A stretch of DNA of 64,000 nucleotides from Pontibacillus halophilus JSM 076056 = DSM 19796 (GTDB taxonomy: Bacteria > Bacillota > Bacilli > Bacillales > BH030062): the NCBI RefSeq assembly GCF_000425205.1, contig NZ_AULI01000013.1, forward strand, positions 1-64,000. Direction: 5' to 3'. The notes beneath the pieces were generated by a model, which was not told where the DNA came from, made no database searches, and saw only the letters and a program-made list of their open reading frames with translations. Positions 1 through 64,000 of this stretch are shown here, one piece after another (within the stretch, counting starts at the first letter, position 1; every line of letters begins with the position of its first letter). A program made the position numbers and the translations under genes.

Positions 1-260
<260 letters not shown>

Positions 261-394
261 TAAAAGTTTGCGTTTCACATCTATTATGATTTTATCTAGT
301 TTTGAAGGTACATCCTTAAAAAAATAAAATTAATCCTTGAAAAGATTGAGTTTTATTGTTATCATATAACTTGTCCTTGAAAAAAGGATTCAAA

Positions 395-510
395 TGTCTG
401 GTGACGAGAGCGAAGAGGTCACACCTGTTCCCATGCCGAACACAGCAGTTAAGCTCTTCAGCGCCGATGGTAGTCGGGTTCGCCCCGCAAGAGTAGGACG
501 TCGCCAGGCT
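395..510 (+). rRNA. rrf: 5S ribosomal RNA
   Basis: A Firmicutes-type 5S rRNA of about 116 nt. The 5' strand TGTCTGGTGACGAG pairs with the 3' strand CGTCGCCAGGC, and the conserved block CACACCTGTTCCCATGCCGA is present. It lies about 134 bp after the 23S end and 8 bp before tRNA-Asn, so it belongs to the same rrn-tRNA transcript. Confidence 0.97.
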
Positions 511-518
511 TATATGAT

Positions 519-593
519 TCCAACGTAGCTCAGTGGTAGAGCTATCGGCTGTTAACCGATCGGTCGCAGGTTCGAATCCTGCCGTTGGAGCCA
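519..593 (+). tRNA. tRNA-Asn (GTT)
   Basis: Cloverleaf with acceptor TCCAACG/CGTTGGA, anticodon GTT in loop CTGTTAA, T-arm GGTTCGAATCC, and an encoded CCA. First tRNA of the array. Confidence 0.97.
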
Positions 594-594
594 T

Positions 595-685
595 GGAGAG
601 CTGTCCGAGTGGCCGAAGGAGCACGATTGGAATTCGTGTGAGCCCTAACCGGGTTCCGAGGGTTCGAATCCCTCGCTCTCCGCCA
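595..685 (+). tRNA. tRNA-Ser (GGA)
   Basis: Class II tRNA with a long variable arm. Acceptor GGAGAGC/GCTCTCC, anticodon GGA, CCA encoded. Confidence 0.97.
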
Positions 686-694
686 TTACAAATT

Positions 695-769
695 GGCCCG
701 TTGGTCAAGTGGTTAAGACACCGCCCTTTCACGGCGGTAACACGGGTTCGAATCCCGTACGGGTCACCA
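695..769 (+). tRNA. tRNA-Glu (TTC)
   Basis: Acceptor GGCCCGT/ACGGGTC, anticodon TTC within CCTTTCAC, CCA encoded. Confidence 0.97.
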
Positions 770-781
770 CTTACTTCATAT

Positions 782-857
782 GGAGGATTAGCTCAGCTGG
801 GAGAGCACTTGCCTTACAAGCAAGGGGTCGCAGGTTCGAGCCCTGCATCCTCCACCA
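782..857 (+). tRNA. tRNA-Val (TAC)
   Basis: Acceptor GGAGGAT/ATCCTCC, anticodon TAC within CTTACAAG, CCA encoded. Confidence 0.97.
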
Positions 858-921
858 TTTCTTTTCTTGCACAAAGACAATAGAAAAACATACTATAGTG
901 ATGACTTAGTCATTGCATTAT

Positions 922-998
<77 letters not shown>

Positions 999-1120
999 AT
1001 TAATTTTTACAACGTTGAATTAACTTTTTCGTTAAAATTAAATCGTAGTCTTCGTAGAAGGCAACCAAATTACTTTCTACAGCGTCGGATTTTCTTCTTC
1101 GCTGAAATTTCAAATTATAT

Positions 1121-1197
1121 GGTCCGGTAGTTCAGTTGGTTAGAATGCCTGCCTGTCACGCAGGAGGTCGCGGGTTCGAGTCCCGTCCGGACCGCCA
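1121..1197 (+). tRNA. tRNA-Asp (GTC)
   Basis: Acceptor GGTCCGG/CCGGACC, anticodon GTC within CTGTCAC, CCA encoded. It is separated from tRNA-fMet by an unusually long spacer of about 120 bp with an internal duplication (see findings). Confidence 0.97.
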
Positions 1198-1218
1198 GTT
1201 TTCTTATACATAATGTTT

Positions 1219-1294
<76 letters not shown>

Positions 1295-1299
1295 TGTTA

Positions 1300-1373
1300 G
1301 CCGACCTAGCTCAATCTGGCAGAGCAACTGACTTGTAATCAGTAGGTTGGGGGTTCGAGTCCCTCGGTCGGCA
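1300..1373 (+). tRNA. tRNA-Thr (TGT), no encoded CCA
   Basis: Acceptor GCCGACC/GGTCGGC with discriminator A at 1373. Anticodon TGT within CTTGTAA. The bases after the discriminator are TTT, so CCA must be added after transcription. Confidence 0.96.
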
Positions 1374-1381
1374 TTTATAAT

Positions 1382-1467
1382 GGAGGGATAGCGAAGTTGG
1401 CCAAACGCGGCGGACTGTAAATCCGCTCTCTTTGAGTTCGCAGGTTCGAGTCCTGCTCCCTCCACCA
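1382..1467 (+). tRNA. tRNA-Tyr (GTA)
   Basis: Class II tRNA with a long variable arm. Acceptor GGAGGGA/TCCCTCC, anticodon GTA within CTGTAAA, CCA encoded. Confidence 0.97.
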
Positions 1468-1473
1468 TATTTT

Positions 1474-1547
1474 AGGGGTATAGTTCAATGGCAGAACGAC
1501 GGTCTCCAAAACCGTTAATGCGGGTTCGAATCCTGCTACCCCTGCCA
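1474..1547 (+). tRNA. tRNA-Trp (CCA)
   Basis: Acceptor AGGGGTA/TACCCCT, anticodon CCA within CTCCAAA, 3' CCA encoded. Confidence 0.97.
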
Positions 1548-1550
1548 AAT

Positions 1551-1627
1551 GGCGGTTGTGGCGAAGTGGTTAACGCACCGGATTGTGGTTCCGGCATTCG
1601 AGGGTTCGATCCCCTTCAATCGCCCCA
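1551..1627 (+). tRNA. tRNA-His (GTG)
   Basis: Eight-pair acceptor including the extra G-1:C73 pair typical of tRNA-His. Anticodon GTG within TTGTGGT, CCA encoded. Confidence 0.97.
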
Positions 1628-1634
1628 TTTATAT

Positions 1635-1709
1635 TGGGCCATAGCCAAGTGGTAAGGCATCGGTTTTTGGTACCGTGTATCGCTGGTTCGAATCCAGCTG
1701 GCCCAGCCA
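1635..1709 (+). tRNA. tRNA-Gln (TTG)
   Basis: Acceptor TGGGCCA/TGGCCCA, anticodon TTG within TTTTGGT, CCA encoded. Confidence 0.97.
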
Positions 1710-1721
1710 CTTTTTATATTT

Positions 1722-1796
1722 GCGGAAGTAGTTCAGCGGTAGAACACCACCTTGCCAAGGTGGGGGTCGCGGGTTCGAATCCCGTCTTCCGCTCCA
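1722..1796 (+). tRNA. tRNA-Gly (GCC)
   Basis: Acceptor GCGGAAG/CTTCCGC, anticodon GCC within TTGCCAA, CCA encoded. Confidence 0.97.
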
Positions 1797-1853
1797 TTTT
1801 TATAATCATAATCATTGATTACTAATCATATGATAGACTATAGTAAATATTAT

Positions 1854-1927
<74 letters not shown>

Positions 1928-1934
1928 TTTACAT

Positions 1935-2016
1935 GCCGGTGTGGCGGAATTGGCAGACGCGCACGACTCAAAATCGTGTTCCTCACGGAGTGTCGGTTCG
2001 AACCCGACCACCGGTA
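1935..2016 (+). tRNA. tRNA-Leu (CAA), no encoded CCA
   Basis: Class II tRNA with a long variable arm and anticodon CAA in loop CTCAAAA. The acceptor starts with a G1:U72 pair. The discriminator A at 2016 is followed by CTT, so CCA is not encoded. Last tRNA of the array. Confidence 0.95.
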
Positions 2017-2044
2017 CTTGTTTCAATCGCTATATAGACAATTC

Positions 2045-2069
2045 TCTCACATTGATGTGAGATTTTTTT
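2045..2069 (+). terminator. Terminator of the rRNA-tRNA operon
   Basis: Stem TCTCACAT/ATGTGAGA with a 2-nt gap, followed by seven T. It lies 28 bp after tRNA-Leu. Confidence 0.9.
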
Positions 2070-2142
2070 ATGTCTTTAAGCAATTGAAACTGAAATCTAA
2101 GGCCTAGACGCCAACTTTTCATTTTACCCTTGAACGATATAG

Positions 2143-2184
2143 AAAAGCCCGCGAGTGGTTCCCCCTACTCGCGGGCTTTTTTTT
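2143..2184 (+). terminator. Second strong terminator after the tRNA array
   Basis: GC-rich stem AAAAGCCCGCGAGT / ACTCGCGGGCTTTT with a T run on the right and an A run on the left, so it could act in both directions. With the preceding hairpin it forms a tandem stop for rrn transcription. Confidence 0.92.
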
Positions 2185-3126
2185 GTGCTTGTGCAAGGCA
2201 CATGGATTGCTAAATGAATGAAATTTTACTGTTGTCATAGTACTAACCCATATCAGTCTAGGTTAGTAAGGAATGTATCTTTAATGAGAAGCGGTCCTTT
2301 CAAACACCTTCTCTGTTGATCTAGAAAAAAGTCTATCTAGAGTAGGGGCGATGAAGTGCGTGAGGGACTCTAGGAGGGTGAAACCGGATGTGAAGAGAAG
2401 TTATCACTTTCGTAGAGGAAAAGGGTTGGAATGTGCTTCTATCCCCTTCAAAACGTAATGGCAGGGGAGTCCAAGAAGGTATAATAGAACAAGTTCGTTC
2501 CTTAGAGCCTTCTGATGGTTTGCAAGACGTTTTGTTACAGAACCTATGGGGGAGTTGAGATTTCTAGCTGTGAACGACTCTCAAGCCATTCGAAATTCAG
2601 ACGTAGACCTATTGCATGAGATTATTGATGCTATGTTCCAATCTCAAATTTACATTGAGCAAGCTATTTGAATGGTAGACGCCCTATAGAGCGCAGACTT
2701 AGGTGATAAGTATCGAAATGAACAGAAGCAACTCAAAGCAATAAGAAGGATGTTGAGCCTCGAATCAAATAGATGTTCTAAGTGGACAAGTCAAATCATG
2801 TTCCTCACTGATCTTCCGTTAGTGGTGCACACTTCCTTACGTGATACTGATACGGAATAAGTTTATGATATCTAACACTGGTTAGCGTAACGTAATCATG
2901 GTGCTAGATTGGCTCGCATAAGAATAACATGGGACCACCCTGAGCGGTGTAGCCTTTTCCTTTCTCTGATGCTAGACGTGTAGATATGTAAATCCTCTCA
3001 TTTTTGTAGGATGGAACAGCTTGGCGGGCTGTTCGTTAACTAATTGTTTATCCTTTTCTTTTGCTATATATTATAAAGGGATAGATAAATTGGAATAATT
3101 TACATATTCCATCTAGGAGGTGTCAG
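2185..3126. other. Gene-poor stretch with decayed coding remnants
   Basis: No intact gene is visible over about 940 bp. The best coding-like segments are 2394-2560 and 2546-2810 on the plus strand. They are interrupted by stops and a frame change and are listed separately. The final part (3050-3110) is AT-rich and probably carries the promoter of the zinc-ribbon pseudogene at 3127. Confidence 0.5.
2394..2848 (+). pseudogene. Decayed open reading frame of unknown identity
   Basis: Two overlapping frames look like former coding sequence. Frame one runs from 2394 to a TGA near 2560 and contains a stretch reading EEKGWNVLLSPSKRNG. Frame two starts at ATG 2546 (MGELRFLAVNDSQAIRNSD), meets TGA at 2669 and TAG shortly after, then stays open through NEQKQLKAIRRMLSLESN. 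The composition is coding-like but no frame is long enough for a normal protein. I do not recognise the family. A decayed gene with at least one frameshift and two nonsense codons is my inference; random open frame cannot be excluded. Confidence 0.3.
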
Positions 3127-3444
3127 ATGCCGAGGTGTGCGAATTGTAAGATCAAGTGGAGTTTTATGGAAACCTTGGAACGGACGTTTTCACATGAAGT
3201 CTCCGTTTGTCCGTATTGCAACAAGAACCAATAGCAGACGACGCGTTCCAAGGGCTGGTGTCTTTGGTCGTATTTTTTGCCAATGTTCGTTTGGTTTATA
3301 ATGGTTGGGTTCAGGGTGCCTATTGTCCCTATGGTCTTAATTTGCCTGTCACTTATTCCAATCATTACGCTGTTCGTCCCATTTATGGTTCGTTTAAGCA
3401 ACGAAAAACAGAAAGATCCCATCACACACGAATTTGATGATTAA
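3127..3444 (+). pseudogene. cxxc_20_cxxc-type zinc-ribbon membrane protein, interrupted by one amber codon
   Basis: A strong ribosome site (CTAGGAGGTG) precedes ATG 3127. The frame reads MPRCANCKIKW..., then TAG at 3232-3234, then stays open to TAA at 3442-3444 (106 codons in all). Before the stop there are two CxxC pairs, C4-C7 and C28-C31, with exactly 20 residues between them. This matches the small Bacillus family named cxxc_20_cxxc (TIGR04104 as I recall), whose members continue with two membrane segments. After the TAG the frame encodes two hydrophobic segments and the ending RLSNEKQKDPITHEFDD, as expected of the family. The TAG stands where the family usually has Tyr after CPYC-x3-Q, so one base change explains it. 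It may be a fresh pseudogene or a sequencing error; only a 35-residue zinc ribbon would be made. Confidence 0.75.
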
Positions 3445-3728
3445 ATGTCGCTTTATGGTCCGTGTCGATTCCTTAAGAATCCTAGAGAGAATCCTTCCTC
3501 AACGCTATAGTTCTTTCCCTTTGGCGTTCCTTCAATTAATACATGTTTCTCATCGTCGGAGAACACTTCTTTCTTCGAGTCACCCGCATGCATCTATCCA
3601 CATCAATCCTACTTCCATATCCGTACAACCTTTCACGTCGCTCTCATCCCTTTAGGAAGTCAATTGCATAATAATGAAGCGAAATAAAAGGATTGCAACC
3701 ACTGAAGAAACTGACTTAGAACCTTAAG
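3445..3728. other. Intergenic, no convincing gene
   Basis: Several short open frames exist on both strands, none with a good ribosome site or recognisable product. A 17-codon frame at 3673 (MKRNKRIATTEETDLEP) ends just before the terminator but has too little support to call. Confidence 0.5.
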
Positions 3729-3757
3729 AAATCAGGCTGTTTAGCGGCCTGATTTTC
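3729..3757 (+). terminator. Intrinsic terminator
   Basis: Stem ATCAGGC/GCCTGAT with a 9-nt loop followed by TTTCTT. It separates the decayed region from the small gene at 3884. Confidence 0.7.
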
Positions 3758-3883
3758 TTATGCACAAATGTGTCGAAACATGGGAATAAAAAGTTTTCCC
3801 CTTTTACAAAAAAAGGGTTGTATAAAGGGGGGAATCTCCTTTACTATACGTATAGATATATACGACGTAAGGGGGAATCATCG

Positions 3884-4060
3884 ATGAAGAAAACAGAAAA
3901 GAAAAAGAGCCTTTGGGTTGCTCTAGCGTGTGTAACTGCAATGGGAGGATTTGGTGTCAGTCAGCTACAAGTGACGGTTGAGGATTCGAATCTGAAAACG
4001 GTTTATGTAGAAGATGCTGAGCCAACTTTTAGCGAGGGAGATACGTTGGCTAATCAATAA
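3884..4060 (+). CDS. Small secreted or membrane-anchored peptide, 58 aa
   Basis: The start is ATG 3884, 9 bp after the ribosome site AAGGGGG; the frame is open further upstream but lacks a site there. The product has a basic N-terminus (MKKTEKKKS), a hydrophobic segment of about 18 residues (WVALACVTAMGGFGVSQL) and an acidic tail (VYVEDAEPTFSEGDTLANQ). This is the layout of a short exported or single-pass protein, or of a precursor peptide. No family is recognised. It lies 44 bp upstream of another membrane protein gene and may be cotranscribed with it. A weak promoter (TTGTAT, 18 bp, TACTAT at 3818-3847) precedes it. Confidence 0.6.
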   Translation: MKKTEKKKSLWVALACVTAMGGFGVSQLQVTVEDSNLKTVYVEDAEPTFSEGDTLANQ

Positions 4061-4104
4061 GACGGACTACTGTACGATCAACTATAGAAGAGGGCGGTGA
4101 TGGT

Positions 4105-4485
4105 TTGGAATGGATTGCTTTATTGACCCTTTCAACATTCGTACTCGGACTCTTTGGTATGGAGGCATTATGGAAACGTCAATCGTACCTACCTGACCAG
4201 GAAGAGGCCAGAGTAGAGTCCTATTATTATCGTCAGAATAATCGTTGGTACGCGTTCGTACGTAATGAAGGGGAAGGGCAGGCCCATAACATTCGGGCAG
4301 TCATTATTAGTTCCAATCAATTTTCAATTTCAGATGATGACAATTTTGATTTAGATTCTCACGAAGAACACTTTCTCGGGACATATGAATCTCCTATTTC
4401 ATCCATTATCGTACGTTATGACGACAATGAGCGGGAGGATAAACTCATTAAAGGCTATGAAAAGCATGAGACATTTACCATTTAA
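4105..4485 (+). CDS. Hypothetical single-pass membrane protein, 126 aa
   Basis: The start is TTG 4105, 4 bp after the ribosome site AGGGCGGTGA. The overlapping ATG at 4100 is in another frame, and the next in-frame ATG would remove the membrane segment. Residues 1-19 form one hydrophobic helix (MEWIALLTLSTFVLGLFGM), followed by about 100 polar, acid-rich residues with YYYRQNNRWYAFVRNEGEGQAHN and no cysteine. The soluble part looks like a small beta-rich domain of the kind often predicted in Bacillaceae surface proteins; that is inference. It follows the 58-residue peptide gene and ends in its own terminator. I do not recognise the family. Confidence 0.7.
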   Translation: MEWIALLTLSTFVLGLFGMEALWKRQSYLPDQEEARVESYYYRQNNRWYAFVRNEGEGQAHNIRAVIISSNQFSISDDDNFDLDSHEEHFLGTYESPISSIIVRYDDNEREDKLIKGYEKHETFTI

Positions 4486-4487
4486 CT

Positions 4488-4525
4488 AAACCTTCTCTTT
4501 CACACTAGTGATGGAAGGTTTTTTA
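4488..4525 (+). terminator. Intrinsic terminator
   Basis: Stem AAACCTTC/GAAGGTTT followed by TTTT, immediately after the stop codon of the 126-residue protein gene. Confidence 0.75.
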
Positions 4526-4820
4526 TTATGTCTATTAATGGAGTGGCTACAATTTCTTAACAAGGTATTCTTTGAGAGTACAAGCCTTTCTATAGAAAAA
4601 TCCGCGAATAAAGGGTAGTCGAAACGGAAAAGATTTGATACACTTTTATGTAAATAAAGAAAAGAAGCATTTTTCGACAAAAATATAAATTTTCTATTGA
4701 TTCAGTGTAAACCGTTTGTTAATATAGAAATTAGTCATTCGACATAACCTTACAAAAGAAGTTAACAAATGTTGAAGGTAGTCGAGATAATTAAATAAAA
4801 GTTGCTCTCTTTAATAAAGT

Positions 4821-4894
4821 GCGGGTGTAGTTTAGTGGTAAAACCTCAGCCTTCCAAGCTGATGATGTGGGTTCGATTCCCATCACCCGCTCCA
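4821..4894 (+). tRNA. tRNA-Gly (TCC)
   Basis: Solitary tRNA. Acceptor GCGGGTG/CACCCGC, anticodon TCC within CTTCCAA, T-arm GGTTCGATTCC, CCA encoded. The 295 bp before it hold no gene and presumably its promoter. Confidence 0.96.
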
Positions 4895-4908
4895 TAAAAA
4901 AAGTTGCC

Positions 4909-4957
4909 AACGCAGTGTTTCGTTTAAAAGGTGTGGAAACGAAGCATTGCGTTTTTT
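4909..4957 (+). terminator. Terminator of tRNA-Gly
   Basis: Long stem with left arm AACGCAGTGTTTCGTTT (4909-4925) and right arm AAACGAAGCATTGCGTT, with small internal mismatches, followed by a run of T. Confidence 0.85.
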
Positions 4958-5048
4958 CTATGCCCAAAAAGGTTAGATTGGGAGTAGGGTTGAAGATTTT
5001 GGCTATGGTGTTTACTCTTACAATAAAACATAGAAAGAGGTGCAACGG

Positions 5049-6755
5049 TTGAAACAATTACAAAAGCTATTAAAGCAAATCGACGGAAAAAGTTATAAAG
5101 CTTATAAGGATATACAAGGCGTTTATTCGTTTCAAACGTATTCGTTATCGATTGACTATGTGCAAGGGGACCCGTTCGCGGCGCCATCTAAGATTCGGAT
5201 CCACATCCCGAATCGACAACGTGACATACATGCGGCGTGGAAGAAAACGAAGGAACGTCGTTTGTATACAGAAGATGTGTTCGCGCGCTCCGTGGGGAAA
5301 GCGATACGTAAGCAGTCCTCATCGATAAAGGGTTCTGGAAAGAGCGGGAATATCTCAGTGGATGCCCCAGGTCAGGAAATCTTAGAGCGGACTGCCGTAC
5401 AATTAAAAGATAATGAGCTAGTAGTATGTCTATCAATCGGATTGCCTGCAAACGGAAGACGGATTAATGGGAAAGAAGCAGAGAAGCTATTCTTCCAACT
5501 GATTCCTTCTGTTATGGATGCTTCAGTGTTCTCAGTGACAGATGCGATGATTGAAGACAATGTACAGCTCGCTGACCAGCATGTAGCCATCCGCCAGGCA
5601 ATGAAAGAGAACGGTTGGATGACCTTTGTAGCAGATGGCTCCATACTTCCTCGTGAAAGCGGCATTAGCAATCGACCGATGAAGAATGCTGTACCATTTG
5701 AGAGCCCAGAAGAGAATCGTGTTTCCATCCCTATCCCTCATCGCGAAGAACCACTCACGGGAATGGCGTTAAAGAAAGGTATCGTTCTTATTGTTGGTGG
5801 GGGCTACCATGGTAAAAGTACACTATTGAAAGCCATTGAACGTGGGGTTTATCATCATAGTAAAGGTGACGGTCGTGAATATGTGATGACAGACCCAACT
5901 GCTGTGAAAGTGCGTGCTGAAGATGGCCGACAAGTGACTCGTGTCGATATTTCTCCATTTATCAATCACCTGCCTCACGGGGAAGACACGAATCAGTTCT
6001 CATCTGACAATGCAAGCGGAAGCACATCTCAAGCAGCGAATGTGGTGGAAGCGTTAGAAGCAGGCGCACAATCATTGCTGATTGATGAAGACACAAGCGC
6101 CACGAATTTCATGATACGGGATGAGCGGATGCAAGAACTTGTCGTGAAAGAGAAGGAACCGATTACCCCATTTGTCGATAAAGTGAAAGGGATGAGAGAT
6201 GAGCTAGGTGTCTCCACCATTCTTGTTATGGGTGGTTCAGGCGATTACTTTGAGGCAGCGGATGAAGTGATTATGATTGATCAATACCTGCCTTATAATG
6301 TGACATCCAAGGCGAAAGAGATTGCAGAACGTTATCCATTCCACCGAGAACAAGAGGGTGGGAACGAATTTGGGCAACGTAAGTCTCGTGTCTTTCAACC
6401 ACAAAGTTTAAATAGTCAACGTGGAAATAAATCAAAGGTACAAGCTAAAGGCAGTGCCACCATATTACTTGGTCGAACGGAGATTTCGCTCCATTATGTA
6501 GAGCAGCTCATTGACACCTCTCAGACGAGAGCCATCGCAGAAGTTCTAAAACACTTGGAACAAAAAGGGTGGCTAAAGCGTGGCATGTCCTTAACTGAAT
6601 TGCTTGACCAGATTGAAGAGCAACTTGATAATCAAGGACTTGCTTCCTTTACTGGCTTCAAGAATCAACATCCTGGTGATTTAGCTCGACCTCGTAGGTT
6701 TGAGATTGCAGCCACGTTGAATCGGCTTCGCACAGCTAACGTGAAACAACAATAA
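5049..6755 (+). CDS. ABC-class P-loop ATPase (ABC_ATPase family), 568 aa
   Basis: A large soluble ATPase of the predicted ABC_ATPase family (Pfam PF09818 as I recall), which has no membrane partner and an undetermined role. The P-loop VGGGYHGKST is near residue 250 and the Walker B-like LLIDEDTSATNF near residue 345. The long N-terminal half is family-specific, and the C-terminal tail is variable and basic. TTG 5049 is chosen because AAAGAGGTG lies at the right distance; the in-frame GTG 5040 would overlap that site. It is followed after 21 bp by queG and may be cotranscribed. RNA or tRNA metabolism is possible from the context only. Confidence 0.85.
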   Translation: MKQLQKLLKQIDGKSYKAYKDIQGVYSFQTYSLSIDYVQGDPFAAPSKIRIHIPNRQRDIHAAWKKTKERRLYTEDVFARSVGKAIRKQSSSIKGSGKSGNISVDAPGQEILERTAVQLKDNELVVCLSIGLPANGRRINGKEAEKLFFQLIPSVMDASVFSVTDAMIEDNVQLADQHVAIRQAMKENGWMTFVADGSILPRESGISNRPMKNAVPFESPEENRVSIPIPHREEPLTGMALKKGIVLIVGGGYHGKSTLLKAIERGVYHHSKGDGREYVMTDPTAVKVRAEDGRQVTRVDISPFINHLPHGEDTNQFSSDNASGSTSQAANVVEALEAGAQSLLIDEDTSATNFMIRDERMQELVVKEKEPITPFVDKVKGMRDELGVSTILVMGGSGDYFEAADEVIMIDQYLPYNVTSKAKEIAERYPFHREQEGGNEFGQRKSRVFQPQSLNSQRGNKSKVQAKGSATILLGRTEISLHYVEQLIDTSQTRAIAEVLKHLEQKGWLKRGMSLTELLDQIEEQLDNQGLASFTGFKNQHPGDLARPRRFEIAATLNRLRTANVKQQ

Positions 6756-6776
6756 TATAGAGAGGAGAGGATAGCC

Positions 6777-7916
6777 ATGGATTTAGCACAATTCAAAGAA
6801 GACGTCATTCAATACAGTAAACAGATTGGAATTGATAAAATTGGCTTTGCCTCTCCTGATGTATTTACGGAAATGAAGGAACGTCTCCGTACACAGCAGG
6901 AATTAGGCTACCAATCTGGGTTTGAGAAGGGCTCAATTGAAGAACGAACGGAACCGAAGCTTCATGTGCCGGAATCAAAGTCGATTATTTCAATCGCTTT
7001 GGCTTATCCTTCTAAACTGAAAGATGCCCCACGTAGTACACGTGAAGAGCGTAGAGGGCTGTTCTGTCGTGCTTCATGGGGAGAAGACTACCATGATGTT
7101 CTGAACGAACGTCTATATAGATTAGCCTCTTATTTGAAAGAACGCTATCCAGACTTGCAATTTCGTTCCATGGTGGATACAGGTGAACTTCCTGACCGTG
7201 CGGTTGCTGAACGGGCAGGAATTGGCTTCACGGGTAAGAATACAAACTTAATCACATCTGAATTTGGATCTTACGTTTATTTGGGTGAGATGATTACAAA
7301 CATTCCATTTGCACCAGATGAACCAGTAGAGGATTCTTGCGGTGACTGCAACATCTGTGTAGATGCTTGTCCAACTGGAGCTCTTATACAGGGAGGGCAG
7401 CTAAATGCTCAGAAGTGTATTGCGTTTCTAACTCAGACGAAAGATTTTCTTCCAGATGAGTATCGAGGCGTGATTGGAAACCGTCTTTATGGATGTGATA
7501 CATGCCAGACTGTATGTCCGAAGAACAAGAAGAAGGACTTTCATAATCACCCGGAGATGGAACCAGATCCTGAGAAAGTGAAACCGAAACTAAAGCCGCT
7601 TCTTTCCATTTCTAACCGAGAGTTCAAAGAAACATATGGAAAGATGTCTGGGTCTTGGAGAGGGAAGAAGCCTATTCAACGTAATGCAATCTTGGCGCTT
7701 GCCCACTTTAAAGACGTCACAGCGGTAGATGAGTTAGTGCGCTTAATGAAAGAGGACCCACGTCCTGTCATTCGTGGCACAGCTGCTTGGGCACTTGGAA
7801 AGATTGGTGACTGGCAAGGAAAAGAGGCCATTGAATCTGCACAAATGAAGGAAACAGACGAGCAAGTACTAGATGAAATGCGTAAAGGGTTAGAATTCTT
7901 TACGGAAAATGTATAA
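6777..7916 (+). CDS. queG: Epoxyqueuosine reductase QueG, 379 aa
   Basis: Catalyses the last step of queuosine synthesis, reducing epoxyqueuosine to queuosine in the wobble position of GUN-anticodon tRNAs, with a cobalamin and two [4Fe-4S] clusters. The cluster ligands are visible as CGDCNICVDACP near residue 188 and CDTCQTVCP near residue 240. The C-terminal 80 residues resemble a HEAT-like repeat (VIRGTAAWALGKIGD), as in the family. Length is normal. The start is ATG 6777 after AGAGAGGAGAGG. This is yhbA in B. subtilis, also next to an amidase and trmL, so the tRNA-wobble context is conserved. Confidence 0.95.
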   Translation: MDLAQFKEDVIQYSKQIGIDKIGFASPDVFTEMKERLRTQQELGYQSGFEKGSIEERTEPKLHVPESKSIISIALAYPSKLKDAPRSTREERRGLFCRASWGEDYHDVLNERLYRLASYLKERYPDLQFRSMVDTGELPDRAVAERAGIGFTGKNTNLITSEFGSYVYLGEMITNIPFAPDEPVEDSCGDCNICVDACPTGALIQGGQLNAQKCIAFLTQTKDFLPDEYRGVIGNRLYGCDTCQTVCPKNKKKDFHNHPEMEPDPEKVKPKLKPLLSISNREFKETYGKMSGSWRGKKPIQRNAILALAHFKDVTAVDELVRLMKEDPRPVIRGTAAWALGKIGDWQGKEAIESAQMKETDEQVLDEMRKGLEFFTENV

Positions 7917-7984
7917 AAGGGCTTTCCGAATGAAGCATTTCTATGTAAGATTAAGTAAAATAATGTGTTGAAGAAGGGGTTTTT

Positions 7985-8509
7985 ATGAGTAAACGTTCCT
8001 TTCTTTATTATGATGAATGCGACAGTCCGGTGGGAACCATCACGATGGTCGCTACTGAAGCAGGGCTATGTCGTGTTGATTATGGGAACATGAAGGATTT
8101 GGAGACAAAACTTCATGCATGGGCTAAAAAGCACTTTCTGTGTGTCGAGTTTTTCAAAGATGCTAACCGATTTACAGAAGTGAAGCAGCAACTCTTGCAA
8201 TACTTTAATAATGAACGCAATGAATTTGCGGTAACAACTGACTTTTACGGGACTGTCTTTCAGCAGAAAGTATGGAAAGCACTGATGCAAATTCCATACG
8301 GGGAGACTCGCTCCTATAAAGACATTGCCCTTAACATTCAGGCTCCTCGTGCCGTTCGCGCTGTGGGAGGGGCAGTCAATCAGAATCCGATGTCCATTAT
8401 TTATCCTTGTCACCGCGTGATTGGGAGTAATGGAGCTTTAGTCGGGTATGCTGGCGGTTTAGATAAGAAGAAACACTTACTTTCACACGAACAGGTGAAG
8501 GTAGGATAA
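7985..8509 (+). CDS. ogt: Methylated-DNA--protein-cysteine methyltransferase, 174 aa
   Basis: A suicide DNA repair enzyme that takes the alkyl group from O6-alkylguanine onto its active-site cysteine. The signature IYPCHRVIGSNG is at about residues 138-149, with the acceptor Cys in PCHR. The helix-turn-helix region GETRSYKDIALNIQAPRAVRAVG precedes it. Length and domain order are typical of Ogt/AdaB. It sits 68 bp after queG with its own ribosome site (AAGAAGGGG) and a terminator behind it. It could be called ogt or adaB; the sequence alone does not decide. Confidence 0.93.
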   Translation: MSKRSFLYYDECDSPVGTITMVATEAGLCRVDYGNMKDLETKLHAWAKKHFLCVEFFKDANRFTEVKQQLLQYFNNERNEFAVTTDFYGTVFQQKVWKALMQIPYGETRSYKDIALNIQAPRAVRAVGGAVNQNPMSIIYPCHRVIGSNGALVGYAGGLDKKKHLLSHEQVKVG

Positions 8510-8539
8510 AGCGGATGACTACGGTCATTCGCTTTTTTT
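8508..8539 (+). terminator. Terminator after ogt
   Basis: Stem AAAGCGGATGAC/GTCATTCGCTTT with loop TACG and seven T. It overlaps the last bases of the ogt stop codon. Confidence 0.85.
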
Positions 8540-8597
8540 AATTGAAACATGTTCTTTTCTCCTGCTTCATAGATTGAATAGGAGAGGGGGCGAGCCG

Positions 8598-9443
8598 ATG
8601 GATGGGTTACGGAAATATTGGATGGAACGACTACAGCAACCGTTACGTAACGAAGAGCTGACATGGATTGAGCGGAAAGTAGACTTGCACGAACGTCGAA
8701 GCGCTCATGTAGCACGGATTACAGGAGATGCTCGTGTCTATCGAACCTTACAGATTGGCCAAGGGGAATGGAAAGTGGACTATATGCTTAAAGTCGACTT
8801 CTTAATTAAACAAGGAAAAAGTATGTATATAGAATCTGAAGAAAACCAACACCGCTCCCATTGGTATAAAGGGGACTTGGTGAAAGACGAGTGGATTCCT
8901 AATGAAATGGATTCCGCCGATCATGATGAATTATCTTTAATTGAAGGAGAAGATGATTACCGTTTCAATTATGACCGACAAAAGGCGGTACAATATGCGA
9001 ATCGGTGGTGGAACTCATACAACCCTGCTTATCGAAAGTTTGAGAATGATTGTACGAACTATATCTCCCAATGTTTAAGAGCAGGAGGTTCCCCGATGTG
9101 GGGGTCACCGAAGCGCTCACGGGGGTGGTGGTATGGCTCTACTTGGAGTTACAGTTGGGCAGTAGCCAATGCCCTTCGCTGGTACTTAAGTGGATCGACG
9201 AAAGGGTTGAAAGGACGGGCGGTGGAGCGGGCTAGCGATTTAATGCCAGGGGACGTAATCTGCTATGACTTTGAAGGGGATGGGAGATGGAACCATAACA
9301 CCATCGTTGTCGCCAAAGACGCGTTTAATGAGCCCCTTGTCAATGCACATACGTCTAATAGCTACCATCGGTATTGGGACTATGAAGATTCAACGGCCTA
9401 TACGCCGAATATAACGTATAAATTTTTCCGGATTGGTGAGTAA
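8598..9443 (+). CDS. yhbB: Amidase-domain protein, YhbB type, 281 aa
   Basis: The C-terminal half is an Amidase_6-type domain: Tyr/Trp-rich AVQYANRWWNSYNP, then FENDCTNYISQCLRAGG with the likely catalytic Cys, then PGDVICYDFEGDGRWNHNTIVV with the likely His. Such proteins are predicted to hydrolyse amide bonds in cell-wall or related substrates. No signal peptide is visible, so a cytoplasmic or forespore role is possible. ATG 8598 is chosen because AGGAGAGG lies 10 bp upstream; an in-frame TTG at 8574 lies before that site. In B. subtilis the homologue yhbB also sits between queG and trmL. Confidence 0.85.
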   Translation: MDGLRKYWMERLQQPLRNEELTWIERKVDLHERRSAHVARITGDARVYRTLQIGQGEWKVDYMLKVDFLIKQGKSMYIESEENQHRSHWYKGDLVKDEWIPNEMDSADHDELSLIEGEDDYRFNYDRQKAVQYANRWWNSYNPAYRKFENDCTNYISQCLRAGGSPMWGSPKRSRGWWYGSTWSYSWAVANALRWYLSGSTKGLKGRAVERASDLMPGDVICYDFEGDGRWNHNTIVVAKDAFNEPLVNAHTSNSYHRYWDYEDSTAYTPNITYKFFRIGE

Positions 9444-9488
9444 ATATGATATAATACGTGGGTTAACACTAACTATGAGGTGACAATG

Positions 9489-9962
9489 ATGGCACTCCAC
9501 GTTGTATTGTATCAGCCAGAAATTCCGGCAAATACGGGGAATATTGCACGCACATGTCTAGCCACAAATACGGTATTACATCTCATCCGACCACTCGGAT
9601 TCTCAACAGATGATAAAATGCTACGTCGTTCTGGACTTGATTATTGGCACGATGTAGATGTTCGATATTACGACTCTATCCACGAGCTTTATGATGCGAA
9701 CCCAGACGGAGAGTATTATTATATTGAGAACTTCGGTACTGGACACTGGACGGATTTCGATTATAGCAATCCAGATGAAGACATTTTCTTCGTGTTCGGC
9801 CGTGAGACAGATGGAATTCCGAAGTCGCTGTTAGAAGGAAAGGAAGACCGTTGCCTGCGTATTCATATGTCAGGGAAGGTGCGCTCCTTAAATCTTTCTA
9901 ATACAGCAGCAATTGTGGTGTACGAAGCACTTCGGCAGCAAGGATTCCCTAATTTAACGTAA
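9489..9962 (+). CDS. trmL: tRNA (cytidine/uridine-34 2'-O) methyltransferase TrmL, 157 aa
   Basis: A SPOUT-fold enzyme that 2'-O-methylates the wobble base of certain tRNA-Leu species using SAM. The family start MALHVVLYQPEIPANTGNIARTC is read from ATG 9489, which lies 5 bp after GAGGTGA. The knot motifs FFVFGRETDGIP and IHMSGKVRSLNLSNTAAIV are intact. Length is normal. It is called cspR in B. subtilis. It is the second wobble-base modification enzyme here after queG. Confidence 0.95.
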   Translation: MALHVVLYQPEIPANTGNIARTCLATNTVLHLIRPLGFSTDDKMLRRSGLDYWHDVDVRYYDSIHELYDANPDGEYYYIENFGTGHWTDFDYSNPDEDIFFVFGRETDGIPKSLLEGKEDRCLRIHMSGKVRSLNLSNTAAIVVYEALRQQGFPNLT

Positions 9963-9964
9963 AG

Positions 9965-9999
9965 AAAAAGGTCAGTCCCGCGAAAGGACTGACCTTTTT
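9965..9999 (+). terminator. Bidirectional terminator between trmL and the miniprotein gene
   Basis: Stem AAAAAGGTCAGTCC/GGACTGACCTTTTT with a 7-nt loop. T runs on both strands let it serve trmL and the convergent minus-strand gene. Confidence 0.92.
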
Positions 10000-10012
10000 G
10001 TACAAACTGGAC

Positions 10013-10090
10013 TTATTCTGCGTCGTATCCAGCAGTAAAGATCGACACAATGTAAGTCACCATAACCCCAATAATTAACGCAAGTTTCAT
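10013..10090 (-). CDS. 25-residue membrane miniprotein
   Basis: Minus-strand frame from ATG at 10090-10088 to TAA at 10015-10013, preceded by an excellent ribosome site (GTGGGAGGTAG). The product has a hydrophobic helix of about 18 residues (LALIIGVMVTYIVSIFTA) and the polar end GYDAE. It is too short for routine gene finders. The strong ribosome site, the convergent terminator and the clean membrane helix make a real gene likely. Function unknown; single-helix miniproteins often regulate larger membrane proteins. Confidence 0.6.
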   Translation of the reverse strand: MKLALIIGVMVTYIVSIFTAGYDAE

Positions 10091-10189
10091 CTTTCTACCT
10101 CCCACGTCAATCTAGACCAAGTTGGACTACCATTCATTATAACCTAAAATCTGTATCCCTGTGAATGTATCCGCTATAATTTCTCTAGT

Positions 10190-10519
10190 CTAATCTGTTC
10201 CAGTAACTTTCGTAGCTTCTACGTAATCCTTCTCAGAACGGAGCGAAAGCGTATTGCCAGTAATCGAATACGTCCATATGTGTTGATCTGGGTCTGCGAG
10301 TACAGTAAAGGATTCTTCGTTTGTCCATGAATACGTGGATGACCAACCATTTAATTGTATGCCACCCTCTTTATTAAATAAGAGAGTGTCTCCCTTCTCA
10401 AATAGAACCGTTCCCTCCGTCACAACCCATTCACCATAGAGCGTCGTGGTCTTCTCTTGACACCCAACGACTAGCAGAAAGAAGAACATACTGATTATGA
10501 CCCTGCTTACCCTTCTCAT
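10190..10519 (-). CDS. Small lipoprotein, 109 aa
   Basis: Type II signal peptide MRRVSRVIISMFFFLLVVGCQEK with lipobox LVVGC, so the mature protein starts at Cys20 and is anchored outside the membrane. The remaining 90 residues are beta-rich with repeated Gly/Trp/Thr (LYGEWVVTEGTVLFEKGDTL), resembling small META or YxeF-like beta-barrel lipoproteins; that resemblance is weak. The ribosome site is AAAGAGGTG upstream of ATG at 10519. Not linked to a neighbour with a known function. Confidence 0.75.
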   Translation of the reverse strand: MRRVSRVIISMFFFLLVVGCQEKTTTLYGEWVVTEGTVLFEKGDTLLFNKEGGIQLNGWSSTYSWTNEESFTVLADPDQHIWTYSITGNTLSLRSEKDYVEATKVTGTD

Positions 10520-10684
10520 CTACACTTCACCTCTTTATAAACGTATTCTCCTATAAAGGACAAGATGATGATGAAAGAATTTTCTTACAAACTTTTAAGG
10601 TTAGTAGGATAAGAATGGGGTATTAGTCAACTATTGGATTTTAGGTGCATGCAGTCAAAAGGGAGAAACATAGGGGGAATATTG

Positions 10685-11953
10685 ATGGAATCAACGGTTA
10701 CGAAGAAAGATACGCTTCAGCAATTGTTCAAGAACGTGCGCGCATTTACTGAAACACTGGTCGAAAATTTGCAAACAGAAGATTATGTCGTACAAGCCTC
10801 TACTGAGACGAGTCCAACAAAATGGCACTTGGCCCACACCACGTGGTTTTTTGAGACTTTTATTTTGAAAGAGTATGACGGTGGATATAAAGAGCTACAT
10901 CCACAGTTCAACTACTTATTTAACTCTTATTATGAAACGGTTGGAACGTTCTTTCCTCGAGATTCGCGAGGATTGCTGACCCGTCCAACTGTAGCGGAAG
11001 TGTATACATATCGTAAATACGTAAATACCCATATGGAAGCGCTGCTTAGTCAACTATCTGATGAGAAATGGGCTGAGGTTGCCTCTTTAGTTGAATTGGG
11101 GCTTCAACATGAACAGCAACATCAAGAACTCATTGTGACCGATATCAAATACAACCTTTCCATTAACCCGCTATACCCGCGATACATGCCACAAGATAAG
11201 GATGTATCGAGTAAGAAGTATGAAACGACCTTTCATTCATTTGAAGGAGGTCTAGTTGAAATTGGTCATGATGGAAAGGGGTTTGCCTTCGATAATGAAG
11301 GGCCTAGACATAAAGTTTGGCTTGAGCCCTATGCGTTGGCTTCTCACCCTGTCACGAATGGAGAGTATATTCAATTTATAGAAGATGGGGGATATCAACG
11401 GGCCGAATTCTGGCTATCAGACGGTTGGGCCACTGTGAAAGAGCAGGAATGGGACTCACCGCTTTATTGGGTGAAGCAAGACGACGAGTGGTATTCCTAT
11501 ACGACGCATGGCTTGGAGCGCGTACATCCTGATGAGCCTGTATGCCATGTGAGTTATTACGAAGCGACGGCTTATGCGAGCTGGGCCGGCAAACGCCTCC
11601 CTACAGAAGCGGAATGGGAGCATGCATGTCAAGGTGAAGCGATAAGTGGCAATTTCATAGATGAGTTAAACGCTCATCCTACTGGAGATGAAGGGGAAGG
11701 AAATGGGCCGTTCTATAAGGTCTTTGGAGATGTGTGGGAATGGACACGAAGTGCGTATTCTCCGTACCCAAGGAGTAAGCCATTAGAAGGAGCTCTTGGG
11801 GAGTACAATGCCAAATTCATGAGCAATCAAATGGTTCTTCGAGGTGGTTCGTGTGCAACGAGTGCATCTCATATTCGCCCAACGTATCGGAATTTCTTTA
11901 ATCCAGATAAGCGTTGGCAGTTTAGTGGGTTTCGATTAGCTGAGGATCGTTAA
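10685..11953 (+). CDS. egtB: EgtB-type sulfoxide synthase (non-heme iron), 422 aa
   Basis: Related to ergothioneine EgtB, which joins Cys or gamma-glutamyl-Cys to trimethylhistidine with O2. The N-terminal DinB-like domain has WHLAHTTWFFETF and the iron motif H-x3-H-x-E at about residues 142-148 (HEQQHQE). The C-terminal half is a formylglycine-generating-enzyme-like domain (PVTNGEYIQFIEDGGY, AGKRLPTEAEWEHA, VLRGGSCATS, RNFFNPDKRWQFSGFRLA). ATG 10685 is chosen because AGGGGGA lies just upstream; a TTG at 10634 would add 17 unlikely residues. The histidine methyltransferase EgtD, usually adjacent, is not in the window, so the exact thiol product is uncertain. Confidence 0.88.
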   Translation: MESTVTKKDTLQQLFKNVRAFTETLVENLQTEDYVVQASTETSPTKWHLAHTTWFFETFILKEYDGGYKELHPQFNYLFNSYYETVGTFFPRDSRGLLTRPTVAEVYTYRKYVNTHMEALLSQLSDEKWAEVASLVELGLQHEQQHQELIVTDIKYNLSINPLYPRYMPQDKDVSSKKYETTFHSFEGGLVEIGHDGKGFAFDNEGPRHKVWLEPYALASHPVTNGEYIQFIEDGGYQRAEFWLSDGWATVKEQEWDSPLYWVKQDDEWYSYTTHGLERVHPDEPVCHVSYYEATAYASWAGKRLPTEAEWEHACQGEAISGNFIDELNAHPTGDEGEGNGPFYKVFGDVWEWTRSAYSPYPRSKPLEGALGEYNAKFMSNQMVLRGGSCATSASHIRPTYRNFFNPDKRWQFSGFRLAEDR

Positions 11954-12160
11954 TCCATGAAGTTTTCATGCGTACGTTTCTTTGAGTGTGTTGAATGGGA
12001 GTTAGAATCTGTTACATTCATGCAGGATGTTATAAAGGGATAACTGCTTTCAAAAATATTTTCGGGTTGTTCATTGGCTAAATCTCTTAATGGCTATAGT
12101 TCGGTGATTACCCTGTACGCACAACCGACTGAAAACCCATCGCAATAGGGGTTGCATTAT

Positions 12161-12307
12161 TTGGTAAAATGTAACTTTGAAAAAGGTAGGAGAGGGCTTG
12201 GCGTTTATGGTACGGGACGATCCGATAAATTAGACGGCAAAGACAATACGCTACGAATCAAACGTGTCGCATTACCTATGATTGATGGAGAAGTTACAAT
12301 TGACTAA
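12161..12307 (+). pseudogene. Possible gene remnant, 48 codons
   Basis: TTG 12161 to TAA 12305-12307 reads LVKCNFEKGRRGLGVYGTG, then SDKLDGKDNTLRIKRVALPM and IDGEVTID. The residue mix is protein-like but the frame is short. A second coding-like fragment follows near 12350-12440 (ISQIATPVPEFIATLSHPS). The two may be pieces of one decayed gene. Family not recognised. Confidence 0.25.
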
Positions 12308-12432
12308 ACAGCCGACGAAATAAGCACAAGATGCGAATAATGATTAATGGATACTAAAAATATCTCAAATCGCTACACCAGTTCCTGAATTCATTGCAAC
12401 ACTCAGTCACCCTTCGACTGAAAAGGAAGAAG

Positions 12433-12463
12433 AAGGCGCCTTTTAAAAGGCGTCTTTTTTTTT
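12433..12463 (+). terminator. Intrinsic terminator
   Basis: Stem AAGGCGCCTTTT/AAAAGGCGTCTT followed by eight T. It ends the remnant region. Confidence 0.8.
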
Positions 12464-12677
12464 GTGTGAGTGAAAGTAAGCTAATACTTGCCATATGGAA
12501 AGTCTCTCCTGTTACGAAAAGATATATGATTGTTTAGATGGTCCTCATTTCTAATTGTTGAGGCTTATGGTAAAGAACAACGTGTTAAAACCTAGACCAA
12601 AGAATTGAAGCGAAAGTTATTCGCATTCTAAGCAGTCAGAAGTAAACGCACTCCATTTCTTACTTAGAGCAGGGGAT

Positions 12678-12726
12678 TTTCCTTGCGCTTAAGAAGATGA
12701 TATAATTTAGTTAAGTTAACTAAATT
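12678..12726 (+). promoter_or_regulatory. Promoter with MarR-type operator for the SMR/marR operon
   Basis: The -10 TATAAT is at 12701-12706, with a weak -35 (TTTCCT, 12678-12683, 17-bp spacer). A 23-bp near-perfect palindrome at 12704-12726, with arms AATTTAGTTAA and TTAACTAAATT around one central base, overlaps the -10. It has the form of MarR-family operators. The MarR gene of this operon is the obvious candidate to bind it. Confidence 0.75.
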
Positions 12727-12768
12727 AAATTAATAACTCATGATAGTTATATAAGGAGTGTAGAAGTG

Positions 12769-13101
12769 ATGGGCTATCTTTATCTTTCTTTAGCGATTAT
12801 TAGTGAAGTATTTGGAAGCACGATGTTAAAGCTTTCATCAATGCCTAACGTATCGAAATTCTTGTCTGTTGGGGGTGTTGGTGTTGGGTATTTACTTGCC
12901 TTTTTCTTTCTCCAGCGAACGCTCATTTATCTGCCTTTAGGCTTATCCTATGCGATGTGGGCGGGAGTTGGTACGGCGCTAACCGTGCTCGTTGGGATTC
13001 TGTTGTTTAAGGAGCCGCTCAATCTGTATGTCATCCTAGGCGTAATCATGATTATAGGTGGGACGGTCGTGTTGAACGTTGGAGGTGGTGCACATGAGTG
13101 A
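12769..13101 (+). CDS. Small multidrug resistance (SMR/EmrE-type) transporter, 110 aa
   Basis: A four-helix proton-coupled drug or cation exporter that works as a dimer. It has the family start MGYLYLSLAIISEVFGSTMLK with the essential membrane Glu (E13), and the later motifs LSYAMWAGVGTALTVLVG and IMIIGGTVVLNV. Length is typical. ATG 12769 follows AAGGAG by 10 bp; GTG 12766 is the alternative. It is translationally coupled to the MarR gene, whose start overlaps its end by 8 bp. Substrate unknown; quaternary ammonium and dye-type cations are usual for the family. Confidence 0.92.
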   Translation: MGYLYLSLAIISEVFGSTMLKLSSMPNVSKFLSVGGVGVGYLLAFFFLQRTLIYLPLGLSYAMWAGVGTALTVLVGILLFKEPLNLYVILGVIMIIGGTVVLNVGGGAHE

Positions 13102-13540
13102 TGGTCGAGATGGGGAGATGAGTCTTTATCGATTGTTTGAAGCTTTTTGGATGGAGCTTGTTGATGAGGAAGACCGATTTAAATCCTATGGGCTTTCTTC
13201 TAAATTAGAAGCCGTTCTGACGAGCATCATTCGTCATCCGGCTATGACACTTTCTGAATTGGCTAACTATTCCTCTGTCACAAAGAGTGCCATCAGTCAG
13301 CATGTGAAGCGGCTTGAAGAACTCGGATTCTTATCGAGGATGCCTGACCCTAATGATAGACGCGTTCAACGAATTGTGTTGAGTGAAGAAGGCGAACGGT
13401 ACAAAGAAGACCTGAATCGTTACGAGCAGTACGTTCATCGTCTCTTTGAAGACAATTTAAACCAAGAGGAGCTTAAAGGGATGCAACAATACTTTGAGAA
13501 GCTTCTTCACTCCATTCACGTGAAGCGAAGGACGACTTGA
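13094..13540 (+). CDS. MarR-family transcriptional regulator, 148 aa
   Basis: A winged helix-turn-helix dimer. The recognition part is SELANYSSVTKSAISQHVKRLEELGFLSRMPDPNDRRVQRIVLSE at about residues 55-100, with the DxRxxR-type wing DPNDRRVQ. ATG 13094 follows GGAGGTG; the upstream TTG 13079 precedes that site. It overlaps the SMR gene, and the palindrome at 12704-12726 lies over the shared promoter, so autorepression and ligand-induced efflux are likely (inference). Confidence 0.92.
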   Translation: MSDGRDGEMSLYRLFEAFWMELVDEEDRFKSYGLSSKLEAVLTSIIRHPAMTLSELANYSSVTKSAISQHVKRLEELGFLSRMPDPNDRRVQRIVLSEEGERYKEDLNRYEQYVHRLFEDNLNQEELKGMQQYFEKLLHSIHVKRRTT

Positions 13541-13559
13541 TTCGTCCTTCGCTTCTTTT
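13522..13559 (+). terminator. Terminator overlapping the marR stop
   Basis: Stem GAAGCGAAGGACGA/TCGTCCTTCGCTTC, then TTTTC. The left arm is inside the last codons of the regulator gene. Confidence 0.85.
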
Positions 13560-13616
13560 CTAGTAGCGAAAGAGAAGTTATTTCCTAGGAAATTGTCGAG
13601 AGTCTGTTTAATAGGA

Positions 13617-13645
13617 GCATTTTTTTAGTGGGCTGTACATAGACT
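13617..13645 (+). promoter_or_regulatory. Sigma-E-type promoter of prkA
   Basis: A -35 GCATTTT (13617-13623), 14-bp spacer and -10 CATAGACT (13638-13645). Each element is one base off the mother-cell sigma-E consensus (KMATATT; CATACAMT), and the spacing is right. It fits the sporulation role of prkA. Confidence 0.6.
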
Positions 13646-13684
13646 TTATTAATCACGAGAACCACTAGGGGAGGTTTCTGTAAA

Positions 13685-15580
13685 GTGGACATCTTGAAAA
13701 AGATTCAAAGCTACCGTGAAGAAGAGGAAAATTTGAAATGGGAAGGCACCTTTGCCGATTACTTAGAATTACTGAAAGAACGTCCATATTTAGCTCAATC
13801 TGCACATTCGCGTCTCTATAACATGGTCAAGGATGCAGGAATAGAAGAAGTGAATGGACATTATAAGTACAAGTTTTTTGAGGATGAAATTTACGGGTTG
13901 GATGAAGCCATGGAAAACTTGGTGGAAGAATATTTTCACCCAGCTGCCAAGCGGCTCGATGTTCGTAAACGAATCTTGCTTCTCATGGGACCTGTTAGTG
14001 GAGGTAAATCTACACTAGTGTCCTTGCTAAAGAGAGGATTAGAACGCTACTCTCATACGGATCGTGGTGCCGTATTTGCAATTAAAGGTTGTCCGATGCA
14101 TGAGGACCCGCTTCACTTAATTCCGCATCACCTTCGAGAAGACTTCTCGCAAGAGTATGGCATTCGCATAGAGGGGAATCTGTCGCCACTCAATATGATG
14201 AGGCTAGAGCAGGAGTACCACGGTCGAATTGAAGATGTGTTAGTTGAACGAATCTTCTTCTCGGAAGACAAACGAACGGGAATTGGTACGTTTAGCCCGT
14301 CTGATCCTAAATCACAAGATATTGCAGATTTAACTGGCTCCATCGACTTCTCCACAATCGCAGAATACGGTTCAGAATCTGATCCACGTGCGTACCGATT
14401 TGATGGAGAATTGAACAAAGCGAACCGAGGATTAATGGAGTTCCAAGAGATGCTGAAGTGTGATGAGAAGTTTCTATGGCATTTGTTGTCTTTGACACAG
14501 GAGGGGAACTTTAAAGCTGGACGTTTCGCGCTTATTTCTGCCGATGAACTCATTATCGCGCATACGAACGAAGCGGAGTACCGTTCCTTTATTTCAAACC
14601 AGAAGAACGAAGCCTTACATTCTCGAATGATAGTCATGCCAGTGCCTTACAACTTGAAAGCAACTCAAGAGGAACGAATTTATGAGAAGATGATTCGTCA
14701 AAGTGACATTAAGGATGTTCACATTGCCCCTCATACATTAAAGGTGGCAGCGATGTTCACGATTTTGACTCGTCTCCGTGAAACAACGAAGAACAATGTC
14801 GATTTGCTGAAGAAAATGCGTCTGTACGATGGGGAATCAGTAGAAGGATTCAGTGATGTGGATATTGAGGAATTGAGGAAGGAGCATCATGACGAAGGGA
14901 TGAGTGGAATTGACCCACGATATGTGATTAACCGTATTTCGTCCACTATTATCAAGAAACAAATGACTTCAATTAATGCTCTTGATGTATTGAGGTCACT
15001 GAAGGACGGATTGGATAGTCACGCTTCTATTTCTAAAGATGATAAGGAACGGTATTTGAACTTTATTAGTATCGCTCGTAAGGAATATGATGAACTTGCG
15101 AAGAAGGAAGTCCAGAAAGCCTTTGTTTATTCATATGAAGAATCTGCGAAGACGCTCATGGATAACTATCTGGATAATGTAGAAGCGTACTGTAACAAGA
15201 CGAAGCTTCGCGATCCTCTTACAGGAGAGGAAATCAATCCAGATGAGAAGCTTATGCGCTCTATTGAAGAGCAAATTGGAATCTCTGAGAATGCGAAGAA
15301 GGCGTTCCGTGAGGAGATCCTTATCCGAATCTCTGCTTATGCCAGGAAAGGGAAAAAGTTTGATTATTCCTCTCATGAGCGCTTAAGAGAAGCGATTCAG
15401 AAGAAGCTGTTCACAGACTTAAAAGATGTTGTGAAGATTACGACATCCACGAAGACACCGGATGAACAGCAACTGAAGAAGATCAACGAAGTCATTGCCA
15501 CTCTAATTGACGAATATGGATACAATTCAAGTTCTGCGAACGAACTGCTTCGTTACGTAGGAAGCTTGCTAAATCGTTAA
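13685..15580 (+). CDS. prkA: PrkA, AAA+ serine protein kinase/protease-like, 631 aa
   Basis: A sporulation and stress protein with an N-terminal AAA+ domain and a C-terminal kinase-like domain. The GTG start reads MDILKKIQSYREEEENLKWEGTF, as in Bacillus PrkA, and follows GGGGAGGT. The P-loop MGPVSGGKSTL is near residues 101-112. Full length for the family. In B. subtilis prkA lies next to yhbH; here yhbH is about 10 kb away (25784), with the polyphosphate and odh genes between. The usual third partner, SpoVR, is not in the window. A sigma-E-type promoter precedes the gene. Confidence 0.95.
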   Translation: MDILKKIQSYREEEENLKWEGTFADYLELLKERPYLAQSAHSRLYNMVKDAGIEEVNGHYKYKFFEDEIYGLDEAMENLVEEYFHPAAKRLDVRKRILLLMGPVSGGKSTLVSLLKRGLERYSHTDRGAVFAIKGCPMHEDPLHLIPHHLREDFSQEYGIRIEGNLSPLNMMRLEQEYHGRIEDVLVERIFFSEDKRTGIGTFSPSDPKSQDIADLTGSIDFSTIAEYGSESDPRAYRFDGELNKANRGLMEFQEMLKCDEKFLWHLLSLTQEGNFKAGRFALISADELIIAHTNEAEYRSFISNQKNEALHSRMIVMPVPYNLKATQEERIYEKMIRQSDIKDVHIAPHTLKVAAMFTILTRLRETTKNNVDLLKKMRLYDGESVEGFSDVDIEELRKEHHDEGMSGIDPRYVINRISSTIIKKQMTSINALDVLRSLKDGLDSHASISKDDKERYLNFISIARKEYDELAKKEVQKAFVYSYEESAKTLMDNYLDNVEAYCNKTKLRDPLTGEEINPDEKLMRSIEEQIGISENAKKAFREEILIRISAYARKGKKFDYSSHERLREAIQKKLFTDLKDVVKITTSTKTPDEQQLKKINEVIATLIDEYGYNSSSANELLRYVGSLLNR

Positions 15581-15587
15581 CAATAGA

Positions 15588-15625
15588 GCAACCACACCTG
15601 TGTAAGCGAGGTGTGGTTGCTTTTG
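15588..15625 (+). terminator. Terminator after prkA
   Basis: Stem AGCAACCACACCT/AGGTGTGGTTGCT followed by TTT. Confidence 0.85.
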
Positions 15626-15733
15626 TTACATGGGTTCAAATGAAATTCAATTTTGTAAGCCGTTACGGTCGATGAACCTAAGTGCTGTGCTATAATGGAC
15701 GAAAGTTTAGAATAGTCAACAGAGGTGTGGACA

Positions 15734-17272
15734 TTGGGACATAAAGAGCATTTTGCAATTATAGACATTGGTTCAAATACTGTACGGCTAGTGATTTATG
15801 CGAAAGACCAAGGTGGGCATTTCAAAGAGGCAGACAACGTGAAAGCCGTTGCTAGGCTTCGTAATTATCTTAATGAGGACCATGTACTTGAAGAAGAAGG
15901 TATAAAGATTCTACTCAAAACGTTAAAGAGCTTTAAAGAAGTGACGGATACGTACAACTTGCAACAATTGCTTTGTGTTGCGACAGCGACCGTTCGTCAG
16001 GCGGAGAATCAAGAAGAAATCTTACACCGAGTAGAGGGTGAGATTGGTTTCTCATTACGTGTGCTTTCTGAACAGGAGGAGGCATACTATGGATATTTAG
16101 CGGTTGTGAATTCAACGTCTGTTGAAGAAGGGGTAACCGTTGATATTGGTGGGGGAAGTACGGAAGTCACCTACTATGAGAACCGTCAAATCAAGCATTC
16201 TCATAGTTTTCCATTCGGCGCCCTCTCGTTGAAGAGCATGTTCGTCAAGAATGATATGCCAACTGAACAAGAGATGGACAAGCTAAAGAGATATTTGACA
16301 GACCAGTTCTTGTCTCTACCGTGGATTAAGAATAAGAAGGTTCCGCTGATTGGTATTGGAGGAAGTGCCCGAAATTTAGTTCAAGTGGACCAAGCCTTGA
16401 AGAGCTATCCACTGTCCGGAGTTCACCAGTATAAGATGCAAGATAATGATATTGGGTTTATTAAGAACTATTTGCTTACGCTGAACTTTAAGAAGCTTCA
16501 AAAGGTAGAAGGACTCTCCAAGGACCGCGCGGATATTATACTCCCAGCCATTCAAGTATTTCAGACTCTATACGACGTGTCACAAGCATCATCTTTCGTA
16601 TTGAGCCGAAAGGGGCTTCGGGATGGTGTGTTCTATGAAGAGTTGTTACGTGGGGTAGAAATTGACCGTTTTCCGAATGTCGTAGAAGAAAGCTTTAATG
16701 AAATGGCCAATGATTTCGACATTGATCTAAAGCATGTTCAACATGTGACAGACTTATCAATGGAAATGTTTGAACAGTTTAGAAGAAATGGAATCGGGCA
16801 TATTACCAATGATGATAAATGGCTACTGAAACGAGCTGCCTTTGTGTTTAATTTAGGCGATTACATTGACTCTGAATCTAGCTCTCAGCACACGTTCTAT
16901 ATGCTTGCTAATCGGACAATTGATGGTCTGTTGCATCAAGACCGTCTAAAGCTTGCGCTTGTAGCTTCTTTCAAGAGTAAATCCATCTTCAAACAATATC
17001 TAGAGCCTTATAAGCATTGGTTTGTGAAGCAAGAACAAAAGAAGCTGCGTATGATTGGTTCTTTAATTAAGTTCGCATACAGCTTAGATTCGACGAGAAG
17101 GCAAATCGTAAGAGATTTAACCATTTCATTTGAGAAAGACGAAATTGTAATGGATGTTACGTGCGACCAAGAATCCATGCCAGAAGAATATCAGGTGGAA
17201 AAGCAGAAGAAGCACCTTGAAAAGTCGCTAAAACAAAAAGTAACTACAAATTTCTATTATGTAAAAGGGTAG
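15734..17272 (+). CDS. ppx: Exopolyphosphatase / guanosine pentaphosphatase (Ppx/GppA), 512 aa
   Basis: Removes terminal phosphate from inorganic polyphosphate, and possibly from pppGpp. The ASKHA-fold phosphate motifs are AIIDIGSNTVRLVIY at the start and TVDIGGGSTEVTYYE near residue 135. The second half is the HD-like C-terminal domain of long Ppx proteins (WLLKRAAFVFNLGDYID). TTG 15734 is chosen because AGAGGTG lies 6 bp upstream; GTG 15725 would sit inside that site. The following gene is ppk, so synthesis and breakdown of polyphosphate are adjacent. Confidence 0.93.
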   Translation: MGHKEHFAIIDIGSNTVRLVIYAKDQGGHFKEADNVKAVARLRNYLNEDHVLEEEGIKILLKTLKSFKEVTDTYNLQQLLCVATATVRQAENQEEILHRVEGEIGFSLRVLSEQEEAYYGYLAVVNSTSVEEGVTVDIGGGSTEVTYYENRQIKHSHSFPFGALSLKSMFVKNDMPTEQEMDKLKRYLTDQFLSLPWIKNKKVPLIGIGGSARNLVQVDQALKSYPLSGVHQYKMQDNDIGFIKNYLLTLNFKKLQKVEGLSKDRADIILPAIQVFQTLYDVSQASSFVLSRKGLRDGVFYEELLRGVEIDRFPNVVEESFNEMANDFDIDLKHVQHVTDLSMEMFEQFRRNGIGHITNDDKWLLKRAAFVFNLGDYIDSESSSQHTFYMLANRTIDGLLHQDRLKLALVASFKSKSIFKQYLEPYKHWFVKQEQKKLRMIGSLIKFAYSLDSTRRQIVRDLTISFEKDEIVMDVTCDQESMPEEYQVEKQKKHLEKSLKQKVTTNFYYVKG

Positions 17273-17289
17273 TACAAACTACCCTTTTT
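17264..17289 (+). terminator. Terminator at the ppx stop
   Basis: Stem AAAAGGGTAGT/ACTACCCTTTT around loop ACAA, with five T. It includes the ppx stop codon and separates ppx from ppk. Confidence 0.8.
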
Positions 17290-17307
17290 GATAGGATCGG
17301 AGATAAT

Positions 17308-17374
17308 TTAACACAATTTTTAAATTCAATTAATACATAAATGATAGTGGCTTGTTAGGGTAAACATGTATAAA
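17308..17374 (+). promoter_or_regulatory. Candidate PhoP-box array and -10 of ppk
   Basis: Three hexamers TTAACA, TTTAAA and TTAATA stand at 17308, 17319 and 17330, exactly 11 bp apart, as in PhoP boxes (TT-A/T/C-ACA every 11 bp). A -10 TATAAA is at 17369-17374 without a good -35, which is usual for activated promoters. The region is AT-rich, so chance is possible. Confidence 0.4.
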
Positions 17375-17406
17375 TATGTCGAAATTGGATGAAAGGGTGA
17401 AGCAAT

Positions 17407-19506
17407 ATGGATCTTACGAACGATCTAGGTAACCCGCTTTACTACAATAACCGAGAACTGAGCTGGCTAGCATTTAATGAACGAGTTCTACAAGAAGCAT
17501 TAGATAAAAATAACCCGCTTGCAGAACGCTTTAAATTCCTAGCTATCTTCAGCTCAAATTTAGATGAATTTTTCATGGTGCGTGTGGCTGGCTTAAAGGA
17601 CCAAGTCAAAGCAGACTTTAACAAACCAGAAAACAAAGCAGGCTTAACACCGAAGCAACAGCTTTCTAAGATCTCTGAAAAGAATCATAAGCTTGTGGAT
17701 ATGCAGTATTCTACCTATCAACATGTATTAAAGCCAATGCTTGAGGAGGAAGATTTCTCAATCATCTCTATGAGCGACTTGAATGAGTTGCAGCGGGATG
17801 CCATAGAGCAATACTTTGATGAGCAAATCTTCCCTGTGTTAACCCCGATGGCGGTGGATGCATATCGCCCGTTTCCGATGCTTCTAAATAAGAGTATCAA
17901 TCTAGCGGTCGTGCTTAGCGATGAGCAAGATGCCGAACAAGAAAAGAAAACGGCTATTGTTCAAGTACCCGCTGTGTTGGACCGATTTGTTGAGATTGAC
18001 CTAGAGGATGACTATACGAAGCAATACGTAATGCTTGAAGATGTGATTAGCACCTTTATATACAAAATGTTTAAAGGCTACGAGGTTCAATCCGTTACGC
18101 AATTTAGAATCACTAGAAACGCGGACATGACCATTCATGAAGAAGGCGCTCGTGACTTACTTAAAGAAATTGAGAAGGAGTTACGAAAGCGTAAGTGGGG
18201 GGCAGCAGTTCGCCTTGAGATTCAACGTGACAGATACGACGAAGCCGTCTTAGAATTCCTCTTGCGTGTACTTGAGATTCATCGTAAAGACGTATATGAA
18301 GTGGACGGACCACTTGATTTGACGTTCCTCTTTAAATTCTATAAAGAGATTGCGGTGGCAAGAGAACATCTTGTCTATGAGACGCTTATTCCACAACCAC
18401 CTAAAGATATCGGATCAACAGAAGAAATTCTTGATATTGTGAAAGAGAAAGACGTTTTCCTACATCATCCGTTCGAATCCTTCCAACCAGTATTAGACTT
18501 TGTGAGTGATGCAGCTGATGACCCTGAAGTACTTGCGATTAAGCAAACACTTTATCGAGTGAGTGGTGGTTCTCCAATTATCGAAGGGTTGAAGCGCGCT
18601 GCTGAGAACGGAAAGCAAGTAACGGTTCTCGTCGAGTTGAAAGCGCGATTTGATGAAGAGAACAACGTGCAATGGGCCAAAGAGCTTGAGAAAGCAGGCT
18701 GTCATGTGATTTATGGAATGAATTACTTAAAGACCCATAGTAAAATTACTCTTGTTGTTAAACGCCGCAAGAATCGTATAGAACGATATGTTCATTTAGG
18801 GACAGGCAACTACAACGACCAAACCGCTAAGTTATACACAGACATGGGCATCATAACATCGAACCGTAAATTCGGGATTGATGCTACAAACTTCTTTAAC
18901 TACTTAAGTGGGTACACAGAGAAGCCAGCCTATCATCATATCTCAATGGCACCATTTGATATTCGAAATGATATCATTGACTATGTCGCTCAAGAAATTG
19001 AAAGCCATCGTCAACACGGGAACGGACGTATTATTGCTAAGATGAACTCCTTAACGGACAAGGCTCTTATTATGAAGCTTTATGAAGCCTCCCGTGCAGG
19101 TGTGAAGATTGACCTGATTGTCCGTGGCATCTGCTGCCTCCGTCCAGGAATTAAAGGGGTTAGTGAAACTATTCGCGTCCGCAGTATTGTAGGTCGTTTC
19201 CTAGAGCACAGTCGAATCTATTACTTCCATAAGAACGGGGAAGGGAAGACATTCCTATCCTCTGCTGACTTAATGACGCGAAATATGGAAAAACGAGTGG
19301 AAATTATGTTCCCAATCTATGACGGCGGTATTAAGAATCGCCTACAGCAAATCTTAGATTTAATGTTAGAAGACAACATGAAAGCACGTGAGCAGGATGA
19401 ACACGGCAACTATCACTACGTGCATCGAACAGAAGGCACACCAGAAATCGATAGCCAACTTCAACTGTTCGACTCTGCTTATCAAGTGAGAGAAGACGAA
19501 GAATAA
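17407..19506 (+). CDS. ppk: Polyphosphate kinase Ppk1, 699 aa
   Basis: Makes polyphosphate from ATP reversibly through a phosphohistidine. The N-terminal domain begins NRELSWLAFNERVLQEA. The catalytic histidines are H444 in THSKITLVVKR and H601 in LEHSRIYYFH, and HLGTGNYND and SSADLMTRNMEKRVE are intact. Length is typical. The start is ATG 17407 after GAAAGGGTGAAG. Candidate PhoP boxes lie upstream. The 3' end runs into a perfect 28-bp inverted repeat (19502-19558). Confidence 0.96.
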   Translation: MDLTNDLGNPLYYNNRELSWLAFNERVLQEALDKNNPLAERFKFLAIFSSNLDEFFMVRVAGLKDQVKADFNKPENKAGLTPKQQLSKISEKNHKLVDMQYSTYQHVLKPMLEEEDFSIISMSDLNELQRDAIEQYFDEQIFPVLTPMAVDAYRPFPMLLNKSINLAVVLSDEQDAEQEKKTAIVQVPAVLDRFVEIDLEDDYTKQYVMLEDVISTFIYKMFKGYEVQSVTQFRITRNADMTIHEEGARDLLKEIEKELRKRKWGAAVRLEIQRDRYDEAVLEFLLRVLEIHRKDVYEVDGPLDLTFLFKFYKEIAVAREHLVYETLIPQPPKDIGSTEEILDIVKEKDVFLHHPFESFQPVLDFVSDAADDPEVLAIKQTLYRVSGGSPIIEGLKRAAENGKQVTVLVELKARFDEENNVQWAKELEKAGCHVIYGMNYLKTHSKITLVVKRRKNRIERYVHLGTGNYNDQTAKLYTDMGIITSNRKFGIDATNFFNYLSGYTEKPAYHHISMAPFDIRNDIIDYVAQEIESHRQHGNGRIIAKMNSLTDKALIMKLYEASRAGVKIDLIVRGICCLRPGIKGVSETIRVRSIVGRFLEHSRIYYFHKNGEGKTFLSSADLMTRNMEKRVEIMFPIYDGGIKNRLQQILDLMLEDNMKAREQDEHGNYHYVHRTEGTPEIDSQLQLFDSAYQVREDEE

Positions 19507-19558
19507 CAAACAAGAGAGGTGCATGTTTTTAAAACATGCACCTCTCTTGTTTGTTATT
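19502..19558 (+). terminator. Perfect 28-bp inverted repeat over the ppk stop
   Basis: Two exact 28-nt arms (19502-19529 and 19531-19558) flank one central T; the left arm contains CAAACAAGAGAGGTGCATG. It covers the last bases of ppk. There is no T run after the right arm, so it is unlike the ordinary terminators around it. It can act on either strand. Confidence 0.75.
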
Positions 19559-19660
19559 TCGGAAGAACGGGTGTTGAGTTGGTTGAGGATGGGTATGCGG
19601 TTAATAGGAAAAGTATAGTGTAGTTCGTTTGTTTTGCGAAAATTGGAGGTAGGAGGGCCT

Positions 19661-20049
19661 CCATCGTGGCTAAGCGGGCCTCTTCTGCTTTTGTCGTCTA
19701 GCTGCAGGGGGCAGGGACTCCGGACATAAGTCAATCTGTTCCGTGAAGGAAGGGCATTTCACTCCGTAGCTTCGCTTATGCCTACCGTCCCTAAACCGCC
19801 CCCTTTCGCTTTTGTCGTCTAGCTGCAGAGGCCAGCCACTCCGGTCAGAAGCAATTCTACTCCGTGAAAGAAGGGCATTTCACTGCGTAGCTTTGCTTCT
19901 GCCTACCGTGGCTAAGCAGGCCTCTTCCGCTTTTGACGTCTAGCTGCAGGGGGCAGGGACTCCGGACATAAGTCAATCTGTTCCGTGAAGGAAGGGCGCT
20001 TCACTGCACATTTTGTCTTATGCCTACCGTCCCTAAACCGCCCCCTTTC
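19661..20049 (+). repeat. Tandem array of 121-bp palindromic repeats, three full copies plus a tail
   Basis: Full units are 19687-19807, 19808-19928 and 19929-20049, each exactly 121 bp and starting GCTTTTG(T/A)CGTCTAGC. A partial 3' end of another unit is at 19661-19686. Units 1 and 3 are type A; unit 2 and the tail are type B. Each unit can fold into one long imperfect hairpin with an inner GTGAA..TTCAC stem. The sequence resembles the intergenic repeats with CGTCTAGCTCCAG and CCGTGAA blocks that I know from many Bacillaceae genomes (bcr1-like). It lies between ppk and odhA. Confidence 0.9.
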
Positions 20050-20100
20050 GCTTTTGTGTAAAATATTTAGATTTTTGTGTAAAAATCTAGGGTAAAGTAG

Positions 20101-20156
20101 TTGAAGAGGGCGTATGAAAAAAATTATAATAGGAACTGGGTTTGCAAACGGTTACG
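20101..20156 (+). promoter_or_regulatory. Promoter of odhAB with a cre-like site
   Basis: A -35 TTGAAG (20101-20106), 18-bp spacer and -10 TATAAT (20125-20130). A cre-like sequence TGCAAACGGTTACG at 20143-20156 lies just downstream of the start region and differs from TGWAANCGNTNWCA at two positions. CcpA repression of odhAB is known in B. subtilis. Confidence 0.65.
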
Positions 20157-20190
20157 TCAAGATAGCAAACTTCTACTGGGGGTAGGTTAC

Positions 20191-23049
20191 GTGTCAAAAC
20201 AAGGATCTAATCAAAGTTATTGGAGTCAGTTTCATGGTCCGAATATGGGCTATGTCGAGGAACAGTACGATTTATACTTAGAAGATCCTGAACGGGTCGA
20301 TTCTTCTTTAAAAGATTTATTTGAAACATATGGTGCTCCGGTATCGGGTGATGAAGGTGGAGAAGGGGTTTCGGCTTCTCATCAAGGACCGGATGTAAAT
20401 GTGAAGAATGTGACTTCGGCTATGAAATTAGTTGAGGCAATTCGTCGCTATGGTCATTTGGAAGCGGATATTTACCCAATACCACCGGAGCAGAAACGAT
20501 ATTCAGCGCTGCTAGATCAGAGCTATTATGACTTAACAGATGAAGACCTTGAAGCCATTCCTGCGAATTGGATTTGGTCAGAGGCCCCTCAGTCTGTACA
20601 AAACGGTAAGCAGGTTGTCGAGTCATTACGAGCGAGCTACGCGGGCACTGTTTCCTTTGAGGTCGACCATGTCAATAACAATGAAGAGCGAAAGTGGCTT
20701 CAAGAGAGTATTGAATCAGGCGACTATAAGGTGAACTTTAATCAAGATGATCAAAAACAGTTACTAGAACGACTTTCAGAAGTCGAGAGCTTTGAACAAT
20801 TCTTAGGACGTACATTTGTTGCGCAGAAACGTTTCTCAATTGAAGGATTAGATGTGATGGTACCGATGTTGGACCGTCTTGTTCAATCTTCATCTGAGAA
20901 CAACATTGAAAACATTATGATGGGAATGGCACACAGGGGTCGTTTAAATGTGTTGGCTCATGTGCTTGGGAAACCTTATGAGCGGATCTTCTCTGAATTC
21001 CATCACGCTCCAAACAAAGAGCTTGTGCCTTCAGAAGGTTCAAGAGGTATTAATTATGGTTGGACAGGCGATGTTAAATATCACTTTGGTGCTCATCGCG
21101 ATGTCGAGGGTGAAAAGGCCAAGACTCGTGTGACGTTGTCTCATAACCCATCTCACCTAGAGTATGTGAATCCAGTAGTAGAAGGATTCGCTCGTGCTGC
21201 TCAAGATGACCGCAGTGAGCGTGGAAATGCAAAGCAAGACTTTGGCAAGGCATTCTCTATTTTAATTCATGGGGATGCTGCATTTCCTGGTGAAGGTGTT
21301 GTGACAGAAACGCTCAACATGAGCGATTTGCCAGGCTATCGTTCTGGTGGTTCCATTCATATTATTGCGAACAACCTTCTTGGTTTCACAACTGCTCAAG
21401 AAGACGGACGTTCGACAAGATATGCGAGTGACCCAGCAAAAGGATTTGAGATACCCATTATCCACGTGAATGCAGATGACCCTGAAGCCTGTCTGTCTGC
21501 TGCCGTTTTCGCTTTTCGTTACCGACAGAAGTTCCATAAAGACTTCCTTATCGACCTAGTCGGGTACCGTCGCTATGGTCACAATGAAATGGACGAACCT
21601 CGTGCTACTCAACCTTACCTTTATGGCAAAATCGACGAACATCCGACGGTAGCAAAACGCTATGCCGATCGTCTACATAAAGAAGGGGTCGTTGAGCAAC
21701 ACGCTTTCGATGAATTGAAAGAAGATAAAGAGAAGAATTTACGAGGCATCTATGAGAGTATGAAAGAAAATGAGACGGGCGAACAAAATGTTAAGGATCT
21801 ACCAGAAGCGGTAGCAAGTGATCTTAGTGATATCCAAACAGCGATCTCATTTGAAGACTTAAATGGATTAAATGAAGGGTTGTTAAAGCGACCTGACGGA
21901 TTCAACGTATTTAAGAAGCTTGAGCGAATTCTACAACGCCGTGAGAAAGCGCTTGAAGATGGCAACAAAGTAGACTGGGCACTTGGAGAGGCGCTCGCGT
22001 TTGCCTCTATTCTGAAAGATGGTTATCCAATTCGATTAACAGGTCAAGATAGCCAACGAGGTACGTTCGCGCACCGCCACTTGGTTCTTCACGATACGGA
22101 AACAAATGAAACGTATTGCCCTATGCATGGGCTTGAAGATGCGAAAGCTTCCTTCTCCATTCACAATAGTCCATTATCTGAAGCTGGTGTACTTGGATTT
22201 GAGTATGGATATAGCGTCCAGTCGCCTGGCACACTCGTACTGTGGGAAGCTCAATACGGAGATTTCGCCAATGCGGGTCAGGTTATTATCGATCAATTCA
22301 TCTCTGCTGGTCGTGCGAAATGGGGAGAGAAGAGTAGCATTGCGCTTCTCTTGCCTCATGGATACGAAGGACAAGGGCCTGAGCACTCTAGTGCTCGTCT
22401 TGAGCGATATCTAACACTTAGTGCGGAGCATAACTGGACAGTGGCCAATGTGACATCAGCTGCTCAATACTTCCATTTGCTTCGTCGTCAGGCGATTATT
22501 GGAGACCGAGATGAAGCACGTCCACTCGTTCTTATGACGCCAAAGAGTCTTATTCGAAATAACCGAGTTGCATCTTTCAATCATGAATTTACGGAACAAT
22601 CCTTCCAGCCTTTGAAATTGCAAGATGGTTTAGGTGAGAACCAAGAAGCCGTTACACGTCTTGTGCTAGGTAGCGGAAAAGTGATGATTGATTTAGAAGA
22701 GGCAATTGAAAACGCAGAAGATGAGAACTTTGACCACCTCCATATCGGCCGAGTCGAGCAAATCTATCCATTCCCATCAGGGCAAGTGGAAGAGCTATTG
22801 AACTCTTATCCAAATGTTGAGGAAATTGTTTGGGTTCAAGAAGAGCCGAAGAATATGGGAAGCTGGGACTTTGTTAAAGAAACATTGTATAAAGTGACTG
22901 GTGACAACCAAACGTTGTCTTATATTGGACGTCCGAAACGTTCATCGCCATCAGTTGGAGAGCCAAACATCCACAAAACGGAGCAAAATCGAATCATCCA
23001 TGAAGCACTGAAGCTATCTAAAGGGGGAGATTCTAATGAGAGAAATTAA
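20191..23049 (+). CDS. odhA: 2-oxoglutarate dehydrogenase E1 component, 952 aa
   Basis: The thiamine diphosphate E1 enzyme of the 2-oxoglutarate dehydrogenase complex in the TCA cycle. It starts [20 protein letters not shown] from GTG 20191 after GGGGGTAGG. The open frame extends to 20101, but that part is the promoter and cre-like site. Typical motifs are [32 protein letters not shown], and a C-terminal transketolase-like half with [18 protein letters not shown]. Length matches the roughly 940-residue Bacillus enzyme. It overlaps odhB by 14 bp. Confidence 0.96.
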
Positions 23050-24343
23050 AGTACCAGAACTTGCTGAATCTATTACGGAAGGTACCATCTCAGAATGGCT
23101 TGTAAAAGAAGGGGACCATGTTGAGAAGGGCGATCCTGTTCTTGAACTGGAAACTGATAAAGTAAACGTCGAAGTGAATTCCGATTATACTGGTGTAATC
23201 TCTGAGTTTCTGAAGCAAGAAGGCGATGATGTTGAAGTTGGTGACTCCATCGCTACTGTTGATGAGAACGGGGAAGCTTCTGGTTCTGAGGAACAAGCTG
23301 AACAGAAGGAAGAAGCGCCATCAGAGGACGAGTCTAAAGAAGAGACAAAACAGCAAGCGTCAGAAGAATCAACCTCTCAAGATAGCGAAGAGAAATCTTC
23401 AGAACCGAAAAAGGATCCGAATAAAGAAGTTGTGGCCACTCCAGCTGCTCGTAAGCGGGCTCGCGAACTAGGCATCGACTTAAATGAAGTTCAACCGAAA
23501 GACCCACTTGGTCGAATTCGCCCTGAGGATGTTGAGTACAAGGCGAGCCAAGAAAAGCAGAGTCAGCAAAAGCAGCAATCGTCTTCTTCAGCTAAGAAAA
23601 ACGAGAAGACTGATTCTACTTCAGAGAAAACAGAGTTTGAGAAACCAGTTGAACGGGTAAAAATGTCTCGTAGACGACAAACAATCTCAAAACGTCTAGT
23701 GGAAGCACAGCAAAATGCTGCCATGCTCACTACGTTTAACGAAATCGACATGACGGCTGTTATGGAACTTCGAAAAGAACGTAAAGATGCATTTGAGAAG
23801 AAACATGGCGTTAAACTTGGCTTTATGTCCTTCTTTACCAAAGCAGTTGTTGCAGCGCTTAAAGACTTCCCGCTATTGAACGCAGAGATTCAAGGCGATG
23901 AAGTTGTGAAGAAGAACTTCTATGATATCGGTATGGCGGTGTCTACAGATGAAGGTCTTGTTGTACCGGTCGTTCGTGACGCGGACAAGATTGGGTTTGC
24001 TGGTATTGAAAGTGAAGTAGGCCGTCTTTCTGCTAAAGCACGCGACAAGAAGTTAGGTCTAGATGACCTTCAAGGTGGTTCATTCACGATTACGAATGGT
24101 GGAATATTTGGTTCGTTGCTATCCACACCTATCCTAAATGCTCCGCAAGTTGGAATTTTAGGCATGCACACGATTCAAAAACGTCCAATTGCAATGCCGG
24201 ACGACACGATTAAGATCCGTCCTATGATGTATGTGGCATTATCCTATGACCACCGTATTGTAGATGGGAAAGAAGCGGTTCAATTCCTCGTCCGAGTGAA
24301 GCAACTACTTGAAGACCCATATGACTTACTGCTTGAAGGATAA
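23036..24343 (+). CDS. odhB: Dihydrolipoyl succinyltransferase (E2 of 2-oxoglutarate dehydrogenase), 435 aa
   Basis: Transfers succinyl from E1 to CoA and carries the lipoyl arm. The lipoyl domain has the target Lys42 in [11 protein letters not shown]. An acidic, Glu/Ser/Gln-rich linker follows (about 85-130), then an E3-binding domain ([20 protein letters not shown]) and a second linker. The catalytic domain ends with [16 protein letters not shown], which holds the His and Asp. ATG 23036 follows AAAGGGGGAG and overlaps odhA, so translation is coupled. The E3 gene is not here, as expected since E3 is shared. Confidence 0.96.
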
Positions 24344-24352
24344 GATACAAAT

Positions 24353-24391
24353 AAGAACCCCTAAGGGAAATCTTCCCTTAGGGGTTCTTTG
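24353..24391 (+). terminator. Terminator after odhB
   Basis: Stem AAGAACCCCTAAGGGAA/TTCCCTTAGGGGTTCTT with a 3-nt loop. Confidence 0.88.
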
Positions 24392-24478
24392 ATTCTAAAT
24401 GAAACCTCGACCCCTGTTCCAACGTATAGACGTGTACAATGGAGAAAGAACGAATCTAATGAGAAGGGGAAGGTGTCC

Positions 24479-24763
24479 ATGTACGAATTACTTATAGAAG
24501 GAATGAATGATACCGGTCTTTACGGAATCTACTTCACCTTCATCCTTTCCTATACAGTCTTCCACGTGGTTGGACCAATGATTGAACACCGCCCTCTTCA
24601 AATGTCCAAAGGCGTGCCGAATCATTCAGATACACAACGAACGCTTTATTATAAATCAAGAATGTGTAAACCAGAGACGATGCTTGTTATGCGGCTTATC
24701 AAGATGATTAAACGGAAAGACGGAAATGCAGACCCGGATTGTCAGCCTCTTTTATTCACATAA
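24479..24763 (+). CDS. Hypothetical protein with one membrane segment, 94 aa
   Basis: ATG 24479 follows AAGGGGAAGGTG; the open frame begins earlier but without a ribosome site. Residues 10-32 (GLYGIYFTFILSYTVFHVVG) form one membrane helix. The rest is polar with three Cys and a basic patch (MRLIKMIKRKDGNADPDCQP). It lies between odhAB and a YidC-type insertase gene, 35 bp upstream of the latter. No family recognised. Confidence 0.55.
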   Translation: MYELLIEGMNDTGLYGIYFTFILSYTVFHVVGPMIEHRPLQMSKGVPNHSDTQRTLYYKSRMCKPETMLVMRLIKMIKRKDGNADPDCQPLLFT

Positions 24764-24798
24764 GCGCATTTGAATAGAAGAGGAGGATTTCATTTAGT

Positions 24799-25569
24799 AT
24801 GAAACGATTGTCATTAATCTTCATCCTACTAACGACTATGCTTGCAGCTTGTGCTCCGCAAACTGGGGGAGACGGCTTCTTTCAAAGCACGTTTGTTCAG
24901 CCGTTTACATCGTTAATCGAACTGTTAGCTGGTGTGACGGGAGATAACTATGGACTAGCCATTGTGCTTATAACGGTCATTATTCGTCTTGTCGTCATGC
25001 CTTTTATGCTGAGTTCCTATAAGAAGCAACAAGACATGAAATCGAAAATGGAAGTGATGAAGCCAGAGATGGAGGACATTCAAGGTCGCCTGAAGGGTGC
25101 GAGTTCTGAAGAAGAGCGAAAAGAAGCACAGCAGGAGCTGGTACAACTCTATCAAAAGCATGGTGTAAACCCGCTGAATATGGGTTGTCTACCTATGTTG
25201 CTGCAAATGCCGATTCTAATGGGCTTTTACTTTGCGATAAGAGGTTCTGAAGAAGTAGCAAGTCATACTTTCCTTTGGTTTAATCTAGGTGAGACAGATT
25301 TGTTACTTGCGGTTATAGCCGGTATCTTGTATTTCATCAATTACAGAATCTCGATGATGGGGTTGCCTGAGCAGCAACAGAAGCAGATGAAGGTGATGGG
25401 GCTATTGTCGCCTGTTATGATTTTAGTCATTTCACTTAGCACCCCTGCTGCATTGCCACTCTATTGGGCAGTTGGTGGTCTGTTCCTAATCGTACAGACG
25501 TATGTGAGTAAACGTATGTACCAAAGAAGCCCATCCACTGGCGTTTCCAAAACTGAACAACCAGTCTAA
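24799..25569 (+). CDS. yidC: YidC/Oxa1 membrane protein insertase, lipoprotein type, 256 aa
   Basis: Inserts and folds membrane proteins, alone or with Sec. It has a lipoprotein signal (TTMLAACAPQ, lipid on Cys18) and five hydrophobic segments, including YGLAIVLITVIIRLVVMPFML with the conserved groove Arg. The motif NPLNMGCLPMLLQMPILMGFYFAIR is typical of Gram-positive YidC. Because it is not beside rnpA-jag, it is more likely the second paralogue (YqjG/YidC2) than SpoIIIJ; that is inference from context. The ribosome site is GAGGAGG. Confidence 0.92.
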   Translation: MKRLSLIFILLTTMLAACAPQTGGDGFFQSTFVQPFTSLIELLAGVTGDNYGLAIVLITVIIRLVVMPFMLSSYKKQQDMKSKMEVMKPEMEDIQGRLKGASSEEERKEAQQELVQLYQKHGVNPLNMGCLPMLLQMPILMGFYFAIRGSEEVASHTFLWFNLGETDLLLAVIAGILYFINYRISMMGLPEQQQKQMKVMGLLSPVMILVISLSTPAALPLYWAVGGLFLIVQTYVSKRMYQRSPSTGVSKTEQPV

Positions 25570-25572
25570 TTA

Positions 25573-25605
25573 AATCCCCTTGCTCTATCGTAGAGCAGGG
25601 GGATT
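25573..25605 (+). terminator. Stem-loop after yidC
   Basis: Stem AATCCCCTTGCTCTA/TAGAGCAGGGGGATT, loop TCG. The following bases GTTCGATTT give a weak T run. Confidence 0.7.
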
Positions 25606-25617
25606 GTTCGATTTGGA

Positions 25618-25645
25618 ACATGTTTCACTGTCTATTACATATACA
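25618..25645 (+). promoter_or_regulatory. Candidate sigma-E promoter of yhbH
   Basis: ACATGTT (25618-25624), 13-bp spacer, CATATACA (25638-25645). Each element deviates from the sigma-E consensus at one or two positions. yhbH belongs to the sigma-E regulon in B. subtilis as I recall. Leader of about 130 nt. Confidence 0.4.
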
Positions 25646-25783
25646 TATAAGGATGTATGTGTAGAACGTTGATGAAATATGGATGTAGACAACGTAAAAA
25701 TCGAACCTAAATATTCAGAATTTTTAATCAAAATGACAATCCCTGCATATGATAGAGTAAACTTCATTGAAGGAGGGGTAAGG

Positions 25784-26944
25784 ATGAGTAACTCAAAAAG
25801 CTTTGTGATCTCTGAAGAAAACTGGTCCCTCCACCGAAAAGGGTACGACGCTCAAAGGCGCCATCAAGAAAAGGTGCAAGAAGCACTAAAAAACAAACTA
25901 CCGGACCTTATTTCTGAAGAGAACATTGTAATGTCGAATGGTAAGAATGTGGTGAGGATCCCGATTCGCTCGTTGGACGAATACAAGATTCGTTACAGTC
26001 ATGACAAGAACAAACATGTCGGCCAAGGAGATGGAGACAGTCAAGTAGGTGACGTAGTCGCAAGAGGCCCAGCCGAACAGAAAGCTCCCGGAAAAGGGGA
26101 TAAGCCAGGCGATAAACCGGGTCAGGATTATTACGAAGCGGAGATCTCATTAGCAGAATTAGAAGAGGCTTTATTCAAGGAGTTGGAGCTGCCGAACTTG
26201 CAAGAAAAGGAAAAAGACAACATTGTGATTACTGATTTCGAGTTCAATGATATTCGTAAGACAGGTCTGCAAGGAAACATTGACAAGAAGCGGACGATGC
26301 TAGAAGCATTTAAGCGTAATGCGATGACTGGTACGCCTTCATTCAATCCGATTTATCCAGAAGATGTACGCTACAAGACGTGGAACGACGTTGTGAAGCC
26401 GGAATCAAAAGCCGTTGTACTTGCGATGATGGATACCTCGGGTTCAATGGGGCTCTGGGAGAAATACATGACGCGCAGTTTCTTCTTCTGGATGACTCGT
26501 TTCCTTCGAACGAAATACGAAACCGTTGATATTGAGTTTATTGCCCATCATACTGAAGCGAAAGTCGTGTCAGAGGAAGATTTCTTCTCCAAAGGGGAGA
26601 GTGGGGGAACAATCTGTTCATCTGCCTATCGAAAGGCGCTTGAGTTAGTCGAAACGAAGTACAACCCGGAGCGATACAATGTGTATCCATTCCATTTCTC
26701 TGATGGAGATAATTTAACGTCGGATAATAAGCGCTGCTTAAAGCTTGTTCAGGAATTAATGGAGGTATCCAGCATGTTTGGATACGGAGAGGTTAACCAG
26801 TACAATCGCCACTCCACCTTAATGTCGGCCTATAAAAACATTGATGACCCAAGATTCCGGTATTATGTGCTCCGTAGAAAATCTGATGTGTTCCACGCCA
26901 TGAAGTCATTCTTTAGTACAGAGGAAGAAGAGGCTGTCATTTAA
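25784..26944 (+). CDS. yhbH: Sporulation protein YhbH (DUF444, VWA-like), 386 aa
   Basis: The family works with PrkA and SpoVR in sporulation and stress. ATG 25784 after AAGGAGGGG gives a start ([16 protein letters not shown]) matching B. subtilis YhbH; the frame is open to 25679 without support. Conserved parts are [35 protein letters not shown] and the VWA-like metal site [16 protein letters not shown]. Normal length. It lies about 10 kb from prkA, with which it is adjacent in B. subtilis; the ppx-ppk and odh blocks intervene. Confidence 0.93.
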
Positions 26945-26952
26945 CAACGAGG

Positions 26953-26981
26953 CAGAGAGTTGAAGAAACTCTCTGTTTTTT
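26953..26981 (+). terminator. Terminator after yhbH
   Basis: Stem CAGAGAGTT/AACTCTCTG with six T. Confidence 0.85.
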
Positions 26982-27043
26982 GTTGTTTATAAGAATTATT
27001 CACGATAACCTAGAATGGACTTTATACATCGTGAGGGTATGGG

Positions 27044-27397
27044 ATGAAATTACAAAGAAGAACAGTTGTCACAATTGTAGCGTGTGCGTTTATTCTCACA
27101 CTTTTAACCCCGCTTCTTGATGGGACGGAAGTGAAGAGTGCTGAGGGATATCAATTGTATCAACAAAGAGCTAGCCAAGGTGAGGTTCGTCTTGGTTATC
27201 CGTTTGGTTATATTGAAATGGGACCAACCCGATTAACCCCACCGTATCCATATAGGATCGGGTTTGAATATGAGGCTGCTCGAAGTGTAGATATCTTTGT
27301 GCTGCTAATTAACGTTGCCGTGTATTCGCTGTTATTTAGCATTGCAACGAGTATCGGACAAAGGTTGGTCCAAAGGTTCTCAACGCAAGAAAGATAA
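27044..27397 (+). CDS. Hypothetical membrane protein, 117 aa
   Basis: Two predicted membrane helices: residues 8-25 (VVTIVACAFILTLLTPLL) and about 82-103 (VDIFVLLINVAVYSLLFSIA). Between them is an extracytoplasmic loop rich in Tyr, Pro and Gly (GYPFGYIEMGPTRLTPPYPY). The ribosome site GTGAGGGT precedes ATG 27044. A bidirectional terminator separates it from the convergent nuclease gene. Family not recognised. Confidence 0.65.
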   Translation: MKLQRRTVVTIVACAFILTLLTPLLDGTEVKSAEGYQLYQQRASQGEVRLGYPFGYIEMGPTRLTPPYPYRIGFEYEAARSVDIFVLLINVAVYSLLFSIATSIGQRLVQRFSTQER

Positions 27398-27407
27398 ATT
27401 GTACTGA

Positions 27408-27439
27408 AACAGGCAGCGACGCAATCGTCGCTGCCTGTT
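27408..27439 (+). terminator. Bidirectional terminator
   Basis: Perfect stem AACAGGCAGCGACG/CGTCGCTGCCTGTT, loop CAAT. It lies between two convergent genes and abuts the stop of the nuclease gene. Confidence 0.85.
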
Positions 27440-27442
27440 CTA

Positions 27443-28588
27443 TTACCAAATAAGGTCTACATATTCTGGGTGGTCAATAAATGGATTGCGGTTCCCTTGG
27501 TAGTCGGAGTGGATGATTTCATTACGGCGAATCTCAGTTTGGCTTACTGGGTCTTGCTCATGCCATTGGAGGAGCGTAGACAATTTGCCGAGCTGTGGTC
27601 CACTTGTACCTGTGTAGCTTGCTACTTCCAAATCAGGCTCCCCATTGCCGCCTTCATAACGGACAGCCATGTAGAATACCATACGGGCAACGTCTCCTTT
27701 TACTTCATCGCGTGGTTCAAATGAATCAGAGTCATAGGAGTTGCTTGGGGCCTCATCAAGTGGGCCACCCCCATTATCGAAATCTAGGTTGCCACGGGAT
27801 GAGTTGATGGAAACATCTGTTGGGCGTAAGTGGTGAATGTCCGTACCTGCACCCCGGGATGTACCGAAGTCTCCGTGTGATTTCGCCCAAACGTGTTCAC
27901 GGTTCCACTCATCTACGTAGCCTCCGTTCTCATATTTTGAGATGGAGTTTCCAGAATAGAGGAGCAGGACGTTATTTGCATTTGTAGGGTCTTCATCTGT
28001 GTTACGAAGTGCTCCCCATACATCGCTATAAGAAAGTTCTGTGTGATCATCAATTAAGTTGTGAAGTTCTTGTTTCAAGGCAGATCCAGATAATCCGTCT
28101 ACTGAGCTGTAGTAGCCGCTCCCTGTGGAAGTTCCATCAGAGGAATCGCCTTCATCGGAAGAATCTCCGCCATTTGAGTTAGACACTTTTTGGATAGAGG
28201 ATACATATTCCACTCCGTCTCGGCTGAAATAATCATCACGGGTACCGGTGACGACAATCTTCTCGCCGAAGAGGGATGGGTTGTTCATAAGGCCAAATTG
28301 GCTTCTGTACTCAGAGTCGAGTTTGACAAGGATCATTTCATTACTATTCGTTTCATTCGAATCGTCTGCTAAAGCGAGGGCATAGTTACTTGAGAAATTA
28401 CTTTGCTCTACATCGTTCACAGAGGTTGGGACACCAACGATGTACCCTTCTACGGTTACTTTCGTGCCGTTCCACTGGTTCATGGCTTCATTGACTGTCA
28501 TCGTTGAAGCTGCATGACTTGTTTGTCCGACCATAAGGAAGAATAAAGAACTTAGGACGAACAGGACGATTTTCCTTGTCGCTTTCAT
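27443..28588 (-). CDS. Secreted endonuclease I-family nuclease, 381 aa
   Basis: A Sec signal peptide (KIVLFVLSSLFFLMVGQTSHAAS, cleavage after SHA) is followed by an OB-fold-like domain (MNQWNGTKVTVEGYIVGVP) at about 30-130. A Ser/Gly/Asp-rich linker then leads to an endonuclease I domain with the catalytic motif EWNREHVWAKSHGDFG and DIHHLRPTDVSINSSRGN. B. subtilis has related extracellular nucleases (YurI/BsnA type), and the OB-fold plus endonuclease I layout occurs in several Bacillaceae. The start used is ATG at 28588 after AAGAGGAG; 18 upstream codons in frame are dropped. Likely role: scavenging nucleic acid outside the cell. Confidence 0.88.
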   Translation of the reverse strand: MKATRKIVLFVLSSLFFLMVGQTSHAASTMTVNEAMNQWNGTKVTVEGYIVGVPTSVNDVEQSNFSSNYALALADDSNETNSNEMILVKLDSEYRSQFGLMNNPSLFGEKIVVTGTRDDYFSRDGVEYVSSIQKVSNSNGGDSSDEGDSSDGTSTGSGYYSSVDGLSGSALKQELHNLIDDHTELSYSDVWGALRNTDEDPTNANNVLLLYSGNSISKYENGGYVDEWNREHVWAKSHGDFGTSRGAGTDIHHLRPTDVSINSSRGNLDFDNGGGPLDEAPSNSYDSDSFEPRDEVKGDVARMVFYMAVRYEGGNGEPDLEVASYTGTSGPQLGKLSTLLQWHEQDPVSQTEIRRNEIIHSDYQGNRNPFIDHPEYVDLIW

Positions 28589-28921
28589 GTAAAGAACACT
28601 CCTCTTAAAAGTTGTCGGGAACAGGTTAATGATTGTCCCCAATCCTTATCATCGGACAATTTAAAATTTTTTCATGAGATGTTTGTCTGATACTTGAAAA
28701 TAGTTCGAAATACATATAGAATCAAGTTATGTAATGAAAGTTAACACGGCATGAAAGCATTTGTTCAAAATACAACTTTAGACCCTAGAAAAGTGAGAAA
28801 AACTTGTGGAGAATGGAAGTATTCCTCGTTGTTTACAAGGATGCATAATAGGGAACGACATATGAAACTTATATTATCGAAGCCATTCGCTTCTAATCAA
28901 TGCTAAGGGGAGATTCTTAAG
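28589..28921. other. Divergent intergenic region, nuclease / glnA2
   Basis: Contains promoters in both directions. An inverted repeat ATTGTCC/GGACAAT (28632-28638, 28654-28660) lies upstream of the nuclease gene, and a TnrA/GlnR-like 17-mer is at 28730-28746. A -10 CATAAT near 28845 may serve the glutamine synthetase. Confidence 0.5.
28730..28746 (+). promoter_or_regulatory. TnrA/GlnR-like box
   Basis: TGTAATGAAAGTTAACA matches TGTNANAWWWTNTNACA except at two inner positions and keeps both TGT/ACA ends. It lies 176 bp upstream of a glutamine synthetase gene. Weak evidence. Confidence 0.3.
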
Positions 28922-30232
28922 ATGAGTTACACGAAGAAGGGTATCAAGCAACTTGTACAAGAAGAGAAAGTCGAATATATCCGCTTAGAGTTTACGGATA
29001 TGCTAGGAGATACGAAAAACGTTGAGTTACCAATCGAAGAATTAGATGCAGTACTAGAAAATGAAGCTATGTTCGATAGTTCTTCAATCTCTGGATTCTC
29101 AGACATCAACGAAAGTGACATGTACCTCTATCCAGACCTCGATACGTGCAAGGTGCTTCCTTCTGCAATGGAAGAAGATCGTATTGTTCGCTTTATCTGT
29201 GACATCTACACACCTGATGGCACACCTTTCGAAGGTGACCCACGCTATATCCTGAAGCGCGCTATGCAAGAGGCGAAAGAGATGGGATACGACGTAAACG
29301 TTGGACCAGAGCCTGAATTCTTCTTATTCAAGCGCTGCGAAGATGGTTATCCAATTCGCCACTTAAACGACCGTGGTGGATATTTCGATGCTTCTCCTAA
29401 AGATAAAGGTGATAAAGTACGTCGCGATATCGTTCGCACATTGAAGGAATTCGGTTTTGAAATGGAAGCTTCTCACCACGAGGTAGCGAAAGGTCAACAC
29501 GAAATTAACTTCCGTTTTGACGACATGTTAAAGACAGCAGATAACATTCAAGTGTTTAAGAATGTTGTTAAAGATGTAGCAACGAATCATGATTACCATG
29601 CGACGTTCATGCCTAAGCCAATTGCGGGTGAGAACGGTTCCGGAATGCACTGCCACCTTTCCCTATTCAAAGATGGTGATAGCGCGTTCCATGATGACGA
29701 TGCTCATGATGGCATCTCTGAAACAATGAAACACTTTATTGCTGGAATCCTTCACCACGCGAAGGCGATTACGGCAATTACGAATCCGAATGTGAACTCT
29801 TACAAGCGTCTCGTGCCAGGTTATGAAGCTCCTGTAAGCATCGCTTGGTCTCACTCCAACCGTAGCTGTATGATCCGTGTTCCAAATACACGCGGAAAAG
29901 GAACTCGCTTTGAGGTACGTAACCCAGACCCAACAGCGAACCCATACTTGGCAATTGCTGTTCTAATCCACGCTGGTCTTGATGGAATCAAGAACCAAAT
30001 GGATGCAGGCGAAGCGGAAACGCGTAACCTATATGAAGTAGAGGATGACAACGTTCCAACGTTGCCTACGAACCTGAAAGAAGCGTTGAAAGCTCTTCAA
30101 CAGGATGATGTGCTCATGAACGCACTAGGTGACCACACTTCTAAAGTATTTATTGAAGAGAAGGGTGAAGAGTGGACAGAATTCTCCTTACAAGTAAGCG
30201 AATGGGAAGTTGAAAGATATATGAGCAAATAA
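28922..30232 (+). CDS. Glutamine synthetase, type I, divergent paralogue, 436 aa
   Basis: Makes glutamine from glutamate, ammonia and ATP, or acts on a related amine. Family motifs are intact: GDPRYILKRAM, NVGPEPEFFLF, ASHHEVAKGQHEINF, NGSGMHCHLSLF and NSYKRLVPGYEAPV. It is not preceded by glnR, unlike the main Bacillus glnA. At the position of Arg62, which in B. subtilis mediates feedback and AMP inhibition, this protein has Asp61 (SISGFSDIN). The usual NRSP is NRSC, and FDGSSIEG is FDSSSISG. It is therefore probably a second synthetase with altered control or substrate; the true glnA should be elsewhere. The ribosome site is AAGGGGAG. Confidence 0.88.
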   Translation: MSYTKKGIKQLVQEEKVEYIRLEFTDMLGDTKNVELPIEELDAVLENEAMFDSSSISGFSDINESDMYLYPDLDTCKVLPSAMEEDRIVRFICDIYTPDGTPFEGDPRYILKRAMQEAKEMGYDVNVGPEPEFFLFKRCEDGYPIRHLNDRGGYFDASPKDKGDKVRRDIVRTLKEFGFEMEASHHEVAKGQHEINFRFDDMLKTADNIQVFKNVVKDVATNHDYHATFMPKPIAGENGSGMHCHLSLFKDGDSAFHDDDAHDGISETMKHFIAGILHHAKAITAITNPNVNSYKRLVPGYEAPVSIAWSHSNRSCMIRVPNTRGKGTRFEVRNPDPTANPYLAIAVLIHAGLDGIKNQMDAGEAETRNLYEVEDDNVPTLPTNLKEALKALQQDDVLMNALGDHTSKVFIEEKGEEWTEFSLQVSEWEVERYMSK

Positions 30233-30243
30233 GCTCGGTCTAT

Positions 30244-30284
30244 GAGAACGTTACCTTACATGAATGTAGGGTGACGTTTTCTTT
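30244..30284 (+). terminator. Terminator after the glutamine synthetase gene
   Basis: Imperfect stem, GAGAACGTTACC pairing with GGTGACGTTTTCT, followed by TTT. Confidence 0.75.
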
Positions 30285-30308
30285 AATTTGAGGTTTTTTT
30301 ATAAAAAG

Positions 30309-30335
30309 TGAAACCTATAGGTAGGTAGTCCCGTA
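30309..30335 (+). promoter_or_regulatory. ECF-sigma (sigma-W-like) promoter of the ter operon
   Basis: TGAAAC at 30309-30314, 17 bp, CGTA at 30332-30335; the sigma-W consensus is TGAAAC-N16-CGTA. The B. subtilis yce operon is transcribed by several stress sigma factors including sigma-W. The predicted leader is about 120 nt. Confidence 0.6.
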
Positions 30336-30402
30336 GAAAGAATAAGAGAGTAAAAGAGTCCCTACATAAGGGTGATTATTTGACAAAATTGTCTAAAAAA
30401 TG

Positions 30403-30437
30403 TACGGTCAAACCGTAGGCATCACGCTTGCGTGATG
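30403..30437 (+). promoter_or_regulatory. Two adjacent hairpins in the ter operon leader
   Basis: Hairpin 1 is TACGGT/ACCGTA (30403-30417). Hairpin 2 is CATCACGC/GCGTGATG (30420-30437). They end 11 bp before the ribosome site of the first terD gene. Neither has a T run, so a role in RNA stability or translation is more likely than termination. Confidence 0.55.
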
Positions 30438-30462
30438 GTGTTAACTAAAAGGAGTGAAACGA

Positions 30463-31080
30463 TTGGCTATTACATTAGAAAAAGGTCAACGAGTGGATTT
30501 AACAAAGGGGAACCCAGGGCTATCGAAAGTGATGGTAGGTCTAGGATGGGACCCTGTGCAAACACAGAAAAATGGGAAAGGTGGCTTACTCGGCTCCCTG
30601 TTCGGTGGAGGTAGTAAAGGCCCTGAAATTGACTGTGATGCATCCGTCATTATGCTCCAAGATGATAAATTCGTAGATAAAAGTGACTTAGTCTACTTTG
30701 GTAAATTGAAAAGTGATAATGGAAGTGTTCAACATACAGGAGACAACTTGACGGGCGAGGGAGATGGAGATGACGAACAAGTCTTTGTCGATTTGAAAGA
30801 CGTCCCTCAGAAGTACAATAAACTCGTGTTTGTTGTAAATATTTATGATTGTAAACGTCGTAAGCAAGATTTCGGCATGATTGAGAACGCATTTATCCGT
30901 CTTCAGGATACGCAAAAGCGTGATGAAATGCTTCGTTATAATCTATCCGATGACTACTCTGGCCGCACAACATTGATTGCTGGTGAATTGTATCGTCAAG
31001 GGAACGAATGGAAGTTCGCAGCTGTAGGTGAAGGCACAACAGATGCCTCTCTAAGCGAAATTGTTCAACGTTACGTTTAA
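30463..31080 (+). CDS. yceC: TerD-family stress protein (YceC-like), 205 aa
   Basis: A calcium-binding TerD domain protein of the tellurite and stress-resistance system. It begins [21 protein letters not shown] from TTG 30463, which lies 6 bp after AAAGGAGTG. It has a Gly-rich insertion (GKGGLLGSLFGGGSKG) at about residues 30-50, in front of a modified acidic motif (EIDCDASVIML), and the second acidic cluster GEGDGDDEQ. It is the first gene of a ten-gene run in the same direction and is the most diverged of the three TerD copies. Confidence 0.9.
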   Translation: MAITLEKGQRVDLTKGNPGLSKVMVGLGWDPVQTQKNGKGGLLGSLFGGGSKGPEIDCDASVIMLQDDKFVDKSDLVYFGKLKSDNGSVQHTGDNLTGEGDGDDEQVFVDLKDVPQKYNKLVFVVNIYDCKRRKQDFGMIENAFIRLQDTQKRDEMLRYNLSDDYSGRTTLIAGELYRQGNEWKFAAVGEGTTDASLSEIVQRYV

Positions 31081-31232
31081 TAGTAACTAACCTAACCTTA
31101 AGAGCTAGTGTTGGTCTATAAACAATTTGATGCTTCTCGTTACTGGGTGGGGAAAGCGAATCTATCCCCTCCCAAATGGTTCAAAATTTGCCCCTCTAAA
31201 GGGACGGTATATTAATAAAGGAGAGATTACCC

Positions 31233-31814
31233 ATGGCAGTAAGCTTACAAAAAGGACAAAAAGTAGATTTAACAAAAGGTAACCCAGGACTTTCGAACAT
31301 TACAGTAGGACTTGGTTGGGATGTAAATAAATTTGATTCTGGTTCAGATTTCGACTTGGATGCGTCAATCTTCCTTCTAGGTTCAGACGACAAAGTACGT
31401 TCAGATAAAGACTTTATCTTCTATAACAACACAGTTGGCGGCGACGGTGCTGTTGAACACACGGGAGATAACCTAACTGGACAAGGTGATGGCGACGATG
31501 AACAGGTTAAGATTGATCTTAATTCCGTTCCTCAAGACGTACAAAAGATTTCTTTCACCATTACCATCCACGACGGGGAAGCACGCAACCAAAACTTCGG
31601 TCAAGTAAGCAACGCTTTCGTTCGTGTTGTAAACCCAAATAACGATGAAGAATTGATTCGTTATGACCTTGGAGAAGATTTCTCTATTGAAACGGCTGTT
31701 GTTGTAGGTGAGCTTTATCGTCACAACGGTGAGTGGAAGTTTAGCGCAGTAGGAAGCGGCTACCAAGGTGGACTAGCTTCTCTTGCAACAGACTTTGGAC
31801 TAACGGTTGCATAG
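31233..31814 (+). CDS. yceD: TerD-family stress protein (YceD-like), 193 aa
   Basis: A canonical TerD domain. Ca2+-binding acidic motifs are [11 protein letters not shown] near residue 45 and GQGDGDDEQ near residue 85, and [14 protein letters not shown] follows. The start is ATG 31233 after AAAGGAGAG. The C-terminal part is nearly identical to the next TerD protein, also at the DNA level. A terminator-like hairpin follows, so it may be made in excess over downstream proteins. Confidence 0.93.
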
Positions 31815-31841
31815 TATCAACGTATAAATACAGATGGTGTT

Positions 31842-31873
31842 GCACGTTGCTCCTTAATCAACGTGCTTTTTTT
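31842..31873 (+). terminator. Internal terminator or attenuator between terD copies 2 and 3
   Basis: Stem GCACGTTG/CAACGTGC with seven T, 30 bp before the next ribosome site. Since the following genes continue the same operon, partial read-through is likely. Confidence 0.75.
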
Positions 31874-31903
31874 CATAGTTACAGAGAAAGGTAGGAGAAT
31901 GAG

Positions 31904-32482
31904 ATGGCGATTACGTTATCGAAAGGACAACGAATTGATTTAACGAAAACAAACCCTGGTTTAACGAAGGCGGTTATTGGGCTTGGCTGGGACATTAATC
32001 ATTACGATGGAGGCAGTAGTTTCGACCTTGATGCGTCTGCATTTCTAGCTGATGAGAGTGGCAACGTTCAGAATGACCAGGAATTTGTCTTCTATAACAA
32101 TCTTCAAGACCCGTCTGGCGCAGTGGAGCATACTGGTGACAACCGTACAGGTGAAGGAGAAGGCGACGATGAGCAATTAACGGTCAACTTCTCTCAAGTT
32201 CCTAGCCATGTAGAGAAGGTTGCAATTACGGTTACCATCCATGATGCTGAAGGGCGTAACCAGAATTTCGGACAAGTAAGCAATGCCTTTGTACGTGTCC
32301 TAAATCCAGAGACGAACGAAGAGCTCATTCGCTACGATCTTGGAGAAGATTTCTCTATTGAAACAGCAGTTGTCGTTTGTGAGCTTTATCGTCATAATGG
32401 AGAATGGAAGTTTAGCGCAGTAGGAAGCGGCTTTAGTGGAGGTCTAGCTGCCTTATGCCGGAACTTCGGTTTAGAAGTTTAA
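31904..32482 (+). CDS. yceE: TerD-family stress protein (YceE-like), 192 aa
   Basis: The third TerD protein, with [11 protein letters not shown] and GEGEGDDEQ acidic motifs and [14 protein letters not shown]. Residues of about 145-180 match those of the previous copy almost exactly ([15 protein letters not shown], then [14 protein letters not shown]). It has extra Cys near the end (CELYRHN and ALCRNFGL). The start is ATG 31904 after GGTAGGAG. It is followed by terC after 14 bp. Confidence 0.93.
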
Positions 32483-32496
32483 TATAGGAGGCTATT

Positions 32497-33282
32497 ATGG
32501 AAATCTTACAAAACATCATAGATACCTACGCCCGCTTCTTTGACTGGGCTATGTGGGGAGAGGTTCTCTCTGATCCAAGAAGCTGGGCGCTTATAGGTAC
32601 GCTTGTTATCCTTGAGGGCTTGCTTTCAGCCGATAACGCACTCGTGTTAGCTGTTATGGTTAAGCACTTGCCTAAGGAACAGCAAAAGAAGGCGCTCTTC
32701 TACGGTCTACTGGGTGCGTATCTCTTCCGGTTCTTAGCCATTGGTGTCGGGACTTATCTTATCAAATTCTGGTGGGTCAAAGTATTCGGTGCCGGATACT
32801 TAGCTTGGCTCGCAGTTAAATTCTTCATAGATTACTTCGGTAAGAAGGATGAAGATGAAGAAGAAGCAGTAGGGATTAGCAATAAGAACCTGGCTGTACG
32901 TCTCTTTGGTACATTCTGGGGAACGATTGTCATGGTCGAACTTGTAGATATTGCATTCTCTGTCGACAGTATTCTAGCGGCGCTAGGGATTAGTGAACAA
33001 ATCTGGGTACTGATCCTAGGTGGTATGCTCGGCGTTCTAATGATGCGTGGAGTGGCAGGGGTCTTCTTGAAGCTTCTTGAGAAAGTTCCTGAATTAGAAG
33101 TTACCGCCCATGTCATCATCGCGTTTATCGCAGCGAAAATGGGACTGTCCATTGCACATGTTCATATTTCCCATACCGCATTCTTTATCTTTATTATTGG
33201 AGCATTCGTAGTGACATTTATTGTGCACTACATGCGGCGAGGCGGAAGGTCGAACGCAGAAACGGCCGCTTCGAAGGATTAA
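32497..33282 (+). CDS. yceF: TerC-family integral membrane protein, 261 aa
   Basis: Seven or so membrane helices. The TerC signatures are LLSADNALVLAVMVKHLP near residues 44-61 and DIAFSVDSILAALGIS near 150-165, with the charged residues thought to bind metal. TerC proteins work with TerD at the membrane, and Bacillus homologues have been linked to manganese export to surface enzymes. The start is ATG 32497 after GGAGG. It is followed by a hairpin and then the biosynthetic module. Confidence 0.93.
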   Translation: MEILQNIIDTYARFFDWAMWGEVLSDPRSWALIGTLVILEGLLSADNALVLAVMVKHLPKEQQKKALFYGLLGAYLFRFLAIGVGTYLIKFWWVKVFGAGYLAWLAVKFFIDYFGKKDEDEEEAVGISNKNLAVRLFGTFWGTIVMVELVDIAFSVDSILAALGISEQIWVLILGGMLGVLMMRGVAGVFLKLLEKVPELEVTAHVIIAFIAAKMGLSIAHVHISHTAFFIFIIGAFVVTFIVHYMRRGGRSNAETAASKD

Positions 33283-33286
33283 AAAT

Positions 33287-33308
33287 AGGGGGCTCGTCCT
33301 CCTTTTTT
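33287..33308 (+). terminator. Hairpin between terC and the biosynthetic module
   Basis: Short stem AGGGGG/CCTCCT (one G:U) with six T. As an operon-internal site it may reduce expression of the downstream enzymes. Confidence 0.6.
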
Positions 33309-33334
33309 AATCACATTACATTAGGAGGCCCACT

Positions 33335-34507
33335 ATGAGACATTTTGCTTCGCTATCTGAACTTCAACTCGAAGCACTCTTCTATCAACCACCCACAACA
33401 CTTACAAAATACTCCCCTAAGCAGGAAATTGCGTATGCATTAGGTGCAACGCTCTACATCCCTGCAACTAAAGACCGTCTCTATGAACGGTTAAATTCTT
33501 CCCCTATTCAGGATGCGTCCTCTGTCGTGTTAGATTTAGAAGACGCGATTGGGGATGACGAGGTGAAAGATGCAGAAGACCAACTTCTCCATGAAGTGTG
33601 GTCGATTTATCGTTCTACTCACTCAATGGAGCATCTTCCATTTCTCTTTATCCGTGTACGGTCTCATAAGCAGCTTAAACGCATTGCACAGTCGCTCGGA
33701 GTCGCGTTGACGACGATTACTGGTTTTGTATTTCCGAAGTTTACGACTTCAAATGGAGAGATGTACCTAGAGGGATTGCAGGAGATTCAGGCTACCTATA
33801 ACACGCCTTTATATGCCATGCCGATCATCGAAACACCGGAGTTGATTTACAAAGAAAGTCGGATTGAACAAATGACGGCACTTAAGGAGTTACTGGATCG
33901 ATACCAATCATCTATTTTAAACATTCGTATTGGAGCTACTGATTTGTGTGGGCTATATGGCATTCGTAGAACCACAAACTCTACCATTTATGATATTGGA
34001 CTCATGAAAGATTTCATCTCAGATTTAACAAACTTCTTTGGTAGAAAAGGGGATGCATACACGATTTCAGGACCGGTCTGGGAATTCTTCCAAAGCAATC
34101 GTGTATTGAAGCCTCAAATACGTCAGACTCCATTCCGTCAATCATATGGAGAGACTGGCCTCCATTTGCGCAAGGACATCATCAATGAATATTTAGATGG
34201 TCTTATTCAAGAGGTTCTGTTGGACAAGTTGAACGGGCTAACAGGGAAGACCATTATTCACCCAACACATATCGTTCCTGTCAATGCCCTTCAGGTGGTA
34301 TCAAAGGAAGAATACCTCGATGCGTGTAACATATTGGAGAACAGAGGACGAAACGGCGTCACGAAAAGTCCTTCAGCAAATAAGATGAATGAAATGAAAC
34401 CTCACCAATACTGGGCTGAGGAGATTATTAAAAAATCAAAAGCTTATGGGGTGTTTCAAGATGGACATACATACGTCAGTCTACTCAAAGAACCAGCTTC
34501 CGTATAA
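33335..34507 (+). CDS. HpcH/citrate-lyase-like C-C bond lyase of the Ter biosynthetic module, 390 aa
   Basis: A TIM-barrel lyase related to HpcH/HpaI aldolase and the citrate lyase beta chain. Motifs are SSVVLDLEDAIGDDEV near residues 60-76 (Mg site), FLFIRVRSHKQ and LNIRIGATDLCGLYGIR near 190-206. Related proteins are predicted members of Ter-linked biosynthetic modules (Pfam C-C_Bond_Lyase as I recall). The start is ATG 33335 after TTAGGAGG. Its end overlaps the start of the next gene, so the pair is translationally coupled. Confidence 0.82.
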   Translation: MRHFASLSELQLEALFYQPPTTLTKYSPKQEIAYALGATLYIPATKDRLYERLNSSPIQDASSVVLDLEDAIGDDEVKDAEDQLLHEVWSIYRSTHSMEHLPFLFIRVRSHKQLKRIAQSLGVALTTITGFVFPKFTTSNGEMYLEGLQEIQATYNTPLYAMPIIETPELIYKESRIEQMTALKELLDRYQSSILNIRIGATDLCGLYGIRRTTNSTIYDIGLMKDFISDLTNFFGRKGDAYTISGPVWEFFQSNRVLKPQIRQTPFRQSYGETGLHLRKDIINEYLDGLIQEVLLDKLNGLTGKTIIHPTHIVPVNALQVVSKEEYLDACNILENRGRNGVTKSPSANKMNEMKPHQYWAEEIIKKSKAYGVFQDGHTYVSLLKEPASV

Positions 34508-35825
34508 TGTGCTAGACGACTTGCAAGTAGGGGTATCAGTTGAGCACAACCCTTACGACCTATCAATGGATCAGCTCTTTCAAATGGCAGCCCGCCAAAA
34601 TAAGAAGCGTGCCTATCTTTTTGTGAGTCCTGTACTCGGAAAGCATATACCAGTATCTCCCTATCGTTCGTTGTTAACAGGGGCGTTGCTTGCTGCTAGA
34701 TTAACAGAAGTGGTTTATGATGAACCATTTCCACACCGAGATGAACTGATTAGAGCCTTTCAACAAGAGCATGAGGAACAAGTCATCTATAAACAAGTAC
34801 AGGAAAGTCGTTTTTCTCTACCTGAACGGTCATTATTCATAGGGTTCGCTGAGACTGCCACAGCTCTAGGTCAGTCGGTTTTTGAACATTTCACGAATGC
34901 TCGATATGTGCATACGACAAGAGAGGACCTGGTGGGTATTGCCCCTACATTAAATTTCCAAGAGGAGCATTCTCATGCGACCGACCAGCGTTGTTATGGG
35001 GAAGAAGAATTTACACATGATGGGCCAGTTGTCCTTGTAGATGATGAAATTACGACGGGCAAGACGGCGTTAAATATCATTCGAACCATGCAGGAAACAT
35101 ATCCACGGAGCACATATGTCGTCTTATCCATTCTAGATTGGCGTTCTGAAGAGCATCAACAGCGGTTCCGTAGCGTGGAGGAAGAGCAAGGTATCACCAT
35201 ACATGAAGTTTCGTTGCTTAAGGGGACGATGGAATCACAGGGAGAAGTGCTACTGTCGAATGAACCCGCATCAGAGAGCATTGATGGAGAAACTTCAGTT
35301 CAAGAGATTACAGCACAGCCGTTCAAAGCCTTTCATTCAGATCGGTATGTGCTATCAACCAATGGGGTGGGTGAAGTAAGCGAGCGCCCTTATCTCTCCA
35401 ATACAGGACGATTTGGACTATCAGAATCGGACCAGCTTGCTCTAGAAGAGGCCGCTGCATCATTTGGACTTTATTTAAGAAATGTACGTAAAGGTAGCAA
35501 GACGTTGTGTCTTGGAACTGGTGAATTTATGTATATTCCGATGAAGCTTGCTTCGTATATGGGGGAAGGGGTTCAGTATCAATCGACAACGAGAAGCCCC
35601 ATTCACTTAGCTGATAAGAAGGGATATGCGGTTCAAGCGAAATTGACCTATAAAAGCCCAGAAGATAGAAGTGTCCAACACTTTCTATACAACATGCACC
35701 CCAATCAATATGACGAGGTATTCGTTTTCTTAGAGCGGTCAAGAAGCGAGGAAGAGATGAAGTCTTTCCTCGAAGCCTTAACCTCTACAGGTGTTGAAAC
35801 GATTCACTTGGTAACCTTTAGCTAG
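34461..35825 (+). CDS. Phosphoribosyltransferase with TRSP domain, 454 aa
   Basis: The N-terminal PRTase domain has the PRPP-binding loop VVLVDDEITTGKTALN near residue 190. The C-terminal TRSP domain carries SERPYLSNTGRFGLSESDQ and CLGTGEFMYIPMKLASY. PRTase_2 plus TRSP is the usual order in predicted Ter biosynthetic modules making a nucleoside-like compound. ATG 34461 is preceded by GGGGTG; ATG 34446 is the alternative. It overlaps the lyase gene by 47 bp. No biochemical proof of function is known to me. Confidence 0.82.
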   Translation: MDIHTSVYSKNQLPYNVLDDLQVGVSVEHNPYDLSMDQLFQMAARQNKKRAYLFVSPVLGKHIPVSPYRSLLTGALLAARLTEVVYDEPFPHRDELIRAFQQEHEEQVIYKQVQESRFSLPERSLFIGFAETATALGQSVFEHFTNARYVHTTREDLVGIAPTLNFQEEHSHATDQRCYGEEEFTHDGPVVLVDDEITTGKTALNIIRTMQETYPRSTYVVLSILDWRSEEHQQRFRSVEEEQGITIHEVSLLKGTMESQGEVLLSNEPASESIDGETSVQEITAQPFKAFHSDRYVLSTNGVGEVSERPYLSNTGRFGLSESDQLALEEAAASFGLYLRNVRKGSKTLCLGTGEFMYIPMKLASYMGEGVQYQSTTRSPIHLADKKGYAVQAKLTYKSPEDRSVQHFLYNMHPNQYDEVFVFLERSRSEEEMKSFLEALTSTGVETIHLVTFS

Positions 35826-35839
35826 AAAGGAAGAGCTAC

Positions 35840-36940
35840 ATGATGAACCAGAATGAAATAAAGCGTATGGGGAGTTATCCAGATGAGGACGTCACCTTTC
35901 TATTAAAGAATTTAAATGGGTTAATGAAAGAAGATGACTTAGCCTATCGCGAAAGAGCAATTCAGTCAGGCGTTCATTATTCAGAAATGCTCCCCATTGA
36001 GTATGAGCCCTCAGCTGATTATATGAAACTATTCTATGAATCTTTACAAGATTACAAGCAAGAGGTAGCTATTGCTGTAGGGGCGGTTGCCGAACAACTT
36101 CTCGAGAAGTGGGGAGGTGCATTTACCATTGTATCGCTAGCACGAGCAGGGACGCCGATTGGAATCTTGGTGAAACGGTACTTACGTGATGTACATCATA
36201 TCGATGTTCCTCATTATAGTGTCTCTATTATTCGTGATCGTGGTCTTGATGAACAGGCCATTCATCATATTTTAGAGCGTGAAGGGAATAATTCGATTCA
36301 ATTTGTAGATGGTTGGACTGGAAAAGGCGCAATTACAAAGGAATTAGAGCGGTCTTGTCGTAGATTTAAAGAGGAACAAGGGATTGAACTCGATGATTCG
36401 TTGGCGGTCCTAGCCGACCCAGGCCATTGTTCAGACCTGTTTGGTACGCGGGAAGATTACCTAATTCCTAGTGCATGCTTAAACGCAACGGTATCAGGTC
36501 TTGTCAGTCGAACGGTGTTAAATGAACAGTATATAGCAGAAGACGAATTTCACGGGGCTAAATACTATGAGCACCTAGAAGCTGAGGACGTGTCAAACGA
36601 ATTTGTAGACACCATTACAGAGCAGTTCTCATCTGTTGGAGACGCTGTAAAGTACCGGCTTCAAGAAGTTCGACAACAATCCCGTGCGGACTGGGCTGGT
36701 TGGAATGAAATCGAAGAAATACAAAAGCAGTTTAACATTGAAGATGTAAATCATATTAAGCCTGGTGTAGGTGAGACGACACGTGTGCTGTTAAGACGAG
36801 TACCGTGGAAGATTCTTGTGAAGGACAAGCAGAGTCCTTACTTACATCACGTATTCCAGCTGGCAGAGGAAAAGGGAGTTCCGATTGAAGAGTATAGAGG
36901 GATGTCTTATTCATGCTGTGGATTAATCAAGAAAGTGTGA
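35840..36940 (+). CDS. StiP/PRTase_1 protein with PELOTA-like C-terminus, 366 aa
   Basis: Often annotated as a StiP-family cysteine protease, but the visible motif SIQFVDGWTGKGAITKEL near residues 154-171 is a PRPP-loop type, and family analysis places it with phosphoribosyltransferases. The last 65 residues (from KPGVGETTRVLLRRVPWKIL to CCGLIKKV) resemble an L7Ae/PELOTA RNA-binding-like domain. The ribosome site is AAAGGAAG. It sits 14 bp after the PRTase-TRSP gene and 4 bp before the HAD gene. The protease name should be treated with caution. Confidence 0.8.
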   Translation: MMNQNEIKRMGSYPDEDVTFLLKNLNGLMKEDDLAYRERAIQSGVHYSEMLPIEYEPSADYMKLFYESLQDYKQEVAIAVGAVAEQLLEKWGGAFTIVSLARAGTPIGILVKRYLRDVHHIDVPHYSVSIIRDRGLDEQAIHHILEREGNNSIQFVDGWTGKGAITKELERSCRRFKEEQGIELDDSLAVLADPGHCSDLFGTREDYLIPSACLNATVSGLVSRTVLNEQYIAEDEFHGAKYYEHLEAEDVSNEFVDTITEQFSSVGDAVKYRLQEVRQQSRADWAGWNEIEEIQKQFNIEDVNHIKPGVGETTRVLLRRVPWKILVKDKQSPYLHHVFQLAEEKGVPIEEYRGMSYSCCGLIKKV

Positions 36941-36944
36941 GGCG

Positions 36945-37964
36945 ATGACGTTGATTTTTGCAAGTGACTTAGACCAAACGCTACTATTCTCAGAGCGCAC
37001 GATGAAAGCGCCAAAAGCAAATGTGTATGTAAGTCCGGTTGAATGGATTGATGGCAAAGAGCAATCTTATATGACCTCGACTTCTTCCAACTTACTAAAG
37101 CGAATTCGTGAGGTGGCAACCTTTATTCCTGTCACGACAAGAACGGTTGAACAGTATAAGCGAATTTCCTATATACAAGAGCTCGCTCCTACCTATGCCA
37201 TTACATCAAATGGGGGGACAATCTTAGTGAATGGGGAACCAGACCGTGAGTGGTCGACTAAGATTGAAACGGAAATCCTTGAACAGTGTGCTCCAGCAGA
37301 AAGAATCCTATCAGCGATAGCTTCTGTTGGCAATGGAGACTGGTTGTTACGGCAAAGGCAAGCAGATGGGTTATTCTATTACTTTATCGTTGATGAAGAT
37401 AAGCTTCCTTATAAGGAACTAGATGCGATTGTGGCTTATGCTTTCGAAGAAGGGTGGACTTTAACACCTCAAGGAAAGAAGATGTACTTAATCCCAAACC
37501 CAGTTCGGAAGGAAAGAGCACTTGCTCACGTCTTGGCACAACTAGAGGATTCCTTTCTCGTTACCTCAGGGGATTCTTATCTAGACAAGAATATGCTTAA
37601 AATGGCTGACCAAGCTTACATCCCGAGTCAAAGTCAACTGGCAACTCAGCGAGGAGATGTGCGCGGAGTCATCGTGACCGATGAGCCAGGCATTTTCTCA
37701 AGTGAACAATTGTTGTTAGATGTGCTCTTAATGGCGCAAACAAACTTAGATGCCCCGTCCATTCTAAGTTCGAAGGCTGCTTGTATCCAATGGGGAATTG
37801 ATCCTTCTACGTTAAGAAAGAGGCGAGAAGACTTTCCGAAAGGGACCATCCGTAAATTTGGGTCTTCGTACGCCGTAACGGCCAAGGGGATGTATACGGT
37901 CTTTGGTGAGCCGCTTATAAGAGACTCATATGAGATAATGAAAGAAGGGGGGAACTCGAAATGA
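36945..37964 (+). CDS. HAD-superfamily hydrolase with C-terminal helix-turn-helix-like domain, 339 aa
   Basis: A Cof-like HAD phosphatase. Motif I is FASDLDQTLLFS with the nucleophile Asp in DLDQT, TTRTVEQY follows in the motif II region, and the motif IV-like TSGDSYLDKNML is near residue 210. After residue 260 there is an extra segment (about 273-322: KAACIQWGIDPSTLRKRRED, then RKFGSSYAVTAKGM and YTVFGE). It has the pattern of small helix-turn-helix domains of the HTH_59 type. HAD enzymes in Ter modules usually end near 270 residues. The gene overlaps yceG by 4 bp. The phosphatase call is firm; the DNA-binding call is inference. Confidence 0.8.
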   Translation: MTLIFASDLDQTLLFSERTMKAPKANVYVSPVEWIDGKEQSYMTSTSSNLLKRIREVATFIPVTTRTVEQYKRISYIQELAPTYAITSNGGTILVNGEPDREWSTKIETEILEQCAPAERILSAIASVGNGDWLLRQRQADGLFYYFIVDEDKLPYKELDAIVAYAFEEGWTLTPQGKKMYLIPNPVRKERALAHVLAQLEDSFLVTSGDSYLDKNMLKMADQAYIPSQSQLATQRGDVRGVIVTDEPGIFSSEQLLLDVLLMAQTNLDAPSILSSKAACIQWGIDPSTLRKRREDFPKGTIRKFGSSYAVTAKGMYTVFGEPLIRDSYEIMKEGGNSK

Positions 37965-39601
37965 ATCCTTCCATTAAACAGATTGCAGCTGTTCCGCTTG
38001 AGGATGTACGAGAACGTGAATGGAAAGAGCTCCTACAGAAGCCGTACACGGACCGACATGAAGAACAAGTAAGGGAAGATACGCTTTATATTGGTCAACT
38101 CATCATTTCAATCCTTGGTGTGTATGAGGATGAAGATGAGTATATGAATGAGTTGTACGACTTAGCGAATGATGAGGACCTGAAGCTAGAAGTCCTAAGT
38201 GAGACGTTAGATAAGCAAATTGAGAATAAGGCTTTTCAAGATTTGCAAGAAATCTGGCGTATTAACCAGCAAGAGCAGCTCTCTGTAAATCGACTTGTGG
38301 CTTTCTTGGACGGCAAGCAGTTACTTCCGAAACTATCAGATTCACTTATGAATCGGCATATTCGAATTCAGTTGATTGAAGTATTAAAGCAGTTTCAACG
38401 TGTTCATGAGAAAGGGTTGCAAGATGGGGACTTCCGTCGTGTGTTGTTCGACCTTGTGAAGTTCTCGCTCAATCATTTAGAGCCTTGGCTTGAGAGCAAC
38501 AGTGAAGAAGGATTGTTTCCGCGTGTGCTATGGTATGGGGAAGCGACGAAGAGCCAGAGCTATTTTCTATACTTCTTATATCTAATTGGTGCTGACCTCA
38601 TCTTCTATCATCCGAACAAGGAAGACATATTTAGTCACGTTAATCTGGAAGTGGACTATTCACTCGTTGAAACATTGCCACAGCAACAAGAACCTACGTC
38701 TTTCCCGACAGAGCGGAAGAAGCGAAGTGCTACCGTCGCCTATAAAGCGTCACAAGAAATGGACCGAGTACTCCATCACGATAATTCCATGCTCTACAAG
38801 CCTTGGCAATTTCGGCAATATGCCCCCATGTCCATTACGATGAAGACCACGTATGATGAAATTTTTATATTGGGCAAGGAGAAAGCTTTCGTACGTCCTC
38901 AGTTCTATGTAGAAGATGGTGTTGTTCATATTCCATCTCTCTTTGCTAAAGTAGTAGGGGTGTCTAATAATCGGGATGAATACTGGTCGCGCATGCAGCA
39001 AATGGCCGATTATAACCCGTCTCATGTGGTCAATGAATTTCCGTTCTCAGAAGAAGTGAAAGGGAACTATCGATTTCATTACACCCACTCTCTTAACACT
39101 GATGGCACGCTCCAAGCGGAGAAAATGATGTCTGGGAACTTCTGGCGTTATAAACAACTACCTAATGGACTACAGACGGGGATTGCGAAGGCCATTGAAC
39201 GAATGTGCTCCAATCCACAGCTGTATCCATTGCCAGGTGAGAGTGAGGAAGACGTAAAAATTTATTTATTTCAACAGGCTACGCAGCTGCCAACTGAATT
39301 CTTGCAGCTACTTCAGAAATTTGATTACGCTCAGGAAGTTCCGAAACTCGTGCTTTATAATAACGAATTGAACGGCGAAATGTCCCGAGCGGATGCTGCG
39401 CGGTTGTTGCTCATGAATGAAGTCGGAGTCGACTTGCTCTTATATAACCCGTCAGGTCACAACGACTTAGAGAGTTATCTGAATGAAGAGCGATTCGATA
39501 CCCATATGCTAGAGGAAATGTGCTTTGGACTTGATTATAAAGAAAGTTACGGATTGAAAGACCGATTGCGTTCGAAAATTAAACGATTTTTAGGAGAGTG
39601 A
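37961..39601 (+). CDS. yceG: YceG-family protein of the Ter/yce stress operon, 546 aa
   Basis: A large soluble protein of the YceG_bac family, listed as a putative component of the Ter biosynthetic module; biochemical role unknown. It begins MNPSIKQIAAVPLEDVRERE from ATG 37961 (ribosome site AAGGGGGG). There are no membrane segments. Blocks such as WYGEATKSQSYFLYFLYLIG and LIFYHPNKEDIF suggest a Rossmann-like fold with metal or nucleotide binding, but I cannot assign residues. It overlaps the HAD gene by 4 bp and is followed by telA after 4 bp, as yceG-yceH in B. subtilis. Confidence 0.85.
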   Translation: MNPSIKQIAAVPLEDVREREWKELLQKPYTDRHEEQVREDTLYIGQLIISILGVYEDEDEYMNELYDLANDEDLKLEVLSETLDKQIENKAFQDLQEIWRINQQEQLSVNRLVAFLDGKQLLPKLSDSLMNRHIRIQLIEVLKQFQRVHEKGLQDGDFRRVLFDLVKFSLNHLEPWLESNSEEGLFPRVLWYGEATKSQSYFLYFLYLIGADLIFYHPNKEDIFSHVNLEVDYSLVETLPQQQEPTSFPTERKKRSATVAYKASQEMDRVLHHDNSMLYKPWQFRQYAPMSITMKTTYDEIFILGKEKAFVRPQFYVEDGVVHIPSLFAKVVGVSNNRDEYWSRMQQMADYNPSHVVNEFPFSEEVKGNYRFHYTHSLNTDGTLQAEKMMSGNFWRYKQLPNGLQTGIAKAIERMCSNPQLYPLPGESEEDVKIYLFQQATQLPTEFLQLLQKFDYAQEVPKLVLYNNELNGEMSRADAARLLLMNEVGVDLLLYNPSGHNDLESYLNEERFDTHMLEEMCFGLDYKESYGLKDRLRSKIKRFLGE

Positions 39602-39605
39602 GTTC

Positions 39606-40685
39606 ATGTCTCAACAAACAACTGATGTTCAGCCAATTGAAGATCAACTGTCAGAAGACAAAGCGAATGAGTTAAAGCAGGAATTGAGAAAGGATCCAGA
39701 AGTACAGCGAATTAAAGACACGATTGATGAGCGTCAACAAACGGAATTGCTCTCATTTGGTCAAGAGCCTGCTAATGAAATCTCACAGTTCTCTGACAAA
39801 ATTTTAGGAACGATGAAGAATTCTAGCATGGAAGACTCCAGCAAGTTGTTGAAACAACTTAGCAAAGTAATGGAGAAGTTCGATAAGAAAGACTTTGAAG
39901 AAAACAAAGGGCTATTCAATAAAGTATTTGGTCGTGGTAAGAAGATGATTGAGAAAATCTTCGATAAGTACCAATCACTTGGTGGCGAAATTGAAAAAAT
40001 TAACGTCGAAATCTCTAAATATAGAGATGAGATGGTGGATAACACCCATAATCTAGAAGACATGTACGAACGGAACTATCAATTTTATTTAGACCTAGAG
40101 AAATACATTACTGCAGGACAACTGAAGCAAGAAGAACTTCAGCAACAAATTCAACAGCTTGAAGGGAAGGCTGGAGAAGGTAATCAGCGGGCTTCTATGG
40201 AACTCGAAACACTGAAAAATGGTGCTGAACTATTAGACCAACGAGTGTATGACTTACAGATGGCACAAATGGTCGCCTTCCAACAGGCTCCGCAAATTCG
40301 TCTTCTGCAGCGCGGGAACACGAAACTCGTGAATAAGATTAACTCTGCCTTTGTTACAACGATTCCAATCTTTAAGACGAGCGTGATTCAAGCTGTCGCA
40401 GCGAAAAGGCAAAAGCTTGTGGCTGATAGCATGAGTGAGCTAGACCGAAGAACGAATGAGATGTTGAAGCGAAACGCGCAAAATGTATCAGACCAGAGTC
40501 GTCAGATTGCAGAATTGGCTGGCGGACCATCTATTAAAATCGAAACGATTGAAGAATCCTTTAACACGATTGTTCAAGGGATGCAGGATACGAAGGCTAT
40601 TGAGGACGAGAATACGCGAATTCGAGAAGAAGGACGTAAACGCGTATTAGAGCTTCAGGAAAACTTTAAAAAGAAACACGGGTAA
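39606..40685 (+). CDS. yceH: TelA-family toxic anion resistance protein, 359 aa
   Basis: A mainly alpha-helical, coiled-coil protein of the TelA family, linked to tellurite, antimicrobial and nisin tolerance. Typical stretches are MVDNTHNLEDMYERNYQFYL, LQMAQMVAFQQAPQIRLLQ and LVNKINSAFVTTIPIFKTSV. Length is normal. The start is ATG 39606 after GGAGAG. It is the last gene of the ter operon and is followed by a strong terminator. Confidence 0.93.
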   Translation: MSQQTTDVQPIEDQLSEDKANELKQELRKDPEVQRIKDTIDERQQTELLSFGQEPANEISQFSDKILGTMKNSSMEDSSKLLKQLSKVMEKFDKKDFEENKGLFNKVFGRGKKMIEKIFDKYQSLGGEIEKINVEISKYRDEMVDNTHNLEDMYERNYQFYLDLEKYITAGQLKQEELQQQIQQLEGKAGEGNQRASMELETLKNGAELLDQRVYDLQMAQMVAFQQAPQIRLLQRGNTKLVNKINSAFVTTIPIFKTSVIQAVAAKRQKLVADSMSELDRRTNEMLKRNAQNVSDQSRQIAELAGGPSIKIETIEESFNTIVQGMQDTKAIEDENTRIREEGRKRVLELQENFKKKHG

Positions 40686-40707
40686 GTTAGAACCCACCCG
40701 AGAACGT

Positions 40708-40738
40708 ATCGCGACATGAATAGTGTCGCGATTTTTTT
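40708..40738 (+). terminator. Terminator of the ter operon
   Basis: Stem ATCGCGACA/TGTCGCGAT with a 7-nt loop and seven T. Confidence 0.92.
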
Positions 40739-40781
40739 GTATACTTTTGGGTAGGGACGTCATCGTAAAGGAGTTTGAATC

Positions 40782-41504
40782 ATGACAGAGAAGCCTCGAA
40801 AAGGTTGGGTGATGAAGCAGCAGTGGAATCATTTGTTGTTTCTTCACTACCCCATTCATCCAGAACACTTACAACCCTTTCTACCAGAATCGTTAACAGT
40901 AGACACATTTGAAGGACAGGCTTGGATTGGGATTGTTCCCTTTGAGATGAGTCAGATTCGTTTCAAGGGGCTACCTGTAGTCCCGTTTGTCTCTTCTCTT
41001 TATGAACTGAATGTTAGAACGTACGTAACGTACAAAGGAGAGCGTGGGGTATACTTTTTCAGTTTGGATGCGAACCACGTTCTAGGGGTGCAAATTGCCA
41101 GGTCAATATTTCACTTACCGTATTTCCGGGCGAAGATGAGAATGGAGAGGATGGGTGAGAAATGGGAGTTCTCGAGTAGGAGGACACATGAGGGGAAGGG
41201 TAACCCTGCTTTTCACCTTTCTTATAGTGGTGGAGAGAAGTTACACATTGATGGGAGAAGAACATTAGTAAATTGGTTAACAGAGCGATATTGCTTATTT
41301 AATGTTCACAACGGATTTGTGTATAAGGGAAAGATAGATCATAATAAGTGGGAGCTTCGAGAGGGACACTATGAAATTGAGAAGAATGAGCTGTTGCAAC
41401 CGTTCCAATACACATTTACAGAAGCGCCGATTGCTCACTATTCTGAGGTTCTAGAGTCATATATTTATCCATTTGAGAAAGAAGCGGTCCAAGCAGGGGA
41501 ATAG
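40782..41504 (+). CDS. DUF2071 family protein (YqjF-like), 240 aa
   Basis: Family start WVMKQQWNHLLFLHYPIHPEHLQPFLPE and the conserved VPFEMSQIRFKGLPVVPFVSS, ELNVRTYVTYKGERGVYFFS. The fold is related to acetoacetate decarboxylase; biochemical role unknown. The ribosome site is AAAGGAG before ATG 40782. It stands as a single-gene unit between two operons, with a stem-loop over its stop codon. Confidence 0.85.
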   Translation: MTEKPRKGWVMKQQWNHLLFLHYPIHPEHLQPFLPESLTVDTFEGQAWIGIVPFEMSQIRFKGLPVVPFVSSLYELNVRTYVTYKGERGVYFFSLDANHVLGVQIARSIFHLPYFRAKMRMERMGEKWEFSSRRTHEGKGNPAFHLSYSGGEKLHIDGRRTLVNWLTERYCLFNVHNGFVYKGKIDHNKWELREGHYEIEKNELLQPFQYTFTEAPIAHYSEVLESYIYPFEKEAVQAGE

Positions 41505-41515
41505 CTCCCCTGCTT
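41493..41515 (+). terminator. Stem-loop over the DUF2071 gene stop
   Basis: Stem GCAGGGGA/TCCCCTGC with a 5-nt loop; weak T content after it. It overlaps the stop codon. Confidence 0.55.
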
Positions 41516-41574
41516 GTCGTGTTAGTGAGGGGGTGAGGATTCTATGTATTAGATAAAGAAATAAAATAATAGCA

Positions 41575-41757
41575 TTAAAATCGAGCTTCATTGAACCCTT
41601 CGATGAACCCATCAATAAGCGCCGCACTTATTCCTACGCTAATCATTCCAATGCCGACATATACGATTTTCTTACGTTTCAGAGCACGACCAATAAAATA
41701 TAAAGCAATTCCAACGAATAAAACAATGCTAACTAAATTATACATTTCGTAGGACAT
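41575..41757 (-). CDS. Small membrane protein, 60 aa
   Basis: Two hydrophobic helices (LVSIVLFVGIALYFIGRAL and IVYVGIGMISVGISAALIDG) separated by the basic loop KRKK. An excellent ribosome site (AAGGAGGAGG) lies just before ATG at 41757, which makes it a real gene. Transcribed away from the oligopeptide operon. Function unknown. Confidence 0.75.
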   Translation of the reverse strand: MSYEMYNLVSIVLFVGIALYFIGRALKRKKIVYVGIGMISVGISAALIDGFIEGFNEARF

Positions 41758-41930
41758 AAGCCTCCTCCTTCCATAGTGAATTTTACATGTTCTAGTTTAT
41801 GAGAAGTATAAACAGAGTATTAATTTCATTTTAAACTTTTTTATGGGAAGAGAGAAGTACTGAAAAGTAACAATTGTAAGACTATTATTACGAGAATTTT
41901 ACAAAGTTTAGGGAAATTGTCTCAAAACCA

Positions 41931-41989
41931 TTGACTTGACACTTCTGGATAGTATAAGCTATACCCATGTTAATAGTTATCTGAAAATT
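41931..41989 (+). promoter_or_regulatory. Promoter and CodY box of the oligopeptide transporter operon
   Basis: Two overlapping promoter readings: TTGACT (41931) with TATAAG (41953), or TTGACA (41936) with TATACC (41960). Just downstream, AGTTATCTGAAAATT (41975-41989) matches the CodY motif AATTTTCWGAAAATT at 13 of 15 positions. Confidence 0.65.
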
Positions 41990-42017
41990 AATAATATTAG
42001 CAATGGGAGGGTGCACC

Positions 42018-43040
42018 ATGAGTCGGGTACAAGAGAGAGACCAAGCACCTTTGTTAGAAGTAAGGGGTCTTGAAACTGCGTTCACTATAGAAGGTTCCGA
42101 TTACAACGCAGTAGACAACGTGAGTTTCTCCGTCAAACCAGGCCAAGTACTTGGTGTGGTTGGGGAATCAGGATGTGGAAAGAGTGTCATGTCGCTTTCC
42201 ATCATGCAGCTTCTACCTAAGGGCATTGGAAAGATAAAGAATGGAGAAATCATTTTCGACGGGGATGAAATACAGAACTATTCGCCGAAGAGGATGAATA
42301 AGATACGAGGGAAAGATATCGGCATGATCTTCCAAGAGCCGATGACTTCATTGAATCCAGTCTTCACCATAGGGTTTCAGCTTGAGGAGGTTCTACATAA
42401 TCACTTTAAGTTGACGAAACGGGAAGCTAGAGAGAAATCTGTCGCCTTACTAACGGCGGTTGGAATTCCTCGTCCAGATAAAATTGTGGATGAATATCCG
42501 CACCAGCTTTCAGGAGGGATGAGACAAAGGGTCATGATTGCGATGGCTATTGCGTGTCAACCAAAGCTTCTGATTGCCGATGAACCGACTACTGCGCTGG
42601 ACGTTACCGTTCAGGCTCAAATATTAGAATTATTACAAGATGTCCAATCGAAGAATGACATGGCCATTATCTTAATTACGCATGATTTAGGTGTTGTGTC
42701 AGAATCGTGTGATGAAGTGATTGTCATGTATGCAGGAAAGATTGTTGAGCGTACTGAAGTGAGGAAATTGTTCACAGAACCGCTTCATCCGTATACCGAG
42801 CTATTAATCGGAGCAGTTCCTAAAATGAATGAATCCATTGAAGTGTTGGATTCGATTGAGGGGATTGTGCCGTCCTTAAGCAATATGCCTAAGGTTGGGT
42901 GCCGTTTCGCAGGAAGGTGTCCAAAAGCAATGGCTGAGTGCACCGAAATTACCCCACAGCTAGCAGAAAATACAGAGGGGCATGAAGTCGCTTGTTTGTT
43001 GTATGAGACAAGCCGCCCGCAAGAGAGGGTTGTAAGATGA
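42018..43040 (+). CDS. oppD: Oligopeptide ABC transporter ATP-binding protein (OppD-like), 340 aa
   Basis: One of two ATPases driving peptide import. Walker A GESGCGKSVMS, signature LSGGMRQRVMIAMAI, Walker B LLIADEPTTALDVTVQ, and the C-terminal peptide-family extension with cysteines (VGCRFAGRCPKAM ... ACLLYE) that can hold an Fe-S cluster in related proteins. ATG 42018 follows GGGAGGGTG; the upstream in-frame ATG 42003 overlaps that site. Gene order D-F-A-B-C, overlapping oppF by 4 bp. Dipeptide or other small solutes are possible substrates. Confidence 0.93.
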   Translation: MSRVQERDQAPLLEVRGLETAFTIEGSDYNAVDNVSFSVKPGQVLGVVGESGCGKSVMSLSIMQLLPKGIGKIKNGEIIFDGDEIQNYSPKRMNKIRGKDIGMIFQEPMTSLNPVFTIGFQLEEVLHNHFKLTKREAREKSVALLTAVGIPRPDKIVDEYPHQLSGGMRQRVMIAMAIACQPKLLIADEPTTALDVTVQAQILELLQDVQSKNDMAIILITHDLGVVSESCDEVIVMYAGKIVERTEVRKLFTEPLHPYTELLIGAVPKMNESIEVLDSIEGIVPSLSNMPKVGCRFAGRCPKAMAECTEITPQLAENTEGHEVACLLYETSRPQERVVR

Positions 43041-44056
43041 GTATACCCGCTAATGAAGCCAAATATGCACAAAATCTATTAGAAGTTGAAAATCTGAAAA
43101 TGCATTTCCCCGTAAAAGGTGGATTCTTTCGGAAACAGATTGGAGCCGTAAAGGCAGTTGATGGCGTAAGCTTCTTCATTAAAAAAGGAGAAACCCTAGG
43201 GCTGGTAGGAGAGTCAGGGTGTGGCAAATCAACAACCGGACGTTCCATTCTAAGGCTGTTGAAGCCAACTGAAGGAAAATTGACATTCGACGGGGATGAT
43301 ATTACGGAGGTTACTGGACGTCGCTTACGCGAAATTCGGAAAGAACTCCAGATGATCTTCCAAGACCCATACGCATCGCTAAATCCAATGCAGATGGTTG
43401 GGGACATCGTGGCTGAACCCATTAAGAACTACTACAACAACCGGTCTAAGAAAGAGCTTCGCTCGGAAGTAATGGACTTGCTTAACAAAGTTGGTCTCCC
43501 TGAAGATGCGTATTACAAATACGCTCATGAGTTCTCAGGTGGTCAGCGACAACGAATTGGAATTGCACGTGCACTTGCATTGCGACCAAAGCTAATTATT
43601 GCAGACGAACCTGTATCCGCCTTAGACGTATCCGTTCAATCTCAAGTGTTAAATCTACTAAACGAACTACAAGACGAATTCGACTTAACGTACCTGTTTA
43701 TCGCCCATGACTTAAGTGTTGTGAAACATATGAGTGATCGCATTGGCGTTATGTACCTCGGGAACTTAGTCGAAATTGCTGATAAACACTCAATCTACGA
43801 CGACCCACTACACCCATACACACAAGCCCTAATTTCAGCCGTACCGGATGTAGATTCCTACGGAAAAAAGAAAGAACGAATTGTCTTGGAGGGAGACGTA
43901 CCGAGTCCTGAGAATCCTCCAACAGGTTGCCCGTTCCACACACGTTGCCCTAAGGCGATGGAGTCTTGTTCAAGCATTAAACCTCAGCTTAAGGAGGTGA
44001 AGCCTGGACAACATGTTGCCTGTCTACTTTATGAAAACGAGGGTCTAACAAATTAA
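43037..44056 (+). CDS. oppF: Oligopeptide ABC transporter ATP-binding protein (OppF-like), 339 aa
   Basis: The second ATPase. Walker A GESGCGKSTTGRS, signature FSGGQRQRIGIARAL, Walker B IIADEPVSALDVSVQ, and the C-terminal Cys cluster TGCPFHTRCPKAMESC. It starts inside the end of oppD (ATGA overlap). It is followed by the binding protein gene after 24 bp. Confidence 0.93.
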   Translation: MSIPANEAKYAQNLLEVENLKMHFPVKGGFFRKQIGAVKAVDGVSFFIKKGETLGLVGESGCGKSTTGRSILRLLKPTEGKLTFDGDDITEVTGRRLREIRKELQMIFQDPYASLNPMQMVGDIVAEPIKNYYNNRSKKELRSEVMDLLNKVGLPEDAYYKYAHEFSGGQRQRIGIARALALRPKLIIADEPVSALDVSVQSQVLNLLNELQDEFDLTYLFIAHDLSVVKHMSDRIGVMYLGNLVEIADKHSIYDDPLHPYTQALISAVPDVDSYGKKKERIVLEGDVPSPENPPTGCPFHTRCPKAMESCSSIKPQLKEVKPGQHVACLLYENEGLTN

Positions 44057-44080
44057 AACACATAGGGGGTATTCGATCTC

Positions 44081-45835
44081 ATGAAGAAGAATCGATGGTT
44101 ATTGCTTTTCGCTATGCTACTTACGTTATCACTATTTCTAGCTGCATGTAATTCTGAAGAGTCCTCAGGTAATGAGGAAGAGGGTAAAGATGAGGAAACA
44201 ACTGAAGAAGGTACAGAAGGTGAAGGGGAAGAAGCAACAGATGGAGAAGCTCCTCAGGGTGGTACTTTAACATTCGGCCTTGATGCAACTCCTGAAGGAC
44301 TTCTTGATTATGCCTTCTATGGTATTCAAACAGATGATCAAATTCTTCAATTTATCCAAGAGAACTTGATTGAGTTTGATGAAGAGTTGAATCCAATCCC
44401 GAATATTGCAGACTGGACAACTGAAGACAATAAGGTGTTTACATTTACGTTTGAAGAAGGCGTAAAATGGCACACTGGCGAAGAGCTAACAGTTAATGAC
44501 TGGGTATTCGCACTTGAAACAATTGCTCATCCAGACTACGATGGTCCGCGTTATACAAACGTAAAAACAATTGAAGGTGCAGAGGCATTCCATAATGGAG
44601 AAGCTGATACGATTTCTGGACTTGAAGTTGTAAGTGACTACGAAATTAAAGTAACGTTTGATAAAGCACGCGTGAACAACCTGGTTAACCTTTGGACATA
44701 TCCAATGAACAAAGCACAATTTGAAGGTATTGAAGTAGCGGATATGTCAGGTTCTGAAATGGTTCGTCAAACTCCTGTAGGAACAGGTCCATTTAAAGTA
44801 GAAGAAATCGTTCCAGGTGAATCTTACAAACTAACTGCATTTGAAGATTACCGTCTAGGTAAACCAAATCTAGATCAAGTCATCATTAAAGTACTAGACA
44901 GCACAGCTGTTACAGGTGCTCTACAGAACGATGAAATTGATGTTCTTGGTAGCGTACACCCAACAGTTGGTAAAGATGTAGAGGCAATGGAGAATGTATC
45001 GCTTGAGACTTATCCTGGCCTTTCCTATTACTATGTTGGTTTCAAACTTGGTAAATTCGATAATGAGCAACAAAAAGTTGTTGAGCAAAAAGACAAATAT
45101 GGCGATAAACAATTACGCCAAGCAATGGCTTATGCAATTGACCGCGAAGCTTGGATTGAAGCCTTCTTCCAAGGTTACGGTACACCAGTTAACCGTCCGG
45201 TACCAACTTCTCACTGGATTGCAGCTGACAACGCTGACTTGAACACATATGAGTACGATCCTGAGAAAGCAATGAGTCTTCTTGATGAAGCGGGTTACGT
45301 GGATGTTGATGATGATGGCTTCCGTGAAGATCCAAATGGTGAAGATTTCGTGGTAGACTTCTCTCACTATGCAACATCAAACCCTACGTTTGAGTCTCGT
45401 GCTAAAGCACTAACTCAGTACTGGAACGACATTGGCCTTGAAACTTCTCTAGAAATGGTAGAGGTTAACCTTTACTACGATATGCTAGAGTCTGATGCTG
45501 AAGAGATTGAAACATTCTTCGGTGGTTGGGGTTACGGCGCAGATCCAGATCCATCTGGTCTTTGGAAATCTGATGTACTTTGGAACTACCCTCGTTGGGT
45601 AAGCGAAGAGTCTGACAAACTTCTAGATGACGCGCTTGATATTGAAATCGTTGGTGATGATAAAGAGAAGCGTAAAGAGCTTTATGTTGAGTGGCAGCAG
45701 CTTGTAAACGAAGAGCTTCCAATGATCTTCATTGCTGAACTTCAAGAGCTATCTGGAGTGAACAACCGTGTTGGTGGAATCAGCTTTGACGTTACTGGCC
45801 ACAACAACCCAATGGAATGGTACATCAAAGAATAA
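44081..45835 (+). CDS. oppA: Oligopeptide-binding lipoprotein (OppA/AppA-like), 584 aa
   Basis: An extracellular substrate-binding protein (SBP_bac_5 family). Lipobox LFLAACNSEE; the mature N-terminus is a long Glu/Gly/Thr-rich acidic linker, as is common in salt-adapted Bacillaceae. The binding core starts at GGTLTFGLDATPEG and has FTFEEGVKWHTGEELTVNDW and LRQAMAYAIDREAW. The start is ATG 44081 after TAGGGGG. The base composition and acidic surface fit a halophile (inference). Confidence 0.94.
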   Translation: MKKNRWLLLFAMLLTLSLFLAACNSEESSGNEEEGKDEETTEEGTEGEGEEATDGEAPQGGTLTFGLDATPEGLLDYAFYGIQTDDQILQFIQENLIEFDEELNPIPNIADWTTEDNKVFTFTFEEGVKWHTGEELTVNDWVFALETIAHPDYDGPRYTNVKTIEGAEAFHNGEADTISGLEVVSDYEIKVTFDKARVNNLVNLWTYPMNKAQFEGIEVADMSGSEMVRQTPVGTGPFKVEEIVPGESYKLTAFEDYRLGKPNLDQVIIKVLDSTAVTGALQNDEIDVLGSVHPTVGKDVEAMENVSLETYPGLSYYYVGFKLGKFDNEQQKVVEQKDKYGDKQLRQAMAYAIDREAWIEAFFQGYGTPVNRPVPTSHWIAADNADLNTYEYDPEKAMSLLDEAGYVDVDDDGFREDPNGEDFVVDFSHYATSNPTFESRAKALTQYWNDIGLETSLEMVEVNLYYDMLESDAEEIETFFGGWGYGADPDPSGLWKSDVLWNYPRWVSEESDKLLDDALDIEIVGDDKEKRKELYVEWQQLVNEELPMIFIAELQELSGVNNRVGGISFDVTGHNNPMEWYIKE

Positions 45836-45871
45836 TCTTCCTGATTGTTTCACTGGATAAGGAGAATGCAT

Positions 45872-46837
45872 ATGTTGAAATACACACTTCGTAGATTACT
45901 AGGAATGATTCCTATGTTGCTCCTTACCTCTATCGTTGTGTTTTCCCTGGCAATGCTTATGCCAGGGGATCCCTTCGGTGGGGAAATTGACCCGAACAAT
46001 ACAGATCCAGAGTATATCGAAGAAATGCGTGAAAAGCTTGGTTATAACGACCCAATTCACGTACAGTATTTTCGCTGGATTGGTAATTTCGTTCAAGGTG
46101 AATTTGGAGAATCTACTCGACTTAAGATGGATGTTTCTCAAATTATAGCCGAGCGTATGCCAAACACGCTAATGCTTGGAATTAGTTCATTACTTATTAC
46201 GTACATGCTTGCTTTTGCAATGGGGATTTATGCTGGAAGAAAGCCTTATACAATTGGGGATCATACGATTGGTGGAGTGAACTATTTCTTCTTAGCTGTA
46301 CCTTCTTACATTGCAGGGGTGTTCGCAATTTATTTCTTTAGTTTTAAACTTGGCTGGTTCCCATTCAGTGGCTCAGTTGATATTACAGTCGAGAAGGGAA
46401 CACTTGCATTTTACTTAAGTAAGATCAATCACGTCTTTTTACCGGCGCTCGTACTAGGTGCCTTGAGTACTGCACAGTACACACAATTCTTACGTAATGA
46501 CATTATTAATAATAGTCAAAAAGATTACGTACGAACGGCTCGTGCCAAAGGAACGCCTGAGAGTCGCATTTACAACTCTCATATTCTACGAAATTCCATC
46601 ATCCCAATTGTAACGTTTCTAGGCTTTGATATCGTTACGCTTGTGAATGGTGCCATTATTACAGAAAGCATCTTTACGTATCCTGGAATTGGACAACTGT
46701 TCTTAGATTCCATTGGAAGTCGTGATTATCCAGTAATGATGACGCTTGTCATGATGTTCTCATTACTTGTTCTTGTCGGAAATATGATTGCGGATCTTCT
46801 GTATGGCATTGTAGACCCAAGGATACGAGTGGACTAA
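45872..46837 (+). CDS. oppB: Oligopeptide ABC transporter permease (OppB-like), 321 aa
   Basis: Six membrane helices with the family N-terminus MLKYTLRRLLGMIPMLLLTS and the inner-membrane coupling motif RTARAKGTPESRIYNSHILRNS (an EAA-type loop). ATG 45872 lies 7 bp after AAGGAG; ATG 45866 would be too close. It pairs with OppC to form the channel. Confidence 0.93.
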   Translation: MLKYTLRRLLGMIPMLLLTSIVVFSLAMLMPGDPFGGEIDPNNTDPEYIEEMREKLGYNDPIHVQYFRWIGNFVQGEFGESTRLKMDVSQIIAERMPNTLMLGISSLLITYMLAFAMGIYAGRKPYTIGDHTIGGVNYFFLAVPSYIAGVFAIYFFSFKLGWFPFSGSVDITVEKGTLAFYLSKINHVFLPALVLGALSTAQYTQFLRNDIINNSQKDYVRTARAKGTPESRIYNSHILRNSIIPIVTFLGFDIVTLVNGAIITESIFTYPGIGQLFLDSIGSRDYPVMMTLVMMFSLLVLVGNMIADLLYGIVDPRIRVD

Positions 46838-46852
46838 GAGGGGGAATAGAGA

Positions 46853-47764
46853 ATGGAACTATCAACTAAAAATCAGACTCACACAGCTTCCTCTAAGCCG
46901 AAAAAGAGCAAGTCTCCCTGGGCTATTGCCAGAAGGAAGTTCTTTCATAACAAGCTTGCGATGACGAGTTTAATTTTCTTGTTAGTCGTTTCAATCTTGT
47001 CGTTTCTAGCTCCTTATATTACAACGACAGACATTAGTCGAGTTAATATTGGTCAGATGTCACTTTCACCTTCTAGTGATCATTGGTTAGGGACAGATAA
47101 GAGTGGACGAGATGTCTTCACCCGTTTGCTTTACGGTGGACGAGTATCTCTTTACGTCGGAATTGCCTCAACGGCCTTAATTATGCTGTTTGGGATATCT
47201 GTTGGAGCCATTGCCGGCTATTATGGAGGGCTCATTGATACCTTGCTTATGCGCTTCACAGATTTCATACTGAACCTACCGTTTTTAGTATTTGCGATTG
47301 TAATCAATGCCATTTTCTTTGGTAAAGTAGAAGGTACGTGGCTACTTATTCTTGTGCTAAGTGTACTGGGGTGGGGAGGCGTCGCGCGTCTTGTCCGAAG
47401 CAAGTTCTTAGCAGAGAAAGAGAATGAGTACATTTTAGCTGCGGTATCCATTGGTACGAAGCCTTCTAAAATTATCATGAAGCATCTATTGCCGAACGTA
47501 TTAAGTACAATCATTGTACAAATTACGGTGTTGTTCGCGGTCATGATATCGGCAGAATCTGCATTGAGCTATCTCGGTTTTGGTGTACCTCAAGAAGTCC
47601 CAAGTTGGGGCAACATGTTGTCTGCATCTCAAGAAGCAGACGTATTGCAAAGAATGCCGTGGATTTGGATTCCGCCAGCAATCGTATTAACGGTCACAAT
47701 CTTATCCATCAACTTTATTGGTGAGGGAATTAAAGATGCGTTGAATCCTAAATCTTATAGATAG
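46853..47764 (+). CDS. oppC: Oligopeptide ABC transporter permease (OppC-like), 303 aa
   Basis: The N-terminal cytoplasmic tail (KPKKSKSPWAIARRKFFHNK) leads into the first helix. WLGTDKSGRDVFTRLLYGGRVSL is the OppC signature, and YILAAVSIGTKPSKIIMKHL is the coupling loop. The ribosome site is AGAGGGGG. Last gene of the operon, followed by a terminator. Confidence 0.93.
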   Translation: MELSTKNQTHTASSKPKKSKSPWAIARRKFFHNKLAMTSLIFLLVVSILSFLAPYITTTDISRVNIGQMSLSPSSDHWLGTDKSGRDVFTRLLYGGRVSLYVGIASTALIMLFGISVGAIAGYYGGLIDTLLMRFTDFILNLPFLVFAIVINAIFFGKVEGTWLLILVLSVLGWGGVARLVRSKFLAEKENEYILAAVSIGTKPSKIIMKHLLPNVLSTIIVQITVLFAVMISAESALSYLGFGVPQEVPSWGNMLSASQEADVLQRMPWIWIPPAIVLTVTILSINFIGEGIKDALNPKSYR

Positions 47765-47804
47765 AAGGTAGCCAATATGGGGTTGTAGCCCCACCTCCCA
47801 TTGT

Positions 47805-47835
47805 GGAGACTAGCCTAGTCTAGTCTCCTTTTTTT
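47805..47835 (+). terminator. Terminator of the oligopeptide operon
   Basis: Stem GGAGACTAG/CTAGTCTCC with a 6-nt loop and seven T. Confidence 0.9.
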
Positions 47836-47937
47836 ATTGTTCTGTTAAATGGGAGTATTTTCACGGTTAGATTGGAGATGAGTGCAAAATAATGATATAC
47901 TAAGGACACTTAAACTATACGATTATATGGAGGCACT

Positions 47938-48396
47938 ATGCTGACATTTGAAGAGAAACTAAACATAATGGATTCATTTCCTGAACTTACCCGCAACAAT
48001 GTGTCACTTGGACGCGTTAATTATCAATACGAAGATAGCGCGATTGATAAGAAGAACGTAGTTTATCATCTACACCCGAACGGCAATGGGTATGTCTATG
48101 CTGAATATGTGGTCGGTTACGACACAGACGACCGAGGCTTTGTGAATATTCGCGACTACTCTGAGGCAGAACTACGCAGAGTGGTAGAACTTGCAATCGA
48201 TTCGTTATCTCCTATAGCAGATGAAGAAACGAAAGAATTCTGGGCGAATGAAGAAGGCGAAGTGCTAACACTCATTTACGAAAGTCATTTGGATACTTGG
48301 AATATTTACGCAGACGATATGCTTGATGGTACGTTCCATACGTATAACGCAGCGATTGAGTATTTAGATGAAGAAGGCTTTAGAGACAGACAATAA
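47938..48396 (+). CDS. Conserved hypothetical protein, 152 aa
   Basis: A soluble acidic protein with no signal or membrane segment. It starts MLTFEEKLNIMDSFPELTRN from ATG 47938 after GGAGG. Dense in Asp/Glu and Tyr (HPNGNGYVYAEYVVGYDTDD, ESHLDTWNIYADDMLDGTFH), with an alpha/beta feel. I believe similar proteins occur across Bacillaceae but cannot name the family. A single-gene unit with its own terminator. Confidence 0.75.
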   Translation: MLTFEEKLNIMDSFPELTRNNVSLGRVNYQYEDSAIDKKNVVYHLHPNGNGYVYAEYVVGYDTDDRGFVNIRDYSEAELRRVVELAIDSLSPIADEETKEFWANEEGEVLTLIYESHLDTWNIYADDMLDGTFHTYNAAIEYLDEEGFRDRQ

Positions 48397-48400
48397 CTGT

Positions 48401-48435
48401 GAAGCTGGTCCTATAGGGACCGGCTTCTTTTTTTG
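48401..48435 (+). terminator. Terminator
   Basis: Stem GAAGCTGGTCC/GGACCGGCTTC with loop TATAG and seven T. Confidence 0.9.
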
Positions 48436-48507
48436 GCCTTTTGCATAACTCCAACTTTTCAACAAACAATGTATGTGAAGATGTCATTGGAAGAGGAGTT
48501 TGTGAGT

Positions 48508-49863
48508 ATGGATCGTGCGAAAGAGGCAATTAGTACAATTTCTGATTTCATTTGGGGATTTCCACTTATCTTTCTGTTTCTTACTGCGGGGGTCTACATA
48601 ACCATACGATTACGATTTCTCCCGTTCTTACATGCACGGCTCGTATTTGGAAAGACGATTGGAACCATTTTCTCTAAAGAGAAGAAGAAGGTAGATGGGG
48701 TAAGCCCGTTTCAGACATTCACCTCTGCATTGTCCGCTACGGCAGGGGCTACAAATATTGTAGGAGTACCAGTTGCGGTGGCATTCGGAGGCCCTGGGGC
48801 TATCTTCTGGATGTGGATTGTGGCACTAGTGGGTATGACGACAATGTATTGTGAAATCATCCTCGGAATGAAATACCGTGAGAAAGACCGGAATGGAGAG
48901 TGGGTAGGAGGGCCGAAGTATTATTTATCGAAGGGGCTTGGGTGGAAGAAACTTGGTTGGTTCTATTCCTTTGGCTTGATGATTGAAGTCATTCCGAGCG
49001 TTATGGTTCAGACGAACTCAGTTTCGACAAGTGTAGAGACGGATTTTGGATTTAGTCCGCTTATTTCAGGACTGATTGTCGCCCTTGTGACTGCGCTGGT
49101 GATCTGGGGAGGTATTAAGCGAATTGGAAAGTTGAGCTCCATTTTCCTTCCGATTTTTGTTTTGATTTATGTGGGATTAACGCTTTGGGTGATTGGGATT
49201 AACTATAAGGAAATTGATGATGCGATTAAGCTGATTGTTGGGAACGCATTCACTCCTGCCGCATCTGTAGGGGTCTTTGGCGGAGCTGCTGTTGTTCAAA
49301 CAATTAGGTGGGGATTGGCAAGAGGGCTTTATACAAGTGAGGCTGGTATGGGATCATCGTCCATTGCATATGCGGAGGCGGACATGGACCAGCCTGTCGA
49401 GCTTTCTTTCTGGGGAATCATTGCCGTGTTCATTGATACGCTTGTCATTTGTACATTAACAGGAATTACGATTGTTGTGACAGGTGTATGGAGCAAGGTG
49501 GAGAAAGAGGATGCAGCATCGATGGTAGCCGAGGCCTTCAAGCCGGTATTCGGCGAGACATTGAGTGCGACTATTCTAGCCATTCTTCTGTTCTTCTTTG
49601 TTATTGCAACTGTCGGGGTCATTATCTTCTTTGGAGAACGTCAAGCGGAGATCTTATTTGGCCGTCGAGTAAAGTGGTTGATGCGATTCATCTATTTACT
49701 TGCAATCGTTCTTGGGGCAGTGGGAGGATTGAAGATTGTGTGGGAGTTTCTCGACTTAATTCTTGCGATGATTGTTATCCCGAATATTATCGGAGTCGTA
49801 TTACTCACAGGGAAAGCGAAAGAAATAACAGACGACTATTTACGGAATAAAAAAGGAAAATAA
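48508..49863 (+). CDS. AGCS-family sodium:alanine/glycine symporter, 451 aa
   Basis: A multi-helix amino acid importer driven by sodium. Family signatures are SPFQTFTSALSATAGATNIVGVPVAV, GMTTMYCEIILGMKYRE, and RGLYTSEAGMGSSSIAYAEA. ATG 48508 is chosen (AGAGGAG 9 bp upstream); ATG 48481 and a TTG at 48433 are less likely. Sodium coupling suits a halophile. It is followed within 65 bp by a LysM-CAP gene, probably separately controlled. Confidence 0.9.
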   Translation: MDRAKEAISTISDFIWGFPLIFLFLTAGVYITIRLRFLPFLHARLVFGKTIGTIFSKEKKKVDGVSPFQTFTSALSATAGATNIVGVPVAVAFGGPGAIFWMWIVALVGMTTMYCEIILGMKYREKDRNGEWVGGPKYYLSKGLGWKKLGWFYSFGLMIEVIPSVMVQTNSVSTSVETDFGFSPLISGLIVALVTALVIWGGIKRIGKLSSIFLPIFVLIYVGLTLWVIGINYKEIDDAIKLIVGNAFTPAASVGVFGGAAVVQTIRWGLARGLYTSEAGMGSSSIAYAEADMDQPVELSFWGIIAVFIDTLVICTLTGITIVVTGVWSKVEKEDAASMVAEAFKPVFGETLSATILAILLFFFVIATVGVIIFFGERQAEILFGRRVKWLMRFIYLLAIVLGAVGGLKIVWEFLDLILAMIVIPNIIGVVLLTGKAKEITDDYLRNKKGK

Positions 49864-49927
49864 TCCGCATAGTTTCATGGAGGATAGGCAAGCTATCCAT
49901 AATCAACCAAAAGGAGCGATATCTACC

Positions 49928-50551
49928 ATGAAACATTTGCTGGCACCGTTGTTTGTGTTAGGGCTGATGATGATGGTTCTCTTGCCTAACCAGGCAGAGG
50001 CTCAAGATACGGATGCATATACTGTAAAGCCTGGGGACACATTATGGATTATTTCTCAAAAGTATAAAATTGGTTTGTCTGAAATTATTGATGCAAACCC
50101 TCAGTTCTCTAACCCAGACCTGATTTATCCTGGTGATCGTGTAACGATTCCACTAAAGCAAGATATTAAAGCAATTGAACGGGAAGTCATTCGATTGACA
50201 AATGAAGAACGAGCGAAGCAAGGTCTGTCTACATTACAGGCTGATTGGGAAGTATCTCGTGTTGCTCGCTATAAGTCACGTGATATGAGGGACCAGAATT
50301 ATTTCTCTCACCAATCTCCAACCTTTGGTTCACCGTTCGATATGATGAAAGATTTTAATGTGTCTTATACAAGAGCCGCTGAAAACATTGCTGCTGGTCA
50401 AACTACAGCTCAATCTGTCGTAGATTCCTGGATGAATAGCGCTGGGCATCGTAAGAATATACTTGACCCGAATCTCACGTACATTGGTGTAGGCTATGCC
50501 AAGGGCGGAAGTTATGGACACTACTGGACCCAAATGTTTATCACGAAATAA
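49928..50551 (+). CDS. Secreted LysM-CAP domain protein, 207 aa
   Basis: A Sec signal peptide ending NQAEAQ is followed by one LysM domain (YTVKPGDTLWIISQKYKIGLS ... LIYPGDRVTIP, about 36-80), which binds peptidoglycan. A CAP/SCP domain follows (VIRLTNEERAKQGLSTLQAD, FSHQSPTFGSPFDMM, AENIAAGQTTAQSVVDSWMNSAGHRKNIL), with the usual His and Glu pairs. This resembles B. subtilis YkwD and spore SafA-like layouts. Likely in the cell wall or spore coat. ATG 49928 after AAAGGAG; earlier starts lack a site. Confidence 0.9.
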   Translation: MKHLLAPLFVLGLMMMVLLPNQAEAQDTDAYTVKPGDTLWIISQKYKIGLSEIIDANPQFSNPDLIYPGDRVTIPLKQDIKAIEREVIRLTNEERAKQGLSTLQADWEVSRVARYKSRDMRDQNYFSHQSPTFGSPFDMMKDFNVSYTRAAENIAAGQTTAQSVVDSWMNSAGHRKNILDPNLTYIGVGYAKGGSYGHYWTQMFITK

Positions 50552-50576
50552 CCGTTAAGAAGCAGCGTGTACAAAC

Positions 50577-50620
50577 GCTAGTCAGATTGTCGATAACATT
50601 CTCGACGGTCTGGCTTTTTT
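50577..50620 (+). terminator. Terminator
   Basis: Imperfect stem GTCAGATTGTCGA/TCGACGGTCTGGC followed by six T. Confidence 0.8.
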
Positions 50621-51015
50621 ATTTGGAGGGGCTCATGAGGCTGGGGTGAGTATATGGAAATAGTTTCTATACATGTCGAATGTTCTATGTATTTCTACGC
50701 CTCATTCCTAATTTATAGTTCGAGTGGAAAGTCGAAATTAGGGAAAAGTAAAGGTTGTACAACTAAAACGTTAATTTGTTAATATTCCCTTAAAAAATTT
50801 TTAATAAACCTAGAGTATGTCATAATCCCTTATATATCATGGGATTTGGGCAATTAGATGTAATTGTAACACACTCATTTGGGGTTATTAGTAGTTGCAT
50901 GATGTCAGACGACTTGGTAAAATTCTAGAGGAGACAGTCATGAAAGCACTTTCATAAAAGGCTTGGAATCATGACATAAAATAAACGTGTAAGAGGTAGA
51001 GGAGGAGCTCAACGG
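50621..51015. other. Long nupC leader region
   Basis: About 395 bp without a gene. It is AT-rich and holds a near-perfect cre at 50941-50954, 62 bp before the nupC start. I could not fix a good -35/-10 pair. No riboswitch recognised. Confidence 0.5.
50941..50954 (+). promoter_or_regulatory. cre site upstream of nupC
   Basis: TGAAAGCACTTTCA is a palindrome-like 14-mer differing from the cre consensus TGWAANCGNTNWCA only at the central G (A here). CcpA control of nucleoside uptake is known in B. subtilis. Confidence 0.65.
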
Positions 51016-52218
51016 ATGGACATCTTGATAGGCTTGCTATCGATCCTGGTCGTATTTGGGATCGGATTTTTAATGTCGAATGACCGCCCTAATATTAATT
51101 ATCGTGGTCTCGGAGTCATGATTGGTCTGCAATTCTTGCTGACTTTTGTTCTATTCAATACGGATATTGGACAAACAATCATACTAAAGATTTCGGATAT
51201 GTTCAACTTCCTGATTGCTAGAGGTTCATATGGGGTTAACTTTGTTGTTGGTGGAATACAGCTTGGAGAGAATGGAACATTTATCTTTAACGTTCTATTA
51301 ATTATTATCTTCTTCTCCACATTGCTTTCCATTCTGACGTACCTTAAGATTTTGCCATTTATCATTAAATATTTAGGTGCGTTCCTTTCTAAATTAACTG
51401 GAATGCCTAAGGTTGAATCATTTAACGCTGTTAACAGTATCTTCTTTGGTCAATCAGAAGCACTAATTGCAATTAAGTCCCAATTTAAGCAATTAGACAA
51501 TAACCGATTATTTGTCGTTAGTGCATCAGCAATGGGGTCTGTTGCTGCTTCAATCGTCGGAGGGTATATGGGTCTAATCCCACCAGAATATGTCCTTGTC
51601 GCGTTGCCATTGAACATGTTCAGTGCGCTGATTGTAAGTTCTTTAATTGCGCCGGTTAAAGTATCTAAAGAAGAAGACGAAGTTGAAATTCAAGATGTTT
51701 CAAACGCAAATAGTCTGTTTGAGGCAATGGGAAATGGAGCACTAGATGGTGGTAAAATTGCATTAATTGTAGCCGCGATGCTAATTGCTTTCCTTGCGAC
51801 TCTTGATTTAGTGAATAATTTAATTTCTCTCGTAGCTTCTGGCTTAACTTTACAACAAATGCTTGGTTACATTTTCTATCCATTCGTATGGTTAATGGGT
51901 GTTCCTGCTGATGAAGTAGTTGACGCTGGTAGTATCATGGGTGCGAAATTAATTACAAACGAATTTGCAGCAATGCAATTGTTTACAGCTGAAAATGGTC
52001 TAATGAGTTATGCTTCCGAGAAGACAATTGGAATTGTATCTGTCTTCCTAACAAGCTTTGCGAACTTCTCCTCAATCGGAATTATCGCAGGTACAGTTCA
52101 AGGAATCGACCCAGAGAAAGGTTCTACCGTCTCTAAATTCGGTCTGAAACTTCTAGTTGCAACTACATTAGCTTCCATGCTTTCCGCAACAATTGCTGGT
52201 ATCTTCTTAACCTTCTAA
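51016..52218 (+). CDS. nupC: Concentrative nucleoside transporter NupC, 400 aa
   Basis: A CNT-family nucleoside:cation symporter with about ten helices. Family motifs are FNFLIARGSYGVNFVVGG, GMPKVESFNAVNSIFFGQSEALIAIKSQF, SASAMGSVAASIVGGYMGL and ANFSSIGIIAGTVQGIDPE. The start is ATG 51016 after GAGGAGG. A cre precedes it. It stands alone here, without the dra/pdp genes of the B. subtilis operon. Confidence 0.94.
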   Translation: MDILIGLLSILVVFGIGFLMSNDRPNINYRGLGVMIGLQFLLTFVLFNTDIGQTIILKISDMFNFLIARGSYGVNFVVGGIQLGENGTFIFNVLLIIIFFSTLLSILTYLKILPFIIKYLGAFLSKLTGMPKVESFNAVNSIFFGQSEALIAIKSQFKQLDNNRLFVVSASAMGSVAASIVGGYMGLIPPEYVLVALPLNMFSALIVSSLIAPVKVSKEEDEVEIQDVSNANSLFEAMGNGALDGGKIALIVAAMLIAFLATLDLVNNLISLVASGLTLQQMLGYIFYPFVWLMGVPADEVVDAGSIMGAKLITNEFAAMQLFTAENGLMSYASEKTIGIVSVFLTSFANFSSIGIIAGTVQGIDPEKGSTVSKFGLKLLVATTLASMLSATIAGIFLTF

Positions 52219-52221
52219 TAT

Positions 52222-52262
52222 AAAGCCTGAAATGGTCGTGCAGCCCATTTCAGGCTTTTTTT
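52222..52262 (+). terminator. Terminator after nupC
   Basis: Stem AAAGCCTGAAATGG/CCATTTCAGGCTTT with seven T. Confidence 0.92.
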
Positions 52263-52336
52263 ATGTGTTTAGTCTCTTCAAAGAAATGGAATAAACAGTA
52301 TAGAGCCACCATTCTTTAAAGGGAGTGTAGACAATA

Positions 52337-53761
52337 ATGACGAAAGAATACCAATTATACATGAACGGCGAATGGACATCATCAAGCGAAACGGTTGATG
52401 TGTATGACAAATATTCAAAGGATGTGCATGCTACCATTTCGAAGGCTGGTGAAGAAGAGGTAGAGCGTGCGATTACAAGCGCCTATGAGGCTTTTCATAA
52501 CACTGACTTCCCGCCGTACGAACGTTACAAAGTGCTTCATCGTGTAAGTGAACTCTTGCAAGAGAAGAAAGAAGAATTAGCTCAAATCATTACAGCAGAA
52601 GCGGGTAAGCCGATTAAGCAGGCAAGAACGGAGATTGACCGTGCAACTCAGACGTTTGAGCTCTCTGCTGAGGAAGCGAAGCGCATTACAGGCGAAGGAG
52701 TGCCTGTAGAAGCAGCGCCGGGATCTGAGAATCGACTCGCATTTACAATTCGAGTCCCGGTAGGGGTAGTTGGCGCTATTAGTCCGTTTAACTTCCCGGT
52801 AAATTTAGTTGCACATAAGATTGCCCCAGCTATCGCGGCAGGGAACTCAGTCGTACTGAAACCAGCCAGCAGAACTCCAGTTTCGTCCTTGAAACTAGCT
52901 GAGCTGTTTCACGAAGCAGGCTTGCCGAAAGGGTTTCTAAATGTAGTCGTTGGGTCAGGGTCAGTAGTTGGAAATCAAATGATGCAGGATGAACGTGTAA
53001 ACCTATATACGTTTACAGGTAGTGCTGAAGTAGGGCTGAAGCTTAAGCAGAACACAGGCTTAAATAAGCTTGTACTAGAATTAGGGAACAATTCTCCAGT
53101 CATCATTGATAAATACGCGGACGTGAAGAAGGCAGCAGAAACTACTGCCCAGAAGGCATTCGCGTATGCAGGTCAGGTCTGTATCTCTGTTCAGCGTATG
53201 TATGTTCATGAAGAAGTCATGAACGAGTTCAAAGAGCATTTCATTGAAGCGACTAAATCACTCGTTGTTGGCAACCCGTACGATGATAAGACGGACGTAG
53301 GCCCGATGATTAGTGAAGAAGAAGCGAAACGTGCTGAAGAATGGATCTCTGAAGCGAAAGAAGCTGGTGCTACAATTGTCCATGGCGGGACGCGGAATGG
53401 GGCACAGTTTGAGCCAACGATTCTTACGGACGTGGACCAGTCCATGAAGGTTGTGTGTGAAGAAATCTTTGCACCAGTTGTAACGATGATGACATTCAAT
53501 GATTTAGACCGTGTCATTGACGAGGTGAATCAGTCTAATTATGGACTACAGGGTGGCATCTTTACGAAGGACCTTAATCGTGCCTACAAAGCCGCTCGTA
53601 AAGTCGAAGTAGGCGGCTTCATGATTAATGATGCATCCCAGTACCGTGTAGATCTCATGCCCTATGGTGGTGTGAAAAATAGTGGTTGGGGGAAAGAAGG
53701 ACCGAAGTACTCCATTGAAGAGATGACAGAAGAGCGTCTTGTCGTCATGAATCTAGAATAG
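52337..53761 (+). CDS. NAD(P)-dependent aldehyde dehydrogenase, 474 aa
   Basis: Oxidises an aldehyde to the acid. The cofactor motifs are SPFNFPVNL and FTGSAEVG; the general base Glu is in LVLELGNNSPV (the usual LELGG is changed), and the nucleophile Cys is in YAGQVCISVQRM. C-terminal SNYGLQGGIFTKD is typical. Length is normal. It groups by eye with lactaldehyde, glycolaldehyde or succinate-semialdehyde dehydrogenases; the substrate cannot be read from context. The ribosome site is AAAGGGAG before ATG 52337. Confidence 0.9.
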   Translation: MTKEYQLYMNGEWTSSSETVDVYDKYSKDVHATISKAGEEEVERAITSAYEAFHNTDFPPYERYKVLHRVSELLQEKKEELAQIITAEAGKPIKQARTEIDRATQTFELSAEEAKRITGEGVPVEAAPGSENRLAFTIRVPVGVVGAISPFNFPVNLVAHKIAPAIAAGNSVVLKPASRTPVSSLKLAELFHEAGLPKGFLNVVVGSGSVVGNQMMQDERVNLYTFTGSAEVGLKLKQNTGLNKLVLELGNNSPVIIDKYADVKKAAETTAQKAFAYAGQVCISVQRMYVHEEVMNEFKEHFIEATKSLVVGNPYDDKTDVGPMISEEEAKRAEEWISEAKEAGATIVHGGTRNGAQFEPTILTDVDQSMKVVCEEIFAPVVTMMTFNDLDRVIDEVNQSNYGLQGGIFTKDLNRAYKAARKVEVGGFMINDASQYRVDLMPYGGVKNSGWGKEGPKYSIEEMTEERLVVMNLE

Positions 53762-53767
53762 ATAGTA

Positions 53768-53811
53768 GAAAGAAGACCCGAACGCCGTTGTTAGCGTTCG
53801 GGTCTTCTTTC
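53768..53811 (+). terminator. Bidirectional terminator, aldehyde dehydrogenase / mntA
   Basis: Perfect stem GAAAGAAGACCCGAACGC/GCGTTCGGGTCTTCTTTC with an 8-nt loop, between convergent genes and abutting the mntA stop codon. Confidence 0.92.
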
Positions 53812-53812
53812 A

Positions 53813-54757
53813 TTATTGCGATAATCCTTCTTTAATCGTCTTAATATTCCATTCCATCATATCGATGTAAGTATCGCCATCTTCACCTGGTTCTGCTAGT
53901 GAATCTGTAAAGACTTCTCCCATGATTGGAACATCTGTCTCTGCAGATACAGCCTCCATACTACGACCATCAATACTTGTTTCTAGGAATAGACCTGTAA
54001 TGTCCTTCTCGTTAATGATATCAACAATACGGGTGATTTGTTCAGGAGTTCCTTGGTTCTCTTGGTTAATTTCCCAAATATACTCAGCTTGGAAGCCATA
54101 AGCCTCACTAAAGTATTTGAACGCTCCTTCGCTTGTGACAAGTACACGCTCTTCTTCAGGGATTTCATTGTATTCAGCGACAGCTTTATCATGGAGCTCT
54201 TGAAGCTTTGCGATATACTCTTCTGCGTTCTTCTCGTAAACTTCCTTATTCTCAGGGTCAGCTTCGATTAGTCCATCTCTTGCATTTTCTGCGTATTTAA
54301 TTCCGTTACGGATGTCCAACCAAGCGTGTGGGTCTTCTTCGCCTTCTTTGCCTTCCGTTGTGAGGTACATGGCTTCTACGCCTTCGCTCATTAGGAATAC
54401 AGGTGCATCATCGCCTGATTTCCCTGCAGTCTCCATGAGTTTGTTAAACCACGAGTTGCCTGCTTCTAAATTCAGCCCATTGTAGAATACAGCATCGGCA
54501 TCGGTAGTTTTCTGGACGTCTTCAGGGAGTGGGTCGTACTCGTGTGGATTCGATCCAATCGGTGCAAGGCTATGAATCTCGACTTTGTCTCCGCCAACGT
54601 TCTTCACAATGTCATAAATGATGGAGTAAGTGGTGACAACTTGTACTTTACCGTTATCCTCTTTCGAATCCCCACTAGCATCATCCCCGCTACAAGCAGC
54701 AAGTAGTATTACTGTGAATAGTGCGGCTGTAAATAAAAATAGTTTCTTCTTAAGCAT
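53813..54757 (-). CDS. mntA: Manganese-binding lipoprotein of an ABC importer, 314 aa
   Basis: A cluster A-I binding protein. Lipobox ILLAACSGDD. The metal ligands are His in IGSNPHEYDP, His in EEDPHAWLDI, Glu in TSEGAFKYF and Asp in FTDSLAEPG. The Glu at the third ligand position is the pattern of Mn-type proteins (PsaA/MntC), where zinc proteins have His. The His-rich loop of zinc carriers is absent. An MntR-type box upstream of the operon supports manganese. It is the third gene of the operon on the minus strand. Confidence 0.92.
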   Translation of the reverse strand: MLKKKLFLFTAALFTVILLAACSGDDASGDSKEDNGKVQVVTTYSIIYDIVKNVGGDKVEIHSLAPIGSNPHEYDPLPEDVQKTTDADAVFYNGLNLEAGNSWFNKLMETAGKSGDDAPVFLMSEGVEAMYLTTEGKEGEEDPHAWLDIRNGIKYAENARDGLIEADPENKEVYEKNAEEYIAKLQELHDKAVAEYNEIPEEERVLVTSEGAFKYFSEAYGFQAEYIWEINQENQGTPEQITRIVDIINEKDITGLFLETSIDGRSMEAVSAETDVPIMGEVFTDSLAEPGEDGDTYIDMMEWNIKTIKEGLSQ

Positions 54758-54793
54758 GTTAAATGCCCCCTTTATGGTGTAATTCGTTCTAGC

Positions 54794-55651
54794 TTATAGG
54801 AGTGAAGCGCGTTTCTTGCGTACTCGCATTGCCTTCCAAAGTAACCCGTGTTTTGGAGAGAAGAGGAAGACAAGAGCGAAAATGGCTGTTGCAGCAATTA
54901 CGATGGTTGCCCCAGAAGCTAAATTATACGTAAAGCTAAAGTACAACCCGATAATTGATGACAGGACGCCAATTCCAGCTGAAAGGAAAATCATTATGGA
55001 CAGACGTTCTGTTAGTAGGTAAGCAGCCGCTGCTGGGGTAATTAGCATGGCTACCACTAACACAATTCCTACCGTCTGTAGGGAAGCGACGGTTACCATC
55101 GTTAAGAGTGTCATAAGGAAATAGTGGATGACACGTACAGGCAGTCCATAAGCAGCTCCCATCGTCTCATCGAACGAGGTGACTAAGAGTTCTTTGTAGA
55201 ATAAATAAACGGCTGCTAAGACGAACAAGCCAATGCCGAGTGTAATCCACATGTCGGAAGCCCGCACCGCGAGTACGTTTCCGAATAAGATGTGGTAAAG
55301 ATCGGTACTACTCTTTAGCATCGTAATGATGATAATTCCGGCTGCAAAGGCAGCGGTGAACATGATTCCGATGGATGTATCATGTTTAATACGACTATTT
55401 TGGCTGACAAAGCCAATTGCAATGGCCGTTAATACGCCGGTAAACACGGCTCCGAAGAAGAAGTTAATTCCAAGCACATAGGAGATGGCAACTCCAGGTA
55501 GGACTGCGTGAGAGATTGCGTCTCCCATTAAAGCCATTCCTCTTAAGATGATGAAACAGCCAATGACTCCGCAAATAATGCCGACCATAATGGACGTTAA
55601 TAACGCCTTTTGCAGGAAGCCGTACTGCATCACCGCTTCAATGAAATCCAT
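54794..55651 (-). CDS. mntC: Manganese ABC transporter permease, 285 aa
   Basis: An ABC-3 family permease of about nine helices. Family motifs are MALMGDAISHAVLPGVAISYVLG and RIKHDTSIGIMFTAAFAAGI; the basic C-terminus is RVRKKRASLL. It starts 3 bp after the ATPase gene stop. It is the only permease gene here, so it likely forms a homodimer, unlike the mntC-mntD pair of B. subtilis. Confidence 0.92.
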   Translation of the reverse strand: MDFIEAVMQYGFLQKALLTSIMVGIICGVIGCFIILRGMALMGDAISHAVLPGVAISYVLGINFFFGAVFTGVLTAIAIGFVSQNSRIKHDTSIGIMFTAAFAAGIIIITMLKSSTDLYHILFGNVLAVRASDMWITLGIGLFVLAAVYLFYKELLVTSFDETMGAAYGLPVRVIHYFLMTLLTMVTVASLQTVGIVLVVAMLITPAAAAYLLTERLSIMIFLSAGIGVLSSIIGLYFSFTYNLASGATIVIAATAIFALVFLFSPKHGLLWKAMRVRKKRASLL

Positions 55652-55654
55652 TTG

Positions 55655-56395
55655 TTACACCTCCATCTCTTTCATAAAGGCAAATTGTCCTTTATACGCT
55701 CGTTCCATTACTTCAGTTTGGAATACCTGACTCACTGGACCGAAGCTAATTAGTTCTTTATTTAATAAGATGAGCTCATTAAAGTAATCATTTGCCTTGC
55801 TTAAATCATGGTGAACGACAATCACGGTCTTCCCTTGAGAGCACAGTTCCTTTAAGATCTTCACAATTGTCTCTTCGCTCGACACATCAACTCCGACGAA
55901 CGGTTCGTCTAGGAAGAAGAGTTCTGCATTTTGAGCTAGGGCTCTCGCTAGAAAGACGCGTTGTTGTTGTCCTCCTGAAAGTTCTCCGATTTGTCTTTTG
56001 CTATACTCTTCCATTCCGACTCGTTTAAGGCACTCGTATGCCCACTCTTTTTCCGCCTTGCCTGGTCGGCGAAACAGTTTCAAGCTTGGATACGTACCGA
56101 GGAGAACGGTGTCGAGTACGGTGATGGGGAAATCCCAATCTATATCGTTCCGTTGTGGTACATACGCGATTTTCGTTCGGACTTCTTTCACAGTTTTCCC
56201 GAGTACCTTGACTTCCCCTTTATCTTTAGGAATCAGGTTTAGCAGGGCTTTAATAAATGTAGATTTGCCGGCTCCATTAGGTCCGATGATGCCGACTAAG
56301 TTTCCAGGGTTAACGGACAAGCTGACATTCTTGACCGCTTCCGTACCGTAATACGATACATGTAGATCTCGAATCGAGATGGCTGAATGCTTCAT
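55655..56395 (-). CDS. mntB: Manganese ABC transporter ATP-binding protein, 246 aa
   Basis: Walker A IGPNGAGKSTFIKAL, signature IGELSGGQQQRVFLARAL, Walker B ELFFLDEPFVGVD, H-loop VVHHDLSKA. First gene of the operon. ATG at 56395 is used because GGAGG lies just upstream; an earlier in-frame ATG would add nine residues and include the ribosome site. Confidence 0.93.
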   Translation of the reverse strand: MKHSAISIRDLHVSYYGTEAVKNVSLSVNPGNLVGIIGPNGAGKSTFIKALLNLIPKDKGEVKVLGKTVKEVRTKIAYVPQRNDIDWDFPITVLDTVLLGTYPSLKLFRRPGKAEKEWAYECLKRVGMEEYSKRQIGELSGGQQQRVFLARALAQNAELFFLDEPFVGVDVSSEETIVKILKELCSQGKTVIVVHHDLSKANDYFNELILLNKELISFGPVSQVFQTEVMERAYKGQFAFMKEMEV

Positions 56396-56570
56396 AACCG
56401 TTCCTCCTTCTATGTTCATCATTCACCTTCTGAGGAAGTCTCCATTAGGTGATGGAATGGTTTCATTTCATGGGCATACGCTCACATGGTTACTATACGT
56501 GTGTATCTAACAAAGGGTGACTACCCTATAATATTCCCTAGAACAATCTTTTAGGATAAAAACAATAGTT

Positions 56571-56612
56571 TTGCCTTAATGCAACTTTAATGCGAATGAT
56601 AAACATTGTCAA
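56571..56612 (-). promoter_or_regulatory. Promoter and MntR-type operator of the mnt operon
   Basis: On the minus strand: -35 TTGACA (56612-56607), 17-bp spacer, -10 TAAAGT (56589-56584). The palindrome-like TTGCCTTAATGCAA (56571-56584, plus strand) overlaps the last -10 base and the start site and resembles the MntR site of B. subtilis mntABCD (TTGCCTTAAGGAAA). Confidence 0.7.
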
Positions 56613-56643
56613 TATTAAAGCATGAGAATTTACAAAGGAACAT

Positions 56644-56680
56644 AAAAAGCCGATTGCTACTTGGCGTAGCAATCGGCTTT
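56644..56680 (-). terminator. Terminator of the MATE gene
   Basis: Stem AAAGCCGATTGCTAC/GTAGCAATCGGCTTT. Read on the minus strand it ends in a run of T. It directly follows the MATE gene stop codon. Confidence 0.88.
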
Positions 56681-56684
56681 ACTG

Positions 56685-58046
56685 TTAAAGGGATTGTTGT
56701 ATAGGTTCATTTTCTGTTCGTTTCTGATTTAGTCGATACATAAGAGCCACAGCACCGGCTGCGAGTCCGATGATTAAGCCCATCCAGTATCCATAGGGTC
56801 CGAGTTCTGTATAGTTAGCGAATAGGTACCCACTTGGCAACCCAATCACCCAATAGGACACGAGGGCCATAAAGAACGTAATGTTAACGTCTTTATAACC
56901 GCGGAGAGCGCCTTGAATAGGGGCGCCGAATGCGTCTGACAGCTGAAAGAATATCGCATAGAACAAGAAATAGGTGGTTTGTTCAATCACAGCTGGAGTA
57001 TTGGAATAGAGGCTAGCCACTTTATAATCAAAGGTATAAATGATGAGACCGCCAATGGCAGCCATAATGACGGCTAGGCCAATGCCAAGGTAGCTGTATA
57101 CTTTCGCATCTTTAAACCGCTTCGCTCCTACTTCAAATCCGACCGCAATGGTAAGCGTCATGGAGATGCTTAATGGAATCATATAAATAAAGGATGCAAA
57201 ATTCATGGCAGCCTGGTGAGCTGCAATGGTTGTTGTATCATACGTACTCATAAAGAGGGTTACAGCAGCGAAGATACTTGTTTCAAAGAAAATGGCAAAT
57301 CCAATTGGTATTCCGATTTTCAGTTGTTCCTTCCAAGTAGGCCAATTTGGCTTCTCCCATCCTTTTAGGATGGAGAAGGATGCGAACGGACGGAATTTAG
57401 CGATAATGAGAATTGCGATGAGTGCCGCAATCCAATAGGTTAAGGAAGATGCTATCCCTGCCCCAATTCCGCCCATGGCAGGAAAACCGAATTTCCCGAA
57501 GATAAACACATAGTTAAACGCTAGGTTAAACGGAAGTGTAATCAGTGTAATCAGCATAGTAACGCGTGTATGCCCAAGTGCATCTACAAAGCTATGAAGT
57601 AAGTTGTAGATAAACAAAGGGATAATTCCAGTACCTAAAGCGAGTAGATAGTATTTGGCTACACGGCGCACCTTCTCCTCAAGATCCATAAGCGATAAAA
57701 TAGGGTCTACAAGAAAGAAGCCGACGATACACAGCAACACGGCTAAGATGAAAGACAGATAAACCCCTTGACGAACGACGTAGGATACGTGGTTGTTTTG
57801 TTTCGCACCAGTCAACTGTGCGACAATAGGAGCAATGGCTAGCATAATGCCATTAATCCCTGTGAAGATGGGCACCCATAAGCTTGACCCGATTGCGACG
57901 CCTGCAAGGTCTTCTTTACTTACCTGACCAGTCATGATGGTGTCGAAGAAATTCATGGAATACATGCCGAGCTGGGTGATGAGAATGGGATATAATAGTA
58001 AGAGAAACAGCTTAATTTTTTGTTTCAACGTATGAGTTTTGTACAT
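56685..58046 (-). CDS. MATE-family efflux transporter, 453 aa
   Basis: Twelve membrane helices; exports drugs or cations in exchange for Na+ or H+. The start [20 protein letters not shown] follows AAAGGAAGAG; the open frame extends 38 codons further without a ribosome site. The family N-terminus [21 protein letters not shown] is clear. It is divergent from the murG-like gene, with 117 bp between the starts. NorM/YojI-like; substrate unknown. Confidence 0.9.
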
Positions 58047-58163
58047 GAAGCTCTTCCTTTTCATTCCGAATTCTTTTACGATAAGAGGGATTATAGCACA
58101 ATTGTACGGTTTCATATACCATATATTGAAAATGCACGAACGAACAGAAAGGGAGTTCACAAC

Positions 58164-59237
58164 ATGAGTGAAAAACGAATTCTATTTACCGGAGGCGGGA
58201 CAGCCGGTCATGTCATTGTAAACTTAGCACTCATCCCCGTCTTTCAGAAGGAAGGATGGACGGTTGATTACATAGGTTCTTATAACGGAATTGAGCGGAA
58301 CTTAATTGAACCATTGGAAGGGGTGACGTATCACGCCATTTCTACAGGTAAATTGCGTCGTTACTTCTCTAAAGACAACTTTAAAGACCCATTTAAAGTA
58401 TTGAAAGGAACAGGCCAGGCGCTCAACATCATTCGAAAGCGGAAGCCTCACGTCATCTTCTCTAAGGGAGGCTTTGTATCGGTCCCTGTTGTCGCAGCTG
58501 CTCGTATGAGTCGAGTGCCATCCATTATTCACGAGTCTGACTACACGCCTGGTTTAGCCAACAAATTGGCTATGCCTTTCGCGAAGCGGGTGCTTGGTAC
58601 GTTCCCAGAATCGATGCCGCACCTTCCAGAGAAGAAGCGTGAACTTGTAGGAGCCGTTGTTCGGGGTGAGTTGTTCCAAGGAAGTGAGCAGAAGGGACTG
58701 AACCTTTGTGGCTTTACGAGAACGAAACCTGTCATGCTTGTCATGGGAGGGAGTATGGGATCAAAGCGCATTAACGATGCGGTTCGCGATAACCTAGATG
58801 AATTGCTGAACGAGTTCCAAATTGTGCACCTTTGCGGAAAAGGGAACAAAGACGAATCAATTCACCGTCATGGCTACGCCCAGTTCGAGTACGTTAACGA
58901 TGAATTAAATGACCTTTTCGCGATTACAGACTTTGTCGTGTCACGTGCTGGGGCGAATTCAATCTTTGAGTTCTTGGCGCTTAAGAAGCCGATGCTTCTC
59001 ATCCCGCTTTCAAGAAAAGCAAGTCGAGGAGACCAAATTCTAAATGCGCAGTCGTTTGTGAAACAAGGCTATGCGCGCATGGTAGCAGAAGAGGAGCTTG
59101 ATGCGAAACAATTCCTTCATGAGATTCATCAGCTTCAACAGGAGAAAGGAAGTATCCTTCGAGATATGGAAAGCTACCAGAGTGAGAAAGCCAAGGATAA
59201 AGTGGTTCAGATTATTAAAGAGGAAGCGAAGAAGTAA
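58164..59237 (+). CDS. murG: MurG-type UDP-GlcNAc glycosyltransferase, 357 aa
   Basis: Adds GlcNAc to lipid I to make lipid II. GT-B fold: [20 protein letters not shown] at the start (GGTAGH loop), [40 protein letters not shown] and [24 protein letters not shown] 58164 follows AAAGGGAG; the long open frame from 58020 overlaps the divergent MATE gene and is not used. It stands outside a division/cell-wall cluster, so it may be a second copy with a special role. A normal copy elsewhere cannot be checked here. Confidence 0.9.
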
Positions 59238-59261
59238 TCCTTACGAGAGGAGGGGGAGTGC

Positions 59262-59606
59262 ATGAGGCCAGTCTTTTGTAAGTATTGCAGCAAACCGATT
59301 GACGACCGGGATGAACTCATCACTGCGACAAACTATGCGAGAATCTATCCGTATCATTATTTGTGTTACCAAGAACTGGAGCAGGAAACCACAACGGTAC
59401 AACGTGTGTGGAAGCCGTTAAATGACGGGTTAGGGACGTACATCGCGTTCCTAATGCTCATCTTATCTGGATGGTTTGCCTTTACAGATACACTTGGAGC
59501 TGTAGGGGACATCATTGCTGCGTTGTCGCTCTATCCAATCGGATTACGTGTACTTTCATTCTTCTTATATGAACTAAGAGTTCCAAATCAGAGCGGGTCG
59601 CAATAG
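59262..59606 (+). CDS. Small zinc-finger membrane protein, 114 aa
   Basis: The N-terminal CKYCSKPI and HYLCYQELE supply three Cys and one His, a likely zinc-binding treble-clef or ribbon (residues 6-40). Two hydrophobic helices follow (YIAFLMLILSGWFAF and IIAALSLYPIGLRVLSFFLY). The ribosome site is GGAGGGGGAG. It lies 24 bp after murG and may be cotranscribed. Function unknown. Confidence 0.75.
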   Translation: MRPVFCKYCSKPIDDRDELITATNYARIYPYHYLCYQELEQETTTVQRVWKPLNDGLGTYIAFLMLILSGWFAFTDTLGAVGDIIAALSLYPIGLRVLSFFLYELRVPNQSGSQ

Positions 59607-59625
59607 ACCTGCTCTATTTTCTTTA
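59590..59625 (+). terminator. Terminator after the zinc-finger membrane protein gene
   Basis: Stem AGAGCGGGTC/GACCTGCTCT followed by ATTTTCTTT. Confidence 0.75.
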
Positions 59626-59690
59626 TCGTAGAAGTCCAATGTGGTAGAGTTGGACTATTACTCTTACATGAATTGGAAGGAGGGGTTCAG

Positions 59691-61961
59691 TTGAAGAATC
59701 ATCCGGATTACCAACAGGAGTTGGAACGTTTGACCTTCACAACGACGTACATGGATTCCGTCATTGCCGCACAAGAACTTGACCAGGAATCGATGCAGAA
59801 GCGTCAGGAACAGCAAGTGGCATCTCTTGATTTCAAGGATAGTAGTTTAAAGTATCAAGACATGCTGACCCACGCGAATTTCATGAAAATGTCAAAGGAG
59901 CAATTAGAGAATCTAAAGAAACTTCGAAAGAAACCCTACTTCGCACGCATTAACTTCCAACGTAAAGACCGACCATCAGAAACGTTCTACATCGGTAAGG
60001 TATCCCTATTTGACCGTGAGACACAGTCTCCCATTATCTTAGATTGGCGTTCGCCCTTAGCGAATGTGTACTACGAAGGGCGCTTAGGAGAAGTGAGTTA
60101 TGAAGCCCATGGTGAAACTTACGAAGGTCACGTCTCATTAAAGCGGCAATATACAATCGAAGAAAGCGAACTCATCGACTTTCGTGATATTGATTTAACG
60201 ACGAAGGATGAGATGCTTCAGCAATCATTGGACAAAAATGCGGACCACCGCCTATCTGAAATTGTGGCAACGATTCAAGAGGAACAAAACGAGGTCATTC
60301 GTGCCAACTTACGGAAGCCAATCGTTGTCCAAGGGGCAGCAGGGAGCGGGAAGACGACCATCGCTCTTCATCGAGTTTCCTATTTCCTCTACACGATGCG
60401 GGATGTGTTTCAACCAGAAGAGATGCTCATTCTTGCTCCGAACCGGTTGTTTATTGATTATATGAAAGAAGTGCTTCCTGAACTTGGGGTGGAGAAGTCT
60501 CATCAAACGACATTTACTGATTTCGTTCAGAAGGTGACGAACCATTCATTCAGTATACGCAATCAACATGACTTGCTCACTTCCATATTAGAGGGGAGCG
60601 GAAATGGGATTGAACTACAAATTGCAGAGTGGAAAGGATCCAAACGGTTCAAAGAACTGATGGATCAATATATTATATCGCTTAAACAATCCTTCTTAGT
60701 CGAGGAGGATGTGTACATTGGCGAATTCCGAATCAAGCAAGGAAAGAAACTAAAGCAGCTCTTCTTAGAAGAATATGCGTACATGCCATTCTATAAACGC
60801 AAGGAAAAAATACGGCAGCTTCTTATGCACGAAGTACGGAATAAGAAGAAAATTATTCTTCAGAAAGTGGCGAAGAAGTACGATGATGAATTAGACCGAG
60901 CGTTATATGGCATTAAAGATGCGGAGAAGCGGCGTAGAAGAGTTTCCTTCCTCATGGATCAGAAAGAGCAGAAACTCGTTGATTTAGAGAGGGAAGCAAA
61001 GTCAGCTGTCTCTCGTTACATGCGTCTCTATCCGAATAAGAAGCTAACCGCATATTATAAAGGGCTATTTGAATCTGAGGTATATACGGAACATACAACC
61101 TTATCCCTCCAAGAGAAAGAAAGGTTCAGAATGTATATGAAGGGGCGCTTCAAGAAACATGAATTAGATGCAGATGATTTAGGAGCACTCTTGTATCTCC
61201 AGACCCACTTATATGGTATCGACCCAGATTACAAGGCGAAGAAAGTGGTCATCGATGAAGCGCAGGATTACTCCTACATGGAGTTTGCTAGCTTAAAGCG
61301 TGCCCTAAACACCGAGCTGTTCACCATTGTAGGAGACCTTGCACAGGGCATCTATCATTACCGAGGGTTGAAAGAATGGACACCGCTTCTTGAAGACCTC
61401 TTTACTCAACCGAGCTATCAGACGTTGCAGAAGACTTACCGAACCACTGTCGAAATCATGACACTAGCGAACGATGTGCTCGCTCAAATGAATGCGAATC
61501 TGCCTCAAGCAGAACCGGTCGTACGACACGGTTCAATCCCTTCTTTTCTGTCTTTAGAACCTGGCTATGAGGCGAAGATGGAGGCTGAGTGGAATTCGCT
61601 CAAGCAAGAAGGATTTAAAAGTATCGCCATTATTGGTAAGACGCTTGAGGAATGCCGATTCGTCTACACCCATTTAACAGAAGAACTAGGTGACAAGTTT
61701 CAGCTAATCGAAGGAAACGAAGTGATCGACCCAAATGCGATTGCCATTATGCCTGTCTATTTGTCTAAAGGGTTAGAGTTTGATGTGGTTTGGCTTCTTT
61801 CCATAAATGAATCTTATGAGGCAACGGAACTTGATGAGAAACTCCTTTATGTGGCCATGACTCGTCCGCTTCATAAGCTTTATCTTGTGGGTGCTACTTT
61901 AGAGTCCTTTATGCTTAACCATGTTCATCAAGACCACTATACACATTTTACGCCCAGATGA
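59691..61961 (+). CDS. helD: HelD-type superfamily I helicase (RNA polymerase recycling), 756 aa
   Basis: Removes RNA polymerase from stalled or finished complexes. The N-terminal coiled coil (residues 1-110) fits the secondary-channel arm. Walker A is VVQGAAGSGKTTIALHR near residue 215, a long inserted domain is rich in Lys and Arg, motif II is VVIDEAQDYSYMEF, and motif VI is KLLYVAMTRPLHKLYL. TTG 59691 is used because AAGGAGGGG stands just upstream; TTG 59673 precedes that site. Confidence 0.92.
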   Translation: MKNHPDYQQELERLTFTTTYMDSVIAAQELDQESMQKRQEQQVASLDFKDSSLKYQDMLTHANFMKMSKEQLENLKKLRKKPYFARINFQRKDRPSETFYIGKVSLFDRETQSPIILDWRSPLANVYYEGRLGEVSYEAHGETYEGHVSLKRQYTIEESELIDFRDIDLTTKDEMLQQSLDKNADHRLSEIVATIQEEQNEVIRANLRKPIVVQGAAGSGKTTIALHRVSYFLYTMRDVFQPEEMLILAPNRLFIDYMKEVLPELGVEKSHQTTFTDFVQKVTNHSFSIRNQHDLLTSILEGSGNGIELQIAEWKGSKRFKELMDQYIISLKQSFLVEEDVYIGEFRIKQGKKLKQLFLEEYAYMPFYKRKEKIRQLLMHEVRNKKKIILQKVAKKYDDELDRALYGIKDAEKRRRRVSFLMDQKEQKLVDLEREAKSAVSRYMRLYPNKKLTAYYKGLFESEVYTEHTTLSLQEKERFRMYMKGRFKKHELDADDLGALLYLQTHLYGIDPDYKAKKVVIDEAQDYSYMEFASLKRALNTELFTIVGDLAQGIYHYRGLKEWTPLLEDLFTQPSYQTLQKTYRTTVEIMTLANDVLAQMNANLPQAEPVVRHGSIPSFLSLEPGYEAKMEAEWNSLKQEGFKSIAIIGKTLEECRFVYTHLTEELGDKFQLIEGNEVIDPNAIAIMPVYLSKGLEFDVVWLLSINESYEATELDEKLLYVAMTRPLHKLYLVGATLESFMLNHVHQDHYTHFTPR

Positions 61962-61972
61962 GACATCTGGGC
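61952..61972 (+). terminator. Stem-loop after helD
   Basis: Stem GCCCAGATG/CATCTGGGC with a 3-nt loop, then TATCTTT. It overlaps the stop codon. Confidence 0.7.
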
Positions 61973-62094
61973 TATCTTTCGTTAATGGCAAGCATGACAC
62001 ATGAATGACGCCCTTCTGATTGTGTATGATTGAAATAAGGATCATCTGGGAAATTTACATAGAAGAAGTGACCATGAAAAAAGGAGTTCTGAAC

Positions 62095-63081
62095 ATGAAA
62101 GCGATGGCAATTAATGAAGCTGGTAGTCTAGACAACTTATCTTTAACTGAGGTGCGTGAACCAGAACCAAATGGGGATGAATTACGCGTTCGAATGTATG
62201 CTACAGGGCTAAATCCTGTTGATTATAAATTAGTAGAAGGTGGCCATCCGGAATGGTCCTATCCCCATGTCCCAGGGCTCGACGGTGCAGGAATTGTTGA
62301 TGCTGTTGGGAGTGAAGTAGAAGACGTCCATGTCGGCGATCGTGTTCTGTTTCACTGAGATTTGCGAGCACAAGGGACACTCGCTCCTTATACCATTACG
62401 AAAGCACATACGGTAAGTAAGATTCCTGAAGAAATTAGTTTCGTGGATGCAGCTGCATTACCGTGTGCAGGCTATACGGCCTATGAAGCCTTATATAAGA
62501 AGATGAAGATTGTGCCTGACCGTACCATCCTCATTCACGGCGGTTCTGGAGGGGTAGGTGGCTTTGCCATTCAACTTGCCAAACATGTGGGACTGCAGGT
62601 GATTACAACAGCGTCGAAAGAAAATCATGATTTCGTTCGCTCCCTTGGTGCTGATGAGGTGATTGATTATAAACAAGGAATGGTGAACGACCACGTGCTA
62701 TCGTGGACAAATGGTAGGGGTGTCGATTATATTCTTGACACCGTTAGCTCTCAGAATGCGACTGATTCCATGTCTGTGCTTTCCTACCATGGTGAAATTG
62801 TGACGATTCCTGGACGAGTGGACCTAAATTCGGTCGCACCATTTACCATTGCTCCCTCGGTTCATGAAGTTGCACTTGGAGCCATTCATGCGTATGGGAG
62901 CAAAGAAGACCAAAAAAGCTTGCGACGAATGGGGAGCGTTATGCTGGAGCTTGTTCGAGATGGCAAGCTAGACCCAATGGTTGAGCGTGTCATTTCCTTA
63001 GAGGAAGCAGCACAAGGCATGAAGGATATGAAGGAAAATCGCTTTAGAGGAAAGCTAGTTGTCTCCATTGAGGAGGAATAG
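62095..63081 (+). pseudogene. Zinc-independent MDR alcohol dehydrogenase/quinone oxidoreductase, interrupted by TGA
   Basis: ATG 62095 follows AAAAGGAG. The frame runs to a TGA at 62356-62358 (codon 88) and then continues in the same frame to 63081, 329 codons in all. Before the stop: NPVDYKLVEGGHPEWSYPHV and VGDRVLFH. After it: DLRAQGTLAPYTITKAHTVS, the nucleotide-binding HGGSGGVGGFAIQLAK, and the rest of a Rossmann domain. The family has Gly between His and Asp here (VFYHGNL-type), so GGA to TGA explains the break. Without suppression only an 87-residue fragment is made. Pseudogene or sequencing error. Confidence 0.85.
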
Positions 63082-63156
63082 GAACCCCTATCGCTTGCTT
63101 CCATAATTGAGGAAGAATAGGATAAAGGTGTACGAACATTGAAAGGAGCGATGAAT

Positions 63157-63993
63157 ATGAACTTATCTTCTACAGCAACCTTGCACAATGGTGTTGGAAT
63201 GCCATGGGTTGGACTAGGTGTTTACAAGGTAGACAGCGGTGCAGAAGGAGCGGAAATTGTACAAACTGCGCTAAACGTTGGCTACAGAAGCATCGATACT
63301 GCCTCGTTCTATGATAATGAGGAGAGCGTGGGACAAGCCCTGAAAGCGACAAACGTTCCTAGGGAAGAATTGTTTGTGACGACGAAGGTGTGGAACAACG
63401 AACAAGGCTATGAGGAGACGTTAGCTGCCTTTGACCGTAGCATGGAGAAACTAGGCCTTGACTATTTAGACCTTTACTTAATTCACTGGCCTGTTCCGGG
63501 TAAATTTAAAGACACATGGAAAGCACTTGAGAAGCTTTACAAGGATGGGAGAGTTAAGGCTATTGGTGTTAGTAACTTTGAGCCTCATCATCTAGAAGAA
63601 CTTCTTGAAGTTGCTGAAATAACCCCAATGGTTAACCAAATCGAAATGCATCCACAATTAAATCAGAAACATATTCGTTATTATTGTGCACAGCACACCA
63701 TTCAAGTAGTAGCGTGGTCCCCAATTGGAAGAGGTCGCTTCTTCGAGAATGAAACGATTCAGCGTTTAGCTAAAGCCTATGATAAATCGCCAGCTCAGGT
63801 TATCCTTCGGTGGGAATATCAGCACGGGGTCATTACAATCCCGAAGTCTGCTAAGGAACATCGTCAGAAGGAGAACGGGGATGTGTTTGACTTTAGTTTG
63901 ACCCAAGAAGAAATGAATGAGATTGATTCCCTTCATACGGGAGAGCGCATTGGTGCTCACCCAGATGAATTTGATTATGAAAGTACGATGTAA
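63157..63993 (+). CDS. Aldo/keto reductase (YvgN-like), 278 aa
   Basis: NADPH-dependent reduction of aldehydes such as glyoxals. Motifs: GYRSIDTASFYDNEESVG (catalytic Asp and Tyr), VTTKVWNNEQGYEETLAAFD (Lys), DLYLIHWPVPG (His), KAIGVSNFEPHHLEELL and the cofactor end TIPKSAKEHRQKENG. ATG 63157 lies 8 bp after AAAGGAG; ATG 63151 would be too close. Length is normal. It follows the broken quinone oxidoreductase gene and could share its transcript. Confidence 0.92.
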   Translation: MNLSSTATLHNGVGMPWVGLGVYKVDSGAEGAEIVQTALNVGYRSIDTASFYDNEESVGQALKATNVPREELFVTTKVWNNEQGYEETLAAFDRSMEKLGLDYLDLYLIHWPVPGKFKDTWKALEKLYKDGRVKAIGVSNFEPHHLEELLEVAEITPMVNQIEMHPQLNQKHIRYYCAQHTIQVVAWSPIGRGRFFENETIQRLAKAYDKSPAQVILRWEYQHGVITIPKSAKEHRQKENGDVFDFSLTQEEMNEIDSLHTGERIGAHPDEFDYESTM

Positions 63994-64000
63994 GTAAGGT

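Follow-up and report, generated by a model that had tools for sequence, protein, structure and literature searches.

The question raised by this locus is what the enzymes embedded in a Ter stress operon make, and how its expression is set. An earlier note had described ten codirectional genes in the window (the whole 64,000-nucleotide stretch of Pontibacillus halophilus DNA analysed here) and read four of them as a module making a nucleoside-like metabolite. The account that we favour as a whole, and consider rather probable, is that of a Ter operon started by an ECF sigma factor, tuned by its own HTH_59 regulator and encoding a PRPP-using pathway. The kind of stress operon is known; judged from sequence, what appears new is the enzyme-fused HTH_59 and a matching site in the leader.

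All ten ORFs lie on the + strand between 30454 and 40685 in the order given before, each named by a Pfam match above the curated cut-off, and they bring TerD, TerC and TelA into one codirectional cluster. Three TerD genes come first (30463–31080, 31233–31814 and 31904–32482; PF02342, E 4e-71, 1.5e-86 and 3e-84). The longest frame of the first begins at GTG 30454, but TTG 30463 is probably its start, as it aligns with the Pontibacillus salipaludis operon (L073) and has AGGAG ahead of it. A TerC of the YkoY/MeeY type follows (32497–33282; PF03741, E 5e-52; TIGR03716 above cut-off). The four enzymes are a C-C bond lyase with a TIM barrel of the CitE/HpcH-HpaI type (33335–34507; PF15617, E 9e-116), a PRTase_2-TRSP protein (34446–35825, with an in-frame ATG at 34461; PF15609 and PF12500), StiP, of PRTase fold, with an L7Ae-like PELOTA domain (35840–36940; PF11202 and PF15608, PELOTA_1), and a HAD phosphatase of S6PP type (36945–37964; PF05116, residues about 1–265) that ends in an HTH_59 domain (PF20038, residues about 266–325). 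YceG_bac (37961–39601; PF14266, E 1.6e-98), whose model repeats a secondary-structure pattern and for which a structural search gave no convincing fold match, and TelA (39606–40685; PF05816, E 4.6e-98) complete the array, and a predicted intrinsic terminator lies 3' of TelA on the same strand (40708–40732; −15 kcal/mol, z −4.05). Between TerC and the lyase, also on the + strand, a weak terminator- or attenuator-like hairpin followed by a T run (33287–33303; −8.8 kcal/mol, z −2.1) means that a single uniform transcript is not assured. Among relatives, 23 of 91 Ter-to-lyase gaps carry a hairpin of at least seven pairs and a T run, a count that disallows G-T pairs and hence leaves the operon's own hairpin outside it.

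The CitE-type lyase, PRTase_2-TRSP, StiP-PELOTA and HAD found together here are contiguous on one strand in that order in 103 of 115 loci, and in 12 of 115 PRTase_2-TRSP and StiP are fused as one ORF; StiP also matches 2567 plasmid records. By this arrangement the module enzymes belong together, and the block is a widespread and already predicted kind. Both gene overlaps noted before, 34461/34507 (possibly from 34446) and 37961/37964, are real. In relatives, where counts use longest-ORF starts and are hence somewhat inflated, the lyase and PRTase genes overlap in 98 of 105, StiP and HAD in 92 of 109 (the operon's own genes have a 4-base gap there), and HAD and YceG, as here, in only 3 of 43. 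Structures matched in a profile search with the lyase are those of citrate lyase beta-type proteins and of malyl-CoA lyase, and all 43 PRTase_2 sequences compared keep the DDE of the PRPP loop unchanged.

We take the four-enzyme block to be the Ter module of Anantharaman, Iyer and Aravind, who in 2012 reportedly described Ter systems with a biosynthetic module of predicted nucleoside-like product. Those systems share TerD, TerC, TelA, the CitE-like lyase, PRTase-TRSP, StiP-PELOTA and HAD with the present operon, which differs in that no Ter-type ATP-grasp was found, YceG and TelA come after HAD, HAD is fused to HTH_59, and the leader has a palindrome and an ECF-type site. The lack of an ATP-grasp partner, as claimed earlier, holds for the operon, which contains no match to PF15632 (named in Pfam 'ATP-grasp in the biosynthetic pathway with Ter operon'). 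The genome has two such matches above cut-off, in frames of 1081 and 1117 aa that, from their length, would be carbamoyl-phosphate synthase, and 12 of the 14 control genomes likewise have matches to the family above it. With a genuine Ter ATP-grasp (L077) as query, the genome gave a best E of 0.004 over 72 residues; this match falls in one of the two long frames. Directly after HAD, 28 of 103 complete loci have an ATP-grasp and 45 have YceG; many relatives do without an ATP-grasp, and we do not treat it as defining the module.

B. subtilis yceCDEFGH shares TerD, TerC (YceF/MeeF), YceG and TelA (YceH) with the present operon, and searches of the B. subtilis genome matched TerD and YceG_bac but neither StiP nor HTH_59; among the 14 control genomes StiP occurs only in Deinobacterium chartae, and for StiP the earlier view that B. 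subtilis has only the yce part holds. The P. salipaludis operon agrees in all ten genes and their arrangement, in the HAD-HTH fusion, the ECF-type site and the palindrome, with a StiP 61–62% identical and a palindrome spacer of CAAG against CTTG here. The enterobacterial plasmid ter locus of Pantoea vagans pPag2 has StiP, PRTase, lyase and ATP-grasp beside terZABCDEF-like genes; it differs in its two divergent gene sets, its ATP-grasp, its gene order and its StiP (37%), and shows no YceG or TelA within the 25 kb displayed.

What sets the HAD gene apart is its C-terminal HTH_59 domain. The phosphatase motifs are kept across loci (DxDxT in 111/111, the GDSxxD-type motif in 110/111), and the nearest solved structures are annotated as trehalose phosphatases. 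The fusion also occurs in genomes G200, G203 (the P. salipaludis operon), G205 and G251 (L201); in all, five genomes of a single clade retain it, under two family codes, f1 and f52. As HAD is without HTH in most loci and HTH_59 is also present where HAD is missing, the union of phosphatase and regulator in one molecule is not the general case.

The leader offers a candidate target for this domain. We propose as HTH_59 operator the palindrome TCACGCTTGCGTGA (30422–30435), which lies downstream of the promoter-like sites and ahead of the start of the first TerD. Exact TCACG-N4-CGTGA precedes the first TerD in 22 of 23 operons with HTH_59, fused or separate, and in none of 102 without it; the 22 of 23 combine one set of 16/17, compared with the 0/102, and a further 6/6, and the remaining operon (L205) has the palindrome with one mismatch. 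Fisher's p for 16/17 against 0/102 is 6e-19 before allowing for kinship, which inflates it because the 23 operons fall in only 8 genus codes. In 2.6 Mb scanned, all 16 copies lay in HTH_59 leaders; chance alone would give about 2.5 copies of a site with 10 fixed positions. An open search of the leaders for palindromes with 5-bp arms and gaps of 0–8 ranked TCACG/N4 first (again 16/17 against 0/102), the next non-overlapping candidate reaching only 3/17. The link holds in module-less operons, with HTH_59 between TerD/TerC and YceG. On a quick YceG+TelA tree, with long branches flagged, the HTH_59 label changes at least five times and all 4 independent pairs agree, a number with which a sign test can reach p 0.125 at best. 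The P. halophilus genome has a single HTH_59 match and a single exact TCACGCNNGCGTGA, the latter from a scan of the strict form with up to one mismatch that covers part of the spacers. In four g4 operons (L041, L042, L206 and L207) an ATP-grasp gene lies upstream of the palindrome, so there the site would not cover the whole array.

With both an HTH_59 gene and the leader palindrome, the operon falls in a proposed HTH_59-controlled class. The co-occurrence suggests that HTH_59 is probably the operon's own regulator, here joined to a biosynthetic phosphatase. In the open-access literature that we searched, one phage paper names HTH_59, and its pairing with TCACG-N4-CGTGA as regulator and operator was not found. 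An enzyme fused to a DNA-binding domain, with a matching site in the leader, may control its own genes. Pathway enzymes that carry a DNA-binding domain, such as PutA and BirA, are known as trigger enzymes; the likeness lies in that architecture, with no homology claimed, and the coupling here is putative. We tentatively suggest, at well short of even chances, that HAD-HTH_59 is a metabolite-sensing trigger enzyme, in which the phosphatase forming or removing the phosphorylated Ter signal also acts as repressor at TCACG-N4-CGTGA, and that build-up of the pathway intermediate frees the promoter.

Another way to view the fusion is as incidental, with the module making the predicted free N-linked nucleoside-like signal and HTH_59 serving as a local repressor without metabolic input, an account whose chances we would put a little below even. 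In 18 of the 23 HTH_59 operons the domain is encoded by a gene of its own, and for 10 of these the stretch read contains no module gene; against this, the fusion has been kept in the five genomes counted above. PMC7824862 takes up PRTase plus HAD as a predicted module for signal synthesis, and PMC8115787 takes up the nucleoside-like metabolite. As far as is known, what the Ter biosynthetic block makes has so far only been predicted (PMC8115787).

The structure of StiP bears on the same point. Its AF2 model (pLDDT 93) gave 15 Foldseek matches with E below 0.001, all PRTases or the PRTase-fold regulator PyrR (one assigned via its inhibitor title), and a PRPP-loop-like motif, F-[VIL]-DGWTGKG, is present in 114 of 115 loci; the loop has a single acidic residue (D157-G158), so catalysis is not assured. 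As folds or motifs, the two PRTases of the earlier note stand. By VIA-align the best match by Z is Bcs3 (8a0c; Z 11.6 over 202 residues, chain 639–947), within the O-ribosylating CriT domain; among the matches at Z about 10 is the ribofuranosyl transferase 7shg (Z 10.1 over 210), and an ordinary PRTase-fold protein such as PyrR comes near a tie with Bcs3 (2igb; Z 10.1 over 147). For the PELOTA domain, in which E312, T314 and R315 are invariant across 40 alignment rows, the match is YbxF from a riboswitch complex (Z 8.8).

PRPP-dependent ribofuranosyl transferases among the best matches make O-ribosylation a rival to the nucleoside reading, so that of the earlier interpretation the grouping of the enzymes and the PRTase calls stand, while a nucleoside-like product is not the sole fit. 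By analogy with CriT/CrpP in Bcs3, StiP would use PRPP to place ribose-5-phosphate on a hydroxyl of a large acceptor, perhaps an RNA held by the YbxF-like PELOTA or an envelope polymer, and HAD would remove the 5-phosphate. In the H. influenzae type b capsule polymerase Bcs3, the PRTase-fold CriT attaches Ribf-5P from PRPP in O-linkage, and the HAD-like CrpP dephosphorylates it (PMC10299916). We regard this as rather unlikely for the Ter module: the likeness of StiP to this capsule enzyme is structural only, the Z gap of about 1.5 is near the tie limit and a common fold shows no function, Foldseek E-values rank ordinary purine PRTases and PyrR top, a HAD sequence search finds trehalose phosphatase and not Bcs3, and the lyase is left unexplained.

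Upstream of the palindrome, TGAAAC-N17-CGTA (30309–30335, + strand) agrees with the ECF-sigma consensus and is a predicted promoter. Of 110 related arrays, 41 have such a site in front (the present operon among them), with 34 distinct spacers, and 69 lack the strict form; the reverse strand gives 3 of 110. The genome as a whole has 50 matches to the pattern and 18 to its reverse. In B. subtilis, PMC3498285 places yceC-yceH under sigma-W/B/M. A possible second promoter, the sigma-A-like TTGACA-N17-TACGGT (30380–30408, + strand), has a weak −10 and falls under the promoter-scan threshold; it is kept in three same-family leaders examined. The left edge of the earlier note, 30309, is the first base of the ECF-type site; its ECF-type nature, the HTH_59 fusion, the likely operator and the structural re-reading of StiP were absent there.

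The palindrome could instead act as RNA, a 5' hairpin for stability or anti-termination, for it folds with a CUUG loop and the leader from 30396 to 30440 reaches −15.5 kcal/mol (z −2.8). This seems quite improbable, since the palindrome tracks the gene of a DNA-binding domain as counted above and its two 5-base arms are kept while the spacer (nine different ones) varies, as do the flanks between genera. Least probable is that StiP is the cysteine protease of its Pfam and NCBI names and the block a stress proteolysis module: C197 is invariant in an 11-row alignment but not even nearly so in 40 rows, the DGWTGKG loop is near-universal, and the 15 Foldseek matches include no protease, an absence that is no disproof. 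The model thus points to a PRTase with an L7Ae-like, RNA-binding-like domain despite the database name, a re-reading that matters because 19 of 20 StiP plasmid rows listed among the 2567 matches are named protease.

Returning to the favoured account, an ECF sigma factor would start expression of this operon under cell-envelope or chemical stress, and the operon's own DNA-binding protein, mostly a small stand-alone HTH_59 in relatives and the C-terminal part of HAD in this clade, would tune it by binding TCACG-N4-CGTGA, in the simplest case repressing it or forming a roadblock. The CitE-type lyase would supply a small carbon precursor or trim one, PRTase_2-TRSP and StiP-PELOTA would move a phosphoribosyl group from PRPP, and HAD would take off a phosphate; at the membrane, TerD, TerC, YceG and TelA may then sense or use the ribosylated compound or its phosphorylated precursor. 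With the phosphatase carrying the DNA-binding domain, expression of the operon could be set directly by flux through the pathway.

A regulator fused to a module enzyme, together with a DNA site nearly exclusive to its operons, is a direct handle on the product: a small molecule that alters HAD-HTH binding to the site would be a candidate pathway intermediate. The palindrome also predicts which operons are controlled by stand-alone HTH_59, including those without the module. If the trigger-enzyme reading is true, HTH_59 and TCACG-N4-CGTGA would form a regulator-operator pair dedicated to Ter operons of the Bacillales type, and its ligand would name the Ter metabolite.

Pfam confirmed every gene name that the earlier note had given to the ten genes on the plus strand (30454-40685), and its left edge, 30309, proved to be the first base of TGAAAC-N17-CGTA (30309-30335); the note correctly picked out a system that was already known. 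Directly upstream lies glnA (glutamine synthetase, 28922-30232), separated from the run by its terminator-like hairpin (30244-30281); no glnR adjoins glnA, because the preceding long ORF (27443-28642) is on the minus strand. A strong terminator follows the run after TelA (40708-40732), and directly beyond it is a DUF2071 gene (40782-41504). The window, contig C11 of a genome of 3.67 Mb in 36 contigs, opens with the end of a 23S gene, a 5S gene and 15 tRNA genes in a run (1-2017); an Rfam scan of the window gave no riboswitch upstream of TerC, matching nothing beyond rRNA and tRNA. Away from the operon, on contig C1 (L004:778-2013), there is a fourth TerD-domain gene of 411 aa, perhaps TerA-like.

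The same gene list overlooked an HTH_59 domain (PF20038) on the HAD protein, where residues 272-322 match at 33.6 bits against a cut-off of 27. Searched by itself, the C-terminal piece reaches 36.1 bits. The genome holds one HTH_59 match. We found the HAD fusion in the window and in genomes G200, G203, G205 and G251. Other operons encode HTH_59 in a small gene of its own that follows HAD, and in operons without the module it is placed between TerD or TerC and YceG. The five fused rows form one clade on a quick YceG+TelA tree (SH-aLRT 100), and thus the fusion looks like one event. An HTH_59-like gene was also seen at locus L220 (genome G233), where the surrounding 19 kb contains no TCACG-N4-CGTGA; no Ter gene was found in that stretch, and the domain may therefore serve other purposes as well.

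The candidate operator is a palindrome ahead of the first TerD gene, in its leader. Here TCACGCTTGCGTGA, at 30422-30435, is the sole exact TCACGCNNGCGTGA of the genome, with one more place matching with a mismatch, and the relaxed form TCACG-N4-CGTGA has one copy in the 64-kb window against 0.02 expected. The strict form, TCACGC-N0-6-GCGTGA, occurs within 115 loci only in the window and in the Pontibacillus salipaludis operon (L073). Among nine genomes of the family it is found once apiece in the four with HAD-HTH, a comparison that is not independent because the HAD gene and YceG are likewise missing from the five genomes without the site; within the family the site simply followed the presence of the operon, and we set this test aside. 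Only after we relaxed the pattern and took in genomes where HTH_59 stands alone could the link between HTH_59 and the palindrome be tested.

The wider test covered 397 genomes of the order, 68 of them matching HAD or HTH_59; the roughly 45 with HAD and without HTH_59 are represented by L212, L213 and earlier loci only. The HTH_59 operons examined, all those that our scans had turned up, number 23 (17 + 6) and span 8 genus codes and 7 family codes. TCACG-N4-CGTGA stands in the first-TerD leader of 22 of the 23, the last (L205) having TCACGCTGGAGTGA, with one mismatch, and it is absent from 102/102 loci that have TerD without HTH_59. It lies 21-54 bases ahead of the called TerD start in 18/22 operons; the distance is 10 bases in L206 and 95 in L204. 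L042 and L170 have their called start, that of the longest ORF, upstream of the palindrome. All copies in 2.6 Mb amount to 16, the ones found for the 17 HTH_59 operons. When leaders were scanned openly for palindromes with 5-bp arms and gaps of 0-8, TCACG/N4 ranked first (16/17 vs 0/102), and the best palindrome not overlapping it reached 3/17; the count of 17 against 102 operons leaves out 11 loci without a usable TerD and, as does the tree, L168, taken as a duplicate genome of L073.

Kinship among the HTH_59 operons counts against the link. The tree, of 60 rows and with its long branches flagged, requires five or more changes of HTH_59, and HTH_59 and palindrome agree in 4/4 independent pairs, for which p cannot fall below 0.125. 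HTH_59 probably acts at the palindrome. Judging by the position of the palindrome alone, we lean towards repression rather than activation. That a ligand of the HAD part controls DNA binding by HAD-HTH is a tentative idea, and on balance a doubtful one.

A promoter-like site of ECF type, TGAAAC-N15-18-CGT[ACT], precedes the first gene by at most 300 bases in 41/110 arrays, compared with 3/110 on the reverse strand (5/115 loci with a leader under 300 bases were left out); the 41 sites have 34 distinct spacers, and the strict site is missing from 69/110. TGAAAC-N16-17-CGTA matches the genome 50 times against 18 for the reversed pattern, so that a lone match is weak evidence and conservation carries the weight. 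A second exact match in the window is at 24400-24426. PMC3498285 lists yceC-yceH of B. subtilis as secondary for sigma-W and also under sigma-B and sigma-M. Between TerC and the lyase is a weak hairpin with a T run (33287-33303); hairpins of at least seven Watson-Crick pairs with a T run occur in 23 of the 91 relatives whose lyase immediately follows a Ter gene, and therefore the module may be separated from the Ter genes in some.

StiP is present in 30 of 200 genomes drawn from the class and has at least 592 relatives in the named genome collection, the best 80 of which were kept; it matches 2567 plasmid records, three phage records (two being the same phage, ME3) and two viral contigs (one with ME3's length). 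The locus set comprises 115 loci (L039-L152 and the window) with 112 distinct StiP sequences, and its counts are not independent, since identical pairs remain (L045/L111, L051/L114, L095/L096). The order lyase, PRTase_2-TRSP, StiP, HAD is unbroken on a single strand in 103/115. Three loci are broken by contig ends (L093, L137, L138), L113 has split genes, L143 has an inserted ATP-grasp, four differ in gene order or gene set (L040, L140, L151, L152), a lyase or PRTase ORF was not found in L112 and L133, and L070 is a lone StiP, the second, divergent copy of genome G192, without module or DGWTGKG loop. PRTase_2-TRSP is fused with StiP in 12/115 loci. The actinobacterial L140, L146, L147 and L148 (Cellulomonas, Nocardia, Pseudonocardiales MAG) have this fusion, and their HAD ORFs are mostly oversized.

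Next after HAD in the 103 complete loci comes YceG in 45, ATP-grasp in 28, TerD in 5, TerA in 3, a contig end in 1 and neither YceG nor ATP-grasp nearby in 21; the missing ATP-grasp is thus an ordinary variant. In this genome the family exceeds its cut-off only in frames of 1081 and 1117 aa, as expected from unrelated ATP-grasp enzymes. YceG as a substitute for ATP-grasp, either one following HAD, was not upheld: seven YceG loci have ATP-grasp upstream as well, and YceG occurs in operons without the module.

We rejected a cysteine protease role for StiP as very unlikely, judging by fold and motif. Its structure model (pLDDT 93) gave 15 Foldseek matches with E <0.001, all PRTases or PyrR, at a whole-model TM of ~0.25 because only the core aligns. 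VIA-align returned Bcs3 (Z 11.6 over 202 residues, a range within CriT), PyrR (2igb, Z 10.1 over 147), 7shg (Z 10.1 over 210) and, for the PELOTA part, YbxF (Z 8.8 over 69). CriT transfers ribofuranose-5-phosphate from PRPP, after which the HAD-like CrpP takes off the phosphate, according to PMC10299916. Profile comparison of StiP with PRTase_2 gave no match (hhalign 2.9%), and hence the two are not close kin. PRTase_2 itself matches solved PRTases weakly (E 0.24), with its DDE invariant in 43 sequences. Both proteins, PRTase_2-TRSP and StiP, are likely to transfer phosphoribosyl groups; the outcome may be either a free nucleoside or a polymer or RNA that carries ribose. By profile, the lyase finds solved structures of malyl-CoA lyase and of the citrate lyase beta type (E 1e-7 at best), a single-sequence search giving no PDB relative, and E69, D70 and E166 are invariant in 32 sequences; alignments are the better measure here, the regexes for the lyase DLED (55/109) and full PRPP loop (84/112) being too strict. 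The HAD keeps its catalytic motifs and is closest to solved proteins annotated as trehalose phosphatases (E 6.5e-7). For YceG the best Foldseek matches are ABC ATPases, which at TM ~0.2 and a model pTM of 0.51 we count as no assignment. In B. subtilis the TerC relatives MeeF and MeeY metalate Mn enzymes that are exported (PMC10550928), and C. difficile TerD under metronidazole is covered in PMC6262375.

Listings of open-access literature on HTH_59/PF20038 and on TerD with a helix-turn-helix and sigma factor, which include one phage paper naming HTH_59, showed no prior account of such a regulator and site. As far as these searches go, the enzyme-regulator fusion and its candidate operator are new, and they make the question of the Ter metabolite testable.
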